From Thermoanaerobaculia bacterium (GTDB lineage: Bacteria > Acidobacteriota > Thermoanaerobaculia > Multivoradales > J023): a stretch of 64,000 nt of DNA. The stretch is taken from NCBI GenBank assembly GCA_030431255.1, contig JAUIJL010000011.1:186001-250000 (forward strand). Direction: 5' to 3'. Under the pieces are notes generated by a model. It was given only the letters and a program-made list of their open reading frames with translations. It did not search any database and was not told the DNA's origin. Numbering within the stretch: the stretch's first letter is position 1; each line of letters starts with the position of its first letter. A program made the position numbers and the translations under genes. Positions 1-64,000 of this stretch are shown here, piece by piece.

Positions 1-95
1 TGGAGTATTCCCCCGAAGAGGGAGATCCCTACGCCTGGATGCGCGACCCCGCGGGCGAGCGAATCGGCTTGATCGTCGATTTGGGCGGGTTCTAG
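1..95 (+). CDS. C-terminal end of a truncated gene, possibly VOC/glyoxalase-like
   Basis: An open frame entering from the left edge (codons from base 3) gives about 30 residues ending DPYAWMRDPAGERIGLIVDL-GGF and a TAG stop at 93-95. The DPAG-E-IGLI pattern resembles the last strand of VOC/glyoxalase-fold proteins, but the piece is too short to assign. The composition is GC-rich like the bulk of the window. The upstream part lies outside the window. Confidence 0.45.
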   Translation, partial: EYSPEEGDPYAWMRDPAGERIGLIVDLGGF

Positions 96-364
96 AAGCT
101 ATTTCTTGCTGAGGTCTAGACAGAGGTCAGTCTTTTCCCTATACTGAAAAATACTGAAAGCGATCTTGATGAGAAATCGCTGTAAGCAACTTGAAAAGAA
201 GATGTAAGACAAAAAATAACTGCAAGAGATCAGGATATAGTCGAGCTTGGCTAGCGGCCGCCCTCCGTAGCTATTGGCTGAGTAGCTGCGGCTTTGAATC
301 TCCTCACCTGACGCTCGGGTCGTGACCTCAGGCCGACATTTCAATTTCAGAGAAAGGCACGGCG
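96..364. other. Intergenic, A+T-rich
   Basis: About 270 bases without a convincing gene. The stretch 96-300 is clearly A+T-richer than the flanks. The only open frame through it, on the minus strand, has no coding character. The end carries GAGAAAGG (351-358), a plausible ribosome binding site for the gene at 365. I see no clear terminator or promoter. Confidence 0.5.
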
Positions 365-1186
365 ATGACCAGGGGACAGCGGCCTTCCGAAGATCTAAAA
401 GCTCTGGGCTTCCAGCTCAGACAATCCCTCAAAACCATCGGCGAGAAGGAGACTCCCGACTCGACGGAATTCCGGAGGTTCCTTCGACGGATCATCTCCA
501 TGGGCTGGCGGGCCGCCGCCGACTGCGATTCCTTGCGCATGCGCGAGGTCATCGAGCTGGTGCGCGACGCCCGGCCGTTGATCGACGACGCATTACCCCT
601 GCTCGGCCCTCGAGAAACCGCGGCCGTGGAGCTTCAGCACATGTTGGGGGCGCTCTACGTCGGCGAGGACGAGCTGCGCGAGATGGAAATCGAGGCCCGC
701 TTGTCCGACCAAGGGCGCCATCCCCTCGATCGGGAGATCTTGAGAATTTTGGGCGAGGCCGAGCAGCCGCTCAGACAAGGGCAAGTCGCGGACCTCCTGC
801 CCGAAGAGGTTCGGGTCACGGCAGCCCGTGTAGGCCAGGTGCTGCGCGATTGGTACGACCACTCCATCGTTCGTCGACAGATGGGGAAAGGGCCTGGACG
901 ATCAGAGGTCTCGCATTATCTGCTGGCGCCCCGTGGTTGGGCGCTTTTCCGTCAATTGGGATTGTCTCCACGGCCGGAGCCCAAACCCGAGCCGGCTCCG
1001 CCTCGCCTCACGAAGCAAGATCTGGAGGACCTGATCATCGGCAGGGTGATCAGAGCAGCGTATTCCAGCCGTGACGCTCGGAAAATCAATGTGGCCGAAA
1101 CACTGTGCAATCCCCAAGAGCACATGCTGGCTGCCCGTGAATTGGCTGCGAGGGGAGACGTCAGGCTAGTCGCATTGGACGGTTGA
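365..1186 (+). CDS. Winged-helix-like protein next to a histidine kinase
   Basis: A 273-residue soluble protein of unknown function. Residues about 120-200 have the pattern of a winged helix: a helix around LDREILRILGEAEQPL, a recognition-helix-like segment with VTAARVGQVLRDW, then IVRRQ and a wing. A Pro-rich linker (about 218-228) leads to a small helical C-terminal domain. The start fits a GAGAAAGG site seven bases upstream. The stop is one base from the start of the histidine kinase, and a receiver gene follows, so this is probably the DNA- or partner-binding output of a three-gene signalling operon. The A+T-rich operon at 14-19 kb also combines a kinase, a receiver and a winged-helix-like protein. 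The family is not recognised. Confidence 0.7.
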   Translation: MTRGQRPSEDLKALGFQLRQSLKTIGEKETPDSTEFRRFLRRIISMGWRAAADCDSLRMREVIELVRDARPLIDDALPLLGPRETAAVELQHMLGALYVGEDELREMEIEARLSDQGRHPLDREILRILGEAEQPLRQGQVADLLPEEVRVTAARVGQVLRDWYDHSIVRRQMGKGPGRSEVSHYLLAPRGWALFRQLGLSPRPEPKPEPAPPRLTKQDLEDLIIGRVIRAAYSSRDARKINVAETLCNPQEHMLAARELAARGDVRLVALDG

Positions 1187-1187
1187 G

Positions 1188-3740
1188 ATGATCTTTCGGC
1201 GATCCGGCGATTCGGGAGAGCGGCGCCTGCTGAAACGGCTTGCGGAGCTCACACGCAGGAAGGATAGACCCTTCTCGGAGGTGCTCGAGAGCCTCGCCGA
1301 AGCGTTGGTCGACCTGCCCGGAGCAGGTATTGGAGCGGCCCTGGCTGTCTTCGAGCGAGGCGAGACGTTCGCACGGCCCCCGTTGATCGCCGAGGGGCGA
1401 AGTCTTCTCGCGTTGGATCCAACCGATCCCAATCTGAAGAATTTGCCCGCTGGCCTACGCTCTGGTAACGGTGTGTGTGAGCTTCGTTCCGCCGGGGGCG
1501 ATAAGTCCGAGGCTCTCACGGCGCTGGAAATCGAATCCGAGGGCGACTGGCAAATAGCGGCTCTCCTGCCGGGGGATGAAGCGGCTACCCAGGAAGCCAG
1601 GGAGATCCTGAATCGCGTCGGTCCGTGGATCGCCATGATCATTCTCCAAGCTCTTTCGGCCCAGGCGGAACGCAGGATCGAGAAGCTTCATGATTTGGCT
1701 CGCCGGGAGCTCAGGAAGAAGGATCCGAGCCTGCCGAAGCTGGTTTCCGAGCTGAAAACGATTTTTGACGCGACGGTGGCGACGGTTCTCTTGGCGGAGA
1801 GCGCCTCCAAAACCCTGAGACTCAGCTGCAGCACAGACGGGCGCTTGGGGCGGGATCGGCCGGTGGTTTACCGTGAGAATCAAGGGTGGACCGGCTTCGT
1901 GTTTGGTAGCGGGAAGTCCCTGCGAATTGCCGACCTGGAAGATCGAAAGGCTATCGAAGAAAAGCACGGTTTGGATCCAGGGCATCCCTACCATGAAGAA
2001 TGCTCCCCGGACGGTGAGCAGACGGTTCAATTTCTCGGTGTGCCGATTCACGGCTCGAGAAAGCCGATAGGAGTCTTGCGTCTTTCGCGGGCGAGAAATA
2101 CCCCGAGATTCACCGCTGAAGACCAGGCTGCCCTTGAGTTTTTTGCGGATCTCTCGGGCATTGCCCTCAAGAGAACCTGGCGATTGGTCGTCGCTCAGGC
2201 CGTCAATGACTCTACCTCTGTCGGAATTGCCATATCTCACCGTGAGGAGCAGCCCGATGGGTCTTGGATTCCTCGCTTGAGATATGTCAATCCCGGCGCC
2301 TTGAAGATCTTGGGTTACGAGCGAGAGGATGTGGCGGGTGCGGACGCCCGCAAATTGTACGCACTGGACGACTATGAGGATCTTCGGAGCAAATTAAAGA
2401 AGTTGCTGGCGAAAGAAAGGTCTTCTTCGGAACCCGTGGAGCTTGGACCCGAGGACTTTCACCTCCGTCATAAGGATGGAACACCGAGAGCCGTCAAAAT
2501 TTCCTATCGGATCCTTGAGGATCCACGGTTTCAGCCTCCCGCCGCTTACACCATCGGGATATTCCGTGATCGCACGGATGAGGCGAAAGGGCGAGCACAG
2601 CACACCCGGTTGATGGAGATGCTCGGCGAGATGGGAATCGCCTATTTCCGCTCAACTCCCGACGGAAGAACCGTCGAGACATCGGCAGCCGAGGCGGAGA
2701 TTCTGGGCTACTCGACTTCCGCGCTCATGCAGCTGGACCGTGTGAGGTTGTATGAGACTCGAGAAGCTCGCGAAGCGCTCATAGCTGAGGCCACCACCTC
2801 AAAGCTGTTGGGGCAGCTGACCCGCGTGCGCCAGCCTCTGATCCGAAGCAACAAAGAGCGAATCGAGACCGCTGGCTATATGCGGACGGTTCGGGATCCC
2901 ATGGAAGGCGAGCAGGTGACGGTTGAAGGGCTTTACCAAGATGTCACTCAGCGTTTGGAGCTCCAGAGATTCGTCGACTTGAGCTCGGATGATGTTTTGG
3001 ACGAGGATGAGCTCCTGAACGAGCTTACTGAGCGACAAAAAAGACAACAGGCTTATCTTTCGAGCCTCGGTCATCAGCTCATCACTCCTCTTGCTTCCCT
3101 GGTCGGAAATCTCGAAGATCTGAAGTCCGGCTTGCTCGACGAACGCGACGAGATCGAGACGACGATGACTTGGGTCATCGGTCAGACTCGGCAATGCATG
3201 AGGATGGTCCAAAATCTTTCCTATCTAGACAAGATTCTGCGCCGAGAGCGCTTGGAGAAACAGGGTCTTTCTTTGGCCAGGATCTGTATCGAGACCCGTC
3301 ACGACTTCTTGCATCAGATGGAGGCTAAGAACCTCAAGGTTCACGTAGACGGGGCCTCGATCAATCAGCATATGGAAGTCGTTCTCGGCCACCCGGATCT
3401 TCTCCGGCAGGTGATCATCAATCTGGTCGACAACGCACTGAAGTACTCGAGACCCTATTCCGCCATCGTGATCTCAGCTTCGTCGGATTCGGAAGGTCCC
3501 AAGCTGGAAGTCTCCAACGAAGGTCTGCCCGTGCCCAAGAAGCTGCGCAAGCGAATTTTCGACCGCGGTATTAGAACCAATCGAGCACGCCAATGGGTGC
3601 CCGACGGCACCGGCCTCGGCTTGTGGCTGGTGAAGCTCATCGTCACGGCCCACGGTGGGTCTATCGTTTGCGATGGAGAGCGCGACGGTCGAGGTCGCCG
3701 CCGGAATGTGTTTCGACTGAGATTGCCCCTCTTATCCTAA
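1188..3740 (+). CDS. Soluble GAF/PAS sensor histidine kinase
   Basis: An 850-residue sensor kinase with no membrane segments, so it senses an internal signal. The order is an N-terminal region (1-175) of uncertain fold, a GAF domain (about 185-335), two PAS-like domains (about 340-470 and 480-600), HisKA with phospho-acceptor H629 in LGHQLITPL, and HATPase_c with N-box INLVDNALKY and G2 box GTGLGLWLVK. The G1 box reads SNEGLPV instead of the usual D-x-G-x-G, which is shared with the kinase at 14.2 kb. The gene follows the winged-helix gene after one base (TGA-G-ATG) and precedes a stand-alone receiver by 44 bases, its likely partner. Kinase assignment is firm; the ligand is unknown. Confidence 0.9.
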   Translation: MIFRRSGDSGERRLLKRLAELTRRKDRPFSEVLESLAEALVDLPGAGIGAALAVFERGETFARPPLIAEGRSLLALDPTDPNLKNLPAGLRSGNGVCELRSAGGDKSEALTALEIESEGDWQIAALLPGDEAATQEAREILNRVGPWIAMIILQALSAQAERRIEKLHDLARRELRKKDPSLPKLVSELKTIFDATVATVLLAESASKTLRLSCSTDGRLGRDRPVVYRENQGWTGFVFGSGKSLRIADLEDRKAIEEKHGLDPGHPYHEECSPDGEQTVQFLGVPIHGSRKPIGVLRLSRARNTPRFTAEDQAALEFFADLSGIALKRTWRLVVAQAVNDSTSVGIAISHREEQPDGSWIPRLRYVNPGALKILGYEREDVAGADARKLYALDDYEDLRSKLKKLLAKERSSSEPVELGPEDFHLRHKDGTPRAVKISYRILEDPRFQPPAAYTIGIFRDRTDEAKGRAQHTRLMEMLGEMGIAYFRSTPDGRTVETSAAEAEILGYSTSALMQLDRVRLYETREAREALIAEATTSKLLGQLTRVRQPLIRSNKERIETAGYMRTVRDPMEGEQVTVEGLYQDVTQRLELQRFVDLSSDDVLDEDELLNELTERQKRQQAYLSSLGHQLITPLASLVGNLEDLKSGLLDERDEIETTMTWVIGQTRQCMRMVQNLSYLDKILRRERLEKQGLSLARICIETRHDFLHQMEAKNLKVHVDGASINQHMEVVLGHPDLLRQVIINLVDNALKYSRPYSAIVISASSDSEGPKLEVSNEGLPVPKKLRKRIFDRGIRTNRARQWVPDGTGLGLWLVKLIVTAHGGSIVCDGERDGRGRRRNVFRLRLPLLS

Positions 3741-3784
3741 AGCTACTCTTCCCGAACCGTGTCCTACCTTTGGAGCCGACAGCC

Positions 3785-4264
3785 ATGAATGAACAGCCAA
3801 TCGTGTTTATCGTCGACGATCAGCCCGGTGAGATTCGCCCCTTGATTCGACGAATCGGTGCCATGCGCTGCGATGTAGAGCTGGCCACCAACGAGATGGA
3901 GGCCAAGGCCGGGCTGAAGCAGGTCAAGAAGCGTCCGGACCGCTACGTGGCCGGCATCTTCGACATCATGGTCGCGACCGTCGACTTCGACACGCTGCTC
4001 GAAATGGACGACGACGTGGACCTCCAGGAAGAGGTCCTCGAGCCGTCGATCAACACCGGCGTCAGGCTCATCGACTATGCGCGGGACGAGCTCGGCTTAG
4101 GGGCGGACGTTTTCCCGATCGCGGCCTTGACCGCGCGAGACGACAGTGAGATCGAGCCGCTTCTGAAGGACCGCGGTGTGCCTCTGTATCGGAGGGGTGC
4201 TTCCGACGACACGGAAGTCTCCATCATGAGCTTCCTCAAAGACCATCTCCGCCCCAAGCTCTGA
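3785..4264 (+). CDS. Stand-alone response regulator receiver protein
   Basis: A 159-residue single-domain receiver without an output domain. Acidic residues D11-D12 (FIVDDQ) and phospho-acceptor D60 (GIFDIM) are present, and AALTAR supplies the conserved T/S. The usual lysine of the K-P motif appears replaced by arginine (PLYRRG). A longer insert follows D60 (VDFDTLLEMDDDVDLQEEV), which may lengthen the loop. The ATG at 3785 is chosen because an in-frame extension upstream would overlap the kinase gene, and GGAG lies ten bases before it. It probably takes phosphate from the preceding kinase and acts by protein contact, for example with the winged-helix protein at 365. Confidence 0.85.
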   Translation: MNEQPIVFIVDDQPGEIRPLIRRIGAMRCDVELATNEMEAKAGLKQVKKRPDRYVAGIFDIMVATVDFDTLLEMDDDVDLQEEVLEPSINTGVRLIDYARDELGLGADVFPIAALTARDDSEIEPLLKDRGVPLYRRGASDDTEVSIMSFLKDHLRPKL

Positions 4265-4276
4265 TCCGCTCCCGGC

Positions 4277-5734
4277 TCACCCCTCCGGCGTCACCGGGTT
4301 CTCCCGCAGGAAGCGGATGAAATCCGCGAACCGTCGCTGTCCGCGCTCGCGACCCACGGGCACGACGAGGTCGAAGAGCGGCGGTCCGGCTTTGCTGCCG
4401 GAGAGGGCGAAGCGGGTGGGGTGGATGAGCACGCCCAGCTTCACGTCGAGCTCGGCGATCAGGTCCCGCATGGCCTTTTCCGTGCTCTCGACGGTGTAGT
4501 CGTCGAGCTCGGCGTAGCGGGTGGCGAGGGTTTCGAGCATCTCGGGCAGCTCGGGTTGCTTGCGGAATTTCTTGGTCGCCTCGAGGTCGTATTCCAGACT
4601 TTCTTGGAAGTAGTGGCGGATGCCTTCCGCCAGCTCCACCAGGTTTTTGGAGCGGCCCTGGTGCAGCTCGACGACGTGGCGCAGCAGCTCGGGGTCGGCG
4701 TCGGCCAGGCCGGCTTCTTCGAGGAAGGGCGCCAGGTGCTCGAGGATCTCGTCCAGCGGCGTGCTCGCCATGTAGTGGGAGTTCATCCACTTGAGCTTGT
4801 CGACGTCGAAGACGCCGTGGGTTTTGCCCAGGCGCTCGGCGGTGAAGGCTTCGATCAGCTCCGCGCGATCCATCAGCTCGCGATCGTCACCGGGGGACCA
4901 GCCGAGCAAGCAGAGGTAGTTGTAGAGGGCTTGGGGCAGGATGCCCTGGGCCCTAAATTCTTCCACCGACGTGGCGCCGGTGCGTTTCGACAGACGCTTT
5001 TTATCCGCGCCGAGGATCAGCGGCAGGTGGCCGAACCTGGGCAGGTCGGCGCCGAGGGCGCGGAAGAGGCCGATGTGCTTGGGGGTGTTGGAGAGGTGAT
5101 CCTCGCCGCGGATGACGTGGGTCACCCCCATGCTGATGTCGTCGCAGACCACCGACAGGTGGTAGGTGGGGGTGCGGTCGGAGCGCAAGATGATGAAGTC
5201 GTCGAGGGACTCCTCGGGAAAGTGGACGTCGCCGCGCACGATGTCCTCGACCACGATCGCCTCGTCGGGCATGCGGAAGCGCACCACGTAGGGCTCACCG
5301 GCTTCCAAACGCCGCTCCACCTCTTCACGGGGCGGCGGATCGAACGCGGTTTTATAACGGTAGGAATCCCCGCGTCCGAGGATCTCCTTGCGTTTTTCGT
5401 CCAGCTCCTCGGCGGTGCGGAAACAGTGGTAGGCCTTGTCTTCGGCCAACAGCCGTTGGGCCGCGGCCGTGTGGTCTTGGAGATTTGCGCTTTGTAGGAA
5501 GGGACCTTCGTCGACCTCGATGCCGAGCCAAGCCAGGGCCTCGATGATCTGACGGGTCATGGCGTCGTCGGACCGTTCTTTGTCCGTATCTTCAATGCGC
5601 AAAATGTGGGCGCCGCCCAGACTCTTGCGCAAGAGCTCGTTGTAGATCGCGGTGCGGGCACCGCCGACATGTAGAAATCCGGTGGGAGAGGGGGCGAAAC
5701 GCACACGGACGGGACCGGTCAATTGGCTAGCCAT
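4277..5734 (-). CDS. gltX: Glutamate--tRNA ligase
   Basis: A 485-residue class I aminoacyl-tRNA synthetase that charges tRNA-Glu with glutamate in the cytoplasm. The N-terminus has the HIGH-type signature PSPTGFLHVGG, followed by the RIEDTD segment. The KMSKS-type loop DKKRLSKRTGA lies near residue 250. A helical anticodon-binding C-terminal domain (about 320-485) completes a normal-length bacterial GltX. It converges tail to tail with the receiver gene (12 bases apart) and diverges from the STAND cassette. It is a housekeeping gene and appears unrelated to its neighbours. Confidence 0.97.
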   Translation of the reverse strand: MASQLTGPVRVRFAPSPTGFLHVGGARTAIYNELLRKSLGGAHILRIEDTDKERSDDAMTRQIIEALAWLGIEVDEGPFLQSANLQDHTAAAQRLLAEDKAYHCFRTAEELDEKRKEILGRGDSYRYKTAFDPPPREEVERRLEAGEPYVVRFRMPDEAIVVEDIVRGDVHFPEESLDDFIILRSDRTPTYHLSVVCDDISMGVTHVIRGEDHLSNTPKHIGLFRALGADLPRFGHLPLILGADKKRLSKRTGATSVEEFRAQGILPQALYNYLCLLGWSPGDDRELMDRAELIEAFTAERLGKTHGVFDVDKLKWMNSHYMASTPLDEILEHLAPFLEEAGLADADPELLRHVVELHQGRSKNLVELAEGIRHYFQESLEYDLEATKKFRKQPELPEMLETLATRYAELDDYTVESTEKAMRDLIAELDVKLGVLIHPTRFALSGSKAGPPLFDLVVPVGRERGQRRFADFIRFLRENPVTPEG

Positions 5735-6109
5735 GGTGTCCTCGAGGGGTTACGGCCCGGGTCGAGCGGGCCTGAAAATTCGTGCGAAACGTAACACGGC
5801 GCCGGGGGGCGCTCAAGATGCACGGTGATTCGGGTGCCGGCGTCCACGGCAGCTCTGGCTCGGTAGCTCCGGAGCAGGAAGCCGGATAGACTGAGGCCAA
5901 GACTCCGATCGATCATTTCGCCGTGCTTGCTGAGCTAAGAGCTTGCTGAAGAGCGTGTCACAAGCATGGGCGATTGCGTAACGGGAATACGCTGTAACTC
6001 ACTAGAAGGAAGCTCGTGTCTCTGAGCATGACCCGAGCTCTCCGAAAGGGATGTTGATGACCAGACCCAAAGCATCAGAAACCGTGAGCTCAGCTCAACG
6101 GCACCGAGA
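5735..6109. other. Divergent intergenic region between gltX and the STAND cassette
   Basis: A 375-base spacer that must hold promoters for gltX (leftward) and the five-gene cassette (rightward). The nine-base word GCTTGCTGA occurs twice around 5927-5950. I see no tRNA, hairpin terminator or further gene, and cannot assign a promoter with confidence. Confidence 0.4.
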
Positions 6110-7195
6110 ATGGTTACTGAGACCCAACAGATAGCGCTCAAAGTGCTCTTGATGCCCCGATTGGGCTCCAATCCCACCACCTCGGTGGTGGAGCCCTTCG
6201 TGGGCGTGGAGCTTTCCTTACGTCTACCCGTGTCGACGGCGGTGATCCAAGTGGCGGAGTGGATCATCGATCAAGCCTTGAGCCAAGACCAGCCCACCAT
6301 GTTGATCAAGATCATCCGTCGACTCGACGACGGCAGCACGCGGGCCGCCTCCTTGGTGGACTTGGCCGATCGTTTGGAAGCGGATCCCAGCGGTTGGCGG
6401 ACCCCGATCCCCGAGGTGGATTGGTCCCTCGAAGGGGATCCTCTGCAGGTCATCGACGGCCGCCCGTTTGTGGATCGATCTTCCTTCCGTCGCTTGATCC
6501 CGCGCTTGGGCTCCTTGAACGCCACCCCCGTTTGTACTCTGGTGCAAGGGGGAAACGGCCACGGCAAAACCTATTTGACCGATTTCTGCAAAGGCCTGGC
6601 GAGCTATTGGGAGCGCAAGCAACCGAATCTCTTGCGGGTGGGGTCGAGCCAATGCCCCTCCAGCACCCTCTCGGATCTCACCCCGGACCTTCCGGCCATC
6701 GATTTGGCCACCGGCCTCGACGCCGACTTCGCCATGATGCCGCGCCCCCACGAGGACGAGCATCGCTACGCTCGCAATCTGGCGACCTGGATTCTCGAAA
6801 CCACCCCCGAGGGCGCCCTGCCGGCCCTGGCCATTTTCGACGGTTTCGATCGCGCCGGCGTGCCCGCGCCGGTGCTGACCTTCATCGAAGAGCTGGTGGC
6901 GGGCGCCCAACAAGACGCCGATGCGTCGGCCCGCTTGCGCGTCATGCTCTTGGGTTATGACCAGGGGCGCCTGGAAAAGGCGGACTTGGCGTTCGAGACC
7001 TGTGTGCTCGAGCACGTGGGTAGCAGCCATCTCGATCACTGGTTTCGCAAGCGATACCCGGGCCAACCCTCCTTCCGCTATGAAGACACCGTCGACATGA
7101 TCACCGATCGTCTCCCGGACGACGGGTCCATGCGCATGCGACGTCTCAACGCCTTGGTACGGGCCGCCGGCGCCGGATTCAAGGAGATCGGCTGA
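6110..7195 (+). CDS. P-loop NTPase, first gene of a STAND/protease cassette
   Basis: A 361-residue soluble protein. Residues 1-100 form a strand-rich domain of unknown family. Then comes a segment DPLQVIDGRPFVDRSSFR typical of the lead-in to STAND-type ATPases, a clear Walker A (GGNGHGKT, near residue 148) and a Walker-B-like ALAIFDGFDRAG. After a region comparable to sensor I (LRVMLLGYD) it stops without a long superstructure-forming repeat domain. It may be a sensor or adaptor ATPase paired with the large STAND protein downstream. The stop and the next start share one base (TGATG), implying translational coupling. The ribosome binding site is weak, so an in-frame start a few codons downstream is possible. 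Confidence 0.75.
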   Translation: MVTETQQIALKVLLMPRLGSNPTTSVVEPFVGVELSLRLPVSTAVIQVAEWIIDQALSQDQPTMLIKIIRRLDDGSTRAASLVDLADRLEADPSGWRTPIPEVDWSLEGDPLQVIDGRPFVDRSSFRRLIPRLGSLNATPVCTLVQGGNGHGKTYLTDFCKGLASYWERKQPNLLRVGSSQCPSSTLSDLTPDLPAIDLATGLDADFAMMPRPHEDEHRYARNLATWILETTPEGALPALAIFDGFDRAGVPAPVLTFIEELVAGAQQDADASARLRVMLLGYDQGRLEKADLAFETCVLEHVGSSHLDHWFRKRYPGQPSFRYEDTVDMITDRLPDDGSMRMRRLNALVRAAGAGFKEIG

Positions 7196-10100
7196 TGCAG
7201 CGCCCCAACCAAAGGGTCGTGGACCTGATCCTGAGCCTATTCGATCGAGATCAGGGGCAGCTCTATCGGTTTGCTCGCAAGCAATCCGGTGAGAACACCG
7301 TGCTCAAGGTGGACCGAAAGGCTTCATTTAGGGATCAAGTGGAGCAGTGGGTGGATCAATTGGACTCCTACGGGCTGATCAACGAAGCCTTCTTCGATGC
7401 GTTGGTAGAGCGAAATCCCGAGCGTGATACCTCCATCGAAGAAGTGCGTCTCGAGGTGTTGGGTCCTGACGAGGGGCCCATCTCGAAGGCCGAACCCTCC
7501 GAGGTCGCCCCTCACGACACGCCTGAGCTACCCCCGGAACAGGATGAGTCTGATCCAACTGGCGCTGTGCAAGACTTGATCGATCACATCAGCAAGGGTG
7601 GTCAGGTGATGGGTGTCCCTGGATCCGGAACCTCCAACGTCAAGGATCGCGGGCCATCGACTGAGCCTGCCTCTGACGAAGGCCCAGAATTCGAAGACCA
7701 TCAAGAGACGGTTGAGATCGATCCCGAGCCCGTGCCAGACGAGCGACAATCCTGGCGCTCGCGCATGGCGGACCTGCTCGGCTCGGTCTCCCTCGAACGG
7801 CCGGAGCTGCCCGCACCCTGGCTGGAGGCGGCGGCGGTCCTGCCCAGCTTCAATCCCATGACCCTGGAGGCGGTGGGCGGCGATGCGGACCCGCCCCGAG
7901 ACCTGTTGGAAAGGCTCGCCGAGGTTTGTGAGACCTTGAACGACGGCACCATGGTGCTCGACCTGCGTCGTCGTCAGGAGGTGCTCGCCCGCTTGGTGAG
8001 CGAAGGCCGCTTGGCCGAAGCCCTCGACGCCAACCCCCAACCCGTCTCCGACGAGGGCTCCGAGCACGGTGGCTCTAAACACGGTGACTCTGAGCACGGT
8101 GGCTCCAAACACGGGTATTGGTTGCGCCGGGCCCTGGAAGAGGGGCGAGTGGACTCCCTGGAGCTCAGAACCCTCGACGACCTACAAACCGCCCAGCAGC
8201 TCTCGGAATGGCTGGCACGCAGCGAGCTCCAACCCTTTGATCGCGATCGGGTGGCCTCGGTGCTCGAACGCTATCGACGGGTCGAGCCCCTGCGTCGGCT
8301 CTTGGGCAAACACTTCCGCGGACGGGTCGAGGAGGTCGCCGAGCTGCGTCGCCATCTCGATCCAGAAGCACCCGCCGAGAGCCCGATCCAGGTGCTCTGG
8401 GGGGTGGGTGGCGTCGGCAAATCGACCCTTCTGGGTAAGGTCTTGCTCGATTTGGAAGAGGTCGGCGATCCGTGGGTCTATCTCGATTTCGACCACCCCG
8501 AGGTGGACCCCCTCGACCCGCGACGCCTGGTGGAGCTGCTCGCCCGCCAGCTCGGGCAATTCTTCGCCAGCGCCCCCGTGGCCGAGGCCTTCCTGGCGGT
8601 GGAATTCGCCGCCGCGGACGACGACTCCCTGAGATTCGACGAGCTGTCCTTCGACGGCCTGTCCATGGAGGCGGATGGGGACGGTCCCACGGAGCGCGAC
8701 CTCCTGGCGGTCATCGATCGGGGGCTCCGAGGGTTGCCCCGGCGCCCCGCCCTGTCGGTGGTCTTCGACACCTTCGAGCAAGTGCAAGTTCGCGGTCGCC
8801 ACGCGGTGGCCACGGTCCGTGGCCTGCTCGACACCCTCACCGAGGCCGTGCCCTACGTCCGGATCTTGGTCTCCGGTCGAGCCATGGTGGCGGAGTGGCA
8901 GGATGTGGGCGAGCTGCGACTCGAAGACCTCGACGACGAGAGTGCCGACGCGGTGCTCCAGGCCTTCGGCATCGACGACGGCGAGCTGCGCGCCAAAGTC
9001 CTGCAGCGGGTGGGCAACAGCCCCCTGAGCTTGCGGCTGGCGGCGGATGCCCTGAGATCCGAGCAATTGGGCGAAGCCGACCTCGAAGCCATGGTCACCG
9101 AGGCCAAACGCTTTGAGCTGCAGGGACAGCTCTACACCCGCATTCTCGGCCACATCCGCGACGCCGAGGTCCGCCGCCTAGCCCATCCCGGCCTGATCGT
9201 GCGTCGGGTCACTGTCGGCGTCATCCGCGACGTGCTCGCCGAGCTGTGCGAGATCGAGCCGGATGCCGCGCCTGGGATCTTCCAACGCCTGCCGGACCAC
9301 GTGGCGCTCTTCGAGCCGGACCTAGCTTCGGAGGGCGAAGGCTCGGCCCTGCGTCACCGCCAAGACGTGCGCGAGATCATGCTGCGGCTGATGATCGAGG
9401 ACCCCTCGTGGCAAGACCGCCTGCGGGAGATCCACGACCGCGCCGTCTTCCACTACTCAGGCCGCGCCGATGCGGTGGGTCGGGCGGAGCTGGTCTACCA
9501 CCGGCTGATGCGCGACGACGATCCCGTGGGGTTAGATCCTTTGTGGGACGGAGATCTGGTGGATCTCTTGGCCCGCTGTTGGGACGAGCCGTTGCCGGAG
9601 CGGGCGCGGGCTTGGCTCGGTCCGCGCATCGGACGCACCCACGAGGAGTTGGATTCCTGGCGGGTTGAGGATTGGGAAGTCTCCGCCACCCGCGAAGCCG
9701 AAGCCCACTTGCAAACCGGTGATTTCGAGGGGGTGCTCCACCTGCTCTCGGAGCGGTCGGAGCGCAGCGCCGGCAGCAAGCTGCACCGCTTGGAAGCGAG
9801 GGCCTTGTCGGAGCTCGGGCGTTGGTCCGAAGCGGAGCAAGTCTTGGAGCGAGCCCTGGCCGAAGGGGTCGAGCATTACGGTTTGGGTCGGTTCTTGGAG
9901 CTGCGGATCCTGGCGGGCCGAGCGGCGAACGAGCAGGGCGACCGGGAACGGGCCATGGACCAAGCCCGTCGAGCGCAGAAGATCGCCGCCGAGTCTCAAG
10001 ATATCGGCGGGCAATTCCGGGCCCTGGAGCTGAGGATCCAAGCCGGCGATCCCACCGCCACGGACGAGCTGGAAAAGCTCTTCCTCAAAACCAAAGATGC

Positions 10101-10503
10101 CCGGCTGCGCGGCCATTCGGAGCTCAGCCATCGGATGCTCGAGCACCTGAATCCCGATTCCACCGCTCTGCTGCGCAAGGTGGCGTCGGCTTTCGGCAAT
10201 CGCGCCGAGCAAAACGTCATCCGTCAAGATGCTTTTCAGCTCGAGGACCTGCTCCTGCGGGTGGAGCAAACCGACAAAGGCAAGGAAGAGCTGTCCAAGC
10301 TGGCGGTCAAAGTGGGTCTGCCCGAGCAGAACCTCAACGTGCGCGACCTCGCCAGCCAATCCATTCGATACAGCAAATTGGGCGACGCCATGGTCACCGT
10401 GCTCGACAACGTGGGCGACGACGACGGGGTCCGCGCGGCCGCGCGGGACATGCTGCGGGACTACGAGGGCAAAGGGCGAATGAAAGGCAAGGGAGAATTT
10501 TGA
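7195..10503 (+). CDS. Large STAND NTPase with N-terminal adaptor-like domain and helical repeats
   Basis: An 1102-residue signal-transduction ATPase. Residues 1-90 form a helical domain (LILSLFDRDQGQLYRFARK ... LINEAFFDALVERNPER) resembling the effector-associated/Death-like adaptor domains at the ends of bacterial conflict proteins. A long acidic, low-complexity linker follows, with a short tandem repeat. The NACHT/NB-ARC-like core has Walker A GVGGVGKST (about residue 403), a Walker-B-like SVVFDTFEQ (near 520) and ILVSGR. A tetratricopeptide-like helical superstructure (about 840-960) follows. The C-terminal 100 residues are again adaptor-like. Such proteins oligomerise on sensing a signal and recruit effectors; the coupled protease gene downstream (TGATG overlap) is the likely effector. 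Domain class is firm; the trigger is unknown. Confidence 0.88.
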   Translation: MQRPNQRVVDLILSLFDRDQGQLYRFARKQSGENTVLKVDRKASFRDQVEQWVDQLDSYGLINEAFFDALVERNPERDTSIEEVRLEVLGPDEGPISKAEPSEVAPHDTPELPPEQDESDPTGAVQDLIDHISKGGQVMGVPGSGTSNVKDRGPSTEPASDEGPEFEDHQETVEIDPEPVPDERQSWRSRMADLLGSVSLERPELPAPWLEAAAVLPSFNPMTLEAVGGDADPPRDLLERLAEVCETLNDGTMVLDLRRRQEVLARLVSEGRLAEALDANPQPVSDEGSEHGGSKHGDSEHGGSKHGYWLRRALEEGRVDSLELRTLDDLQTAQQLSEWLARSELQPFDRDRVASVLERYRRVEPLRRLLGKHFRGRVEEVAELRRHLDPEAPAESPIQVLWGVGGVGKSTLLGKVLLDLEEVGDPWVYLDFDHPEVDPLDPRRLVELLARQLGQFFASAPVAEAFLAVEFAAADDDSLRFDELSFDGLSMEADGDGPTERDLLAVIDRGLRGLPRRPALSVVFDTFEQVQVRGRHAVATVRGLLDTLTEAVPYVRILVSGRAMVAEWQDVGELRLEDLDDESADAVLQAFGIDDGELRAKVLQRVGNSPLSLRLAADALRSEQLGEADLEAMVTEAKRFELQGQLYTRILGHIRDAEVRRLAHPGLIVRRVTVGVIRDVLAELCEIEPDAAPGIFQRLPDHVALFEPDLASEGEGSALRHRQDVREIMLRLMIEDPSWQDRLREIHDRAVFHYSGRADAVGRAELVYHRLMRDDDPVGLDPLWDGDLVDLLARCWDEPLPERARAWLGPRIGRTHEELDSWRVEDWEVSATREAEAHLQTGDFEGVLHLLSERSERSAGSKLHRLEARALSELGRWSEAEQVLERALAEGVEHYGLGRFLELRILAGRAANEQGDRERAMDQARRAQKIAAESQDIGGQFRALELRIQAGDPTATDELEKLFLKTKDARLRGHSELSHRMLEHLNPDSTALLRKVASAFGNRAEQNVIRQDAFQLEDLLLRVEQTDKGKEELSKLAVKVGLPEQNLNVRDLASQSIRYSKLGDAMVTVLDNVGDDDGVRAAARDMLRDYEGKGRMKGKGEF
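8062..8115 (+). repeat. In-frame tandem repeat inside the STAND gene
   Basis: A 30-base unit (itself two 15-base halves) encoding EHGGSKHGDS is repeated nearly twice in the linker between the N-terminal region and the ATPase core. It is a likely slippage-prone, length-variable hinge. Confidence 0.8.
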
Positions 10504-11687
10504 TGGCGAATTGGCAAGGTTATTTACAAGACGACGAGCTCGACGCCGTGCGCACCGCGGCGATTAACGCCGGCTTGGCCAGCGATGGCATGTTGGCGGC
10601 CCTGACCTCGGGCATGTCGCCGCTCTTCGCGGCCACCTTACAGGGCTCCGGGCTGCCGCCGGCCGCTCGGCTGCTGGTGCAGCTCAACCAATTGAACGAC
10701 GTTCACAACCTGCGCAATGGCGACGTGCCCCTGGCCCAATGGCTCGAAGCGGCCATCGCCTTGGCAGGAGATCGTCCCGAGGTCGAGACGTTCGAAGATA
10801 CCTTGGAGTTGGTGCAGTTGACGCCGCCGGAAGCCATCGACGGTGGTGTCAACACGGAGGATACTGGCGCCGCCAACTTGGACATCCGTCCCGAGGCCAT
10901 GGTCGCCGGCTCCGACCAAACCGTCGACATCTCCTTCTTGGAAGGGGCGATCCGCAACTCGCGCTCGGTGGTAAAAGTCTTGGTGCAACGCCACGAGGAC
11001 GGAGAGGCGATCTTCCTCTCCGGCGACGAGCCGTGGCTGATCAACGGCACGGGTTGGTTCATCGGACCGAATCTGTTGGTCACCAACCACCACGTGATCA
11101 ACGCCCGTCGCAGCTTCCCGGTGCAAGAGCCCGACGCCTCGGATCTGGATTTCCGCATGCAGGCGGAGTCCCTCACCGTGCTCTACGACTACCTGCGGCG
11201 CGATCAGCCGTCAGCCCAGACGGTGGCGGGCCAAGGCGCCCTGGTGGCGTCGGACAAGGCGTTGGATTTCGCCATCCTGCGTCTCGCGAATCCCCCGGAA
11301 GCCCGTCCGCCCTTGCCTCTGCGCAAGCGCATCATCAAGAAAAAAGTCGAGCAAGCCCTGGGCACGCGGGTCAACGTGCTTCAGCACCCCAACGGCGACC
11401 CCATGCGCCTGGGCTTCCGCGACAACTTCGTGGTGGTGGGCAACGATGCCGGCCTCAGCTACCTCACCGACACCAGCTTCGGCTCGTCCGGATCCCCGGT
11501 CTGCGACGACCGCTGGTTCGTGGCCGCCCTGCATTCGGGCTCGCGCAACGTGTCGAGCCAAGACTTAGTCATCCGCGGCAAGAAAGTGCGTCGTGAGAAC
11601 CACGGGATTCCGATCCCCACGCTCATGAAGCATCTCGAAGCCAATCACCCTGACCTGCACGCTGAAATTCTGGCCGGTCAGAGCTAG
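10503..11687 (+). CDS. Trypsin-like serine protease with N-terminal effector-associated domain
   Basis: A 394-residue cytoplasmic protease with no signal peptide. Residues 1-100 are helical and fit the effector-associated domain 1 pattern (YLQDDELDAVRTAA ... LPLAQWL-type end, here VPLAQWLEAAIALA), expected to bind a partner domain. A trypsin-like fold follows: His in LLVTNHHV (about 196), Asp in ALDFAILRL (about 255), Ser in FGSSGSPV (about 329). The triad is complete, so it should be active. The start overlaps the STAND stop by one base. By analogy with described STAND/EAD conflict systems it would be the effector, switched on when the ATPase assembles and cleaving host or invader proteins. 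The domain reading is strong; the role is inferred. Confidence 0.88.
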   Translation: MANWQGYLQDDELDAVRTAAINAGLASDGMLAALTSGMSPLFAATLQGSGLPPAARLLVQLNQLNDVHNLRNGDVPLAQWLEAAIALAGDRPEVETFEDTLELVQLTPPEAIDGGVNTEDTGAANLDIRPEAMVAGSDQTVDISFLEGAIRNSRSVVKVLVQRHEDGEAIFLSGDEPWLINGTGWFIGPNLLVTNHHVINARRSFPVQEPDASDLDFRMQAESLTVLYDYLRRDQPSAQTVAGQGALVASDKALDFAILRLANPPEARPPLPLRKRIIKKKVEQALGTRVNVLQHPNGDPMRLGFRDNFVVVGNDAGLSYLTDTSFGSSGSPVCDDRWFVAALHSGSRNVSSQDLVIRGKKVRRENHGIPIPTLMKHLEANHPDLHAEILAGQS

Positions 11688-11738
11688 CCCTCTAGATCTC
11701 GGCCGGACCTGACTCGCGACCACGAAAGGACACACACC

Positions 11739-12626
11739 ATGGCAGACAACGAAATCCAAGGACGGCGCTGTGCCACCCATCCCATCAGCACCGGTGATCA
11801 ATTGCGGATGGCCGCCCTGGAACAAAATTTCAAGGAGCGCACCCGGATCGCCGAAGCGGATCTCCGGGTGGTGATTCCGGTGGCCTTCATCCACGTGGTC
11901 GACGGCGATCGGGGCAAGGTGAATGCGAATCAGCGTCAAGAGCAAATCGATGTCATGAACAAGGCGTTCAAGGATATGGGCATCAGCTTCACCTACGACG
12001 AAAACGAGGTCGTCGAGGTCGATGATCCGGCCTTCTTCCGCATGGGTCACGGCTCTCTACGCGAGCGTCAATGCAAAACCCAGAATCGAGTGCTCGATCC
12101 CACCACGGGCTTGAATTTCTACACCGCCGAGCCCGGCGGCGGCCTCCTGGGATGGGCCACTTTTCCCTTCCAAATGGAGGGCGATCCCGACATGGACGGC
12201 GTGGTGATGCTGCACGGCACCCTGCCCGGCGGCGCCAACGCGCCGTACAACCTGGGCGCCACCGCCACCCACGAGGTCGGCCATTGGCTCGGGCTTTACC
12301 ACACCTTCCAGGACGGCTGCTTCGGTCTCGGCGACGAGGTCGACGACACCCCGGCCCATTCCGGTCCCAACTTCGGCAAGCCGGCGGACGAGGATCAACC
12401 TCACAACCTATGCCCGAGCGAGCCCGCCGGCGCTGAGTGCCCGATCCACAACTACATGAATTATGTGGACGACGATTGGATGCACGAGTTCACGCCGGGG
12501 CAAAAAGAAAGGGTTTGGGCGCAAATCGGCATGTTCCGTAGCGATCTGTTGCGCGCCGATACCAGCGATTTGCAAATGGCCGCCCGCGGCAGCGTCTTCG
12601 AATCCGGAGAACGGGTCGTGTGGTGA
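11739..12626 (+). CDS. Pappalysin-type (M43-like) zinc metalloprotease without export signal
   Basis: A 295-residue metzincin. The zinc-binding motif HEVGHWLGLYH (about 178-188) has all three histidines and the catalytic glutamate, and NYMNY downstream is the Met-turn; both match pappalysins (MEROPS M43). Cys-containing loops around DGCFGLGDEVDDTP and NLCPSEP are usual for that family. M43 enzymes are normally exported, yet the N-terminus (MADNEIQGRRCATHP) has no signal peptide, suggesting cytoplasmic action or release by another route. It lies 51 bases after the trypsin-like gene, with an AAAGGA site before the start, and overlaps the next gene. It may be a second effector of the STAND cassette or a substrate matured by the first protease. 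Confidence 0.88.
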   Translation: MADNEIQGRRCATHPISTGDQLRMAALEQNFKERTRIAEADLRVVIPVAFIHVVDGDRGKVNANQRQEQIDVMNKAFKDMGISFTYDENEVVEVDDPAFFRMGHGSLRERQCKTQNRVLDPTTGLNFYTAEPGGGLLGWATFPFQMEGDPDMDGVVMLHGTLPGGANAPYNLGATATHEVGHWLGLYHTFQDGCFGLGDEVDDTPAHSGPNFGKPADEDQPHNLCPSEPAGAECPIHNYMNYVDDDWMHEFTPGQKERVWAQIGMFRSDLLRADTSDLQMAARGSVFESGERVVW

Positions 12627-13879
12627 TCCACCTACTGCTGATGGCCGACGGCGTGGTTCAACGCTTCGGCCGTCTCGTGCCCGGCACCGTCGCCCTGTGC
12701 GCGGCGGTGGAGCGGCTCAACGCCCGGCTGGAGCGGGGTTCGAGCGCGGATAAGGTCGAGGTGCACGTCGTGCGTCGACAGTCCGGTGCGGGCGATCCCG
12801 ATCCGAGCGACGCCGAAGCCTTGCGCTTCGAAATCCAAAGCATGGGAGGTCTGTCGGGTCGCCCCCGGGCCCACGTGATCTCGTCTTTCCAAGGCCTCCG
12901 CGCCCAGCTCCGGCTGGACCCGGAGGCCGTTTGCGTGGTCTTCACCGCCACCCAAATCGATTTCGATGGCGCCTGGGCCGCTGAGCTCGAGACCTACCGC
13001 ATCGGTTTCGAAACCGCCGGCGTGCCGTCGAGAGCCATCCCCTTCGACGACGCCCAACGCATCCTCGAAGAAAAGCTGCGCATCCCCACCGCCAGACCCA
13101 TGTCCCGCGTCGACCGTACCGGCGGCCTGCTGGCGATCCACTGCGACAGCGTGGACGACGCCCAGCGTCAAGCCAGAGAGGCCATGACGGAAGACGTGCA
13201 CGCGGATTGGGCGATCCTCGGCACGACCTTAGTGCTGTACACCGAAGAACCGGATTACGAAGATCGGCTGGCCGAGCGTCCCGACGTCGAAAGGCTTTCC
13301 TACGGGGTGCAAAAAGATAACCTGAGCCTGATCCCGACCGTCGAAGGCACGGCGGAGTCGAACGCTGAAAAGCAACTCTACCGTCAAAAAGGTTTCCTGC
13401 TCGCAGAAAACCCCTCGCAAGCACCCGGAAGCCTGACTTGGAGCACCGCCCGCCGTCGGCATTGGGCTGAGAGATCTGAGAAAACCCTTCCGTCCATGGC
13501 GGAGCTTCTGGGCCGAATCGAAAAACCTATCGAAATGTCCGTCGTCGCCGATCCGATCGCAACTCTGGCGGAGCACGTCGGTTCGAAGGGCTGTTTAGAT
13601 ATATTTCAGAAAGATGGAAAGACCCAAGCCATCGCATGGCAGGCCGCGGGCGACGGTCCTGGAGAGTCAGACACTTTGGTAGTCGTGGTGCACCATGTCG
13701 ATGATTTCGATGATGCGGAAAAGATTTCTGAATGTCTGTCCTTGTGGCGGAGTGGTGCCTGCCGAGAATTGGGTGATACCTTGCACTGCCTGGCGTTGTC
13801 GAGGGTGTCGGCAGAGTCCTTGGGGCAAGCGTTTTTATTGCCCGAAGAGCGTCATCGGGTGCGGGAGGTCGAGACCTGA
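12620..13879 (+). CDS. Unknown protein, last gene of the STAND/protease cassette
   Basis: A 419-residue protein that I do not recognise. It starts with GTG at 12620 or 12623; the second gives a GTGA overlap with the metalloprotease stop. It has no signal peptide and no clear membrane segment. The region 1-150 alternates strands and helices (MVIHLLLMADGV; EAVCVVFTATQI) like a Rossmann-type domain. The C-terminal part has DTLVVVVHHVDDFDD and reads as a second alpha/beta domain. No catalytic motif stands out. Its coupling to the protease genes suggests a chaperone, inhibitor, substrate or sensor for the cassette. The last third uses more A/T-ending codons than the rest. Confidence 0.7.
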   Translation: MVIHLLLMADGVVQRFGRLVPGTVALCAAVERLNARLERGSSADKVEVHVVRRQSGAGDPDPSDAEALRFEIQSMGGLSGRPRAHVISSFQGLRAQLRLDPEAVCVVFTATQIDFDGAWAAELETYRIGFETAGVPSRAIPFDDAQRILEEKLRIPTARPMSRVDRTGGLLAIHCDSVDDAQRQAREAMTEDVHADWAILGTTLVLYTEEPDYEDRLAERPDVERLSYGVQKDNLSLIPTVEGTAESNAEKQLYRQKGFLLAENPSQAPGSLTWSTARRRHWAERSEKTLPSMAELLGRIEKPIEMSVVADPIATLAEHVGSKGCLDIFQKDGKTQAIAWQAAGDGPGESDTLVVVVHHVDDFDDAEKISECLSLWRSGACRELGDTLHCLALSRVSAESLGQAFLLPEERHRVREVET

Positions 13880-14172
13880 GACCTGAAGATGCAAGCTCGG
13901 TGAAATCTTCTACGCGAGATAGGATGTCGCCCACAGGTACTGAAACTCTTTGGCTGGGTCCTGCAAAGAGGGCAAGACTCGCAATACTTCGCGTATATTG
14001 TTGACCTGTATAATCTTACTGCATTCTGATGGGTAAGTTTCTCCGCCGATTGGACCAACCTGTCTCTTCCCGGATATACTCCCGGATGTCAGTTGTCTTA
14101 TAGATCAATTACAAGTGCGACCCTTCTCGCAAACACGCGAAGCGTTGAGGGATCCAGCGCCGGAGTTAATCG
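13880..14172. other. Intergenic, probable promoter region of the A+T-rich operon
   Basis: Base composition drops here relative to the cassette on the left. A perfect TATAAT lies at 14009-14014, but no good -35 hexamer sits at the usual spacing, so promoter assignment is weak. GGAG at 14162-14165 precedes the next start by seven bases. Confidence 0.35.
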
Positions 14173-17106
14173 ATGGTTGATGTCAAGAAGACTCAAACAA
14201 AACTACGTATGGAAAACTCGCGAAATATTATTCTTAGGTTTGGATTGCTCTGGCTTGTCAGTTTGCTGATTCTCCTAGTCTTGTCTTCACAAATAACGGT
14301 ATCTCCTCATCACAATGAAACGGGATCAGATCCCTTGGTGAATCTTCAAGGGCTCGGATTAGAGTTCTTGGGTTTGCCCAGCTATGTTTCGAAAAGTTTT
14401 TATGTCCATTTCTTTCATTTGTTGGTATTGATTTTGCTTGCTGGGCAGCTGACCTTGGCTGCGCGGCAACATCGTGAGGAGTATTTGAGGTGGGCTCTCG
14501 CAACCTGTTGTCTATTGGCGGTTTCCTATTCCTTCAGACTAGTCCTGCTATTCGGTGCCCATACGAAATCGCCGTTCAACCCGCAGTCAATTGAGGTCTT
14601 GGAGCCATGGGTACTCGGCTGCCTCTCTCTTGCGAGTACTACAACCCTTTTATTCTCAGGTATGGCAGCAGAATATCCGAAAGGTCAAGTTCCCTATTCC
14701 CGAATATTGTTATTGGTAGCAACGCCAATTCTGGGTGCCAAAATTGTCGTCAAAGTCCTTTCTGGTAACATTATAGCTTCCTTGGCGCCGCTTGGTGCGG
14801 CATCGATTGCAGCATGTGGAATCTGTGCTGTGAGCTTCTCAAAACGTGCAAAAAGGTACGGGGGTTACCTGCCGATTGTCCTCTTTGCCGCCTTTGGTAT
14901 CTATGGCCTAGTCCATCTGTTCGAGCCTCTGTCGTACGAGAGAACTTTCCGTTTCAGTGAGTTCTTTTTTGTGGCAAGCTTTGTTGGGAAATCACTGGCG
15001 TTTCTTGCCCTCGTTGCCCTTGCGTTAGTCGAATCCTATTCATCCCTGGAAACCTCTAGAGATCAACTTAAACTACAAAAAGAAGAATATGATGATTTGT
15101 TAAGAGCTACTGGTTCTGGGTATGTACGTATTCAAGGGAACGATTTGATTCTGGAGTCACTGGGCGAAGAGGAGATGCTCGGAAGAAAATGTGAACCTGG
15201 CACCACTACTGCGACCCAGCTCTTCTCTCGTTGGGATCCACCTGATCTTCCCGAAGAAACCAACAGCCAACGTTTTCTGGAATGGACTGCTACAGTGCCT
15301 GGTAGTCGCGGAGAAGAGAGAATTCTCTCGTTCAGGGCTAGGGTGATAAAGGGAGGTCAGCTTAAGGCCATCTATCATGACGTGAGCGAAAGTGAGTTCC
15401 GCAAACAAGCTAGAGAGCGGCTTCATTCGCTTGCCGCTGAAATGCCGACAGAGAACTCTATCCTCGAACCCATGGGAAGAATTGAGGGGATCCTAAGAAG
15501 TGACCTTGGTACTGATTTCAGTTTGTACCTGAAAGGGCCAAGTACTGGTGCCTCTCCATCTTTGGTGTTTATCTCTAACGAAAAAGAGCTGAGTAGATTC
15601 CCACAAACTATCGGTGACAACATTCTAGATCCCATGGTGGAGAGAAGTTTTCTGAAAGTCACAGCTGATGATACCGAACCCGCGAATGTCGGGGTTCGCC
15701 AACTGTTCGACTTGAAAGTCTCCGAAGATCTGATAATCGTCGCAATCAGAGTGCCTTTTGGAGAGGAGCCGGAGCACAGCCATCAAAAAATTAGGGCTAT
15801 TGCTGTCGCTGTCGTTTCAGCACGGGTTTCTCCGAAGCAAAGAGCTATTGTCGAAGCTCTTGAGGAGCTAGGGCCGCACTTGTTGCTGGGAATAGAAACT
15901 ACCTTCAACCAGAGACTGCTTGAGGATCTTGACTCTCTCTGGGAATCCATTGGTTCAGCCAGTCAGATGAGCGATATACTTCGGATAGGGCTCTCGCATA
16001 TTGCCGATGGACAAATCTTCAGTAGGCTGTATGTGGCTACTCTTGATGGAGAGACCTTTGACTTCGAAAGTGGTCGATCCATTCTCGTCTCCTCGAAAGG
16101 GTCGCTAGATTCCGACCTTCCGAACGTCATGAAGAGGATCCTGAAAACGTTTGACCCAACCGAACCCGATGATGCCAGGTTTTTTGTATGGGACTCAGAT
16201 CGAGAGCCCGGTTTTACATCATCATGGGGCTCAATCCCACTGAAGACAAGTGCTGCTGGTCTAGTGGGTATTCTGCTGGTAAAGAGAAATGGCTCGCATA
16301 TAAATCGACCTCTGTTTACCTACTTCGACGGTATCTACTTGAAACACCTGGCGCGTCACATAGCGATTCTCATCACGAGAATCGAGGCGAAGCAGACCTT
16401 CCAAGCCATCACCAATCGAATAAGCCACGATTTTAAAACTCCGGTTCTAACCATCAGGAACAAAGCCGACTTTCTGATTAGAAACTGGACTGTACTCAGA
16501 ACTGCGCGTCGGGAAGACAAGCTCAGCGACATCAAACACAGCGCCTCGGAGCTCTTGGTAATGGCAAACCGTATTGACGCTTTTAGGGAGATTACTGAAG
16601 TCGAACAGCTGGTCATGGTGGGTAAGTTAGTCGAGAAATGGAAGAGAGAGCTAGAACATATGTTCTCGCAAAGAGGGGCAACCCCTTTGTACTCTCATAC
16701 TGCAAATTTTGAGCAGATCCCGGAACTTCTTTGCCGAAGAGGTGCTCTTGATCGAATCGTTCAAAACATCATCATAAATTTTGCCAAGTATGGAAGCGAT
16801 AGGGAGCATAGTAGGGCACCACTGGTCGAGGGAACTAGAAGTCAAGAACACTATATCGTTGTTTTTAGGAATTGGGGGGAACCCATTTGGGAGAGCGAGG
16901 GCGAATCGATTTTTAGTGAAGGTTTTCGCAATCAAGAAATGAAGAAAAAAGTTGTTGGGGAAGGTATGGGGCTTTTCATATCCAGAAAACTCGCTCGTTC
17001 TCAACTTGGAGGTGACTTGCTTTTGGCAAGATATGGAGATCCAGTTGAGTTTCACTTATTATTGCCTCAATCCTTGAGAGCTTCAAAAGATCCAGGAGTT
17101 CACTAA
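14173..17106 (+). CDS. Membrane histidine kinase with large internal sensor region
   Basis: A 977-residue kinase. A first membrane helix at about 22-42 and a cluster of roughly six to seven more up to about 295 form a polytopic sensor of the MASE/7TM kind. Next come a short coiled coil, a PAS-like segment (about 315-420), a long central region with a GAF-like part (about 590-740), HisKA with H751 (RISHDFKTPV), and HATPase_c with N-box IVQNIIINFAKY and G2 box GEGMGLFISRKL. The G1 box is RNWGEPI instead of D-x-G-x-G. Codon use is A+T-rich with many AGA/AGG arginines, unlike the flanking genes, so it was probably acquired. Its stop overlaps the receiver start by one base (TAATG). Confidence 0.9.
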   Translation: MVDVKKTQTKLRMENSRNIILRFGLLWLVSLLILLVLSSQITVSPHHNETGSDPLVNLQGLGLEFLGLPSYVSKSFYVHFFHLLVLILLAGQLTLAARQHREEYLRWALATCCLLAVSYSFRLVLLFGAHTKSPFNPQSIEVLEPWVLGCLSLASTTTLLFSGMAAEYPKGQVPYSRILLLVATPILGAKIVVKVLSGNIIASLAPLGAASIAACGICAVSFSKRAKRYGGYLPIVLFAAFGIYGLVHLFEPLSYERTFRFSEFFFVASFVGKSLAFLALVALALVESYSSLETSRDQLKLQKEEYDDLLRATGSGYVRIQGNDLILESLGEEEMLGRKCEPGTTTATQLFSRWDPPDLPEETNSQRFLEWTATVPGSRGEERILSFRARVIKGGQLKAIYHDVSESEFRKQARERLHSLAAEMPTENSILEPMGRIEGILRSDLGTDFSLYLKGPSTGASPSLVFISNEKELSRFPQTIGDNILDPMVERSFLKVTADDTEPANVGVRQLFDLKVSEDLIIVAIRVPFGEEPEHSHQKIRAIAVAVVSARVSPKQRAIVEALEELGPHLLLGIETTFNQRLLEDLDSLWESIGSASQMSDILRIGLSHIADGQIFSRLYVATLDGETFDFESGRSILVSSKGSLDSDLPNVMKRILKTFDPTEPDDARFFVWDSDREPGFTSSWGSIPLKTSAAGLVGILLVKRNGSHINRPLFTYFDGIYLKHLARHIAILITRIEAKQTFQAITNRISHDFKTPVLTIRNKADFLIRNWTVLRTARREDKLSDIKHSASELLVMANRIDAFREITEVEQLVMVGKLVEKWKRELEHMFSQRGATPLYSHTANFEQIPELLCRRGALDRIVQNIIINFAKYGSDREHSRAPLVEGTRSQEHYIVVFRNWGEPIWESEGESIFSEGFRNQEMKKKVVGEGMGLFISRKLARSQLGGDLLLARYGDPVEFHLLLPQSLRASKDPGVH

Positions 17107-17516
17107 TGCCAATAGTGTATATAGACGACGAAAACACTTCGATCGAAGAATACAAAGAAGAATTGGAATTTGCGGGTTTTTCGGTCCTTCTCTTTGAGCG
17201 AGTAGAGCCTGCATGGGATTGGCTCTCCGTTCAGGAGACACCACCTGAAGCAGTTGTGCTCGACGTCATGATGCCGCCTGGAGAAAGATACGATATCAAT
17301 TTGACTCAGGAAGGTCTCTTAACGGGCGTATTCCTTTACAAGGATCTCAGAGGGCGTTTCGGTGATGGGCTCAAGGTGTTTATACTCACCAACAATACCG
17401 ATTCGTACATTTCGGAGGCAACTCAGGAAGATCCTAACGCAATGGTGATGTATAAGGGCGACTTCCTTTCTGACGAATTTAGATCCATTGTTGAGGCGGA
17501 GTTGAGACGATCATGA
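17106..17516 (+). CDS. Stand-alone response regulator receiver protein
   Basis: A 136-residue single receiver domain. Acidic pair D7-D8 (YIDDEN), phospho-acceptor D53 (VVLDVMMPPG), conserved T in FILTNNTD and K in VMYKGDF are all present, so it should be phosphorylated by the kinase it overlaps. There is no output domain. It overlaps the next gene by four bases (ATGA). The insert after D53 (GERYDINLTQEGLLTG) parallels the longer loop in the receiver at 3785. It shares the A+T-rich composition of its operon. Confidence 0.88.
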   Translation: MPIVYIDDENTSIEEYKEELEFAGFSVLLFERVEPAWDWLSVQETPPEAVVLDVMMPPGERYDINLTQEGLLTGVFLYKDLRGRFGDGLKVFILTNNTDSYISEATQEDPNAMVMYKGDFLSDEFRSIVEAELRRS

Positions 17517-18364
17517 AAAAGACAGTTGCCACTATGGAGGCGCTACCTCAGCTCAATATTGAAATTGATGAGTGTATGTCAAAAATGTCTTCGATGACTA
17601 ATGAGGAGAAGATCGACAAACTCACAAATTTGGCTGGCAAGTATGTTGCGCAGCGTACGGAACTGGAACCGAAGGTGCTTGACTACACTGTGCGGTCACT
17701 TCGAGACGCAGCCTTGCAAATTGGTGTTGGAGAAGCTGCTGCAAGAAGATATCGCAAGAAATTAATGGATTTTAGAAACGAAACTTTGAATCTTCGAGCT
17801 GAGCAGGAACTAGAAGTAAGCCGCGAGCCAGGGAGTGTTTTTAGCTCACTTGCTAGGCTGTCACAAGCTGAGTCTACCCAAATGAGTCCCCAGATAGCCG
17901 AATTGCCCATTGAGCTGCAGAAGTTCCAGCAAATTAGAAAAAGGGTCTTGAGGAAACTTGACAAGTCTGAGCAAGACGACACCTCTGTCGCAACACCTGT
18001 AAAGGATAGATTGAGGGTGAATACCCTCTCAAACTATAAACGGGCCCGCTCGAAACTGCTCGAATTCATGAGCGGTGAGTTGCCGAAGCCCTGGCTCCCT
18101 AGCAGACTTGCAGAGCTGTGTGACCTTGAAATCGCACCAATCTATTGGGTACTAGAAGATCTAGTGGACTCTGGGCTGTTGCAAAGAAGATGTTGGGCTT
18201 TTAAGAAAGACAATGGCGCCCACGTCCACACGTCCTCAATTTGTAGTGACTGGCGAGAACTACTGACTAAACCAGTGAGTTGCCAGAAATGCAATCTGTT
18301 ATTTATGGCCGAACCTCAAAACGTGGCTCTTGCCTATCAAAGGAAAGATGATGAGCCGCATTGA
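17513..18364 (+). CDS. Winged-helix-like protein with C-terminal zinc-ribbon-like cysteines
   Basis: A 283-residue soluble protein of unknown family. The N-terminal half is helical, with heptad-like stretches (about 25-130). Residues about 175-225 fit a winged helix (YKRARSKLLEFMSGEL ... LPSRLAELCDLEIAPIYWVLEDLVDSGLLQRR). The C-terminus carries HVHTSSIC and VSCQKCNLLF, possibly a small metal-binding ribbon. It overlaps the receiver (ATGA) and the phosphoesterase gene by 14 bases. It is probably the output or bridging component that couples phospho-signalling to the phosphoesterase or to DNA. The helix-turn-helix reading comes from sequence pattern only. Confidence 0.7.
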   Translation: MKKTVATMEALPQLNIEIDECMSKMSSMTNEEKIDKLTNLAGKYVAQRTELEPKVLDYTVRSLRDAALQIGVGEAAARRYRKKLMDFRNETLNLRAEQELEVSREPGSVFSSLARLSQAESTQMSPQIAELPIELQKFQQIRKRVLRKLDKSEQDDTSVATPVKDRLRVNTLSNYKRARSKLLEFMSGELPKPWLPSRLAELCDLEIAPIYWVLEDLVDSGLLQRRCWAFKKDNGAHVHTSSICSDWRELLTKPVSCQKCNLLFMAEPQNVALAYQRKDDEPH

Positions 18365-19337
18365 CCAGGAGACAATGCCTGTTCCTTCTGCAGAAGATAC
18401 ATTAAATGTCGCAATTGATCTAGGGGCAATTGAAGATGTCAGACCCCTAAGAATCTGGCACTTGTCAGACCCGCATTTTGCTTCAGACTCTATCAGCTCT
18501 GTCGAGAACTTAGTTTCATTTCTACCAGGTTTAAGAAGTCACGCCAACGAGACGTGGAATGCTGTTCCGAATCTTCCAACTGCCGAGAAAGATGCCGATC
18601 TCTTGATTGTGAGTGGCGACCTATCTGGATTCGGGACTGCTCGCTCTCTCCAATTCGCGAAGGATAGAATCAAAGAACTTGCGGGCTTGATAGGGTTGTC
18701 GGATGATCATGTCATAGTAGTTCCTGGAAATCATGACCGGTTTAGAGACCACTTTATTCCGCTCTGGAAATTTCGGGTTCCTGCCTTCGAGAAGATTTTC
18801 AGTGAGTATATGTCGCCTCGAGTCCTTTTGATCAGGAATCAGAGAGTGCTTGTTTACCCGTTTGATTCGACTGAAGTGGGGTTTCGGCTCTGGCCCTTTT
18901 TTTCTAGCACCGGTAAGATAACTGCTGATCAGTTTAACTGTTTTAATAAGTTTTTCGATCAGTCAGGTAGTGTGGATGTTTTCATCGCAGTGCTTCATCA
19001 CCACCCTCTGCCTGTTCCGAACATCAAGCTTGAAGGACTGACCGTGATGAAGAATGGCGGAGCGTTCATGAGGCACATGCAAGAAAGAGCCGCTGATCTT
19101 GTTCTTCATGGGCACATGCATCACTCGTATTCTTGCCGGATTTCATACAAAGAGGACGCTCAGGATACAGTCATAGCTGCCGCGGGAACAGCTTGCCAAG
19201 TAGGTTCGATGACTTGCAGTCTTTCAGTTCTTGATCTGACCCCAAAGCGAAGAACTTCTATTAGAGTCTATCGTCATTCTGAGACAGGGTTTTCTCTGGA
19301 CAAGAACGCAGCAAGATCTTTTCGTTTGGTTTGGTAG
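18351..19337 (+). CDS. Calcineurin-like metallophosphoesterase
   Basis: About 328 residues with the full set of binuclear-metal motifs: LSDPHF (D-x-H), VSGDLSGFG (GD), VPGNHDR (GNHD), a histidine in VLHHHPLP, and LHGHMHHS (GHxH). The family hydrolyses phosphodiesters or monoesters, including cyclic nucleotides and nucleic acids; the substrate here is unknown. There is no signal peptide. The start at 18351 is preferred over ATG 18348 and TTG 18330 because AGGA (18341-18344) lies six bases upstream. It is the last gene of the overlapping kinase/receiver/winged-helix operon, so it is the only obvious enzymatic effector of that pathway. Confidence 0.9.
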   Translation: MSRIDQETMPVPSAEDTLNVAIDLGAIEDVRPLRIWHLSDPHFASDSISSVENLVSFLPGLRSHANETWNAVPNLPTAEKDADLLIVSGDLSGFGTARSLQFAKDRIKELAGLIGLSDDHVIVVPGNHDRFRDHFIPLWKFRVPAFEKIFSEYMSPRVLLIRNQRVLVYPFDSTEVGFRLWPFFSSTGKITADQFNCFNKFFDQSGSVDVFIAVLHHHPLPVPNIKLEGLTVMKNGGAFMRHMQERAADLVLHGHMHHSYSCRISYKEDAQDTVIAAAGTACQVGSMTCSLSVLDLTPKRRTSIRVYRHSETGFSLDKNAARSFRLVW

Positions 19338-19754
19338 GTTAATGTTAAGAGTCTTCGCATCTTCTTCGGTGCTGGGAGGCGACGGGAAAGCGGGAAAGTT
19401 GTCCTGCCCCCCGACCCGGGTTGCTCACAGTTTCCACATGCCCCGATTTAGACCGGACGCCTCTTAATTTCGAGAGATACGGAACTAGCAAAGCCCGGCC
19501 GCTGAAATGAGCGAACCGGGCCTTTCGCGCCCCCGGAGCATGCTGTCGGACATATTGAAAGCGCTGAGTCCCCCAGGGAGCCGGCTCGTCGCCGTGTTTG
19601 GCGCCGCGACGGCTCCAGACCTCGCGCTTTGTCTTCAGAGCTCGATGATTGGGGCTTGGTGTTGTGAGGACGAAACGGCCTCGGCCGGTGGAAGTGAACC
19701 TAGGGAGGAAAGGTGCTCCTTCGAACGGTCGGAGGTCGCGACCGCCCGAATCGA
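19338..19754. other. Intergenic region separating the A+T-rich operon from the next gene
   Basis: About 415 bases with no convincing gene. GC content rises again within it, marking the right edge of the A+T-rich block. It contains one hairpin (listed separately). The open frames across it look like chance frames. Confidence 0.5.
19491..19525. terminator. Hairpin, possible terminator between convergent genes
   Basis: GCCCGG (19493-19498) pairs with CCGGGC (19516-19521), with an inner CGCT/AGCG helix. A short run CCTTT follows on the plus strand and CTTTG on the minus. The U-tract is weak. The genes on each side converge here. Confidence 0.5.
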
Positions 19755-20123
19755 TCACCAGTAGGGCTGAGTTTGGTAGTGGGAGTAGATTTGCTCGCCC
19801 CAGCTCCGATCGGCGAAAGCGGGCCAGTTGTCTTTGTCGAAACCCGGCGCATTCTCCAGGCGCTCCTTCTCGACGTTTAGGATGAAGCATTTATTCTCGG
19901 TATCGAGAGTCAGCGCTTCCCAAGGCACGGCAAATAGCTTGCCGCCCATTCCGAGGAAAGTTCCGAACGAGACGACCGCATAGCCGATTCGGTTGAATTC
20001 GGGATCGAGCATGATCTCATCGATCTTGCCGAGATCCTCACCGGAAAGATTGCGTACCGGGTTGCCGATCAGGCTTCCCGAGGAAAGGACGGGTGGGGTG
20101 GTGGTCGTCAGATCAGGGGTCAT
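19755..20123 (-). CDS. PRC-barrel domain protein
   Basis: A 122-residue protein. Residues about 15-85 form a PRC-barrel (GSLIGNPVRNLSGEDLGKI, then LDPEFNRIGYAVVSFG and LFAVPWEALTLD), a small beta-barrel found in stress and photosynthesis-associated proteins. The rest is a short tail with DRSWGEQIYSHY. The start at 20123 is chosen over an upstream in-frame ATG because AGGAGA lies five bases before it. It is the sole gene of its transcription unit. Function is uncertain beyond the fold; members are often stress-induced. Confidence 0.88.
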   Translation of the reverse strand: MTPDLTTTTPPVLSSGSLIGNPVRNLSGEDLGKIDEIMLDPEFNRIGYAVVSFGTFLGMGGKLFAVPWEALTLDTENKCFILNVEKERLENAPGFDKDNWPAFADRSWGEQIYSHYQTQPYW

Positions 20124-20314
20124 GTTTCTCCTTTGTAGGGGCTTCGGGGTTGATGGTGCTTGTACAAGTTGATCAGGTGCTCGCTTCGATTTGAGGCGAG
20201 AGCCGTGTGTTCTTTGGTTAAAGCAAGCGTTGTGCCGGCTCTCGGAAAACACCCTTTGCGTTGCGAGATGGCGCTCTTAGCGGTCCTTTCTCGCTGGGCC
20301 TGGTAAGCCCGTGG

Positions 20315-20345
20315 GTAGAAATTACAGTTGCGATGCAATTTCTAC
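20315..20345. repeat. Perfect 9-bp inverted repeat, possible operator
   Basis: GTAGAAATT (20315-20323) and AATTTCTAC (20337-20345) are exact inverted copies with a 13-base spacer, and TTGC/GCAA form a nested pair inside. It lies about 190 bases upstream of the PRC-barrel gene. There is no U-tract, so a protein-binding site is as likely as an RNA hairpin. Confidence 0.5.
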
Positions 20346-20405
20346 ACATCGAGCAATCTGTCGGTAGCTCCCTGCCTTCCCCTGCATTCCCTTGCCTTCG
20401 TCGAC

Positions 20406-20434
20406 AAAAAAACCGCCCGGAAGGTCCGGGCGGT
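20406..20434 (-). terminator. Rho-independent terminator of the M36-like protease gene
   Basis: On the minus strand a perfect 9-base stem (ACCGCCCGG / CCGGGCGGT, plus coordinates 20412-20420 and 20426-20434) with a 5-base loop is followed by a run of T. It lies 48 bases after the stop of the minus-strand gene ending at 20482. Confidence 0.92.
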
Positions 20435-20481
20435 GATGACGGCATCGAGTGCCGCGTATGTCGATCGAAACGATTTAGAGC

Positions 20482-24126
<3,645 letters not shown>

Positions 24127-24668
24127 GGAGGCTCCAATGCATCAAGACACGTGTCGGATACACCTTGTTCAACCCGCCTTTTCGGCGGCTCGAGCAAGGG
24201 ATCAACTCAAACTAAAACGTAATGAAAGATTAGACGAGGATTCGAGTATAAGCCTCTGAAGACAGGTGTCAACTCTTTCTAATTGATTTATTTGATATGA
24301 AATTTGATTAACCAAAGCTTCTCGATATTTTCGGGTTGTCATGGTCGAAGCGTCGAAAAACATTGATGTTGATTCTGTTGCCTTTATCATGCCGGCGAAG
24401 GTCGCGGCCCATGCAGCATGGCCAATTGGCACATCTTCCCTTTGACATTCTACAAGAGAGGCTCTACTCTTCTTGTAGAACGACATAGGGAAGGTCCACG
24501 ACCTCCTTCAAGATGAGGTGCTCGCGGGTCTAACTAGACGACCAAGACATGCAGCCGTCCGCCATCCGATGCACCGCCATCCGATGCACCGTCATCCGAT
24601 GCACATCATCCGATGCACTGTCATCCAATGCACTGTCATCCAATGTGCAGGGGCTGCGGGAGAGAAGA
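24127..24668. other. Intergenic with an A+T-rich block and tandem repeats
   Basis: About 540 bases between divergent genes. 24190-24480 is A+T-rich. A 94-residue minus-strand frame at 24202-24486 crosses it, but it lacks a ribosome binding site and recognisable features, so I do not call it. A tandem repeat array (24562-24650) abuts the serine hydrolase start. Promoters for both flanking genes must be here. Confidence 0.5.
24562..24650 (+). repeat. Six-unit tandem repeat, about 15 bp per unit
   Basis: Six copies of CATCCGATGCACCG-like units (units 1-2 identical; units 5-6 carry CATCCAATG; unit 4 is one base short) end 18 bases before the chosen ATG of the next gene. A frame through the array could extend that gene with repeated I-R-C-T residues, but the signal peptide and ribosome binding site support the later start. 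Confidence 0.85.
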
Positions 24669-26498
24669 ATGAAAGACCGCATGCTCGTAGCTCTCTGCTC
24701 GATCCTCTATTTCATCGCCGGGCTGGGCTGTGCCGAAGGGCAGGAAGTCGGCGATCCTTCGACGTCCTCGCCTCCGAGCTGGGAGGGGCTGTGGGTATCC
24801 GAGAAGAGCTTCGGTCCTCGTCTTCAGGGGCCGCTGACCTTACATCGGTCCGGCAACGGGTGGGTCGCCCGGATCCAGGGAGACACAGTAGCCGTGGATC
24901 GGACCGAGGCGCAGGACGGCTCGGTAAGTTGGTCGTTCGCCTTTTTCGACGACGGGCGATTCGTCGGCCGACAGGCGAAAGCCGGAGCCCCGATCGAGGG
25001 TCATTGGCTCCAGGCACCGGGCTTGATCGCGGGTTATCCGATCGCCACCCCGGTTCGATTGGAGCCCGCCGGCAGCCATGCCTTCGACGGCGAGATCGAC
25101 CCCCTTGCCCAGGAGGTCTCCCTCAACATCTCGCTGGTGGTCGACGAAGCCGCCTCCGAGCCACGGGCGGACGACAAGGGTGCGAGGCGGTACCTCACCT
25201 TCCTTCGGAATCCGCAACGCAACCTCGGGATCTTCTTGCCCATCGAGTCGGCCACGGTGGTCGGAGATGAGATCCGTTTCGCCGACGGTGACGGTGAGTT
25301 GATGGCGGTCGGTCGGAGCATCGAGCCCGGCGAGCGATTTACCCTCAAATTTCCCCGTTTCGGTGAGACCTTCGACTTCACCCGCCGCTCCCGGCAGGAC
25401 GCGCCCGGCTTCTACCCCAGACGTTCGCCGGAGAGCCCTTCCGCTTTGGTGCAACCCCCCGAGATCGAAGACGGCTGGAACACCGCCTTGCCCCGCGACA
25501 CCGGCCTGGATGAGCGACCTTTGACCGAGCTGGTGAGCTCGATCGCCGGCTTTGAGCCCACCGGGCTGCGCCAGCCCTACATCCACGGGTTGCTGATCGC
25601 CCATCAAGGCAAATTGGTGGTGGAGGAGTATTTTCACGGCTACCACCGAGGGCTGACCCACGACTCCCGCTCGGCCGGCAAGAGCCTGACCTCGATCTTG
25701 CTCGGTATCGCCATCCGCAAAGGAGCTCTGCCCGGGCTCGATCAACCGGTCTATTCGCTGTTCGGAGGGGTGGAGGCCTTCGCCCATCCCGACCCCCGCA
25801 AGCACGAGATGACCGTCCGTCACCTGATCACCATGTCGTCGGGATTCGACTGCGACGACGGCAACTACGATTCCCCGGGCAACGAGGACACGATGCAAAA
25901 CCAGGACGAGCAGCCCGATTGGTACCGCTATACCCTCGACCTGCCGATGGTCCGGGAGCCGGGTGAGGCGGGGGTCTACTGCACGGCGGGAATCCACCTG
26001 ATCGGCGGCGTGCTGCGGGAAGCGACCGGCATCAGCCTGCCGCGATTCTTCCAGGAGGAGCTGGCGGCACCGTTGGGCATCTCCTACTACCAAATGAACC
26101 TCTCTCCGATGTATCGCGGGTATATGGGAGGCGGCATTCGCCTGCGTCCGAGGGATTTTTTGAAGCTGGGCCAGCTCTATCTCGACGGTGGCGTCTGGCA
26201 GGGTCGACGGATCGTTTCCGAAGACTGGGTGCGAGAGTCGGCCGCGCCCCACGCTTCGATCAACGAAAGCAATGACTACGGCTTCGCTTGGTGGCGCAAG
26301 AGCTATGAGGTTGGTGAACGGACGGTAGAAACCTTCTACGCCAGCGGCAACGGCGGCCAGCTGCTCTTCGTGGTGCCCGAGCTCGATTTGGTGGTTTGGA
26401 TCCAGGCCGGCAACTACAGCGACGGTCGCACCCGCAACGCCTTCCGCGACCGATTCATGGGGGAGTTGATACTGCCCGCGACAATGAAAGGTGAGTAG
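24669..26498 (+). CDS. Exported serine hydrolase of the beta-lactamase/class C family
   Basis: A 609-residue protein starting MKDRMLVALCSILYFIAGLGC, a signal peptide that may be lipoprotein-like, although the box before C (GLG) is not canonical. Residues about 30-265 form a beta-rich N-terminal domain of unknown family. The C-terminal half is a penicillin-binding/beta-lactamase fold with S-x-x-K motif SAGK (in SAGKSLTS), Y-x-A-type motif YCTAG and a late G-x-G (ASGNGGQ). Members include esterases, D-aminopeptidases and beta-lactamase-like enzymes; a resistance role is not implied. GGGAGAGAAG upstream of 24669 supports the start. It stands alone, with VapBC convergent downstream. Confidence 0.9.
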   Translation: MKDRMLVALCSILYFIAGLGCAEGQEVGDPSTSSPPSWEGLWVSEKSFGPRLQGPLTLHRSGNGWVARIQGDTVAVDRTEAQDGSVSWSFAFFDDGRFVGRQAKAGAPIEGHWLQAPGLIAGYPIATPVRLEPAGSHAFDGEIDPLAQEVSLNISLVVDEAASEPRADDKGARRYLTFLRNPQRNLGIFLPIESATVVGDEIRFADGDGELMAVGRSIEPGERFTLKFPRFGETFDFTRRSRQDAPGFYPRRSPESPSALVQPPEIEDGWNTALPRDTGLDERPLTELVSSIAGFEPTGLRQPYIHGLLIAHQGKLVVEEYFHGYHRGLTHDSRSAGKSLTSILLGIAIRKGALPGLDQPVYSLFGGVEAFAHPDPRKHEMTVRHLITMSSGFDCDDGNYDSPGNEDTMQNQDEQPDWYRYTLDLPMVREPGEAGVYCTAGIHLIGGVLREATGISLPRFFQEELAAPLGISYYQMNLSPMYRGYMGGGIRLRPRDFLKLGQLYLDGGVWQGRRIVSEDWVRESAAPHASINESNDYGFAWWRKSYEVGERTVETFYASGNGGQLLFVVPELDLVVWIQAGNYSDGRTRNAFRDRFMGELILPATMKGE

Positions 26499-26595
26499 GC
26501 TTACATAAGTAGAAGAATGGGCCGGCAAACGAGGAACAGATCCCTCAGGATCCCCACCCGGGCCGAGTCCGGCGGACGAGCTAAGATGTCGGGCG

Positions 26596-27057
26596 TCAGA
26601 AATCGAAAACCAGACCCGGTGGATCGGGCGGCGCTGCGACGAGGGGACTCTCTTTCACTGCGAGGCGACGGAAGTCTTTGATGTTAAAAGTCAACAACAG
26701 ATCTGCCTCGATTTTCTCCGCCACCACGAGATGGAGGGCGTCAAACACAGCACCTGATGTGACTTCTGCCGCACAGCATCGAAGCAATGCTGCCTCATAG
26801 ACGTCAGCGGCCATGTCGATCTGGGTAAAGAAAGGGGAAAGCATGGTAAGGGCCTCCCTTGCTTCTCCTCCCGAAAGAGCCAATGGCTCTGGAAGCCTTG
26901 TGAGAACGGACCATGTCTCAGCCGCAGCGTGCCAGCTCATGGCCCCTTCGTGGGTACCATCCGCCACGGCCTTCAACCAGATTCTTGCCCGAGTATGATG
27001 GGGGTGCGCTTCCACGATTCCCGCCACCAAGACCGAAGTATCGAAGACAATTCTCAC
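26596..27057 (-). CDS. vapC: VapC-type PIN-domain toxin ribonuclease
   Basis: A 153-residue PIN domain. The acidic metal-binding residues are visible: D in VFDTSVL near the start, E in AAETWSV, D in VFDALHL and the final LTFNIKDF segment. Such proteins cut RNA, often tRNA or rRNA, when released from their antitoxin. It begins with GTG and overlaps the upstream AbrB-type gene by four bases (GTGA), the standard toxin-antitoxin order with antitoxin first. Confidence 0.9.
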   Translation of the reverse strand: MRIVFDTSVLVAGIVEAHPHHTRARIWLKAVADGTHEGAMSWHAAAETWSVLTRLPEPLALSGGEAREALTMLSPFFTQIDMAADVYEAALLRCCAAEVTSGAVFDALHLVVAEKIEADLLLTFNIKDFRRLAVKESPLVAAPPDPPGLVFDF

Positions 27058-27320
27058 TCGGCGAGCTCATGCAGACGGGCGAGACGGTCCTCCCGGAGCT
27101 CACGGTGATCAGGAACCGAGCCTTTATGAAGGGAACCACGAACTAGCGGAAGACCATCACTTTCCACCAAGCCGGCGGGCTCTGTGACCGGCTCAAGGAC
27201 GATGCGATCCCCTTCTTCGGCCCAGCGCAGGCGACTTCCGTCCTGCAGATGGTGCCGGGCTCGGAGCTGTTCAGGGAGCGAAAGGCGACCTTTGGAATCG
27301 AGAGTGAGTACCTGGCTCAT
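27054..27320 (-). CDS. vapB: AbrB/SpoVT-family antitoxin
   Basis: An 88-residue protein with an N-terminal swapped-hairpin AbrB domain (VLTLDSKGRLSLPEQLRARH ... GDRIVLEP) and an acidic/basic C-terminal tail that would wrap the toxin. It is expected to bind its own promoter and neutralise the VapC toxin encoded immediately downstream with a four-base overlap. No strong ribosome binding site is visible before the ATG. Confidence 0.9.
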   Translation of the reverse strand: MSQVLTLDSKGRLSLPEQLRARHHLQDGSRLRWAEEGDRIVLEPVTEPAGLVESDGLPLVRGSLHKGSVPDHRELREDRLARLHELAE

Positions 27321-27565
27321 GCAACCATGGTATCACTGGGCGATACTACCCGATATGTGAGATACCGCCATTCGAGGATCGACGAAGAGCCCGGTTCTTG
27401 GTGGGACGTTGCGATAGATGGACCCGCTTCGCTTTTTGGCACACCGAGCTTTACCTCCTTCCGTAGGAACACCGTGCGAGATGCCTGCCCTCAAGCAAGT
27501 CACGTTGTTAGAGTTGCGACAGAGGACCGTTCTCCCGTGCAAAAGCCACAGCTAAGGAGTCCCCC

Positions 27566-28345
27566 ATGCGCCCACCCATCAACGTGCTTCTTTTTGCCGT
27601 GCTGCTGATCGTCTCGGCCCAACCTCTTTCAGCGAGCGACGGCAGCCGTCTCGAACGCTGGCGGTCCGAGATTCAAGAGATCGACACCAAGTTGCGCAAG
27701 GGAAACGAGCGCAGCGCTAAACGGGCCGGCAAGGCGGCGGAGAAGCTTTGGGTCGAGGTGCGTCGGCGCGGCTGGCATGAGCCCACCCTCAATGAGATCC
27801 TCGGCGAGCTCACCGCCCAGATGGCGATTGCTCAGCTCAACCAAGGTTTGGATCAGCACCGGGCGGTCTGGCTGTTCCACAGCGCGCTTCTGTTGGACCG
27901 ATCGGTCGCCGATCGAGATTGGGGAGCCTATGGTCGTGCGGGGAAGATCTTGGCCGAGGTTGAGCTGCGCGTCCTGCGCACCTCGCCGCGCGGTATGCGT
28001 GCCGTTGAGCCTCCCTTTCCCGTAGGGCGCTTCAAAAGGCCGACTTTGGCTAAAGCCGAGCGGCCGGTGGAGGTGCCGATGAATCGCAACGCCCGCCTGG
28101 AAAGACGTCTGGAGCGCCCGACGATCGAGGTGGTCGTGCGCCGCGACGGTAGCGTGTCTCATCCGGTGATCGCCATCGGCCATACGGCCAAGCCCACCGT
28201 GATTCTCGCGGCCCTCGACATGGTTTGGGCGATGGCACCCTATGCTCCCGGGCAGTTGGACGGTGAGCCGGTCGATGTGGTGTACGAGATCTCCGTCGAA
28301 GCCTTCAAATCCAATCGCTGGCACAAGATGGTCGACTACTACTGA
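27566..28345 (+). CDS. Exported protein with TonB-C-like domain
   Basis: A 259-residue protein with a signal peptide (MRPPINVLLFAVLLIVSAQPLSA). The middle is helical. The C-terminal 80 residues (IEVVVRRDGSVSHPVIAIG ... ALDMVWAMAPYAPGQLDGEPVDVVYEI) match the TonB C-terminal/energy-transducer fold. It lacks the N-terminal membrane anchor and long Pro-rich spacer of true TonB, so it is more likely a periplasmic TonB-C domain protein of unknown role. AAGGAG lies five bases before the ATG. It converges on the M4 protease gene with a shared terminator between them. Confidence 0.8.
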   Translation: MRPPINVLLFAVLLIVSAQPLSASDGSRLERWRSEIQEIDTKLRKGNERSAKRAGKAAEKLWVEVRRRGWHEPTLNEILGELTAQMAIAQLNQGLDQHRAVWLFHSALLLDRSVADRDWGAYGRAGKILAEVELRVLRTSPRGMRAVEPPFPVGRFKRPTLAKAERPVEVPMNRNARLERRLERPTIEVVVRRDGSVSHPVIAIGHTAKPTVILAALDMVWAMAPYAPGQLDGEPVDVVYEISVEAFKSNRWHKMVDYY

Positions 28346-28376
28346 CTGCGAAGCGAATCTTTCTCGATATACAAAA

Positions 28377-28400
28377 GGCCCGCTGCTGAAGCAGCGGGCC
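28377..28400. terminator. Bidirectional rho-independent terminator
   Basis: A 10-base perfect stem GGCCCGCTGC / GCAGCGGGCC with loop TGAA lies between two convergent genes. AAAA precedes it on the plus strand (TTTT after it on the minus), so it best serves the minus-strand M4 protease gene but can stop both. Confidence 0.85.
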
Positions 28401-28439
28401 TCGATCTCTCCGAAGAGAGGTCATCCAAGACGCAGGGTC

Positions 28440-30314
28440 TTAGAGGCAGACGCGGCTGGAGGGCTTACCACCCGAGCAGCCGTTGCAGCAGTTGCCGCAG
28501 GGCGAGCCGGCGGGATCGCAGCTACCGTTGCCACCGCTGACCGTGCAGGTCAGGGACAGGTTGCTGAAGCCGGAGTAGGCTTGGACCGCGGCCCAGAGGG
28601 TGTCGTTGCCGGAAGCGGCGCCGGTGGTGCAGCTCTCGTTGGAGTTCGCGCTGTAGCTGCCGCACTCGTTGTTGTTGCTGTTCGGGTTGGTCTCAGCGGC
28701 CTGGCCGAAGCGCAGGTAGAGGTCGGCGTCACCGTTGTTGCAGCTGGTGGAGCAGGTCACGGAGTCACCGGCGACGATGCCGTTGAGGAAGTAGTCCTGG
28801 GTCACACCGGTGTCGAGGGACACACCGTTCACGGCCTGACCGTCGAAGATCTCGATGGGTTCCGGCGGCGGCGGCGGCGGATCGTTCGGCACCTCGACAG
28901 CGTCCCAAGCGGCGTGCACGGCAGCGGCGTGGGCGCCACCGAAGACGTCGGCGGTGCAGTAGCGAGCCGCGGCGAAGTTCGAGCCGGAGGTCAAGCAAGC
29001 GACGTTGGCGTTGTAGAAGATCTGAGCGGCGGCGGCGAAGCCGATACCGTTCGTGGGCCCTGGGTTGTTGGCGCAGGAACCGTTGGAATCCGGGTGGTTG
29101 CCACCCTCGACCAGCAGCACGAAGGCCAGGTTGGCGATACCGGAGTTCCAGTGCACGCCACCGTTGTCGGAGGTGCCGGTGTAGCGGTCCGGGTAGCAGT
29201 CGTAATCACCGACGGAGGACGGGAACGCCATGTCGCGCAGACCGTCGCCCGGGATGGCCGGGGTGTAGATGTCCTCGCCGAGCAGCCAGATGTCGGCGCC
29301 GGTGGCACCTTCTTGGCGATCGACCAAGGCACCGAAGATGTCGGACCAGGCTTCGTTCAGGGCGCCGGACTCGTTCTGGTAAATGAGGCCGGAGGAACGC
29401 TCGGTCACACCGTGGGTCAGCTCGTGGGCGACCACGTCGGCGTCTTGGGAGAGCGGCACGAAGGTGGTGCCGTCGCCGTCACCGTAGGTCATCTGGGTGC
29501 CGTCCCAGAACGCGTTGTTGTAGTTGCGGTCGTAGTGCACGCGGGAGATCAGGGTCATGCCGGCGTCGTCGATGGAATCGCGACCGTGCTCGTTCCAGTA
29601 GTAGTCGTAGGTGGCGATGGCGTAGTTGTGGGCCGAGTCGATGGCCAGGTCGCCGGTGTTGATGGCGTTGCTGGAGGTGGAAACCGTGCTGCAGTTCTTG
29701 GTCTTCTGGTTGCAGTCTTGGGTCTCGAGGGAGCGGGCGTAGTGGAATTGCGGGTGACGGGCGGCGACTTTGCCGGTGAGGGCGTCCATGAAGACGATAT
29801 CCCGTTGCGGACCCTGGGCGTCGACGTATTCGACGGTGGTGCGCCAGGAGAGGATCGGGTTGCCGGCACGCAGCACGTAAACGAGGTCATAGGAGCCGAC
29901 GCGTTGGCGGTTGGCTTTGCCCAGAGCGGAGAAGGCGGCTTCAGGAGCGACCTTCGGCGAGATGGCAGCCCGGGCGCCCTTGGCGAAGTCGCCGTTGAGG
30001 CCGTAGATGGCGCCGTCGGCGTGGACGTGCATGACCATGTCACCGCCGACCACCTCGAGACCGTTGAGCTTCTGCTGGAAGCGCACATGCATGCCGCCGA
30101 GCTCGTCGGTAACGAGCTGGGTGACGACCATCTCTTCGGTGCCGTCGGCGCCCAAGCGCTCCATCATGATGCCCTGGATGGCCATCTGGGCGGAGCCTTG
30201 AAGGTTGCCCTTGGCCATGCTGAGGTAGCCGAGCTCACCGGAGAGCTGGCCACCCATCGCGAGCGCGGGCAGGAAGGCGATGATAAGAAGGACAATTGAC
30301 GAGCGTCTTAGCAT
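28440..30314 (-). CDS. Secreted thermolysin-like (M4) metalloprotease with PPC domain
   Basis: A 624-residue exported protease. A signal peptide (MLRRSSIVLLIIAFLPALAMG) precedes an FTP/PepSY propeptide (about 25-200). The M4 catalytic domain carries HELTH (about 297-301) and the third ligand in GALNEAWSDIFG, plus the C-terminal catalytic His region (DNGGVHWNSGIAN). A PPC domain (about 505-600; DYFLNGIVAGDSV ... ADLYLRFG) and a Cys-rich tail (CGNCCNGCSGG) follow. The propeptide is removed on maturation; the PPC domain is usually trimmed or aids secretion. It is one of several extracellular proteases in this window, indicating a proteolytic or scavenging life style. Confidence 0.96.
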   Translation of the reverse strand: MLRRSSIVLLIIAFLPALAMGGQLSGELGYLSMAKGNLQGSAQMAIQGIMMERLGADGTEEMVVTQLVTDELGGMHVRFQQKLNGLEVVGGDMVMHVHADGAIYGLNGDFAKGARAAISPKVAPEAAFSALGKANRQRVGSYDLVYVLRAGNPILSWRTTVEYVDAQGPQRDIVFMDALTGKVAARHPQFHYARSLETQDCNQKTKNCSTVSTSSNAINTGDLAIDSAHNYAIATYDYYWNEHGRDSIDDAGMTLISRVHYDRNYNNAFWDGTQMTYGDGDGTTFVPLSQDADVVAHELTHGVTERSSGLIYQNESGALNEAWSDIFGALVDRQEGATGADIWLLGEDIYTPAIPGDGLRDMAFPSSVGDYDCYPDRYTGTSDNGGVHWNSGIANLAFVLLVEGGNHPDSNGSCANNPGPTNGIGFAAAAQIFYNANVACLTSGSNFAAARYCTADVFGGAHAAAVHAAWDAVEVPNDPPPPPPEPIEIFDGQAVNGVSLDTGVTQDYFLNGIVAGDSVTCSTSCNNGDADLYLRFGQAAETNPNSNNNECGSYSANSNESCTTGAASGNDTLWAAVQAYSGFSNLSLTCTVSGGNGSCDPAGSPCGNCCNGCSGGKPSSRVCL

Positions 30315-30579
30315 AACGTGCGACCTTTCAAGAAGTCCTGCGCAGGCTGCGATTGCGACTTGGCCTGCATTGTGAAGGAAGCGAGTGCTTCCGATGTCAT
30401 TTGCTCAATAGAGTGAGGGGGCGGTGGAAGAAATATAGGCGGAGGAGAAAAAACGGTAAAAAAGTTCGAATTTTTTTGAGCTCAGCCCCTACGAGGCGTG
30501 ACCAGAGCCGGTCGGCGGCTTCGAATCTGATGCTGGTGCCTTGTGCTATTCTCTGCATTCACAAGACTTCGAGGTGATC

Positions 30580-33500
30580 ATGCGGCGGGGCGAGAAGCTC
30601 ATTTATCTGTGTCTATTTCTGGTCTCCGGGGCCTGTGGCCTGACCTACGAGATCATCTGGAGCCGCCTCCTGGTCTTTGTTTTCGGTGGCACGACCTTCG
30701 CCATCACCACGGTGTTGACCTGCTTTATGGGCGGCCTCGCCCTGGGTAGCTGGCTCGCCGGGCGCTTCACTTCCCAGGAGAGCGCGGGCGGTCGTCCCGA
30801 GCGGCTCTACGGGGTGCTCGAGATCCTCATCGGGCTCACCGCGCTGCTCGTTCCGACCCTGCTGGAGCACAGCACCGTGATCTATCGCGCCCTGGTCGGC
30901 GCCTTCGGGGAGAGCTTCCTGCTGATCACTATTGCGCGGATTCTGATCAGCGGGATCATCCTGCTGATTCCGACTTGCGCCATGGGCGCGACCCTGCCGT
31001 TGCTCGCCAACGCCTTCCATCGCTACGTGCCGTCCGGTCCGAAAGCGGACGGTGTGAGCACGGAGCACAGCGCTTCGGGGAGTGACGGTGTCGGCGGCAA
31101 CGTGGCGATTCTCTACGGCGCCAACACCTTCGGCGCTTTCGTGGGCTGCGCCACGGCCGGCTTCTTCCTCTTGCCCCGTCTCGGCCTCAGTGCCTCGACT
31201 TGGACCGTGGCGGCCCTGAATCTACTGGCCGGCACCGTCGCCCTTTGGATCTCCCGTCGGCCGATCGAGCCCGCGACCGAGCTCGATCCTGCGATTGAGG
31301 CGCAGCCGGTGGAGCCACCCTCAAAGCTGGCTCAGGGCAAGAAAACGGTCAAGAGCAAGACGCTCAAGAGCAAAAAAGGGTCGAAAGGCAAGAAAGGAAA
31401 GGCAAAGGCACGCCGGAGCGGAGAAGCGGAACCGTCGGCCGGTTTGGATCGTCGGCTTCTGCTTTTGCTCTACGGGCTTTCCGGCTTCGCCGCCATGGCC
31501 TATCAGGTCGCCTGGACCCGGGCCTTGATCCTCTCCATGGGCTCGTCGACCTATTCCTTCAGCACCATCGTCAGCTGTTACATCTTCGGTCTGGCGGTTG
31601 GCAGCCTAGTGATGGCGCGACGGGTCGATCGTCTGCGCCGGCCCTTGCACGTGGCGGGTTTCCTCCAGATGACGATCGCGCTCGCAGCTCTTTTCGTGGT
31701 GCCGCTTTTCGGTGAGATGCCTGGTGTCGTCGCCAAGGCCACCTCGGGTGGCGCCGCTTTCATGGATGTGCTGCTGCTGGAGGCCATGTGGGTCTTCGGC
31801 TTGTTGATCGTGCCGACCCTGTGCATGGGAGCGCTCATGCCGCTGATCTGCCGGGTCTACGATCCGACCCCCGAGAAAGTCGGTCGGAGCCTCGGTGACG
31901 TCTATGCCGCCAACACGGCGGGCACCATCTTAGGGTCCGCGGTGGCGGGATTCGTCCTGGTGCCCTGGAGCGTCATGGGCATGGAGCGCACCATCCACCT
32001 CGCCTCCGGCCTCAATCTGCTGGTCGGTACTTGCTTTCTGCTCGCCCCGATGGTCTCGGGCTGGAGCGCGACCTCCAAGGCCGACAAAAAGTCCCTTGCC
32101 GGGCGTCGCGTGCTCGTGGCCGGGGTTTGGATCCTAGCCGCCCTGGCGGTCGGGCTCACGGAGCCCTGGTCGCGAGAGACCATGACCTCCGGTCCTTATC
32201 TGGGCCGCGCCGCGTCCTCCGAGCAGTGGGAGATCGTCTTCTACCGGGAGGGGATCGACGCCACCGTCTCGGTGGGCGAGTCGCAAGACGGCGACTTCAC
32301 CATGTCGGTCAACGGCAAGCCCGATGCCTCGACCCTGCCGGACGACATGGTCACCCAGGGGCTGGCCGGCGTGATACCCATGCTGCAACGACCGGACGCC
32401 CGCGACGTCTGCTTGATCGGTCTCGGCTCGGGGGTGACGGCGGGGGCGATCCTCGCCTTCGACATCGAGCGACTCGACTTGGCCGAGATCTCCCGGGCGG
32501 TGATCGACGGCAGCCGTTTTTTCGATGACGTCAGCCAGGCACCTCTCGACGACCCTCGCCTGCACATGCACCGCAACGACGGTCGCAATCTGCTGTTGCT
32601 CAGCGATCGCCGCTACGACGTGATCGTCTCCGAGCCGAGCAATCCGTGGATCAGCGGCATCGCCAACCTCTTCACCCGGGAATTCTTCGAGCTCAGCCGC
32701 GACCGCTTGAAACCGGGCGGCATCCACGCCCAGTGGTTGCACGGCTACTCCATGCATCCGGACAACTTCGCCGCCGTGCTGCGCACCTTGAACGAGGTCT
32801 TCGGACACGTCCAGATCTGGGAAATGGCGATGAACGACTATTTGATGATCGCCTCCACGGAGCCCTTCGAGATCGACGTCGAGGAGCTTTACTTCCACAT
32901 GGCCCAGCCGGATCTGCAGCGGCTTTTGGAAAAGATCCACATCACCCATCCCCTGCAGATCGCCCAGCATTGGGTGGGCCGTGCCGACACCATGACGACC
33001 TGGCTCGACGGAGCCCGATTGCTCACCGACGACCACCCCTACCTCGAGTTCAGCGCGCCGCGTTTCCTATTGTCGTCCACCCAGGGTGAGGTGGCGGAGC
33101 GGCTCTTCGAGGCCGAGGGTTTGCCGTCCCTGGTGGATCCGGACGGCCCCCTGGGAGAGCGCTTCCTGGCCGGAGCCCAGGGGTCGAAGATTCGCGGTCG
33201 GGCCATTCGCGTGGCCCAGAGAGCCCGGGAACAGGGAGACGTGGACGCCGCCGTGCACGCATTGGCCGAAGCGGCCGACGCGGTGCCGGAAGACCTCCGG
33301 AGCCTGGTCGCGATCCTGGTGGAGCTTCGGTCCCTCGCGGAGGGTAGCGCCGACGGCAAGGTCCGTGATTTGCAGACCCGCCTTTTGCAGGTCGACATCG
33401 AGAAATGGCCGTTCACTCGGGTCGACCCCTGGCCGATGGCGGAAGGTTTCGCCTACGCCGGTCGCAAGCTGCTCGATGAGGGGGGCGATGTGGACGAGGC

Positions 33501-33711
33501 CACCGCGCACCTCTTGCGAGCTTGGCTGCGGGAGCCCTCCGAGGGTCGAATTATGTACGACTTGGCGCGGGCCTATTCCCTCCGGGGGGATCTCGAGCGC
33601 GCCCAAGCTCTGCTCGAGCAAGCCAAGGTGGACGGCTTCGCGACCTCGGAAAAGATCGCCGCGGAGCCTCTTTTCGATCCCCTGCGGCAAGCGGATAGGA
33701 TCTCCCCGTGA
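30580..33711 (+). CDS. Multispanning membrane protein fused to a spermidine-synthase-like domain
   Basis: A 1043-residue protein. Residues about 5-225 hold transmembrane helices of the fused MFS/spermidine-synthase family (ACGLTYEIIWSRLL; GATLPLL). A Lys-rich cytoplasmic linker (KSKKGSKGKKGKAKARR) separates them from a second, similar membrane block (about 290-540) with the same GLTYQ/E-type start (AAMAYQVAWTRALIL). A spermidine-synthase-like Rossmann domain follows (about 550-820; VCLIGLGSGVTAGAIL, VSEPSNPWISGIANLF), then a helical tail with tetratricopeptide-like repeats. Whether it makes polyamine is doubtful. GAGGTG four bases before 30580 sets the start, rather than a TTG further upstream. 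Confidence 0.88.
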   Translation: MRRGEKLIYLCLFLVSGACGLTYEIIWSRLLVFVFGGTTFAITTVLTCFMGGLALGSWLAGRFTSQESAGGRPERLYGVLEILIGLTALLVPTLLEHSTVIYRALVGAFGESFLLITIARILISGIILLIPTCAMGATLPLLANAFHRYVPSGPKADGVSTEHSASGSDGVGGNVAILYGANTFGAFVGCATAGFFLLPRLGLSASTWTVAALNLLAGTVALWISRRPIEPATELDPAIEAQPVEPPSKLAQGKKTVKSKTLKSKKGSKGKKGKAKARRSGEAEPSAGLDRRLLLLLYGLSGFAAMAYQVAWTRALILSMGSSTYSFSTIVSCYIFGLAVGSLVMARRVDRLRRPLHVAGFLQMTIALAALFVVPLFGEMPGVVAKATSGGAAFMDVLLLEAMWVFGLLIVPTLCMGALMPLICRVYDPTPEKVGRSLGDVYAANTAGTILGSAVAGFVLVPWSVMGMERTIHLASGLNLLVGTCFLLAPMVSGWSATSKADKKSLAGRRVLVAGVWILAALAVGLTEPWSRETMTSGPYLGRAASSEQWEIVFYREGIDATVSVGESQDGDFTMSVNGKPDASTLPDDMVTQGLAGVIPMLQRPDARDVCLIGLGSGVTAGAILAFDIERLDLAEISRAVIDGSRFFDDVSQAPLDDPRLHMHRNDGRNLLLLSDRRYDVIVSEPSNPWISGIANLFTREFFELSRDRLKPGGIHAQWLHGYSMHPDNFAAVLRTLNEVFGHVQIWEMAMNDYLMIASTEPFEIDVEELYFHMAQPDLQRLLEKIHITHPLQIAQHWVGRADTMTTWLDGARLLTDDHPYLEFSAPRFLLSSTQGEVAERLFEAEGLPSLVDPDGPLGERFLAGAQGSKIRGRAIRVAQRAREQGDVDAAVHALAEAADAVPEDLRSLVAILVELRSLAEGSADGKVRDLQTRLLQVDIEKWPFTRVDPWPMAEGFAYAGRKLLDEGGDVDEATAHLLRAWLREPSEGRIMYDLARAYSLRGDLERAQALLEQAKVDGFATSEKIAAEPLFDPLRQADRISP

Positions 33712-33759
33712 TGTATCGGTTCTCTGATGTTTAGGATCTCGGACCCACAGGATCTCGCC

Positions 33760-34980
33760 ATGACCCACAGAATCACCCGCAGAATCATCCACAGTATCAG
33801 CCACAGTATCAGCCACAGTATCAGCCACAGCATCTCGGTCTCGTTGCTCGTCTTGCTCGTTTTCGTCTCGCTCGTTCTCGTTTCTATGCCGATCCTTGGA
33901 CAGTCTGAGCCTCCCCAGCCAGTGGACACCGAGCTGCTCGAGCACATCCAACACCAATGTTTGCTCGCCTACACCCCGGAGATGTTGGGCGAGCTTTACG
34001 GCTCCGAAGCGACCGCCGACCCAGCCGACGACGCTGAAACCGCCATCAACCGGATGGTCGACGTGATCGATCTCGACAAGGGGCGCTTCTTTCCGTTTCT
34101 GCTCGAAGATGTGGCGGAAGCGTTCCAGGCTTACATCCAACCCGGGACGCGATTTCTCGATCTGGGTAGCGGTGACGGCCGGGTGGTTTTCCATGCGGCA
34201 GCCCTCGGCGCTCATGCCACCGGCATCGAATACGATCCACAAATCTTCGCGGTCAGCCAACAGGCCCGGAAAACGCTCGGCCAGACCCTCGCACGGGGTG
34301 AGGTGAAGCTGATCCAAGACGATTTCTTCAATCACCCCTGGTCGGGTTACGATGTGATTTTTTACTTCGACCAAGGCAGCTTCGACCAACATCGTTTGCG
34401 CAAGAAAATCTTTTCTGAGCTCGATCCCGGGGCGCGGCTGATCGTCGGCCATCAGCGGGTTCCCTTTCCCGGTCTGGAGCTGGAAACCACCTTCAAAGTG
34501 CTCCATGTTTACCGTCAGGCCGAGAGCCTCGCCGAATACAACCCCAAGCTCAAGGATCAGACCTTCCAAGAAGTGCGCGAGGTCTACGCTTTCCTAGAGG
34601 ATTGGTACAACGGCGAGATCGAAAAGACCGAGGATCACTTGGCCCGCTATGGCGATGTCTTGCAACGCGGGTTTCAAGTGGTCGATCCACGGGGTGCGAG
34701 CATGAACCGCGGCCTGGTCCTCGACACCTTGCGCGGGACGCACGGCAAGTGGCGAGACGCCGAGGAGCCCGGCAAGATCGAAATCGCCAATCTCGAGCTC
34801 CAATTCATCGTCGACTCCGTCGTCGCCGTGACCTTCGACGAGTACCACAGCGCCCACCATCAGACCCGCCGATTCAAAACCACGGCCGTCTTCCGCATCC
34901 GGCACGGCACGCCCAACGGAGTGGAATGGCTGCACCTGCACCAAAGCGACCTCCGGCTCGTCATCGTGCGCGAGGACTAG
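33760..34980 (+). CDS. Exported SAM-dependent methyltransferase fused to an NTF2-like domain
   Basis: A 406-residue protein. The N-terminus has four HSIS repeats followed by a hydrophobic helix (SVSLLVLLVFVSLVLVSMPIL), a signal peptide or anchor. Residues about 120-280 are a class I methyltransferase: motif I FLDLGSGDGRVVFHA, acidic residue in GIEYD, then DVIFYF. The last 120 residues (about 285-405) look like a SnoaL/DUF4440 NTF2-like cone. A methyltransferase outside the cytoplasm would lack SAM, so the protein may be membrane-anchored facing inward. The ATG at 33760 has AGGA upstream; an ATG at 33727 has none. It follows the membrane gene by 48 bases and may be co-transcribed. Confidence 0.8.
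   Translation: MTHRITRRIIHSISHSISHSISHSISVSLLVLLVFVSLVLVSMPILGQSEPPQPVDTELLEHIQHQCLLAYTPEMLGELYGSEATADPADDAETAINRMVDVIDLDKGRFFPFLLEDVAEAFQAYIQPGTRFLDLGSGDGRVVFHAAALGAHATGIEYDPQIFAVSQQARKTLGQTLARGEVKLIQDDFFNHPWSGYDVIFYFDQGSFDQHRLRKKIFSELDPGARLIVGHQRVPFPGLELETTFKVLHVYRQAESLAEYNPKLKDQTFQEVREVYAFLEDWYNGEIEKTEDHLARYGDVLQRGFQVVDPRGASMNRGLVLDTLRGTHGKWRDAEEPGKIEIANLELQFIVDSVVAVTFDEYHSAHHQTRRFKTTAVFRIRHGTPNGVEWLHLHQSDLRLVIVRED
33790..33837 (+). repeat. 12-bp tandem repeat in a signal-peptide region
   Basis: Four units of CACAGTATCAGC (the last diverged) encode HSIS four times just before the hydrophobic helix of the methyltransferase. Unit number may vary by slippage without breaking frame. Confidence 0.9.
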
Positions 34981-35048
34981 CCGGCGCGGGCATTGCTTCG
35001 GGGGCAACCATGATCGGAGAGTAGAGCGAATAGAATGAATCGGGTGGC

Positions 35049-35696
35049 CTACTCGTTCCAGATCGCTTCGAGCTGCTTCATGAGCTCAGGATCCGCCAGC
35101 TGGGTTTCCGAAAAGCTGTCCCACCGGACCTTGGCTTGCCGAAAGTCGGTACCCACCAGGGTCGTCTCGCGAAAGTCGCAGTGCAGGAGATCTACTCCTC
35201 GCAGCACGGCGTAGCTCAAATCGGCTCCGGCCAAATAGGCTGAAAGCTTGGAATCGGTGAAGTCGGCGTAGATCAGACGGGCGTGGAGCATGGAGACGTA
35301 AGAGAGGTCAGCGCCCTTCAAGGTGGCGCCTCTGAGGTCGGCAAAGCGAAGCTTAGCCTCCCGGCAGGCGGCTCTTTCCAGATTCGCTCCCCTCAGGTCG
35401 ACCCGATTGAGCCAAGCTTCGTGAAGCTTTGCGCTTGTGAAGTCGGCGCCACGGGCATCGCTTCCATAGAGATCGGCACTTTTTAGATCTGCGCTGCTGA
35501 AACTCACACGTCGAAGATCGCAACGTCGCAGATCGGCGTGGCAGAGGTTCGTATTTGAGAAATCGAATCCGTATAGATCGGTGCCTTCCAGCTGGGCGCG
35601 CTCCAGATTCGGTTTCAGCTCCGGGGTCTCGCGGCGCCAAGCGTTCCAAGCGGCTGAGCCCCGGCGAAGCATGTTCAAGTCTAGTGATGGGGCCAT
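35049..35696 (-). CDS. Pentapeptide-repeat protein
   Basis: A 215-residue protein consisting largely of A(D/N)L-type pentapeptides (residues about 35-195; e.g. ADLRR CDLRR, GANLE, GADLS), forming a right-handed quadrilateral beta-helix. No signal peptide. Roles in the family range from gyrase protection to scaffolding; nothing here decides. It is the second gene of a two-gene minus-strand unit, three bases after the stop of the preceding gene. Codon use is slightly less GC-rich than neighbours. Confidence 0.9.
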   Translation of the reverse strand: MAPSLDLNMLRRGSAAWNAWRRETPELKPNLERAQLEGTDLYGFDFSNTNLCHADLRRCDLRRVSFSSADLKSADLYGSDARGADFTSAKLHEAWLNRVDLRGANLERAACREAKLRFADLRGATLKGADLSYVSMLHARLIYADFTDSKLSAYLAGADLSYAVLRGVDLLHCDFRETTLVGTDFRQAKVRWDSFSETQLADPELMKQLEAIWNE

Positions 35697-35699
35697 AGA

Positions 35700-36044
35700 T
35701 CAACCCGCCACGATAATCAATCGGACCTTGGTGTCGGCAGCGGGCTTCAGAGCTTCTATCGGTTTGAAGATGGTGGTGTCGATAGTTTGCGCGATCCCTT
35801 TCGGTGCGTATTTGTGCACATGGGCGACGTATTCGTCGTAGTCCAACCAAAACTCGCTTCCCCAATGCATCAGCCCTGCATAAACCTCTTGGCTGACGTC
35901 CGGAGGAAAGCCCGAATACCAGCTCGGCCAATCGACTCCAGCCTTGGCGCTGAGGTCGTCGATATATCCGGCGTGCATGCACATGGCTTTCCAAGAGCCG
36001 TTTGGCAGCTGCATCTCTGCATGGAATTCGTACACTAAGCTCAC
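35700..36044 (-). CDS. Unknown small protein upstream of the pentapeptide gene
   Basis: A 114-residue soluble protein, not recognised. It is rich in Trp and Tyr (WPSWYSGFPPD; HWGSEFWLDYDEYV) with no signal peptide. Tight spacing to the pentapeptide-repeat gene (three bases) implies co-expression and perhaps a partner or target/immunity relation, though this is only inference. There is no clear ribosome binding site. Confidence 0.65.
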   Translation of the reverse strand: MSLVYEFHAEMQLPNGSWKAMCMHAGYIDDLSAKAGVDWPSWYSGFPPDVSQEVYAGLMHWGSEFWLDYDEYVAHVHKYAPKGIAQTIDTTIFKPIEALKPAADTKVRLIIVAG

Positions 36045-36213
36045 GGCTTCGATCTACCTTTTCGGCCTTCCTTCGCCGCAGGGTGATTTGTGGGTCGGCC
36101 CTCAGGGAACCACGCGCTCGATGTTACCAGCCCGGTGACCAGCTTCCGGAGCTGAGCTCCGAAAGTCGGATGCCTGGACGGTCGAGCTCGCGGTGAAGAA
36201 AAGCTCACAAAGG

Positions 36214-36249
36214 TGAAGGGGTTGCGATATCGAAAGCGCGTGGGGAGAT
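36214..36249 (+). promoter_or_regulatory. Weak copy of the shared 36-bp promoter-like motif
   Basis: Aligned without gaps to the three strong copies downstream, this keeps TGA, GGTT and the block CGCGTGGGGA at the same spacing. It lies 94 bases before the secreted-protein gene at 36343. The left half is degenerate (AAGG for GCCG), so this may be a weak site or chance. Confidence 0.4.
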
Positions 36250-36342
36250 GTCAGCGGAGGAATCGCGGCGACCGATCGGCGGCGACGCGACCTTCAACCG
36301 ATGATCTTCACCAGTAGCGCGTGATCGCGCTGGGAGCCACCC

Positions 36343-37710
36343 ATGCAAAAACAACCTTTGAGAGCTCGATACGGTTTTATCTTTTCCGACGGCTACTCCC
36401 GATGGACTTTGATCGCTCTGGTTTTGGCGACCTTCCTGATAGCCCCGGGGGTCTTCGCGGGCCCAGGCTCGGTCTGGACCGTCGAGAGCACCTACGGCAC
36501 GCCGCTGTGGACGCCGACGGCCGCCTACGACTACCAAAATGGGCGTTATTTGGTCGCCTATACGGACAACGACGGTCCCGGCAACAGCACGTGTACTTAT
36601 GCCAACTCGTGCCGCGCCAACGTCACCGCCCGTCTCTTTTCCGAGGACGGCACCTTCATCCGCCAGGCCATTCTCGCCAACACCGGCTACGAGGCCCAGA
36701 AGGATCCTCACGTGGCCTACAATCGAAGTCTTGAGGAATACTTTGTCGTGTATTACGACAACACCCGCGGAGACGTACAAAATCAATGTCAATACAACTC
36801 CGAGATCTACGGTGTGCGTGTCGACAAGAACGGTTATGTGATCCCCAACAGTCACGTCAACCTTTCGGGCACGGCTTATCAGGATTGGCACAACGTGCGC
36901 CCGCGCGTGTCGTGGAATCCGGTGAATTCGCAATACCTCGTCGCTTGGCAAACCGCGACCATGTCGAGTGTGTGCCAACACGGTATCGGCGGTGCCGACT
37001 GGCGGATCCGCGCTCGCCGGGTGACCAGCGCGGGCAGCCCCACCGGCAGTATCTTCTCGCCTTCGGTCGACTCCTCCGCCCGCGGCGAGCGTCCCGACGT
37101 GCAGGTGAGTTATTGGACCGGAGACTATCTGGTCGCCTGGAAAGACAGCCGGATGGGAAGCGGTCAAGATACCCACATCATCGGTGCCATGTTGTTGAAA
37201 AACGGCGCGCGCAAATTCAGCTGGGATCTGCTGATCGGCTCCTCGGAGCTGCACGACGACGGGCCGAAGCTGGAGTACAACTACCACTCCGACGAGTGGC
37301 TCGCCACCTGGTTCTCGATCGAGGATTCCAACGGCGGTGACATCTGGGCTCAACGACTGCGCGGCTCGGACGCCAACTGGGTCGGCGACCCGAAAAAGGT
37401 TTACAACGGCACCAGCGTCCGGCGGGGCGGCTGGCCGGCGGTCGAGCACTGCGGATCGAGCGACAAGATCTACTTCGCCTACGAGCGCTCCGACGGTCGC
37501 GTGGACTACAAACAGCTCTCCTCGGACCTTTCCACCGAGCAGTCTTCCGGCATCATCACCACCAGCGGCAAGGCCGCAGCCTTCGCGGACGACCACTGCG
37601 TTTGGAATACGGGCAAAGGGTTGGTGTTGTGGGAGAGTCGGGAGTCGAATGTGGTTCAGACTTCACCGGAGATCAAAGATTCGAATATCTATGCTCGAAA
37701 TCTCGACTGA
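36343..37710 (+). CDS. Secreted protein with beta-propeller-like repeats
   Basis: A 455-residue protein with an extended signal peptide (helix WTLIALVLATFLIAPGVFA). The mature part repeats a blade-like pattern: P-x-V-x-Y/W followed by YLVAW or similar (YLVAYTDN, YFVVYYDN, YLVAWQTA, YLVAWKDS, WLATWFS, IYFAYERS), about six to seven units, consistent with a beta-propeller. Paired cysteines suggest disulphides. No catalytic motif is evident. A rho-independent terminator follows. A degenerate copy of the shared promoter-like motif lies upstream. Confidence 0.8.
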   Translation: MQKQPLRARYGFIFSDGYSRWTLIALVLATFLIAPGVFAGPGSVWTVESTYGTPLWTPTAAYDYQNGRYLVAYTDNDGPGNSTCTYANSCRANVTARLFSEDGTFIRQAILANTGYEAQKDPHVAYNRSLEEYFVVYYDNTRGDVQNQCQYNSEIYGVRVDKNGYVIPNSHVNLSGTAYQDWHNVRPRVSWNPVNSQYLVAWQTATMSSVCQHGIGGADWRIRARRVTSAGSPTGSIFSPSVDSSARGERPDVQVSYWTGDYLVAWKDSRMGSGQDTHIIGAMLLKNGARKFSWDLLIGSSELHDDGPKLEYNYHSDEWLATWFSIEDSNGGDIWAQRLRGSDANWVGDPKKVYNGTSVRRGGWPAVEHCGSSDKIYFAYERSDGRVDYKQLSSDLSTEQSSGIITTSGKAAAFADDHCVWNTGKGLVLWESRESNVVQTSPEIKDSNIYARNLD

Positions 37711-37736
37711 GGTAAAACGCAAGCCTTGAGACGAAA

Positions 37737-37769
37737 CCCGGAGTCGAATCGGCTCCGGGCTTTCGGTTT
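37737..37769 (+). terminator. Rho-independent terminator
   Basis: The stem CCCGGAG (37737-37743) / CTCCGGG (37753-37759) with a 9-base loop is followed by CTTTCGGTTTT. It lies 27 bases after the stop of the secreted propeller-like gene. Confidence 0.85.
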
Positions 37770-38143
37770 TGGTTGAGCTCGTGGGTCCGCGGGGTGTTCG
37801 AGGTTTCAATGATCCTCCGAAGGTCGGATTTGCATCTGAAAGCAACCGCTCTGGGCCGCCCTGTAGAAGGCAAGCCTAAGAGTAGCCTCGAAACTATTTT
37901 GTGTGGGAGGGCTGGCTCGAAGAGTTTTCCACAGGTAAAAGTTTTTGGCTCCTATGTCCACGAAATCCTTCGGAGGAATCAAGCGTCGTCATCGATTCGA
38001 TGTGCTTTAGCCTGATTTCATGTGATCTGTCGCATTGACGTCGTTGAGTGCGTGGTACTAGGTGGAGCGGGAGCTTGATGGGGAGGAGCTGTTATGGCGG
38101 AGACTAGCTGCATGGCTGTCAGAGAATGAGAGAAGGGTCTTCT
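37770..38143. other. Intergenic upstream of the ECF operon
   Basis: About 370 bases without a gene. Nothing recognisable between the terminator and the promoter-like motif at 38144. It is less GC-rich than flanking genes. Confidence 0.45.
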
Positions 38144-38179
38144 TGAGCCGGTTTTGTGACGCTTTCCGCGTGAGGAGCA
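38144..38179 (+). promoter_or_regulatory. Shared 36-bp promoter-like motif, copy A
   Basis: TGAGCCGGTTTT at the left and CGCGTGAGGA at the right, 11 bases apart, aligned without gaps to copies at 42614 and 44631. It lies 50 bases upstream of the secreted-protein gene that leads the ECF sigma factor/kinase operon. The layout (two conserved blocks, fixed spacing, 40-55 bases to the start codon) is that of an alternative-sigma promoter. Confidence 0.75.
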
Positions 38180-38228
38180 CATGATGTGTTTAGGTGAACT
38201 TTTCACGACGGAAAATGAGAGTACCGAC

Positions 38229-39038
38229 ATGAAGCAAAAAATACTCGTCCTCACCGCGATCCTTTTCCTGGGACCGCTGGTTTCCATCGGCTCGGCCACG
38301 CAGGGTGGACCGGGGCCGTCTTCTCTTGTTCTCGAGCTGGTGCCGGGCAGCCGAGTGGCTCTCGAAGCCGGGCTTTGTGCCGGCAGTGACGGTGGCGGGC
38401 CGAAGCTCGATCAAATCATGCTCGACGATGTCGATACCGGCGGCGGCAACGGCAAAGCCCATTGGATCTTCGAGCTCGGGGAGACGGGGGGTGGCAGCGA
38501 ATACACCTTGCGGCCGGTGCAGGGTTGTTCCGACGGCGGGCAGGTCTACACCCAATGCGGTGTTTGGAATGTGAAAATTTCGCTGGATGTGCCGTCGGGT
38601 CCCACCGGCCTGATGGTGCTGCATCCAGATCCGGCCGGCTCTGGCGGGATGGCTCGGGGCGAGGTGGAGATTCCGCTGAATATCGAATTCACGGAGGCCG
38701 GCTCCGGCATCGTCAAGCAGGTCGAGCATGACTTCGTCTATTACATCCGCGCCCCTTGGGCGACGACCCGCGGGCCAGACGCCTGGGAGTCCTCGGCGCC
38801 TTTCCCCATCGACACCGACTGCGACGGGGTGCCCGACGAGCAGGCGCCGCCGACCACGGGGGCCCCAGCGTTGGGATGGATGGAGGATGCGACGTCGAGC
38901 GAGCCGATCCGCGGCCTGATGTGCGGAGCGGGTGAGGAGGTCGGGGGATGGCTGTGCGGTAGCCCGGTGGTCGAGCCGCCGGACGACGCCGGCGATGGGG
39001 GTGACCTTGGAGATCCCGGTGAAGGAGGCATGCCATGA
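38229..39038 (+). CDS. Secreted protein of unknown function leading the ECF/kinase operon
   Basis: A 269-residue protein with a signal peptide (MKQKILVLTAILFLGPLVSIGSA). The mature part is beta-rich and Gly/Asp-rich, with four or more Cys (LCAGSDGG, GCSDGG, QCGVW, MCGAGEE, LCGSPV) and an acidic tail. An in-frame ATG at 38181 sits two bases from the promoter-like motif and is therefore unlikely to be used. The 3' end overlaps the sigma factor start (ATGA), so both are translated together. Upstream position in an ECF operon could make it a sensor or first target of the sigma factor. Confidence 0.75.
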   Translation: MKQKILVLTAILFLGPLVSIGSATQGGPGPSSLVLELVPGSRVALEAGLCAGSDGGGPKLDQIMLDDVDTGGGNGKAHWIFELGETGGGSEYTLRPVQGCSDGGQVYTQCGVWNVKISLDVPSGPTGLMVLHPDPAGSGGMARGEVEIPLNIEFTEAGSGIVKQVEHDFVYYIRAPWATTRGPDAWESSAPFPIDTDCDGVPDEQAPPTTGAPALGWMEDATSSEPIRGLMCGAGEEVGGWLCGSPVVEPPDDAGDGGDLGDPGEGGMP

Positions 39039-39796
39039 CCGCAACGGAAGTCCATCCCTTTCCGTCGATTCGCGGGCACGCTATACTGCTACAGCATAGA
39101 GCGCCCGATATGAACGACTTCCCTTTGCCTTCAAACACAGACGTGGGTTCTTCTGACCCGGTGGCTTCTGACCCGGTAGCTACCGACGCTGCCTCGTCGG
39201 CAGCCGTGGCCGAAACCCTGCCGCCCGACCAAGTGACCGAGCTGTTGGTGGCCTGGAAGAGCGGACGGAACGAGGCGTTGGAGACGCTTATGCAGACGGT
39301 GTATCGAGAGCTGAGAGCCCTGGCCGGCGGCATGTTCCGGTCCGAGTCCAGCCGACACACCCTGCAACCCACGGCGTTGGTCCACGAGGCCTTTCTCCGG
39401 CTGGTGGACCAACAGCGGATCGAGTGGAAATCCCGAGCGCAATTCTTCGCCGTGGCCGGCTGTTTGATGCGACGCATCCTGGTGGACCACGCTCGGGCCA
39501 GGGTTTCGAGCAAGCGCGGAGGTGGCGCGGTGCGCGTGACCCTCTCTGATTCGCCGGTGGAGGGAGATCTCGGCTTGGAGCAGCTGATTCAGCTGAGCGA
39601 CGCCCTCGACGAGCTGGCGAGCTTCGACGAGCAGCAGGCGCGAGTGGTGGAGTCTCGTTATTTCGCGGGCATGACCATCGAGGAAACCGCCGACGCGCTC
39701 GGCATCTCGCCCGCCACCGTCAAACGCGAGTGGACGTGCGCGCGGGCCTTCTTGCTCGGCAAAATGAACGGGCTGGGCAACATGAGCGGGCAGTAG
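39035..39796 (+). CDS. ECF-type RNA polymerase sigma factor
   Basis: A 253-residue sigma-70 family protein of the subfamily common beside Ser/Thr kinases. Sigma-2 region about 68-150 (VTELLVAWKSGRNEALETL ... ALVHEAFLRLVD ... FFAVAGCLMRRILVDHAR) and sigma-4 about 185-245 (ARVVESRYFAGMTIEETADALGISPATVKREW, helix-turn-helix). The start at 39035 has GGAGG six bases upstream and overlaps the preceding gene (ATGA); an internal ATG at 39110 has a poor site. The N-terminal 60 residues are low-complexity Ser/Asp/Ala. No anti-sigma gene is nearby; the kinase 24 bases downstream probably controls activity by phosphorylation. A candidate target promoter recurs at 38144, 42614 and 44631. Confidence 0.94.
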   Translation: MTATEVHPFPSIRGHAILLQHRAPDMNDFPLPSNTDVGSSDPVASDPVATDAASSAAVAETLPPDQVTELLVAWKSGRNEALETLMQTVYRELRALAGGMFRSESSRHTLQPTALVHEAFLRLVDQQRIEWKSRAQFFAVAGCLMRRILVDHARARVSSKRGGGAVRVTLSDSPVEGDLGLEQLIQLSDALDELASFDEQQARVVESRYFAGMTIEETADALGISPATVKREWTCARAFLLGKMNGLGNMSGQ

Positions 39797-39820
39797 ACCG
39801 AGGGAGGGCGTCGAGGCTCA

Positions 39821-42592
39821 GTGGATCCAAAGGTTTGGCGCCGTCTCAAAGACGATTTCTTGAAGGCTATTGAGCTCGACGAGGACGGCCTCGTCGAGCT
39901 TTTGCGTGCCTACGATCCCGAGCTGCGCCCGAAGCTCGAAGAGATGCTGCGCGGCCACGGCATCGAGTCGAGCTTCCTCGATCGTCCGTTGGCGGCCCCC
40001 GAGGCCGAGGAGCCGCCGCCTCCGCCGGAGCGCATCGGCCCCTATCGACTGGAACGGCTCTTAGGTCGCGGCGGCATGGGCGAGGTCTTTCTCGGCCGCC
40101 GGGAGGACGGAGATTTCCAGCAGCGGGTGGCGATCAAAATGCTGCGCGGCTGGTTTCACGCCGAGGTCTCGACCCGTCGATTCCGGGTGGAGCGTCAGAT
40201 CCTGGCGCGGTTGGAGCATCCCAATATTGCCCGGTTGTTGGACGGCGGCAGCACCGACGACGGCCGCATGTACTTGATCATGGAGCACGTGGACGGCGTG
40301 CCCATCGATCAATATTGCGACCGTCATCGGCTTTCCGTGGCGCAGCGCCTTCGCCTCTTCGAGAAGGTGTGCTCGGCGGTGGCTTTGGCCCATCGAAGCC
40401 TGGTGGTGCACCGGGATCTGAAGCCGGCCAACATCTTGGTGACGGAGGACGGCGAGCCCAAGCTGCTGGATTTCGGCATCGCCAAGCTGCTGGGTGACGG
40501 GGCGGCCGGCGACCTGGGCGAAGGCCCCGGCATGACCGCCACTTGGCAGCAGCCCATGACCCCCGAATATGCGAGCCCCGAGCAAGTCGCCGGCCGGCCG
40601 ATCACCACCGGCACGGACATCTACGCCCTCGGCGTTTTGCTCTACCGGCTGCTGACCGGGGTGTCGCCCTACCCGGAGACCGACGGCGACGCGGCGCAGG
40701 TGCTGAAGGCGGTCCGTCGGGGGGAGATCATCCGTCCGAGCAGCCGGGTGGTGGCCGAGGGTGGCGACTCTGAGACCCAGCGGGCTCGGGATCGGCGGAC
40801 CGAGCCCAAGCTGTTGGCCCGTCGGTTGCGGGGGGATCTCGACGTCTTGATCGCCACCGCCCTGCACCGGGATCCCGAGCGGCGTTATCCGTCGGTCGAG
40901 CGCTTGGCGGAGGACGTGCGGCGCCATTTGGACGGCCTGCCCATCAGCGCCCGTCCCGACACGCCGGCTTATCGCTTGAGCAAATTTCTTCGCCGCCAAC
41001 CGTTGATCGCTGCCGCGGCGCTGTTGGTGGTGCTCTTCGCGGCGGGCATGACCGTGCTTTCGGTGCAGCTGGCTCGGCAGCGGGATCGTTTGCAACGGGA
41101 GCAGGCGAAGTCCGCGGAAGTGGTGGACTTTGCCGTCGGCCTCTTCGAGGTCACCGATCCCGATGAATCACGGGGTCGCACGGTCACTGCCCTCGACCTG
41201 CTCGAACGGGGCGCCGAGCAAGCGCGATCGGAGCTCGCCGGCCAGGGGGATCTCCAGGCCATCATGCTCGATTTATTGGGTGAGATGCACCTCAACCTCG
41301 GTCTATTCGACGACGCCCGACCGTTGCTCACGGAAGCTCTCGAGCTGGCGGAGAAGCATTTTGGTCCCGACTCGGAGCAGGTGGCTCAAACCTTGGACAA
41401 TCTGGCCGCGGTCTACCGCCACCGGGGGGAGCTGACGGCCGCCGAAGCCCTCTACCAGCGAGCCCTGGAGATCCGTCGTCGGCTGCACGGCGACGCTGAC
41501 TTTCGCCTGGCGGAAAGTCTCAACAACCTGGGGGTGTTGCGCTGGCGTCGGCAGGATCTCGAAGGAGCGCGATCGCTGATCGCCGAGGCGTTGGAGGTGA
41601 CGCGCGCGGCTCGCGGGGGCGACGACCCCGAGGTGGCGAGCGCGCTCAACAACCTGGCGGCGCTTTACCAAGCGAGCGGGGATCCAGCGGATCTCGATCC
41701 GGCGGTGTCGCTGCTCGAGCAGGCGATCCGGATCAACCGACGCACCGCCGGGGCGGACGCTCCGAGCCTCGGTGTCCAGCTTCAGAATCTCGGTCAGCTG
41801 CGCCGCCTACAAGGACATCTGAACCTTGCGGAGTCGGCGATTCGGGAAGCCCTGTCGATTCTGGAGCCGGCCCTCGGCGAAGCCCATCCCCAAACCCGCT
41901 CCGCGCGCGCCGGATTGGCCGGGGTGCTGCGCGCCGACGCCCGCCTGGGCGCGGCGTTGGGGCAGCTCGAAAAGGCCGTAGCGGCCACCCAGCCGGCGGA
42001 GGGTGAGGCGGTGCATCCGCGGGAGGTCACCCTGCGCAACTCCCTGGTGCAGGTGTTGGTGGATTTCGGTCGTCCCGAAGCGGCCGAAAGGGTGCTGGCG
42101 GAAGCGGCAAGCCTTCAGCCGCGATTCGGAGCCGAAGACATCGCCATTGCGCTGGAGCACAATCGGGCCCGTCTCGACGCCGCCGAAGGGCGCGCGGCGG
42201 ACGCCATCCAGCGTCTCGAAGGCCTGCGGAGCCATGTCGACAGCGAGCGCCGCCGGGTGGGACTCGGCTTGGATCTGGCGTCGATTCTGCTGCGAGCAGA
42301 CCGAGCCCAGGAGGCTGCGGCCGTGCTCGACGAGGTGGACCGGCTGCAAGAGAAGCTGCTGCCGGCGAATCACCCGGATCGCGTGCACCCGCTGTTGCTG
42401 CGCGCCGCGGTCGAGCGTCGGGCCGGACGATCCGCGGACCTACCGCTCGCGGAGGCCAGACGGCTCGCAGAGGCCAGACGGCTCGCCTCCCGTGCCGCCG
42501 GCAAGGGCAGCTGCCTAGCAGCGGCGACCGCCGCGTGGCCGGAGCGGCCGAGCCTTCCGGGATGCGGATTCCCGGCGGCCCTCCACCCTTGA
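39821..42592 (+). CDS. Transmembrane Ser/Thr protein kinase with tetratricopeptide repeats
   Basis: A 923-residue Hanks-type kinase. The kinase domain (about 73-360) has G-loop LGRGGMGEVFLG, catalytic VVHRDLKPANILV and LLDFGIAK. A transmembrane helix (about 395-415; LIAAAALLVVLFAAGMTVL) is followed by an extracytoplasmic tetratricopeptide solenoid (about 440-890; LNNLGVLRWRRQDLEGA, LNNLAALYQ). The start is GTG with GAGG nearby. The last 45 residues after a duplicated EARRLAEARRLA (18-base duplication at 42452-42487) do not look like repeat sequence. It lies 24 bases after the ECF gene, so the pair forms an ECF/kinase signalling unit in which the repeats sense an external signal. Confidence 0.95.
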   Translation: MDPKVWRRLKDDFLKAIELDEDGLVELLRAYDPELRPKLEEMLRGHGIESSFLDRPLAAPEAEEPPPPPERIGPYRLERLLGRGGMGEVFLGRREDGDFQQRVAIKMLRGWFHAEVSTRRFRVERQILARLEHPNIARLLDGGSTDDGRMYLIMEHVDGVPIDQYCDRHRLSVAQRLRLFEKVCSAVALAHRSLVVHRDLKPANILVTEDGEPKLLDFGIAKLLGDGAAGDLGEGPGMTATWQQPMTPEYASPEQVAGRPITTGTDIYALGVLLYRLLTGVSPYPETDGDAAQVLKAVRRGEIIRPSSRVVAEGGDSETQRARDRRTEPKLLARRLRGDLDVLIATALHRDPERRYPSVERLAEDVRRHLDGLPISARPDTPAYRLSKFLRRQPLIAAAALLVVLFAAGMTVLSVQLARQRDRLQREQAKSAEVVDFAVGLFEVTDPDESRGRTVTALDLLERGAEQARSELAGQGDLQAIMLDLLGEMHLNLGLFDDARPLLTEALELAEKHFGPDSEQVAQTLDNLAAVYRHRGELTAAEALYQRALEIRRRLHGDADFRLAESLNNLGVLRWRRQDLEGARSLIAEALEVTRAARGGDDPEVASALNNLAALYQASGDPADLDPAVSLLEQAIRINRRTAGADAPSLGVQLQNLGQLRRLQGHLNLAESAIREALSILEPALGEAHPQTRSARAGLAGVLRADARLGAALGQLEKAVAATQPAEGEAVHPREVTLRNSLVQVLVDFGRPEAAERVLAEAASLQPRFGAEDIAIALEHNRARLDAAEGRAADAIQRLEGLRSHVDSERRRVGLGLDLASILLRADRAQEAAAVLDEVDRLQEKLLPANHPDRVHPLLLRAAVERRAGRSADLPLAEARRLAEARRLASRAAGKGSCLAAATAAWPERPSLPGCGFPAALHP

Positions 42593-42613
42593 CGGAATAT
42601 ATTTCGAATTTTC

Positions 42614-42649
42614 TGAGCCGGTTTTTCGAGCTTCTCCGCGTGAGGGGTG
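42614..42649 (+). promoter_or_regulatory. Shared 36-bp promoter-like motif, copy B
   Basis: TGAGCCGGTTTTTCGA at the left and CCGCGTGAGG at the right, in the same register as copies A and C. It lies 55 bases before the secreted-protein gene at 42704 and just after the kinase stop. Confidence 0.75.
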
Positions 42650-42703
42650 AACGTCGACCCACGACGTCGAATCCAAACACACCCCTTGAAGGAGCAACTG
42701 ATC

Positions 42704-44401
42704 ATGCAAGCTATTTCCAACCCCCGTGCGCCCCGTGGACGCCTCGTTTTACGCACGCTCGGCGTCGCCGCGGTGGCCGCGACCCTGGCCCTGTCTTCGG
42801 CCGGTGCCGCTCAGGAAGCCGACCCCGACGTGCCGAAGGCCACCGACTTGGGAGGTCTGCTCGAAGCTTGGCAAGGCGCCACGCGGCCGACCGAGCTCAG
42901 CCTGGCGGAGCACGTCTCCGAGCACTACCCGGAATGGCTCAGCGCCTGGACGGATCAGGCGGCCGGCTCTCTCGGTGGCCCGTTGGTGGCGGTCTACGAG
43001 GACCTGCGACCGGAGTGGCTCGAAGCTTTCCGATCCGACTATTTGGAAAGCTCGGACGATGGGGTTGCCGAAGGTGACGACGGGTCGTTCGTCGACTATC
43101 TGGTCCACTATCAGCCTGAGTGGCTCGCCCAGGTCGAGCGGGATCTGACCGAGCTCGGTGAAGGCCAAGATCTGGAGACCTTCATCGGAAAGAACGACCC
43201 CGAGGTCATCACCGAGCTGGAGATGCGCAACGACTCCTTTTACGCCGAGCCTATCGGTTTCATCGAGTGGGTGACCACCTACACCAACGACCCGGTGGCT
43301 CTCGGCCAAGCCCATTCCTACGTGAACGACATTCTCGACGGCGACGGCTCTACGGGCAGCAGCTCCACGGGCGGTGCCTCGACCTGCACCTGTCGGATCA
43401 TCGCGTCGGGGGTCGAGCTGCCCGGAAGCCAAGTGGACGTTCATAATCCAAACTACGAGGATAAGCGCAACAACGGCACCTGGAAGGAGTGGCGTCATGG
43501 TTATTTGACCCAGCGCGGAGCCGCCCAACGGCTCGGCACCAGCCGCTTCATCCGGAACACTGACAACCAGCTATCCATGAACAATGTGGCTTCGTCGGCC
43601 ACCATCTCCTTCCGTATGTCATGCACCCGTCCATCCGGTAACGACGTCGTGCAATGCGATCAAGGGATCGGCTGCTCGGCGGATGTCAAAGTGAAATCGA
43701 AATTCAGCTCCGCGTTTGAGGTCTACAACGACGCGACTCGCGCTTATCCGTGGCATTCGATTTCCAGCTCCGCGACGGCCGCGAATGTGGGAGTTTTGAA
43801 GATGAATCCGGGCTCGGCCAATGAGAGCGTGTTGTTCGAGAAAGGTCTCGCTCTGGAGCGTACGTACAACACCTCAGCGAGCGCGGGCAGCGTTTTGGCC
43901 GGAATCAAGTCCGCCTACAACCTTTATCAGACCATCGACAACGCCGGCGGCGATGTGGGTGCCATCCTTACCAACATCGACGATCAGGACGTTCAGAACA
44001 TTCTCGGCATAGCGACTGTCGACGGTTCTCGCGGTACCAGCAACCAGAACCTTCACGTCCAATACAGCAACGCAGGTGCCGCTCCGTTCGTTATCTCCAA
44101 CGGTGAAGAAGCGGTCTTCGAGATCAGCTCCATCGCCAAAGCCGAGTCCATCGGCAACGGCAAGACCAGCGACGGCCGGACCCGCTCCTCCAACAGCTAC
44201 TTCTTGGTGGGTGTGGCCAACAACTTCAGCTGCACTGGTGCGGCACCGCCCAAAACCACCGCCGCATGGACCTACAATTCGGTTTGGCAGGCTCCCTTCA
44301 GCGCCGCCAGCGCTCGTGGCGCGGCCGAGGGATTCATCTACAGCCAAACCGGCACGCAAGTCAGCGCCCCGGGTTACGCCGGGCATTGGACGGCCCCCTG
44401 A
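42704..44401 (+). CDS. Secreted Cys-containing protein, family paralogous to the one at 58.9 kb
   Basis: A 565-residue protein with a long signal peptide (helix LVLRTLGVAAVAATLALSSAGAA). Residues about 40-190 hold helical repeats with a recurring (P)EWL motif (YPEWLSAW, RPEWLEAF, QPEWLAQV). A Ser/Gly linker leads to a CTCR element, and the C-terminal half is beta-rich with a Cys pair region (MSCTRPSGNDVVQCDQGIGC) and a segment KVKSKFSSAFEVY. The same layout recurs in the protein at 58,947-60,590. No known fold assigned. AGGAG lies upstream of ATG 42704. It is preceded by promoter-like copy B and followed by a terminator, so it is its own transcript. Confidence 0.8.
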   Translation: MQAISNPRAPRGRLVLRTLGVAAVAATLALSSAGAAQEADPDVPKATDLGGLLEAWQGATRPTELSLAEHVSEHYPEWLSAWTDQAAGSLGGPLVAVYEDLRPEWLEAFRSDYLESSDDGVAEGDDGSFVDYLVHYQPEWLAQVERDLTELGEGQDLETFIGKNDPEVITELEMRNDSFYAEPIGFIEWVTTYTNDPVALGQAHSYVNDILDGDGSTGSSSTGGASTCTCRIIASGVELPGSQVDVHNPNYEDKRNNGTWKEWRHGYLTQRGAAQRLGTSRFIRNTDNQLSMNNVASSATISFRMSCTRPSGNDVVQCDQGIGCSADVKVKSKFSSAFEVYNDATRAYPWHSISSSATAANVGVLKMNPGSANESVLFEKGLALERTYNTSASAGSVLAGIKSAYNLYQTIDNAGGDVGAILTNIDDQDVQNILGIATVDGSRGTSNQNLHVQYSNAGAAPFVISNGEEAVFEISSIAKAESIGNGKTSDGRTRSSNSYFLVGVANNFSCTGAAPPKTTAAWTYNSVWQAPFSAASARGAAEGFIYSQTGTQVSAPGYAGHWTAP

Positions 44402-44423
44402 CCCGCTCGCACCTCGGATCTGA

Positions 44424-44475
44424 GGCCGGCGGCGAGTTTTACCCCTTGGCTCGCCGTCGGCCCGGTCTTTTCTCT
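44424..44475 (+). terminator. Rho-independent terminator
   Basis: A 13-base stem (44424-44436 with 44450-44462, one G-T pair) and a 13-base loop are followed by GGTCTTTTCTCTT. It lies 22 bases after the secreted-protein stop. Confidence 0.8.
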
Positions 44476-44630
44476 TCGTTTCAATCGTTTGTCTTCGCTT
44501 CAATCGTTGCCCATTGCGAAAAACCCTTCTGTGTGAGCATCCGAGAAAAACCTTTCGACACTCGCGATCCCCGGGTTGTTTCGATCTTCGAGCCCTGGAT
44601 CGCCGGATTTTCTCTTTTTGTGCTCTGGGT

Positions 44631-44666
44631 TGAGCCGGTTTTTCGACCGTTTACGCGTGGGGAACG
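44631..44666 (+). promoter_or_regulatory. Shared 36-bp promoter-like motif, copy C
   Basis: TGAGCCGGTTTTTCGACC at the left and ACGCGTGGGGA at the right, in the same register as copies A and B. It lies 40 bases before the secreted-protein gene at 44706. Confidence 0.75.
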
Positions 44667-44705
44667 AGCTGCTGTTTCGCAGCTTCAATGCATTTAGGAG
44701 GTTTC

Positions 44706-47486
44706 ATGCACATTCCATCCACGCCAACGAGAAGCATCCGTCAGCAGGTGTTTCGACTCACCGTCCTCTTCGCCCTCTTCTTCTGCCTGGTCATCGGCGC
44801 CTCGCGGCTGCCCGCTGCGCCGTTGCAAGGCGGCTGTGCCGGCTCCAACGGCACCTTGCCCATCGGCAACCCGGGGGAAGCCGGGTACGCCTGGAAGGCC
44901 GAGCTGAGGAATTGGCTCGCCGGTTTGACGATTTCTCAGCTCTCGTACCAAGGCCAACCCACCCGCATCAAGCCGCCCTACGAGGAATACAGCTGGTACC
45001 CGAGCTGGGTGAGCTCCGGGGATTGCGAGAATACTTACACCAACATGTCCTCACCGCCGACGCTGAACGCCGCGGAACGGACCTTCATCGAGCAGTACTA
45101 CACCATGTGGCTGACCGAGCGTCGGTCCGGTTGGTACGACGAGGCCCTGCGCATCGATCCTCGACATTTCACCCTGGCCGATATGGAGAATCAGACGACC
45201 TGCCAGGTGGATACTCCTCAATTCCAATGGGACGGAAACCCTTCCTGGATCTCCATGTGGGAGTATCCCGGCAATCCGTTCTTCAGTGATTCAATCGTCC
45301 GCCCGGCGCTCAAGAAACGGCTCGGCAGCTGGCTGGCACTTCAGCTGATCATGCTCGAATGGTCGGCTTGGGACGAAGCGAGTCAGGCCATCCCCTTGGC
45401 GACGGCGCCGGTCACCCACGCCGGTCGCAACTACCATCATCCGAATCCGGTGGTGATCGGCGGCGTCGGCGGCAACAACGACATGGGCATCGTTTTGACG
45501 GGTCTGGCGTCGGCTTACCAGGCCGTTCAAAACGAGCCTTGGTTCCAAGGCAACCTGGCCGCGGCCTTCGAAAAAGGGCTCTTGACCCAGGCCGAGCGTC
45601 TCCACATCGCGGGTTATTGGTCCCAGCACGGCAATCGGGCGATTCCCATGGTCAGCGGTCTACAGCTGGTCTACGAAGCGACCGGCAATACGGACGCGGA
45701 GGTTTGGTATTTGGACGCCATGGAGCACGTGTTTACGCCGAGCACGTTTTTCCCCGCGGGTTATATGACCCAAGATTTTCGCTACGACCCGGGTTACAGC
45801 CAGATGGATCCCCACGCGGCGGTGCGGGTTTTGATGAACCATTCGGGCTCGACCACGGCGTCGGCGCTGGTGGACCTCTACGATGCGGCCTATCGGATGC
45901 ACGATCTGCGGGCCCATATGGTCTTGGGCGACGTCACTGGTTTGATGTTCGGCCCGTCGGCCATGAGCACGCGGACCGGTGGTGGCGCCAACAGCAACGG
46001 CAACGAGCCGACCGCTGATCCCATGCGCTTGATGACCCAGCTCTACGCCGCCGAGCTGGAGCTGCCGTTCGCCGATCCCGGGCTGCGCGATTGGCCGGAT
46101 TTCGGGCAATACGCCATCACCGGCTACCCGCCCTACACCCGAACCGTCGATCCGTTGGACCCGAGCCGGGATCTGCATGTGGTGCTGGCCTGCCGCTTCG
46201 CGCCATTGCATCAGGTGGGTGGTCAGAATTGGTCGAATTCGGCGAGCGCGGCGGTGCCGTGGCCCGATCAGCCCGGTCCGCGGGGTTATAACCGCCCGTG
46301 GACCCTGGTCTTCGATCACGTGGTGCCGTCGACGGGCAGCCTGATCGAGAAGCGGGCGCAGCGGGTGAATAACGACCCCACGGCCAATCTGCTGCCCTAC
46401 GAGCTGGAGGGTCCGTATCTTCGGTCGTTCGAGGATGAGATCGTCTTCGCCAAATTCGGCGGCTCCGGTGTCTATGAAGAGCGAGGATGGAATATTTGTG
46501 TCGATCACGACGACTACCACGGCGATGACAGCGATCTGGCGGCGATTCTGCACCTCGGACCGGTGGTCGGCAACAACAGCGCGTTGCCTTACGGCTACGG
46601 TGGTGGTCAGCTGGCCGGTTTGTGGTCGCCGGAGACCGGTGTGGGTTGGCTGAATCGTCGAGTCGGCCGCAACAATACCGTCACCGACGATTGGGCCGAA
46701 TGGCGCAGCCTGCCGATCCACGCGGCGACGGTGCTCACCTCGTCGGGCGTCTGGACGTCGAGCGCCCGGATCATCGATCCCATGCCGACGGTGGTGCTCA
46801 CCGACGAGGATCCGACCTTCGACGTCGGCACCGAGTGGCTGGATTCAGGTGGCGGGTCGATCGCCCCGGTGCCGGAAAGCGACGCGGTGGCCGTCTTCGC
46901 CGAAGTCAGCGGCAACTTGCCCACCGACGGTCACCAAATCGCCGCCGGCGGCACCGTCGTTCCGGCGCTCAACGGGGCGACGCCCATCCACTACCGGCGT
47001 CGATTCGTGGTCGAGCCGGAGCTGGTGCGAGTGCGCACGGATATCGATCCGGTGGTGTCGGGGACCGCCAACGCGGATGCCCTGACGGAGGCGTGGGAGA
47101 CCCTGCCGCTCTTCGTTGCCGAGACGTCCTTCGGCACCTCGTGCCCGACGAGCGTCACCTGGCCCGTGCCCCAAATCGAGGTGCTCGACGCCTTCGGGGT
47201 GGTCACCAACATCACCACGAGCACCAGCTCGATCTCCAACGTCCGGCAAGTGAAGGTGAAGCGCAACGACGGCACCATGACGATCGTCTTCCGGGAACCG
47301 CAAACCGTTCGCCTGAGCGACGTCTTCGGCAACACCGCGACCACGGTGAGCCGTCGATTCCTGCTGCAAAATCTGATGGTGGATCTGCGTCCCCAGGGCG
47401 CGGGCTCCACCTTCCAAATGCCGCCGGTGGCGCTCGAGTACTACATCTACTTTGGGCCGGTGAATCCCGGTTTGGACGATTGGTAG
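44706..47486 (+). CDS. Large secreted protein, possibly a polysaccharide-lyase-like fold
   Basis: A 926-residue exported protein (signal-peptide helix VFRLTVLFALFFCLVIGASRLPAAP). Residues about 40-450 are helical and rich in W, Y and H (WYDEALRIDPRHF, YLDAMEHVFTPS, DPHAAVRVLMNH), as in alpha/alpha toroid domains. The C-terminal half is beta-rich (HVVLACRFAPLH, WTLVFDHVVPS, HYRRRFVVEPELV). A toroid plus beta-sandwich order resembles heparinase/alginate-lyase type polysaccharide lyases, but I cannot name catalytic residues and the match is tentative. AGGAGG five bases before 44706 fixes the start. It is preceded by promoter-like copy C and followed by a strong terminator. Confidence 0.75.
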   Translation: MHIPSTPTRSIRQQVFRLTVLFALFFCLVIGASRLPAAPLQGGCAGSNGTLPIGNPGEAGYAWKAELRNWLAGLTISQLSYQGQPTRIKPPYEEYSWYPSWVSSGDCENTYTNMSSPPTLNAAERTFIEQYYTMWLTERRSGWYDEALRIDPRHFTLADMENQTTCQVDTPQFQWDGNPSWISMWEYPGNPFFSDSIVRPALKKRLGSWLALQLIMLEWSAWDEASQAIPLATAPVTHAGRNYHHPNPVVIGGVGGNNDMGIVLTGLASAYQAVQNEPWFQGNLAAAFEKGLLTQAERLHIAGYWSQHGNRAIPMVSGLQLVYEATGNTDAEVWYLDAMEHVFTPSTFFPAGYMTQDFRYDPGYSQMDPHAAVRVLMNHSGSTTASALVDLYDAAYRMHDLRAHMVLGDVTGLMFGPSAMSTRTGGGANSNGNEPTADPMRLMTQLYAAELELPFADPGLRDWPDFGQYAITGYPPYTRTVDPLDPSRDLHVVLACRFAPLHQVGGQNWSNSASAAVPWPDQPGPRGYNRPWTLVFDHVVPSTGSLIEKRAQRVNNDPTANLLPYELEGPYLRSFEDEIVFAKFGGSGVYEERGWNICVDHDDYHGDDSDLAAILHLGPVVGNNSALPYGYGGGQLAGLWSPETGVGWLNRRVGRNNTVTDDWAEWRSLPIHAATVLTSSGVWTSSARIIDPMPTVVLTDEDPTFDVGTEWLDSGGGSIAPVPESDAVAVFAEVSGNLPTDGHQIAAGGTVVPALNGATPIHYRRRFVVEPELVRVRTDIDPVVSGTANADALTEAWETLPLFVAETSFGTSCPTSVTWPVPQIEVLDAFGVVTNITTSTSSISNVRQVKVKRNDGTMTIVFREPQTVRLSDVFGNTATTVSRRFLLQNLMVDLRPQGAGSTFQMPPVALEYYIYFGPVNPGLDDW

Positions 47487-47567
47487 ATCGCCTAACCCGT
47501 CCCTCACCTAGTCAGTCAACAGCATCGGACCGGCCCCACTCTCAACGGTTCGATCGGTAATTCCCGC

Positions 47568-47597
47568 AGCCCCGGTTCGCCGGGGCTCTTTTTTCTT
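47568..47597 (+). terminator. Rho-independent terminator
   Basis: A perfect 8-base stem AGCCCCGG / CCGGGGCT with the stable tetraloop TTCG is followed by CTTTTTTCTT. It ends the transcript of the 926-residue secreted protein. Confidence 0.93.
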
Positions 47598-47663
47598 CCC
47601 GGACGTGTTTCCTCCCGGACGGTTTTCCTCCCGCCTTCATCAAGCGTCGGCCTTCCGCTGAGC

Positions 47664-48923
47664 CTATTTCGTCTCTGAGTTTTCAATATCGGAAAGCTCA
47701 CTCTCGCCGGAGGTGATGCGGGCGTAGACGGCGAGGCAGGGCAGAAGAAAGGCTCCGGCCACGGTGAGGGCCGCACGGACCGAGACCTGGCGTCCGACGG
47801 CTCCCAGGGCCGGACCGCCGGCCATCTGTCCCAACGCGTCGGCTTGGCCGTTCAAGGACAAAACGGTCGCTCGAACCTTCGACGGCACGTGACGATTGAG
47901 CCAGGCGGAGGTCAGGGGCTCGAGGCATACGCGCATGGCCGACACCGTCCAAAAGCAGGCCAGCGCGGCGGCCAGATGGGTGGTCTGGGCGAAGAGCACG
48001 ACGCCGACTCCTAGGGTTGCGGTCAAGATCGACAAGACCCGAATGGTCTGCCGCCCTCGCTCCACGTCGAAGCGCCGGAGCCCCTCCGACACCACGATGC
48101 CCAGGATCAAGCTGACCCCGTGGGCCAGGGCGAACCAGAAGATCTCGCCGACGCCCGGCACTTCCGGCAGGTCGAATCCTTGGTTGAGGTGCACCACCCA
48201 AAGGCGGTCGAAGGCCTCGCTGAACATGCCGAAGAAGAGGCTGACCCAGAGCACTCGCCACAGAGCCGGCCGTTGGCGAGCAATGGCGACTCCGGCTTTG
48301 AGGGTCGATGCCATGGCCTGCCAAGTCTGGCGCTCATCCCGAGGCAAGGGCTGAAATCCCTGCTCGGGCATGGCCCATCGGAGCAGCGCTCCGAGCGCCA
48401 GAAAGCCGCAGCCGGCGAAGATCAGCGGGCTTTGCAGCTCGCCGCGAGCCGCCAGCACCGTGCTGGCGACGATGCCGAGCAGCGAGCCGGCTTGATGCCA
48501 TTGCCCGCCCCGCAACAGCACCCGGGTCAGCTCCTCGGCCCGGCCCTCCACCGCCAGCTCGTCCGCCAACCAAGCTTCCCCGGCTCCGCTGATGAAGGTG
48601 TAGCCGCCGCCCCAAACCACCTGGGCGACCAACAGCACGGCGAAGGTCTGAAAGCTGCCTTCGATCAAGAAGCCGATGCCGATCACCAAGCAGCCGATCA
48701 CCACGGAAAGACGACGGCTGTAGACGTCGGCCACCACGCCCGTGGGCACCTCGAAGCAGAGGATGGCGAGCTCGAGGACCGTGCCCACCAACACCATTTG
48801 CAGCGGATCCAAACCCACCACCGTGTGGTGGTAGAGCAGGCTGAAGGTGGCGAAGGTGTAGAAGAGGAACCCGAAAGCGCCTCGGTAGGCAAAAAAGACT
48901 GCGGCGGATCGACCGTCGAACAT
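47664..48923 (-). CDS. Major facilitator superfamily transporter
   Basis: A 419-residue protein with about twelve predicted membrane helices. The loop between helices 2 and 3 carries FEVPTGVVADVYSRRLSVVIG, the G-x-x-x-D-x-x-x-R-R-type MFS signature. The first helix includes AYRGAFGFLFYTFATFSLLYH. Related proteins export drugs or small metabolites using proton flow; substrate unknown. AGGA precedes the ATG by seven bases. It converges on the secreted-protein gene at 44.7 kb and diverges from the small membrane gene at 49.1 kb. Confidence 0.92.
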   Translation of the reverse strand: MFDGRSAAVFFAYRGAFGFLFYTFATFSLLYHHTVVGLDPLQMVLVGTVLELAILCFEVPTGVVADVYSRRLSVVIGCLVIGIGFLIEGSFQTFAVLLVAQVVWGGGYTFISGAGEAWLADELAVEGRAEELTRVLLRGGQWHQAGSLLGIVASTVLAARGELQSPLIFAGCGFLALGALLRWAMPEQGFQPLPRDERQTWQAMASTLKAGVAIARQRPALWRVLWVSLFFGMFSEAFDRLWVVHLNQGFDLPEVPGVGEIFWFALAHGVSLILGIVVSEGLRRFDVERGRQTIRVLSILTATLGVGVVLFAQTTHLAAALACFWTVSAMRVCLEPLTSAWLNRHVPSKVRATVLSLNGQADALGQMAGGPALGAVGRQVSVRAALTVAGAFLLPCLAVYARITSGESELSDIENSETK

Positions 48924-49124
48924 AGCGGTATCCTAGGGTATGAAGGTTTGGGGCCTCCTGGGTTTCAGATGGCGATTTTAGGCGCCGAGTCGATTTTTTC
49001 AGCGGAGCTCGATCAATCCGGCGCGCTAGGGGGACCTGCTGCGGTGGTTGGGTTGAGGATCTGAAGGCTGTTAAAGTATTCTGAAAATCCCATCAAATCT
49101 CTTTTATCGAGCTGAGGATCTTCA

Positions 49125-49463
49125 GTGGAGCGGGTAGGTGAGCTTCAAGTGAACAAGACCCAAGGCAAGTCATCGAGCTGGGGCGCTCTGGGGCTTCATG
49201 CGACGGCCGTCGGTTTGTGGCTGTTCGTATTGGCGGCTCTGGTGGTCGGACCTGCCCTTCCGAACATCGTGATGATCAATCTCTACCTTGAATGGTCGAT
49301 TCTCCCCGCCGCCTTGCAGGTGCTCATCGGCGTCGGCTTTGCGATCCGCCGACCCGAGGCGCGAATTGAATTCTTGAGGGCCGTAGCCATGGGGCTACTG
49401 TATTGTTTGGGTTGGTTGTTCATGGCATTCGTGGCTTTTCCGGCTTGGGAGTCCCTCCTTTGA
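49125..49463 (+). CDS. Small membrane protein of unknown function
   Basis: A 112-residue protein with three probable membrane helices (GLHATAVGLWLFVLAALVVG; ILPAALQVLIGVGFAI; MGLLYCLGWLFMAFVAF). The GTG start at 49125 has GAGG upstream; a later GTG at 49149 is possible. No homologous family recognised. It is the only plus-strand gene between the MFS gene and the minus-strand block at 49.7-52.2 kb. Confidence 0.6.
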   Translation: MERVGELQVNKTQGKSSSWGALGLHATAVGLWLFVLAALVVGPALPNIVMINLYLEWSILPAALQVLIGVGFAIRRPEARIEFLRAVAMGLLYCLGWLFMAFVAFPAWESLL

Positions 49464-49493
49464 CAGGAACAGATTCTGCGGACGAGCTACCCG

Positions 49494-49643
49494 TCTCGCC
49501 GCCCGAGGATCGATGCACCCAGAGGGCTTCGGTATCGATGCGAGAAGCTGATGTAGAGGTCTCCCCGCCCAATATTGCTCCGCCGACCGGCGGCGAAAAT
49601 GAGATAGGACCCATCGGGCGCGACGAATACATCGGCTTCGTAG
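49494..49643 (-). pseudogene. Decayed fragment duplicated from the adjacent PD40 gene
   Basis: This stretch is almost identical to two separate parts of the PD40 gene at 50301-51245: 49494-49534 matches about 50347-50391, and 49535-49643 matches about 50523-50631. The 131 bases between them are missing. Past 49643 similarity fades. It has no start, an internal deletion and no surrounding gene, so it is a non-functional remnant of a duplication. Confidence 0.85.
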
Positions 49644-49709
49644 GCAAGATAATCGGCCCCTTGACGGCTTTCCGAATCGCCGAAAAGAGTCAGGGGGTCG
49701 ATTGCGCTC

Positions 49710-49749
49710 TACGGTCGCAGGCTAAGAGGTACGGTCGCAGGCTAAAGAG
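49710..49749. repeat. 20-bp tandem duplication at a gene end
   Basis: TACGGTCGCAGGCTAA with four more bases occurs twice in a row (49710-49729 and 49730-49749). The second copy lies in the last codons of the minus-strand gene ending at 49722; the first spans its stop. Confidence 0.85.
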
Positions 49750-50216
49750 ATGGACTCCGCCAGGGCCAGGGCGGAAAAAAAGATCCAAAATCCGGAAACA
49801 CCTCTCGCCTCCCGGGCGTGGGCCAAACGGTACTCGTCGAGGGTAATAGAGCGCACGAAATCGCCGTGGTTGGAGATGGCGTAAGAGCCGTCGTCCATCC
49901 GAACAGCCCGGCCTTCCAGGGTTAAGTAGATGAAAAATCCCGTGTTGACCAAGAGATATAGGAAAAGGGCCAACAAAAAGCCGCCGATCCATTCAGGCGC
50001 GTGGCTCGGCGGCAAGCCGCCGTCTTCTGCGGGGCTGTTGGCCCGAGTGAGGCCAGACGTCGTCAACAGGAGCACCAACACCACGGCGTGTGTCACCCAC
50101 AAAACGGGGAACGCCTCGATGGCACCGTAACCGAAGAACGACGCAAGATGGATCGCCACGCAGAGCAGGAAGACCACCGCCGTCGGCACGACCAGCAACC
50201 GGCCTAACCAAAACAC
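49722..50216 (-). CDS. Membrane protein of unknown function
   Basis: A 164-residue protein with about four membrane helices (LVVPTAVVFLLCVAIHLASFFG; LWVTHAVVLVLLLTTSGL; IGGFLLALFLYLLVNTGFFIYL; GVSGFWIFFSALALAESI). Between helices 3 and 4 lies a soluble loop with RMDDGSYAISNHGDFVRSIT. Not recognised. It may be the last member of a minus-strand unit with the PD40 genes (85 bases apart), and the PD40 remnant lies just beyond its 3' end. Confidence 0.7.
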   Translation of the reverse strand: MFWLGRLLVVPTAVVFLLCVAIHLASFFGYGAIEAFPVLWVTHAVVLVLLLTTSGLTRANSPAEDGGLPPSHAPEWIGGFLLALFLYLLVNTGFFIYLTLEGRAVRMDDGSYAISNHGDFVRSITLDEYRLAHAREARGVSGFWIFFSALALAESISLACDRTS

Positions 50217-50300
50217 GGCGGAGACGTCTCGCTCGGGGTGGGTGGATTCCTCAAGAAGCTCAAACGGCTCCTTGGGTGATCTCGGATTACTGATCTCGGA

Positions 50301-51245
50301 TTAACGTGGCACCGACTTAGGGGCAGGGCTAGGGGCGTTTTCCTCGCCGCCCGGCGATCGATGCACCCAGAGGGCTTCGGTATCGATGCGATAGATGTCC
50401 TGGCGGCTGGTGTAGTAGAAATAGCGACCATCCTTCGACACCCACGGGCAGACCTCATGTCCTTCGGTGTTGATCGGCCTTCCCAAGTTGACGGCTTTCT
50501 CCCAGGCTCCATCCTGACCCCGGAAGCTGATGTAGAGGTCTCCTCGACCAATATTGCTCCGCCGACCGGCGGCGAAAATGAGATAGGACCCGTCGGGCGC
50601 AACGAATACATCGGCTTCGTAAGCGCCGGTGTTGACCCCTGAGCCCAAGCGAATGGGTTTTTCCGGATTTGAAAGGCCATTGGCAGAAAAGTATATATCG
50701 TAATTGCCTTTTCTCTCCGCCCCACGATTCGAAGCGAAATAGAGATCTCCGTCGTGGGTAAACGAAATGTAGTACTCGTTGGCGGTGGTATTGATGACCG
50801 GCCCGGCGTGGATGGGCGACGACCAATCCTCTCCGCGCTTTTCCAAATACCAGATGTCCGAGTTGGGGGCCGTGCCTTTGGGCGCACCGCCCGGCGGCTG
50901 AGTGGAGATGAAATATAGGCGCTTCTCGTCCGGCGACAGGGCGGGATCGTTGAAACCCACCTCGTCGTGGCGCAGCAATGGGCGTTCCGTTGCCCACCGA
51001 TCGCCCTCTTTCTCGACGTGCCAAATCTCGGGCCGACCGTCGAAGTCGATGCCGAAAAAGACCTCCGAGCCATCGGCCGTCACCACCACACCGAATTCGT
51101 GACGGTCGGGTTTCGACACGACGCCCGGGGCGAAGAGCTCGGGCTCGGGCGTTTGCGAATTCGCGAGAGTGGGTAGGATCCACAGGGTGGAAGCGACCAG
51201 CAGCCACAGAGCCCTCGGGTTTCGGAAACCAAGCATTCCGGTCAT
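50301..51245 (-). CDS. Exported PD40/WD40-like beta-propeller protein
   Basis: A 314-residue protein with a signal peptide (MTGMLGFRNPRALWLLVASTLWILPTLANS). It has repeated PD40 blades (FNDPALSPDEKRLYFISTQ, NEYYISFTHDGDLYFASNRG, YEADVFVAPDGSYLIFAAG, VCPWVSKDGRYFYYTS) forming a six-bladed propeller as in TolB-C. Its ATG overlaps the upstream PD40 gene stop (ATGA, 51242-51245), so both are translated together. A partial copy survives at 49494-49643. Role probably ligand binding or scaffolding in the periplasm. Confidence 0.88.
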   Translation of the reverse strand: MTGMLGFRNPRALWLLVASTLWILPTLANSQTPEPELFAPGVVSKPDRHEFGVVVTADGSEVFFGIDFDGRPEIWHVEKEGDRWATERPLLRHDEVGFNDPALSPDEKRLYFISTQPPGGAPKGTAPNSDIWYLEKRGEDWSSPIHAGPVINTTANEYYISFTHDGDLYFASNRGAERKGNYDIYFSANGLSNPEKPIRLGSGVNTGAYEADVFVAPDGSYLIFAAGRRSNIGRGDLYISFRGQDGAWEKAVNLGRPINTEGHEVCPWVSKDGRYFYYTSRQDIYRIDTEALWVHRSPGGEENAPSPAPKSVPR

Positions 51246-52249
51246 GGGGTGGAGCGGGGTAGCACGACCGAGGCGCTTTTCGGCAGCCAGCTCGGACCGT
51301 AATTGAATCCCTGGTGGGTCAGCTGTCGGCGATCCGAGCCGTCGGCATCGATTCGATAGATGTGGCTGCCCTTGCCATCTCGACCTTCGAAAACGATGAA
51401 ACGGCCGTCCGGGGAAACCGTCGGTCGCCGGTCGTCGACGGCTCCTTGGGTCAGCCATTGGCCGACCGCCTCACCGGTGTCGGACGGCCCGAAGTCGGCC
51501 TCAACGGCTTGTAGGCCGAATTTGCCGTTGGCGCGCTCGGCTTGGAAAACCAAGCGTCGGCTGTCGGGAAACCATGCGGGCTCGAGCTCGTTGCCGGCCG
51601 CGGAGGTCTGGCGCTGGACCTGGGTGCCGTCCGGCGCCATGGTGAAAATATCCCAGCTGCCGGCGCGATCCGAAGCGAATGCAATGCGCTTTCCATCGGG
51701 AGACCAGGTGGGAAAGTTGTTGTTGCCACTCTCCGAGGACGAAGGGGTCAGCTGGATCCGGTCGCTGCCGTCGGGTTTCATCACCCAAATCTGGGTGCTG
51801 CCCCCGCGGCCCGAGGCGAAGGCGATCCGACTGCCGTCCGGCGACCAGGACGGGTAGTACTCGGCGGCCGAACCGTCGGTCAGCTGGCGGGGACGGCTAC
51901 CGTCGGCCTCCATGCTCCAGACTTTCCACCAGCCGACCCTCTCGGAGCTGAAGGCGATGTGGCGTCCATCGGTGCTCGGCGCGGGATGACAGTCCTTGGA
52001 ACGATGATTCGTCAACCGATGCAGATCCGAGCCGTCGGCCCGCATGCGGTAGATGTCGTCCTGGCGATTCTGCTGGGAAGCGAAAAGCACCCTCCACTCC
52101 GACGCGGCTTTCTCGGAGGCGTGGGCGGCCGGGGTCGACACCAGGCCGGTCCCGAGCAACGCGAAGGCCGCCGCGCTCGCGAGAGGCACGAAGTCATTCA
52201 AGGGTCGCAGGGTCGAAAGCTTGGGGAAAACGAAGGGTGGTTTGTGCAT
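51242..52249 (-). CDS. Exported TolB-like PD40 beta-propeller protein
   Basis: A 335-residue protein. A signal peptide (helix FVPLASAAAFALLGTGLVSTPAAHA) precedes TolB-type repeats (IYRMRADGSDLHRLTNH, PSWSPDGSRIAFASGRGG, IWVMKPDGSDRIQLT, PTWSPDGKRIAFASDRAG, IYRIDADGSDRRQLTHQ). ATG 52249 is used; a GTG at 52297 with an internal ATG at 52288 would add 16 residues, and neither has a strong ribosome binding site. It lacks neighbours of a Tol-Pal operon, so it is not the canonical TolB. The gene diverges from the second ECF gene. Confidence 0.88.
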   Translation of the reverse strand: MHKPPFVFPKLSTLRPLNDFVPLASAAAFALLGTGLVSTPAAHASEKAASEWRVLFASQQNRQDDIYRMRADGSDLHRLTNHRSKDCHPAPSTDGRHIAFSSERVGWWKVWSMEADGSRPRQLTDGSAAEYYPSWSPDGSRIAFASGRGGSTQIWVMKPDGSDRIQLTPSSSESGNNNFPTWSPDGKRIAFASDRAGSWDIFTMAPDGTQVQRQTSAAGNELEPAWFPDSRRLVFQAERANGKFGLQAVEADFGPSDTGEAVGQWLTQGAVDDRRPTVSPDGRFIVFEGRDGKGSHIYRIDADGSDRRQLTHQGFNYGPSWLPKSASVVLPRSTP

Positions 52250-52419
52250 AGGGTTTTCTACGGATCCGCGCCGTTTGGGTTGCCTCATCGTGCTCACGGA
52301 ACGCCGAAAGGTACCGGGGCAGGATCACACCAATTCGCTGGGCTCTCCGAGCGTCCGGTTCCGCGATGGGTTCGAGATATAGTGAGATCGATCGTCAAGC
52401 TCGTCCAAGAGGATTTCCA

Positions 52420-53025
52420 ATGCCCGACTCCAGCTCGGATCTGCTCTCCACCGAATCGTCCGAAACCCGTGGTGAGGTCACCCGCCTGCTGCGGGCGTGG
52501 AGCGACGGGGACGACGACTCGCGGGACCGGTTGATGGCCCTGCTCTACGACGAGCTTCGACGTCTGGCCGGGGCGTATATGCGCCGCCACGGAAATATTA
52601 CGCTTCAAGCCACGGCGGTGGTGAATGAAGCGTATTTGCGGTTGGTGGATTTGGACATCGCCTGGAACGGACGACCCCACTTTTTCGCCGTGGCCTCGAC
52701 CTTGATGCGACGCATTTTGGTGGACGAGGCTCGGCGTCGAAACGCCAAGAAACGCGGAGGCGAGGCGGAGAGGGTGGGCCTCGACGATGCCGATTTCGAC
52801 CGCTTGACCGCCGCTCGCCAAGATCGTCAATTGATCGCCTTGGACGACGCCTTGAAAGCGTTGGCGGAAACGGATCCCCGCAAGGCACGGGCCGTGGAGC
52901 TGCGTTTTTTCGGCGGGCTCACCTTGGCGGAGACCGCCGAGGTCATGGGCCTCGCCAGTGCCACGGTGGAGCGGGACCTCAAAGCCGCCCGCGCTTGGCT
53001 CGCCACCGAGATCGCCGAGCCTTAG
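52420..53025 (+). CDS. ECF-type RNA polymerase sigma factor, second copy
   Basis: A 201-residue sigma factor of the same subfamily as the one at 39035. Sigma-2 (VTRLLRAWSDGDDDSRDRL ... AVVNEAYLRLVD ... FFAVASTLMRRILVDEAR) and sigma-4 (VELRFFGGLTLAETAEVMGLASATVERDL). AGAGGA lies seven bases before ATG 52420; an upstream in-frame start at 52366 is less likely. It is followed after 19 bases by a Ser/Thr kinase, repeating the gene order at 39-42.6 kb. No copy of the shared 36-bp motif was found nearby, so its target promoter probably differs. Confidence 0.94.
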   Translation: MPDSSSDLLSTESSETRGEVTRLLRAWSDGDDDSRDRLMALLYDELRRLAGAYMRRHGNITLQATAVVNEAYLRLVDLDIAWNGRPHFFAVASTLMRRILVDEARRRNAKKRGGEAERVGLDDADFDRLTAARQDRQLIALDDALKALAETDPRKARAVELRFFGGLTLAETAEVMGLASATVERDLKAARAWLATEIAEP

Positions 53026-53044
53026 TCCCGCCCTTCGCCACGCC

Positions 53045-55843
53045 ATGAGCCGAGTCAAGCCGCCGGATGCCGACCTGCTGGACTTCTTCGAGCGCAACTC
53101 GGAGCTGGGCCCCGAGGCGTTCGCCCGCGCCTTGGACGAGCACACCACCCTGGACCTGCCCAAACGGCAACGGTTGGAGGCCATGTACTCCGCCTCCCAA
53201 GGGGCTGAAGAGCATTTGGACGGCATGATCATGGCCGGCTTCCAGCGGCTGGCCGAAACCACCGAAGTTGCCGGTCGAGCTTCCGCCGGGCGCAGGCCGA
53301 TTCGCCGTGATCTCGAGGAGCTGTCGCTTCCAAAGCAGCTCGGGCCGTATCGCGTCTTGGAGGAGATCGGCCGAGGTGGTTTGTCCACGGTCTATTTGGC
53401 GGAGCGTCACGATCCCCACATGCGGGTGGCGATCAAAGCCGTACGCCCGGATCTGGCCTCGTTGGAGCTGCGAGAGCGATTGCGGCGAGAGCGGCAGATC
53501 CTGGCCAATCTCGACCACCCCCACATCGCCCGTATTTTCGACGGCGGCACCGCCGAAACCGGGGCGCCCTATTTCGTGATGGAGCACATCGAAGGTCGCC
53601 ATATCGACGACTACTGCGATCATCACCAGCTCTCCTTACGTCGGCGGATCGAGCTCTTTCTCGACGTCGCCGCAGCTTTGGAATACGCCCACCGTCAATT
53701 GGTGCTGCATCGCGACCTCAAACCGTCGAATATCTTGGTGACCGATGAAGGCTCGGCCAAGCTCTTGGATTTCGGCATCGCCAAGGTGTTGCAGCCCGCG
53801 GACGACGACACGTCGGCGGTCGCGGAGCCCACCCTCACCCGGCCCGGCAACCGTGTGTTCACGCCGGAATACGCCAGCCCCGAGCAAGTTTTGGGGCAAA
53901 CCCTGAGCACCGCGTCGGACGTCTATTCCTTGGGGGTGGTGCTCTATCTCCTGATCGCCGGTCGACGTCCCTACGATTTTTCCGCCATGACCGCGGTGGA
54001 ATTCGAGCGGGTGGTCACCGAAACGGTGCCGCCGCCGCCCAGCAAATATCAGGACCGTGCGGGCGACGATCTCGACACCATCGTGCTGAAGACCCTGCGC
54101 AAGGATCCGGAGCGTCGATACGGCTCGGTGGCCCAGCTGGCCGACGATTTGGGACGATATTTGCGCGGTGAGCCGGTGTTGGCGCGCAAGGATACGTTTT
54201 CTTATCGAGCCTCGAAATTCATTCGTCGGCATCGGTTGGCGGTGGCCGCCACGGCGCTCATTTTCTTGACTCTGGTCGTGGCGGTCGGCATCACCTCCTG
54301 GCAGGCGGTCGAGGCCCACCGGGCTCGGGTGTTGGCGGAGGAGAACCTGGAGCTGGCCGAGCGTCAACGGTCCCGAGCCGAGAACGTGGTGGGCCTGTTG
54401 ACCCGGGTCTTCGAGGTATCCGATCCCTACGAAGCCCACGGGCGGGATATCTCCGCCCGCGAGGTATTGGACCAAGGCTCCCGCCGGATCCGCCGAGAGC
54501 TGGCCGGCGACCCGGACCTCAAGGCGGAGCTGATGTCGGTGATGGGCGGTGTCTATCGTCGGCTTTCCCTCTACTCCGAAGCGGAAGCTTTGACCCGGGA
54601 AGCCCTCGACCTGCTCAAACAACATGCGGGTCCGAATAGCGCGGAAACCGCGGCGGCGCAGCGGAGCCTGGCGCGCATCCTCACGGACCGGCGGGACTGC
54701 ACCGCGGCTCGGCAAATCTTGCGTGGCGTGGCCGTGCTCGAAGAGCGTCGTGACCCGGGGGGCAGCGGATTGGCGGACACCCTGCACGAGCTCGGCCGAG
54801 CGGAATCCCGGTGCGATCTGCACGACGCGGCGGAGCAGACCCTCAAGAAAGCCTTGGAGCTGCGTCGAGCGCTCTTCGGAGCGGGCTCGGCGGAGGCGTT
54901 GGATACGCTGCATTTGCTGGGCGAGCTGTTCAACGCCCGCGGGCGCTACGACCAAGCCATGGAGCATTTCGAGATCGCTTATGAAGGGCGTCGACATCTG
55001 CTGGGGGAAGACCATCCCCTGTTGTCGGAAACCCGCAACGGCCTCGCGCTCGCCCTACAGCTCAGCGGCCGCTTGGAGCAGGCCGCGAAGCTCTTCGAGG
55101 AAACGATCGCCCAACAGCGTCGGCTCTTCGGTGAGCAACACCAAACCGTGGCCTACACGCTTTACAACTTGGCGGCCCTTCGGCGGGAGCAGCTCCGGCT
55201 CGACGAGGCCGAGTCCCTTTATCGCCAAGCCCTGACCGGCGCCCGCGGCGCCTTTGGACCGGGCCATCCCCTGGAAGCGGATTGTTTGCAAGACCTCGGG
55301 CGCTTGGCGGTGCGACGGGAGGATTTCGCCGTCGCGGAAACGCTTTACCGTCAAGCCCTCGACATTCGGGTGAGCTTCTTCGGCGCCGAAAGCCCCGAGG
55401 CGATCAAAAGCGGTTACGGCTTCGCCCACCTGCTGGCGCGGACCGACCCCGACGCCGCGCAGACGGCCTTCGTCGACATCATCGCTTTGCACGATCGAGT
55501 GCTCGGCAAAGACGATTATCGATCCGCCTATCCCCGCCTGGACCTCGCTGATCTGCTGATGAAAAAGGGCTCGGCCGAGAGCGCCGAGCCCCTGATTCGT
55601 CGGGCCCTCGAGATTTGGCGGCAAGCGCTGCCGAGCGGAGATCACCACATCGCCCTGGCGGAGGGTTATTTGGGTCATTGCCTGGCGGATCTCGGGCAAT
55701 TCGACGAGGCGATCCGGCTCCTGGAATCGAGCCTTTCCGGTTTCTTGGCGAGCGTCGGCCCTGAAGACGCCCGCACGAAGCGGGCGGAAAAACGCTTGGC
55801 CTACGTGCGCCGTCGTCAAGCCGAAGCACTAGGAACCTACTAA
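53045..55843 (+). CDS. Transmembrane Ser/Thr protein kinase with tetratricopeptide repeats, second copy
   Basis: A 932-residue kinase. An N-terminal region (1-95) precedes the kinase domain (about 100-380): G-loop IGRGGLSTVYLA, VLHRDLKPSNILV, LLDFGIAK. A transmembrane helix (about 397-417; VAATALIFLTLVVAVGITSW) is followed by a long tetratricopeptide solenoid (about 440-920; ETRNGLALALQLSGRLEQA, YTLYNLAALRREQ). The G-loop ends GGLS where most have GGMG, a small difference. Paired with the upstream ECF gene, it likely senses an external cue and adjusts that sigma factor by phosphorylation. Confidence 0.95.
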   Translation: MSRVKPPDADLLDFFERNSELGPEAFARALDEHTTLDLPKRQRLEAMYSASQGAEEHLDGMIMAGFQRLAETTEVAGRASAGRRPIRRDLEELSLPKQLGPYRVLEEIGRGGLSTVYLAERHDPHMRVAIKAVRPDLASLELRERLRRERQILANLDHPHIARIFDGGTAETGAPYFVMEHIEGRHIDDYCDHHQLSLRRRIELFLDVAAALEYAHRQLVLHRDLKPSNILVTDEGSAKLLDFGIAKVLQPADDDTSAVAEPTLTRPGNRVFTPEYASPEQVLGQTLSTASDVYSLGVVLYLLIAGRRPYDFSAMTAVEFERVVTETVPPPPSKYQDRAGDDLDTIVLKTLRKDPERRYGSVAQLADDLGRYLRGEPVLARKDTFSYRASKFIRRHRLAVAATALIFLTLVVAVGITSWQAVEAHRARVLAEENLELAERQRSRAENVVGLLTRVFEVSDPYEAHGRDISAREVLDQGSRRIRRELAGDPDLKAELMSVMGGVYRRLSLYSEAEALTREALDLLKQHAGPNSAETAAAQRSLARILTDRRDCTAARQILRGVAVLEERRDPGGSGLADTLHELGRAESRCDLHDAAEQTLKKALELRRALFGAGSAEALDTLHLLGELFNARGRYDQAMEHFEIAYEGRRHLLGEDHPLLSETRNGLALALQLSGRLEQAAKLFEETIAQQRRLFGEQHQTVAYTLYNLAALRREQLRLDEAESLYRQALTGARGAFGPGHPLEADCLQDLGRLAVRREDFAVAETLYRQALDIRVSFFGAESPEAIKSGYGFAHLLARTDPDAAQTAFVDIIALHDRVLGKDDYRSAYPRLDLADLLMKKGSAESAEPLIRRALEIWRQALPSGDHHIALAEGYLGHCLADLGQFDEAIRLLESSLSGFLASVGPEDARTKRAEKRLAYVRRRQAEALGTY

Positions 55844-55907
55844 GACCTCTGTTCTTCACCGGTGCGCCGAGCTTTGCGGCGAAGCACCCGTGATGCCGGC
55901 AAACCTG

Positions 55908-55990
55908 CGTAGGGGCGAGGCTTGTCCCCGCCCGAGAGGCGAGGCCATGCCGAGCCTCCGCAGCCCCCGTCGGGCTTCAGCCCGTGGCGC
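55908..55990. repeat. Dispersed GC-rich palindromic repeat, copy 1
   Basis: Begins CGTAGGGGCGAGGCTTGTCC with CCGCCC next, then AGGCGAGGCxxxGCCGAGCCTC, each half self-complementary. The same sequence with few changes occurs at 60657. It lies between the second kinase gene and a convergent secreted-protein gene. The size and intergenic position fit REP/BIME-like elements. Confidence 0.75.
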
Positions 55991-56004
55991 GCCTCCGAGC
56001 CCGC

Positions 56005-56919
56005 TCACGGGTCTTCTTCGTCCGGGACGTCCGGGCCCTTGTCGCAATGACCCCAAGTTCTGTTCTGCGAATGCTCTTCCATGGTCGGATCTTGGGACCC
56101 GAGCGTCGGCACTAGATCTTCTCCCAAGCGGATCACACCGCCGTAGGGACCCGCGGGAAGCTCACAAGCGGGCGTGACCAGCTCGGTGAACGAGGTGGTT
56201 TCCCAGCTCTGGAATAGGTTCTGGGGTGACGAGGCGTAGAGGGCTCGCACGTCTTCGAGCTCCATGCCCACCAGCCAGATGCCCGGAGCCTCGATCATGA
56301 AGAAGCTGACCCTCTCTCCCGGGGGCACCTGGCGCCCGCTGACGTACACCGGCTCGTCTTCGAAGAACTTTTCCCTGGGGCATGCCGAGGCATCGCTGAA
56401 GAAAAATAGGGGATCCGTTCGGCCCACGAGATCCACGGTGGCTGAGGCTTTCAGCCCTCCGCCGAGGGATCGAAGCTCTAGATCAAAGGTACGGCCCGCG
56501 AGAAAGGCTTGGGCCGACTCATAGGTGTCGAAGAGATAGTCCGCGGCTTGGGTGTAAGTGCCGTCGTCGCAACCCACCACACCGGTGGACTGCCACAGGG
56601 TGAAACCGTCGACGGCACCGTTCGCGTCCGTGGTCACCTCTTGGGAAGCCACCGGATCCCCGTATTCGTCCAACAAGCTCACGGTGTAGGTCTTGTGGGC
56701 CGAAGCTCCCACGACCGCGATCTTCAAATCGTGGCCGATCTGCAGGGTCGGGTCGAGGTCGAAAGCTGCCTGGCCGGCCATCACGGGTCCGACGGCGACC
56801 AGGGTCCAGAGCAGGACGATCACCAGCGGCACGGCGGAGCGGATCCGAGGGAGCGGGGCTCGGGACATCGGCGTGGAGAGGTGAGAGGAAGTCGTATTCA
56901 AGCGGTGGATGAGAGGCAT
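56005..56919 (-). CDS. Secreted protein of unknown function
   Basis: A 304-residue protein whose signal-peptide helix (RSAVPLVIVLLWTLVAVGPVMAG) is preceded by an unusually long N-region. The mature part is beta-rich with a conserved-looking core (ADYLFDTYESAQAFLAG; VYVSGRQVPPGERVSFFMI) and three Cys. No known domain is recognised; an invasin/Ig-like sandwich is possible. AGGAG lies seven bases before the ATG. It converges with the kinase gene at its 3' end, with GC-rich palindromic repeat copy 1 between the two. Confidence 0.7.
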   Translation of the reverse strand: MPLIHRLNTTSSHLSTPMSRAPLPRIRSAVPLVIVLLWTLVAVGPVMAGQAAFDLDPTLQIGHDLKIAVVGASAHKTYTVSLLDEYGDPVASQEVTTDANGAVDGFTLWQSTGVVGCDDGTYTQAADYLFDTYESAQAFLAGRTFDLELRSLGGGLKASATVDLVGRTDPLFFFSDASACPREKFFEDEPVYVSGRQVPPGERVSFFMIEAPGIWLVGMELEDVRALYASSPQNLFQSWETTSFTELVTPACELPAGPYGGVIRLGEDLVPTLGSQDPTMEEHSQNRTWGHCDKGPDVPDEEDP

Positions 56920-57025
56920 GGGTTATCTCCTGAGGATGGTGATTCCGAGAGAGCGCGACCCTCGGAAGGTCCGTTGCGAACGGAGGGGCGACTCCGTCAA
57001 TAGGGACATCGAAAAGACCCTCCCC

Positions 57026-57086
57026 ATTTGCCTCATCACCGGCGAAAAAACATTGCGGAACTTTTTCCGCCGACGATGAGGCAAAT
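57026..57086. repeat. Long palindrome with 12-bp perfect outer arms
   Basis: ATTTGCCTCATC (57026-57037) and GATGAGGCAAAT (57075-57086) are exact inverted copies. Pairing continues inward through CGGCG-AAAAA against TTTTTCCGCCG with a few mismatches, giving arms of about 26 bases. It lies between two divergent secreted-protein genes. Confidence 0.85.
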
Positions 57087-57117
57087 CCCCGGCTCCTTTC
57101 CGATGTGGTGGTTGAGA

Positions 57118-57291
57118 CGGCTTAGCAGCCTGTGGCAAAAGTCTCACCGCGCTGCGAGCGCGCCTTTTCCGCCGACTCTTCGTTGGAAAACCTCGACGAT
57201 TCCCGAATCGCCTGCGGTTTTCGCGCCTCGATTCGACGAAAAATTCGCAGCTCTCGCCGGCGCCAGACTTCCGCCACAGGCTGTTGAGCGG
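57118..57291. repeat. Imperfect palindrome of about 170 bp upstream of the S1 protease gene
   Basis: CAGCCTGTGGC (57127-57137) pairs with GCCACAGGCTG (57273-57283) inside a 21-base arm with two mismatches. Reading inward, the arms stay related (CTGCGA, TTTT-CG, CGA-TC, GAAAACC, GATTC) down to a centre near 57,205. The whole unit could fold into one long hairpin. It ends 45 bases before the protease ATG. A miniature mobile element or a regulatory RNA structure are both possible. Confidence 0.75.
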
Positions 57292-57335
57292 CTTTCTCGA
57301 GCACCCCACAACTTTCCATGACGAAAGGACACATC

Positions 57336-58835
57336 ATGTTTCCATCGCTTCCCACTTCCTCTATCGATCGCTTTCGCCTTTGGCATCTCGGCGCGCTGGC
57401 ATCTTGCCTTCTGATGGCGTCGCCCGCTCTATCTCAATGGCCGTCGGCGTCTCAAATACCTTCGGCCGGCTCCAAACCCGCGTCCGCGGTCACGGATCAG
57501 GCCGGCATGCACCAGGCGCCGGCCGAATGGGCTCCGACGGTCGTCGACCTCGCTACCGAAGCTCTGCAGAAAGAGATGTTGGGTCGGTGGCTGTTGAGCC
57601 TAGAGCCCACCGAGCTACCGAGCGCGGTGATCGCTGCTCCTACGGCGGAGCATCTCGCGCACCTGAAGGGCGCTGGCGCTCAGACCACCCAAGGTCGACA
57701 GTTGGTGGGTGTGGCGGCTCCCCTCGGCTTGAGGATCGATCCTTGGGCGAAATCCGGCTTCGGCAAGCGGGTGGACTCTTCGGAGGGTTGGATTTGGAGC
57801 GCGGTGATCCGGGTTCCGGGCGCGACGGCCGTGCGGCTCCATTTCGAGGATTTCGACCTGCCGTCGGGCGCGGCCCTCTATGTCTACGACGGCGACGACC
57901 GAGTTTTCGGTCCGTATCGAGGCCGGGGACCGTCGGACGCGGGCGTTCTTTGGACCCATGCCTTGCTCGGCGAGCAGGTCAGGGTCCAGCTGCATCTCGG
58001 CTTGGGCAACGAGGCCCTTTCCGCCGACCGCTGGCCCACGTTGCACAGCGCCGTGCATCTCGGTGAAGGATTCCGCGCCGTAGGCTCGACGTCTTCTGAG
58101 GATGCAGCGTCGGCCAAAGCATTCTGCTCCTACAACGCCCCGTGCATCACCAATGCCGCCATCGTCAAAAAGCCGTCGCAGGTCAACGTGGCCCGAGAAG
58201 GCATGGCGCATTTGGTCTTCTCCGAAGGCCCGTTCAGCTACATCTGTAGCGGCGGATTGATGAACGATACGGACCCCACCACAAGCATTCCCTATCTGCT
58301 CACCGCCAACCATTGCTTTTCCACCCAAGCCGTGGCGAGCAGCCTACAAGCCTTCTTCGACTACTTCGGCGCGGACCAATGTGGCGGTCCCCCGAGCCAA
58401 GCGACGGTGGTGGGCTCCACCCTGCTCGCCACCGGTGAGCAGAGCGACTTCACCCTCGTTGAGCTCGACGCCATGCCCCCCGGCAGGGTCTTTCTATTGG
58501 GTTGGACCACCACCCCCGTGGCCTCCAGCAACGGCACCAAGCTCTACCGCATCCACCATCCCAAGGGCGCGCCCCAGGCCTATTCCGTCCACACCGTCAA
58601 TACTTCCGCCACGACCTGCACGGATGTGCCCAGGGGTGAGTGGATCTACAGCTCGAACGAAACCATCGAAGGCGGCAGCTCCGGCTCGCCGGTGATGCTC
58701 GCCAACGGACAAGTCGTCGGTCAGCTCACGGGATCGTGCGGTTTCAGCTCCGGCTCCTGCGACCTCGGCGACTCGGTGATCGACGGCGCCTTGGCCAGCT
58801 ATTTCAGCCAGGTTCAGGCCTGGCTCGATCCCTGA
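57336..58835 (+). CDS. Secreted trypsin-fold serine protease (lysyl-endopeptidase-like)
   Basis: A 499-residue exported protease. A signal peptide (helix LGALASCLLMASPALS) and a pro-region with a beta-sandwich (about 60-240; VRLHFEDFDLPSGAALYVYD) precede an S1 domain with TANHC (His, about 326), DFTLVEL (Asp, about 370) and GGSSGSP (Ser, about 449). The Cys pattern (FCSYNAPC, CSGG, DQCGG, TTC, GSCGFSSGSC) resembles lysyl endopeptidases. AAAGGA six bases before 57336 fixes the start. It is another extracellular protease; a long palindrome sits just upstream. Confidence 0.93.
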   Translation: MFPSLPTSSIDRFRLWHLGALASCLLMASPALSQWPSASQIPSAGSKPASAVTDQAGMHQAPAEWAPTVVDLATEALQKEMLGRWLLSLEPTELPSAVIAAPTAEHLAHLKGAGAQTTQGRQLVGVAAPLGLRIDPWAKSGFGKRVDSSEGWIWSAVIRVPGATAVRLHFEDFDLPSGAALYVYDGDDRVFGPYRGRGPSDAGVLWTHALLGEQVRVQLHLGLGNEALSADRWPTLHSAVHLGEGFRAVGSTSSEDAASAKAFCSYNAPCITNAAIVKKPSQVNVAREGMAHLVFSEGPFSYICSGGLMNDTDPTTSIPYLLTANHCFSTQAVASSLQAFFDYFGADQCGGPPSQATVVGSTLLATGEQSDFTLVELDAMPPGRVFLLGWTTTPVASSNGTKLYRIHHPKGAPQAYSVHTVNTSATTCTDVPRGEWIYSSNETIEGGSSGSPVMLANGQVVGQLTGSCGFSSGSCDLGDSVIDGALASYFSQVQAWLDP

Positions 58836-58946
58836 GCATTCGCCCGCGATCACCGCAGACCTAACAAAAACCAATCTTCCACTGTCCGGCAAGGCCTGCA
58901 CAGGCTGACCGGCGGTGCCGAAGATACGCCTCTTGGAGAAGAAACC

Positions 58947-60590
58947 ATGTCTAACAGCAAATCCAAAACCTATCGTTCTACCGCTATCCGCGCCTCTTGG
59001 ATCCTACTGACCCTCGCCTTGCTCACCCTGCTCGGGCCGGCCTCGGCCCTGGCCGGGGAGGAAGAAGCGGGCTCGGTCTACGTCATCGACTCGGCTTTGA
59101 TGGACGCTCTGCAAGCTTGGTCCGAAAATCCGACGAGCCTGGAGCAGATCGCCCTCGAGTCCGCGCCGGAAGCCGTGGCCCTCTACGGCGAGACCGTGGG
59201 CGATCTCTATTCGGGCGGTCTCGCGGCGCATTTTGCCGAGAGGTTTCCGGCGGCTGAGCTGCTCTATTTGGAGCTCGGCGGCACCGAAGATGACGGCTCC
59301 GAGGGCAACGCGCAGCGTGCCGTGTTTTTGATGAGCCACCGGCCCGAGGACTACCGGGCCTGGCAGGCGGAGAAGCTGCTGAAGGTCAAAGGGCTTCGTT
59401 TCACCGACTTTGTCGAAGACGAGCATCCCGAGCTGCTCGATGTATGGGCGGAAGCGGAAGCGTCCACCCCAGCGGCCCAAGGGGAAAGCCTGCTCGACTT
59501 TGTGGCCGGCCAGGAAGATCCGGAGCTCTATGCCTCGGCATCTTCCCTCTTGGACGCGGTGGCCATACCGATCGACACCGAGTGCGGCTGCTTCACCACG
59601 GTCGCCTTCCCGGGCAACCCCAGCAGCCGGCAGGTCATTTACGACGAGCATTGGGTCCGCAACGGCTTTCACCGGGAAGAGGTGGACTACCGGGTGGATG
59701 CCGAAGGCAGCGCCGCCAATGTGGACTACTACCGCTTGGCCCGTCGACACCCCACGGCGGAGCATCGGGTGACCCGAGCCCTGCGTCAAGACATGCGGGT
59801 GCGCATGCAATGTGTTCGCGGCGGTGTGGCCGGTGGCCGGCCGTGCCAAGGGGGCGGATGCCAGGCGGAGCTGGTCACGCGCATCGAGTATGGAAGCCGG
59901 GTCTATGAGCGCACCGCGTCGGGCGGTTGGTTCAATCACGGCGCTAAGACCCTTACCTCCAACGTGGCGAATCTTCAGCATTCCGTGGGCTCGGCCGGAC
60001 CGTCGGAGCTGTTCAACAAATCCGTCGGTGTTTCCGGCAACACTCGTTTGGCTTGGAATTCCCAAGCGGTGAGCACCCTGCTGCAGAGTGTTTTCGGGGT
60101 GATCAATCTGATTGTCGGAGATCAAGGCTCGGCCTTGGCCGGCATCCTCGAAGGCAATTTGATCGACGATACCGTCACCAGCATCGCCGCTCTGATCGAA
60201 CGGGAGGGTAGCCCGGGAAGCCATGCCGTGGACATGCTCGTCAGCCACGACACCACGCGCGGCATCTCCCATGAGCTGCGCGCCAATCAAACCCATGTCT
60301 TCGAGATGACCGCCTATGCCGAGGTCTACGGCGAAGGGCACGGCGATAAAAGCGAAAGTTGGGGCGAGGTGGATTCCGCCTACGGCTTTGCCGCCGTGGT
60401 CCGCGACTACCAATGCCCCTTCCCGACCCAAGCCCCCAACCCGGGCGCCTATTGGTCTTGGGCCTCGACCCCCAAAGCGCCCATCTCCGCCACGACCCTA
60501 GCCGACAACATTGCCGATTGGATCCAGGTGGAGCTGGGCGTGCGCCCCACCAACACCAGCGTTCAGGAGGGTGAGCTGATCCTGCCTTGA
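58947..60590 (+). CDS. Secreted Cys-containing protein, paralogue of the one at 42.7 kb
   Basis: A 547-residue protein with a signal peptide (helix ILLTLALLTLLGPASALAG). It shares its layout with the 565-residue protein at 42704: an N-terminal helical repeat half (FPAAELLYLEL, RPEDYRAWQ, HPELLDVWAE), a CGC element (TECGCFTT), a Cys-bounded segment (MQCVRGGVAGGRPCQGGGC) followed by a strand (VTRIEYGSRVYE), and a C-terminal beta-rich half (ISHELRANQTHVFEMTAYAEVYG). Direct identity is low but the order matches. Function unknown. GGAGA lies upstream of the start. No strong copy of the shared promoter-like motif precedes it. Confidence 0.78.
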   Translation: MSNSKSKTYRSTAIRASWILLTLALLTLLGPASALAGEEEAGSVYVIDSALMDALQAWSENPTSLEQIALESAPEAVALYGETVGDLYSGGLAAHFAERFPAAELLYLELGGTEDDGSEGNAQRAVFLMSHRPEDYRAWQAEKLLKVKGLRFTDFVEDEHPELLDVWAEAEASTPAAQGESLLDFVAGQEDPELYASASSLLDAVAIPIDTECGCFTTVAFPGNPSSRQVIYDEHWVRNGFHREEVDYRVDAEGSAANVDYYRLARRHPTAEHRVTRALRQDMRVRMQCVRGGVAGGRPCQGGGCQAELVTRIEYGSRVYERTASGGWFNHGAKTLTSNVANLQHSVGSAGPSELFNKSVGVSGNTRLAWNSQAVSTLLQSVFGVINLIVGDQGSALAGILEGNLIDDTVTSIAALIEREGSPGSHAVDMLVSHDTTRGISHELRANQTHVFEMTAYAEVYGEGHGDKSESWGEVDSAYGFAAVVRDYQCPFPTQAPNPGAYWSWASTPKAPISATTLADNIADWIQVELGVRPTNTSVQEGELILP

Positions 60591-60610
60591 GCTGCCGTCT
60601 CGTCTCCCCT

Positions 60611-60645
60611 AGGCCGAGCCCGGTGCCACCGGGCCGGCCTTGTCT
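60611..60645 (+). terminator. GC-rich hairpin, probable terminator
   Basis: AGGCC-GA-GCCCGG pairs with CCGGGC-C-GGCCT around the loop TGCCA, followed by TTGTCT. The U-run is short, so efficiency is uncertain. It lies 20 bases after the stop. Confidence 0.55.
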
Positions 60646-60656
60646 AGGCAGCCTGT

Positions 60657-60756
60657 CGTAGGGGCGGGGCTTGTCCCCGCCCGTTAGGCGAGGCAAAGCC
60701 GAGCCTCTCCAGGCCCGGCCCACGCGGCCCGGTAGGGGGCAAGCCCCACCCCTGCA
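60657..60756. repeat. Dispersed GC-rich palindromic repeat, copy 2 with inverted partner
   Basis: 60657 onward reads CGTAGGGGCGGGGCTTGTCC, nearly the same as copy 1 at 55908 through about 50 bases. At about 60731-60755 a similar unit lies in the opposite orientation (reverse complement GCAGGGGTGGGGCTTGCCCC). The head-to-head arrangement resembles bacterial interspersed mosaic elements. Confidence 0.75.
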
Positions 60757-60865
60757 TCCGGAAGGGCAAATCTCATCGGCACCTCAGCGGTGGCGCGAGC
60801 CCGAAGTGACGCGCGCGCACGGGCAGTGGGGCCTAAGAACCAGATCTGATGACCAGGAACCGATC

Positions 60866-63019
60866 ATGCTCAAAAAACGATACGTCCATAAACACCCAAT
60901 GAAAACCTTTCTACTTTCCTGCTCGATGGCCGCTTTGTGGTCCATGCCCGGCTCGGCCGAGCAAGCCGCCGTGCCCGAGCTGCGTTTTGCGGACTTCAAA
61001 GTGGCCGACGATTTTCACAGCATCCATACACCCGCCTCTTGGAAGGAGGTCGAGGTACCCTTTCGACAGCCGCGGGCGGTGGAGGTGGATCTCTATCGGC
61101 TGACCCATGCTTTGGATCTTTCCCTGGAATCCGAAGACGGCGAGCCCCTGAGCGCTCGAGTCTTGCCGGGGCATCGCCTTTGGCTCGATGACGGCGGGCA
61201 GCGTCTGGAATACCACACCCTTTCCGCCACGTGGTCTTGGCTCGATCGCCAAGCGGGAGCAGACGTTGCGGAGTCCGATTTGACTCCCGAGCAAGCCGCT
61301 CTGGCCGCGCGCTCAGCCCTCGGCAAGGTGGTGGATCTCTCGGATCGTCCCGAGGCTCGGGTGGTGGCGAATATCGCCTATGAGGAAACTGAGGACGGCA
61401 CGCCCGGACGTCAAGAGCTGTTGTCTTATAACGTTTTCTTCCATGCGACTCGTGACGGTTTTCCATTAGTGGGCGGCGGTGCGGTCAGCTCCGCCACCAT
61501 CGCGGGCAAAGCTTCCAAGCCGCGGGTCCTTTCCATGGCCCATGCTCCAGCGGATTTCGAATCCAACGGCATCGAGCTCGACGCCCGATCCGGCCACCTC
61601 CTGCGAGAGCAAGACGCCCGTCAGAAGCTTTTGACCGGTGACGTGTTGCTCGCCGAAACCCCGCCGGACGGTGTCGAAAGCGGCACGGTGACCCGGGTCG
61701 CCCGGGGTCTCTTCACCGACGGCCGATATCTGCACCGGGAGGCCATCCCGATCTACGCCTACGAGGTGCTCTTCCAGCCCTTGGCCGGGGAAGCTTTCAG
61801 CCGCGATTATTTCGTCTCCGCCCTCACCGGCAAGGGGTGGCAAGCCCTCGGTGTCGACGCAGAAGCCCAGCACGCGGACAGCCGCGTCCGACCCGGGCGT
61901 CTCGGTCTCGACATGGATCCACCGCCCTTACTCTGGCAAGAGCCGATACCGTTGGAGCCGGAGGAACACGTGGCGGTGGAGACCTTCGCCTCGGCCCATT
62001 GCGTGCCGTCTTGGCAGCCGACCCGCCGTTCATGGCAGGCCTCCCCCTTCTGCCCGACCCTTTGTGAGGATCGCGACGATGTCTGCAACCAGCTGTCCGG
62101 TGATCGCAAATACAGCCTCACCGTGCGCTGGGCCGGCTTGAGCACCAGCCATATTCCCGATTTGCCGGGCAATACGGTGCTGCCGGCGTCCTATAAAAAC
62201 GCCTGGGTCGATCGCTTGCGTCGAAGCTTCGACGAAGCCTGCTTCGAGCCGACGAACCAAGGAAATAACGGTTATGTGGGCGATGATCTCTACCAGCTGC
62301 GGCCGGATTTGCAGGATATCGAGACGGCTGGGGAAGAAGCGGATTTCCTCTTTCACATGTCCCACGGCTGGGGCCTCGAAGAGGTGGAGTGTCCCGGAGT
62401 CGGTCGGCGCTACAGCAACATTATTCCCCACGGTAATTCCCTGGTACCGCCGGCCTTCTTTCCCACGGCGGGTCCAAGTCACTTCACCAGCTGTAGCATC
62501 CAACCCAGTTGGTCGGGCCGACGGTTGCGCTATTTCTTCACCATGGCGAGCTATTCCAACGCCGGCCGTCGACAATGGACCCGGGTCGTGGGTGGAGGCA
62601 CGGATCAGCCCAAGGTGGTGATCGGCCCGGTCTCCCACGGTAATCGATTCCATTTCTCGCCCTGGGCGCCGGAGCCGGGCACCTCACCGCCCACCAACGC
62701 CCAGGCCTCGTATCCCAATATGATCTCCACCTTTTTCCGCCACCTGAGCGAGGTCGACACCTCCAGCATCCTATCGTGCGCCTCCGCGGGTCTGAGCTTT
62801 CGCGAAGCCATGCGGGAAGCGGTCAAGGGCACCGCCACCAGCCAATCGGATTACCATTGGGGGGCCATAGCCCATCGGCGTCATCCCAAGGTCATGCGGT
62901 TGGTGTTCTCCACCTACGACCAATTGATGGACGAGCATCTCCCCGGCTGGGGGCCGCAACTCCCCAACGACGGCAACTACCTGGGTTGGGCTTACGAGGC
63001 CCAGGGTAGCGAGCCCTAG
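60866..63019 (+). CDS. Secreted protein with possible caspase-like (DUF6345-type) domain
   Basis: A 717-residue exported protein (signal-peptide helix MKTFLLSCSMAALWSMPGSAE, with MLKKRYVHKHP in front). Residues about 30-330 look like a propeptide with FTP/PepSY-like strands (LSYNVFFHATRDGFPLVGGG; IPIYAYEVLFQPLAGE). The C-terminal region contains FLFHMSHGWGLEEVE (about 495-509) and, 45 residues on, HFTSCSIQPSW. A His-Gly followed by a Ser-Cys after a strand is the dyad pattern of caspase/gingipain-fold peptidases and of DUF6345 proteins. Activity is unproven. AGGA precedes 60866. The stop overlaps tail to tail with the SulP gene by four bases. Confidence 0.75.
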   Translation: MLKKRYVHKHPMKTFLLSCSMAALWSMPGSAEQAAVPELRFADFKVADDFHSIHTPASWKEVEVPFRQPRAVEVDLYRLTHALDLSLESEDGEPLSARVLPGHRLWLDDGGQRLEYHTLSATWSWLDRQAGADVAESDLTPEQAALAARSALGKVVDLSDRPEARVVANIAYEETEDGTPGRQELLSYNVFFHATRDGFPLVGGGAVSSATIAGKASKPRVLSMAHAPADFESNGIELDARSGHLLREQDARQKLLTGDVLLAETPPDGVESGTVTRVARGLFTDGRYLHREAIPIYAYEVLFQPLAGEAFSRDYFVSALTGKGWQALGVDAEAQHADSRVRPGRLGLDMDPPPLLWQEPIPLEPEEHVAVETFASAHCVPSWQPTRRSWQASPFCPTLCEDRDDVCNQLSGDRKYSLTVRWAGLSTSHIPDLPGNTVLPASYKNAWVDRLRRSFDEACFEPTNQGNNGYVGDDLYQLRPDLQDIETAGEEADFLFHMSHGWGLEEVECPGVGRRYSNIIPHGNSLVPPAFFPTAGPSHFTSCSIQPSWSGRRLRYFFTMASYSNAGRRQWTRVVGGGTDQPKVVIGPVSHGNRFHFSPWAPEPGTSPPTNAQASYPNMISTFFRHLSEVDTSSILSCASAGLSFREAMREAVKGTATSQSDYHWGAIAHRRHPKVMRLVFSTYDQLMDEHLPGWGPQLPNDGNYLGWAYEAQGSEP

Positions 63020-64000
63020 CGACCTCGCGCTCGCATTTTCTCGACCGCCTCGGTCTTGGAGTCGAACCACAGGTCTTCGCCCAGCACATCGATCAATCCG
63101 GCACGTTCCATTTTCTCCAGCACCCGCGGTCGGGGCTCGGCGAAGACGACCAGCACGTCGGCTTCGCCGAGATCGCGGATCAGGTCTTCGAGAGCCGTCA
63201 GCGCGCTGCCGTCGATGGAGTTGCAGGAGGATAGATCGAGCACCATGCAGGAAGCAGCCGGGTGGTCGCACAACACTTGGAACAGGCCTTGGCGCACATG
63301 GCGGATATTGGTGAAATCGAGTGCGCCGTCGACGCGAACCAGGACCGATGGATCGATCTCGGGCATTTCCACGGATTCGCGGGCCGAGTCGGCGAATCGT
63401 CCGCTCGAATCCTTCCAGCCCTCGACGACCACTTCCGGCCGGGCCTTTTGCCAAAAATTGAGCACCAGGGCCGCGACGATGCCGACCCACAGACCTCGGT
63501 CGACCCCCAGGCGCGAGCACCGCCACGAAGGTGATCGTCAGGCCGGCGCCGTCGTAGGCGTCGATCCGCCACACCCGCCGCAGCCGTCGCGGCTCGATCA
63601 TGCCGAGAGCGGCGGTCAGGATCAGCGCCGCGAGGGCCGCTTTGGGCAGCAGAGCCACCACGGGAGCGGCGAGCACGGCGAGGCCCACCGCCACCAAGCC
63701 GGCCATGAGAGCCGCGAGCGGTGTGCGCGCTCCGGATTCCCGCAGCACCGAGGAGCGGCTGACGCTGGCACCGACGGGATAACCGCCCGAAACCGCGGCC
63801 AACCCGTTGGCGAGGCCCATGCCCAGCATCTCCTGCCGCGGGTCGACACGATCCTCTCGGCCCGCCAGCGACTGCCCCAACGCCAGGCCGATCACGAAGG
63901 TCACCAGGGCGATCGCCAATGCCCCCGGCAGCAGCATGGTCCACAGGTCGAGCTTCAGGGGCGGAAGCCCGAAGGGTGGAAAGCCGAGCTTGAAGCCCCC
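63016..64000 (-). pseudogene. SulP-family anion transporter, C-terminal part, with a frameshift
   Basis: Reading leftward from the window edge, one frame encodes SulP transport helices (LPPLKLDLW; MLLPGALAIALVTFVIG; GGYPVGASVSRSSVLRESGARTPLAALMAG; AALILTAALGMIEPRRL). At 63504-63508, a run of five C (five G on the coding strand), the frame breaks. Shifting by one base restores LWVGIVAALVLNFWQKARP and a complete STAS domain (LDFTNIRHVRQGLF; VLDLSSCNSIDGSALTALEDL). A run of four would keep the gene intact. It is either a sequencing or assembly error or a real mutation that splits permease from STAS. The N-terminus lies outside the window. SulP proteins carry sulfate, bicarbonate or similar anions. 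Confidence 0.88.

Follow-up and report, generated by a model that had tools for sequence, protein, structure and literature searches.

A putative ECF sigma factor promoter motif ahead of secreted-protein genes at a sigma factor-kinase locus of a Thermoanaerobaculia bacterium

Three copies of a gap-free motif precede three genes for secreted proteins in the analyzed window, a 64,000-nucleotide stretch of a Thermoanaerobaculia genome. As judged from sequence comparison, they probably act as promoters for RNA polymerase bound to the ECF sigma factor of the same cluster, encoded at position 39035, and together control a small regulon that is mostly local.

Motif sites and organization of the cluster

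The motif, TGAGCCGGTTTT-N11-CGCGTGRGG, is found without gaps at positions 38144, 42614 and 44631 of the window, always on the plus strand. The features of the cluster are listed below, with distances to the start codons counted from the end of a 32-bp core block. Gene calls, as well as the non-coding fraction of the genome (14%), derive from a simple home-made caller, while genome-wide counts are the result of pattern searches.

37737..37759, plus strand: terminator-like hairpin, before the cluster
38144..38175, plus strand: promoter-like site 1; -35 TGAGCC(GGTTTT), -10 CGCGT(GAGG), 17 bases between TGAGCC and CGCGT; 53 bases to the ATG at 38229
38229..39038, plus strand: secreted protein, 269 aa, at the head of the ECF operon; signal-like N terminus, no Pfam match; homologs in genomes G055 and G056 (beside ECF-kinase loci) and G024
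39035..39796, plus strand: ECF sigma factor of TIGR02999/PF07638; start codon and preceding stop codon overlap (ATGA); QPTA replaces DAED in sigma2.2
39821..42592, plus strand: Ser/Thr protein kinase; carries a hydrophobic segment, TPR repeats at its C terminus and the motifs VAIK, HRDLKPAN and DFG
42614..42645, plus strand: promoter-like site 2, directly 3' of the kinase stop codon; 58 bases to the ATG at 42704
42704..44401, plus strand: secreted protein, 565 aa; two diverged paralogs in the genome (window ~59007, contig C50), one homolog in G055
44631..44662, plus strand: promoter-like site 3; 43 bases to the ATG at 44706
44706..47486, plus strand: large secreted protein, 926 aa; no Pfam match; searches of 148 further genomes of the class gave no relative
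47568..47587, plus strand: terminator-like hairpin, 3' of the last target gene

When the whole genome (10,192,622 bases) is searched allowing up to three mismatches, the motif matches the three window sites only, all on the plus strand. With the same tolerance, no match is produced by the reversed control pattern in the genome, nor by the full motif in 100 dinucleotide shuffles of the window, against three in the real sequence: the gap-free motif described in an earlier note on this DNA is thus confirmed. Its exact full form is absent from a collection of genome contigs of other species, in which the genome of the window itself is possibly not included. The 32-bp blocks are pairwise identical at 26-27 positions, while the 50-base flanks share 11-17 identical positions, which is the chance level; since the flanks are unrelated, the full motif is not a copied element. 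The distance to the start codons, previously given as 40-55 bases, is 43-58 when measured from the 32-bp core, the former figure being about right if counted from a 36-bp footprint.

Site 1 heads an operon composed of the 38229 secreted protein, the ECF sigma factor and the kinase. The assignment of the latter two, already made in the earlier note, is borne out by profile searches: the sigma factor scores 208.3 bits with TIGR02999 (curated cut-off 126.15) and 182.3 with PF07638 (21.1), and the kinase matches Pkinase (1.9e-43) and TPR_12 (1.8e-49). The catalytic motifs of the kinase and its hydrophobic segment, located between the Pkinase and TPR regions, were read directly from the translation. 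All three target proteins feature a Sec-signal-like N terminus, as had been anticipated, according to a crude rule which 21.6% of background genes also pass. None of them has a Pfam match, even at E 10, and the 44706 protein has no useful sequence match in PDB; AlphaFold models of target proteins, with mean pLDDT of 51 and 32, are too poor for a structure search. The core was not seen, by eye, upstream of the paralogs of the 42704 protein.

Within the sites, the -35 element would correspond to TGAGCC, probably together with the following GGTTTT, and the -10 element to CGCGTGRGG, trailing bases included. CGT is found within CGCGTG at all three sites, while AAC is absent from the -35 element; AAC at this position was an early hallmark of ECF promoters, which has since ceased to define them (PMC8103513).

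Distribution of the core in the genome

By reducing the motif to what is shared by sites in related loci, the core TGAGCC-N17-CGCGT was obtained. The core, a predicted promoter, behaves like one: 24 sites are found in the genome, vs 5 for the reversed control, and 18 of the 24 are intergenic (P ~4e-11 under random placement at 14% non-coding). The genome-wide search had been set beforehand as a test, and its outcome favours the earlier interpretation: the full motif is not scattered, none of its three sites falls inside a gene, and most core sites are intergenic. The spacer count, evaluated over the ECF loci of this genome and loci of other genera, peaks at 17. A refined form, TGAGCCNNWYTYN11CGCGT, is found 9 times vs 0 in the control (20 vs 3 with one mismatch allowed), and never in 21 genomes of genus g23, which belongs to the same order and is essentially devoid of TIGR02999 ECFs.

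The genome contains 60 TIGR02999 ECFs, along with further ECFs. An unbiased count of dyads, made on 608 upstream regions in the neighbourhood of these 60 genes, places the core among the top ones: it occurs in 6 regions vs 0.09 expected, corresponding to five distinct sites, as one is duplicated by overlapping fetched loci. Six core sites have a TIGR02999 ECF gene within 5 kb; counted per locus, the association with ECFs is marginal (3 of 14, P 0.05). The motif as a general promoter of all TIGR02999 ECFs was considered and rejected: the core is missing from most of the 60 loci, and a different motif is used by the one on contig C43.

Only 4 of the 24 core sites continue with GRGG after CGCGT: the three window sites and one on contig C42 (C42:105010, minus strand), which also continues as CGCGTGAGG and is found 37 bases ahead of an ATG. 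The protein encoded there begins with MLNKHFQRSRPHQPRGRRALSWLARHAALLGCALITLGTGASLAAD, a typical signal peptide, and includes a PKD domain further on. Searching the genome for the motif ahead of signal-peptide genes, a check suggested in the earlier note, thus leads to one more such gene when the shorter form is used. All four GRGG sites precede genes for secreted proteins, with a chance probability of ~0.002 at the 21.6% background.

Conservation in related genomes

Outside this genome, the best matches to the 39035 sigma factor show about 54% identity: 54% at G056:C551 and 52% at G086:C55. Core sites are present at ECF-kinase loci of three other genomes, two at G055:C31, one at G056:C551 and two at G086:C55, each before another gene; G055 and G056 belong to one genus and G086 to a second, while G024, with the genus of the window itself included, counts as a fourth. 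The genes behind these sites encode, in several cases, clearly secreted proteins, and one target gene, both in G055 and in G056, is a homolog of the 38229 gene. On another contig of G056 (C134), the core is found ahead of a gene homologous to the second G055 target.

The -35 element is kept across genomes, while the -10 element varies between genomes but agrees within each locus, as expected if a sigma factor and its promoters change together. In the genus of G055 and G056 all four core sites continue as CGCGTTAC. In G024, TGAGCC-N17-CGCAA is found before both the 38229 homolog and the next gene; since this version is not enriched over the whole G024 genome (12 vs 8 in the control), only its paired, adjacent placement is informative.

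In G055, G056 and G086 none of these core sites points towards the ECF gene, indicating that feedback is a trait of the window locus rather than of the family. The earlier suggestion, that the ECF factor activates its own promoter, agrees therefore with the layout of the window locus, and perhaps with that of C29:177284, but not with the loci of these three relatives.

Sigma factor reading the sites

The earlier note regarded the motif as an ECF promoter and the target of the 39035 factor. This is supported as the best explanation, on the basis of genetic linkage and of the footprint in relatives, and it is likely that the GRGG promoters are read mainly by the 39035 factor. Helix composition points in the same direction: three of the four ECFs carrying the helix S[PK]ATVKR have intergenic core sites nearby, vs none of the other 56 (P 1e-4, for a post hoc comparison).

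About 11 intergenic core sites are located far from any TIGR02999 ECF, and many of them read CGCGTTTC(C). The same core followed by TTTCC, away from TIGR02999 ECFs, suggests another sigma factor recognizing a near-identical box, and a second factor probably reads this CGCGTTTCC class. It is conceivable, if rather unlikely, that the window sites, too, are ECF-type promoters read mainly by another factor, such as the one behind the CGCGTTTCC class, 39035 being a mere neighbour or one reader among several. Besides the further core sites, several of which also precede genes for secreted proteins, the abundance of TIGR02999 ECFs, some sharing similar -35 helices, speaks for such a reader; against it, GRGG is confined, among the 24 core sites, to the window and C42, and the sites cluster at the 39035 locus and at homologous ECF loci of other genera.

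It is far less probable that the conserved block serves a DNA-binding activator or repressor as its operator, and is not a -35/-10 promoter. A long conserved box featuring GGTTTT and GRGG could well be a bipartite protein site, but its orientation to the gene is constant, it is not palindromic, and the 17-base spacing fits sigma factor geometry. The sites, moreover, are found 37-58 bases before an ATG, with no other promoter-like element found, including sigma-70-type promoters, which were searched for in the cluster region; nor does the cluster contain a gene for such a regulator. Finally, a repeat, a mobile-element remnant or a chance similarity hardly deserves consideration: full copies are just three and near each other, but all are upstream of genes in one orientation, their unrelated flanks rule out a duplicated or mobile element, and the persistence of the core across genera beside related genes, with no matches in shuffles and controls, contradicts both repeat and chance.

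Proposed regulon and its control

According to the preferred reading, in which the 39035 factor recognizes the sites, site 1 would drive the expression of a secreted protein, of the sigma factor itself and of the membrane Ser/Thr kinase, forming a positive feedback loop. Sites 2 and 3 would drive two more secreted proteins, and the C42 site the secreted PKD-domain protein.

In the sigma factor, QPTA stands where an acidic DAED would contact RNA polymerase, which suggests that phosphorylation by the kinase probably licenses it. A QxTA-type stretch, with the Thr kept, is present in 54 of the 60 TIGR02999 ECFs. In the kinase-activated factors of the ECF43 group, the DAED of region 2.2 is likewise replaced by an uncharged QTTA, where the Thr is phosphorylated (PMC13147305, PMC8999054, PMC8103513). 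By analogy, the kinase of the window locus would, upon a signal, phosphorylate the 39035 factor and so enable it to act. The phosphorylated residue should not be assumed to be within QPTA, because in EcfK of Xanthomonas citri the change of Thr51 to Ala left activity undisrupted, while Thr106 is reported as crucial (PMC13147305).

A second motif on contig C43

A different motif, GGGGAA-N12-CGGACTCC, is present on contig C43 in 11 exact copies and about 11 with one mismatch, all within 58 kb (about 22-24 putative promoters), surrounding a TIGR02999 ECF and a kinase; one exact copy is found elsewhere in the genome. Many of the C43 copies precede genes for large secreted proteins; the domains in those examined are C-type lectin, laminin-G, metallopeptidase-like and PLD-like. 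The pattern of one ECF and one local island of secreted-protein genes is thus possibly repeated, with another code: TGAGCC/CGCGTGRGG at 4 promoters for the window factor, GGGGAA/CGGACTCC on C43.

With two ECF loci that each have a private code of their own, it becomes plausible that many sigma factor circuits for extracellular proteins operate in parallel. Extending this to the whole genome, so that each kinase-linked TIGR02999 ECF would read a near-private -35/-10 code of its own, found chiefly ahead of secreted-protein genes in a local island, is a tentative proposal, somewhat doubtful at present. In a locus-by-locus search, no private motif was found within ~20 kb of most of the 60 TIGR02999 ECF loci.

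Genomes of this class can carry dozens of TIGR02999 ECFs, and the locus described here offers a concrete predicted sigma factor-promoter pair, together with a kinase, a few predicted targets and -10 variants that occur naturally in relatives. Two questions become testable: what prevents cross-talk between some 60 paralogous sigma factors, and whether such factors are generally switched on by phosphorylation at the QxTA Thr. ECF-kinase regulons are already known as such; the locus is of value for the concrete promoter code that it offers for an ECF family which is large but little studied.

Comparison with known systems

Literature searches for target promoters of TIGR02999 or Acidobacteriota ECFs gave nothing specific. 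Planctomycete groups ECF59, ECF61, ECF62 and ECF217, for which no promoter motif was found in the literature examined, are likewise predicted to be controlled by phosphorylation through a linked Ser/Thr kinase (PMC8999054), and are likened to the present factor by that feature only. With typical autoregulated ECF promoters the sites share the organization in two blocks, the CGT of the -10 element CGCGTG and, at the window locus, the autoregulatory layout; they differ in the -35 element, where TGAGCC is found in place of AAC, and autoregulation is not kept in the relatives.

The closest parallel is to ECF43-type systems, such as EcfP-PknT of Vibrio parahaemolyticus and EcfK-PknS of Xanthomonas citri, where the ECF gene also adjoins a Ser/Thr kinase gene and DAED is replaced by an uncharged, Thr-bearing stretch, QTTA there and QPTA here. 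The factor described here belongs, in contrast, to the TIGR02999 family, present in 60 copies in the genome, its kinase carries TPR repeats, and its phosphorylation is a prediction. Targets differ as well: ECF43-type factors control a type VI secretion system or polymyxin resistance, while those predicted for the 39035 factor are mostly secreted proteins encoded at its own locus.

TIGR02999 sigma genes and the C43 island

The genome from which the window derives (G000, 10.2 Mb) holds 60 TIGR02999 ECF sigma genes, when those scoring over the curated cut-off are counted. One of them (C43:5945), accompanied by a kinase, lies in a 58-kb stretch (C43:1471-59285) in which a motif resembling a promoter, GGGGAA-N12-CGGACTCC, occurs about 22–24 times; only one exact copy is found elsewhere. 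Many of these copies precede genes for large secreted proteins. C43 is a second ECF island, much larger than that of the window.

Two small, mutually similar proteins resemble ECF sigma factors: C43:5313-5921 and C15:105392-106027 (DPDDLLQDAFVFF, EPEDLLQDAFVFY). Neither matched any Pfam model at E 0.01. The former adjoins the C43 ECF gene, the latter a TGAGCC-N17-CGCGTTTCC site; they may represent an unrecognised sigma family.

Other uses of the core motif and other repeats

A second promoter class in the same genome has an identical core (TGAGCC-N17-CGCGT), followed by CGCGTTTC(C) or similar. Its sites are listed here; several of them precede large secreted proteins, with no TIGR02999 ECF gene in the vicinity.

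Second-class core sites
C47:15287
C49:68165
C49:74604
C15:107467
C15:247666
C14:12444
C19:79871

Within the window, a second TIGR02999 ECF gene is located at about 52474-53013. About 6 kb beyond it, at about 59007-60527, the 42704 secreted protein has a paralog, upstream of which the core motif was not found.

Shared or repeated upstream sequences of other kinds were also observed. On C4 (L092, minus strand, 7777 and 13182), near a pair of ECF genes, two upstream regions have 28 of 34 bases in common (TGATGGRTTC..CTC.TTTTTT.CGCTCTA). In C50:284716-304715 (L096, before 3474), a 15-base tandem repeat, TGAGCCAMAGTCCAC, of about seven copies, is immediately 5' of a gene.
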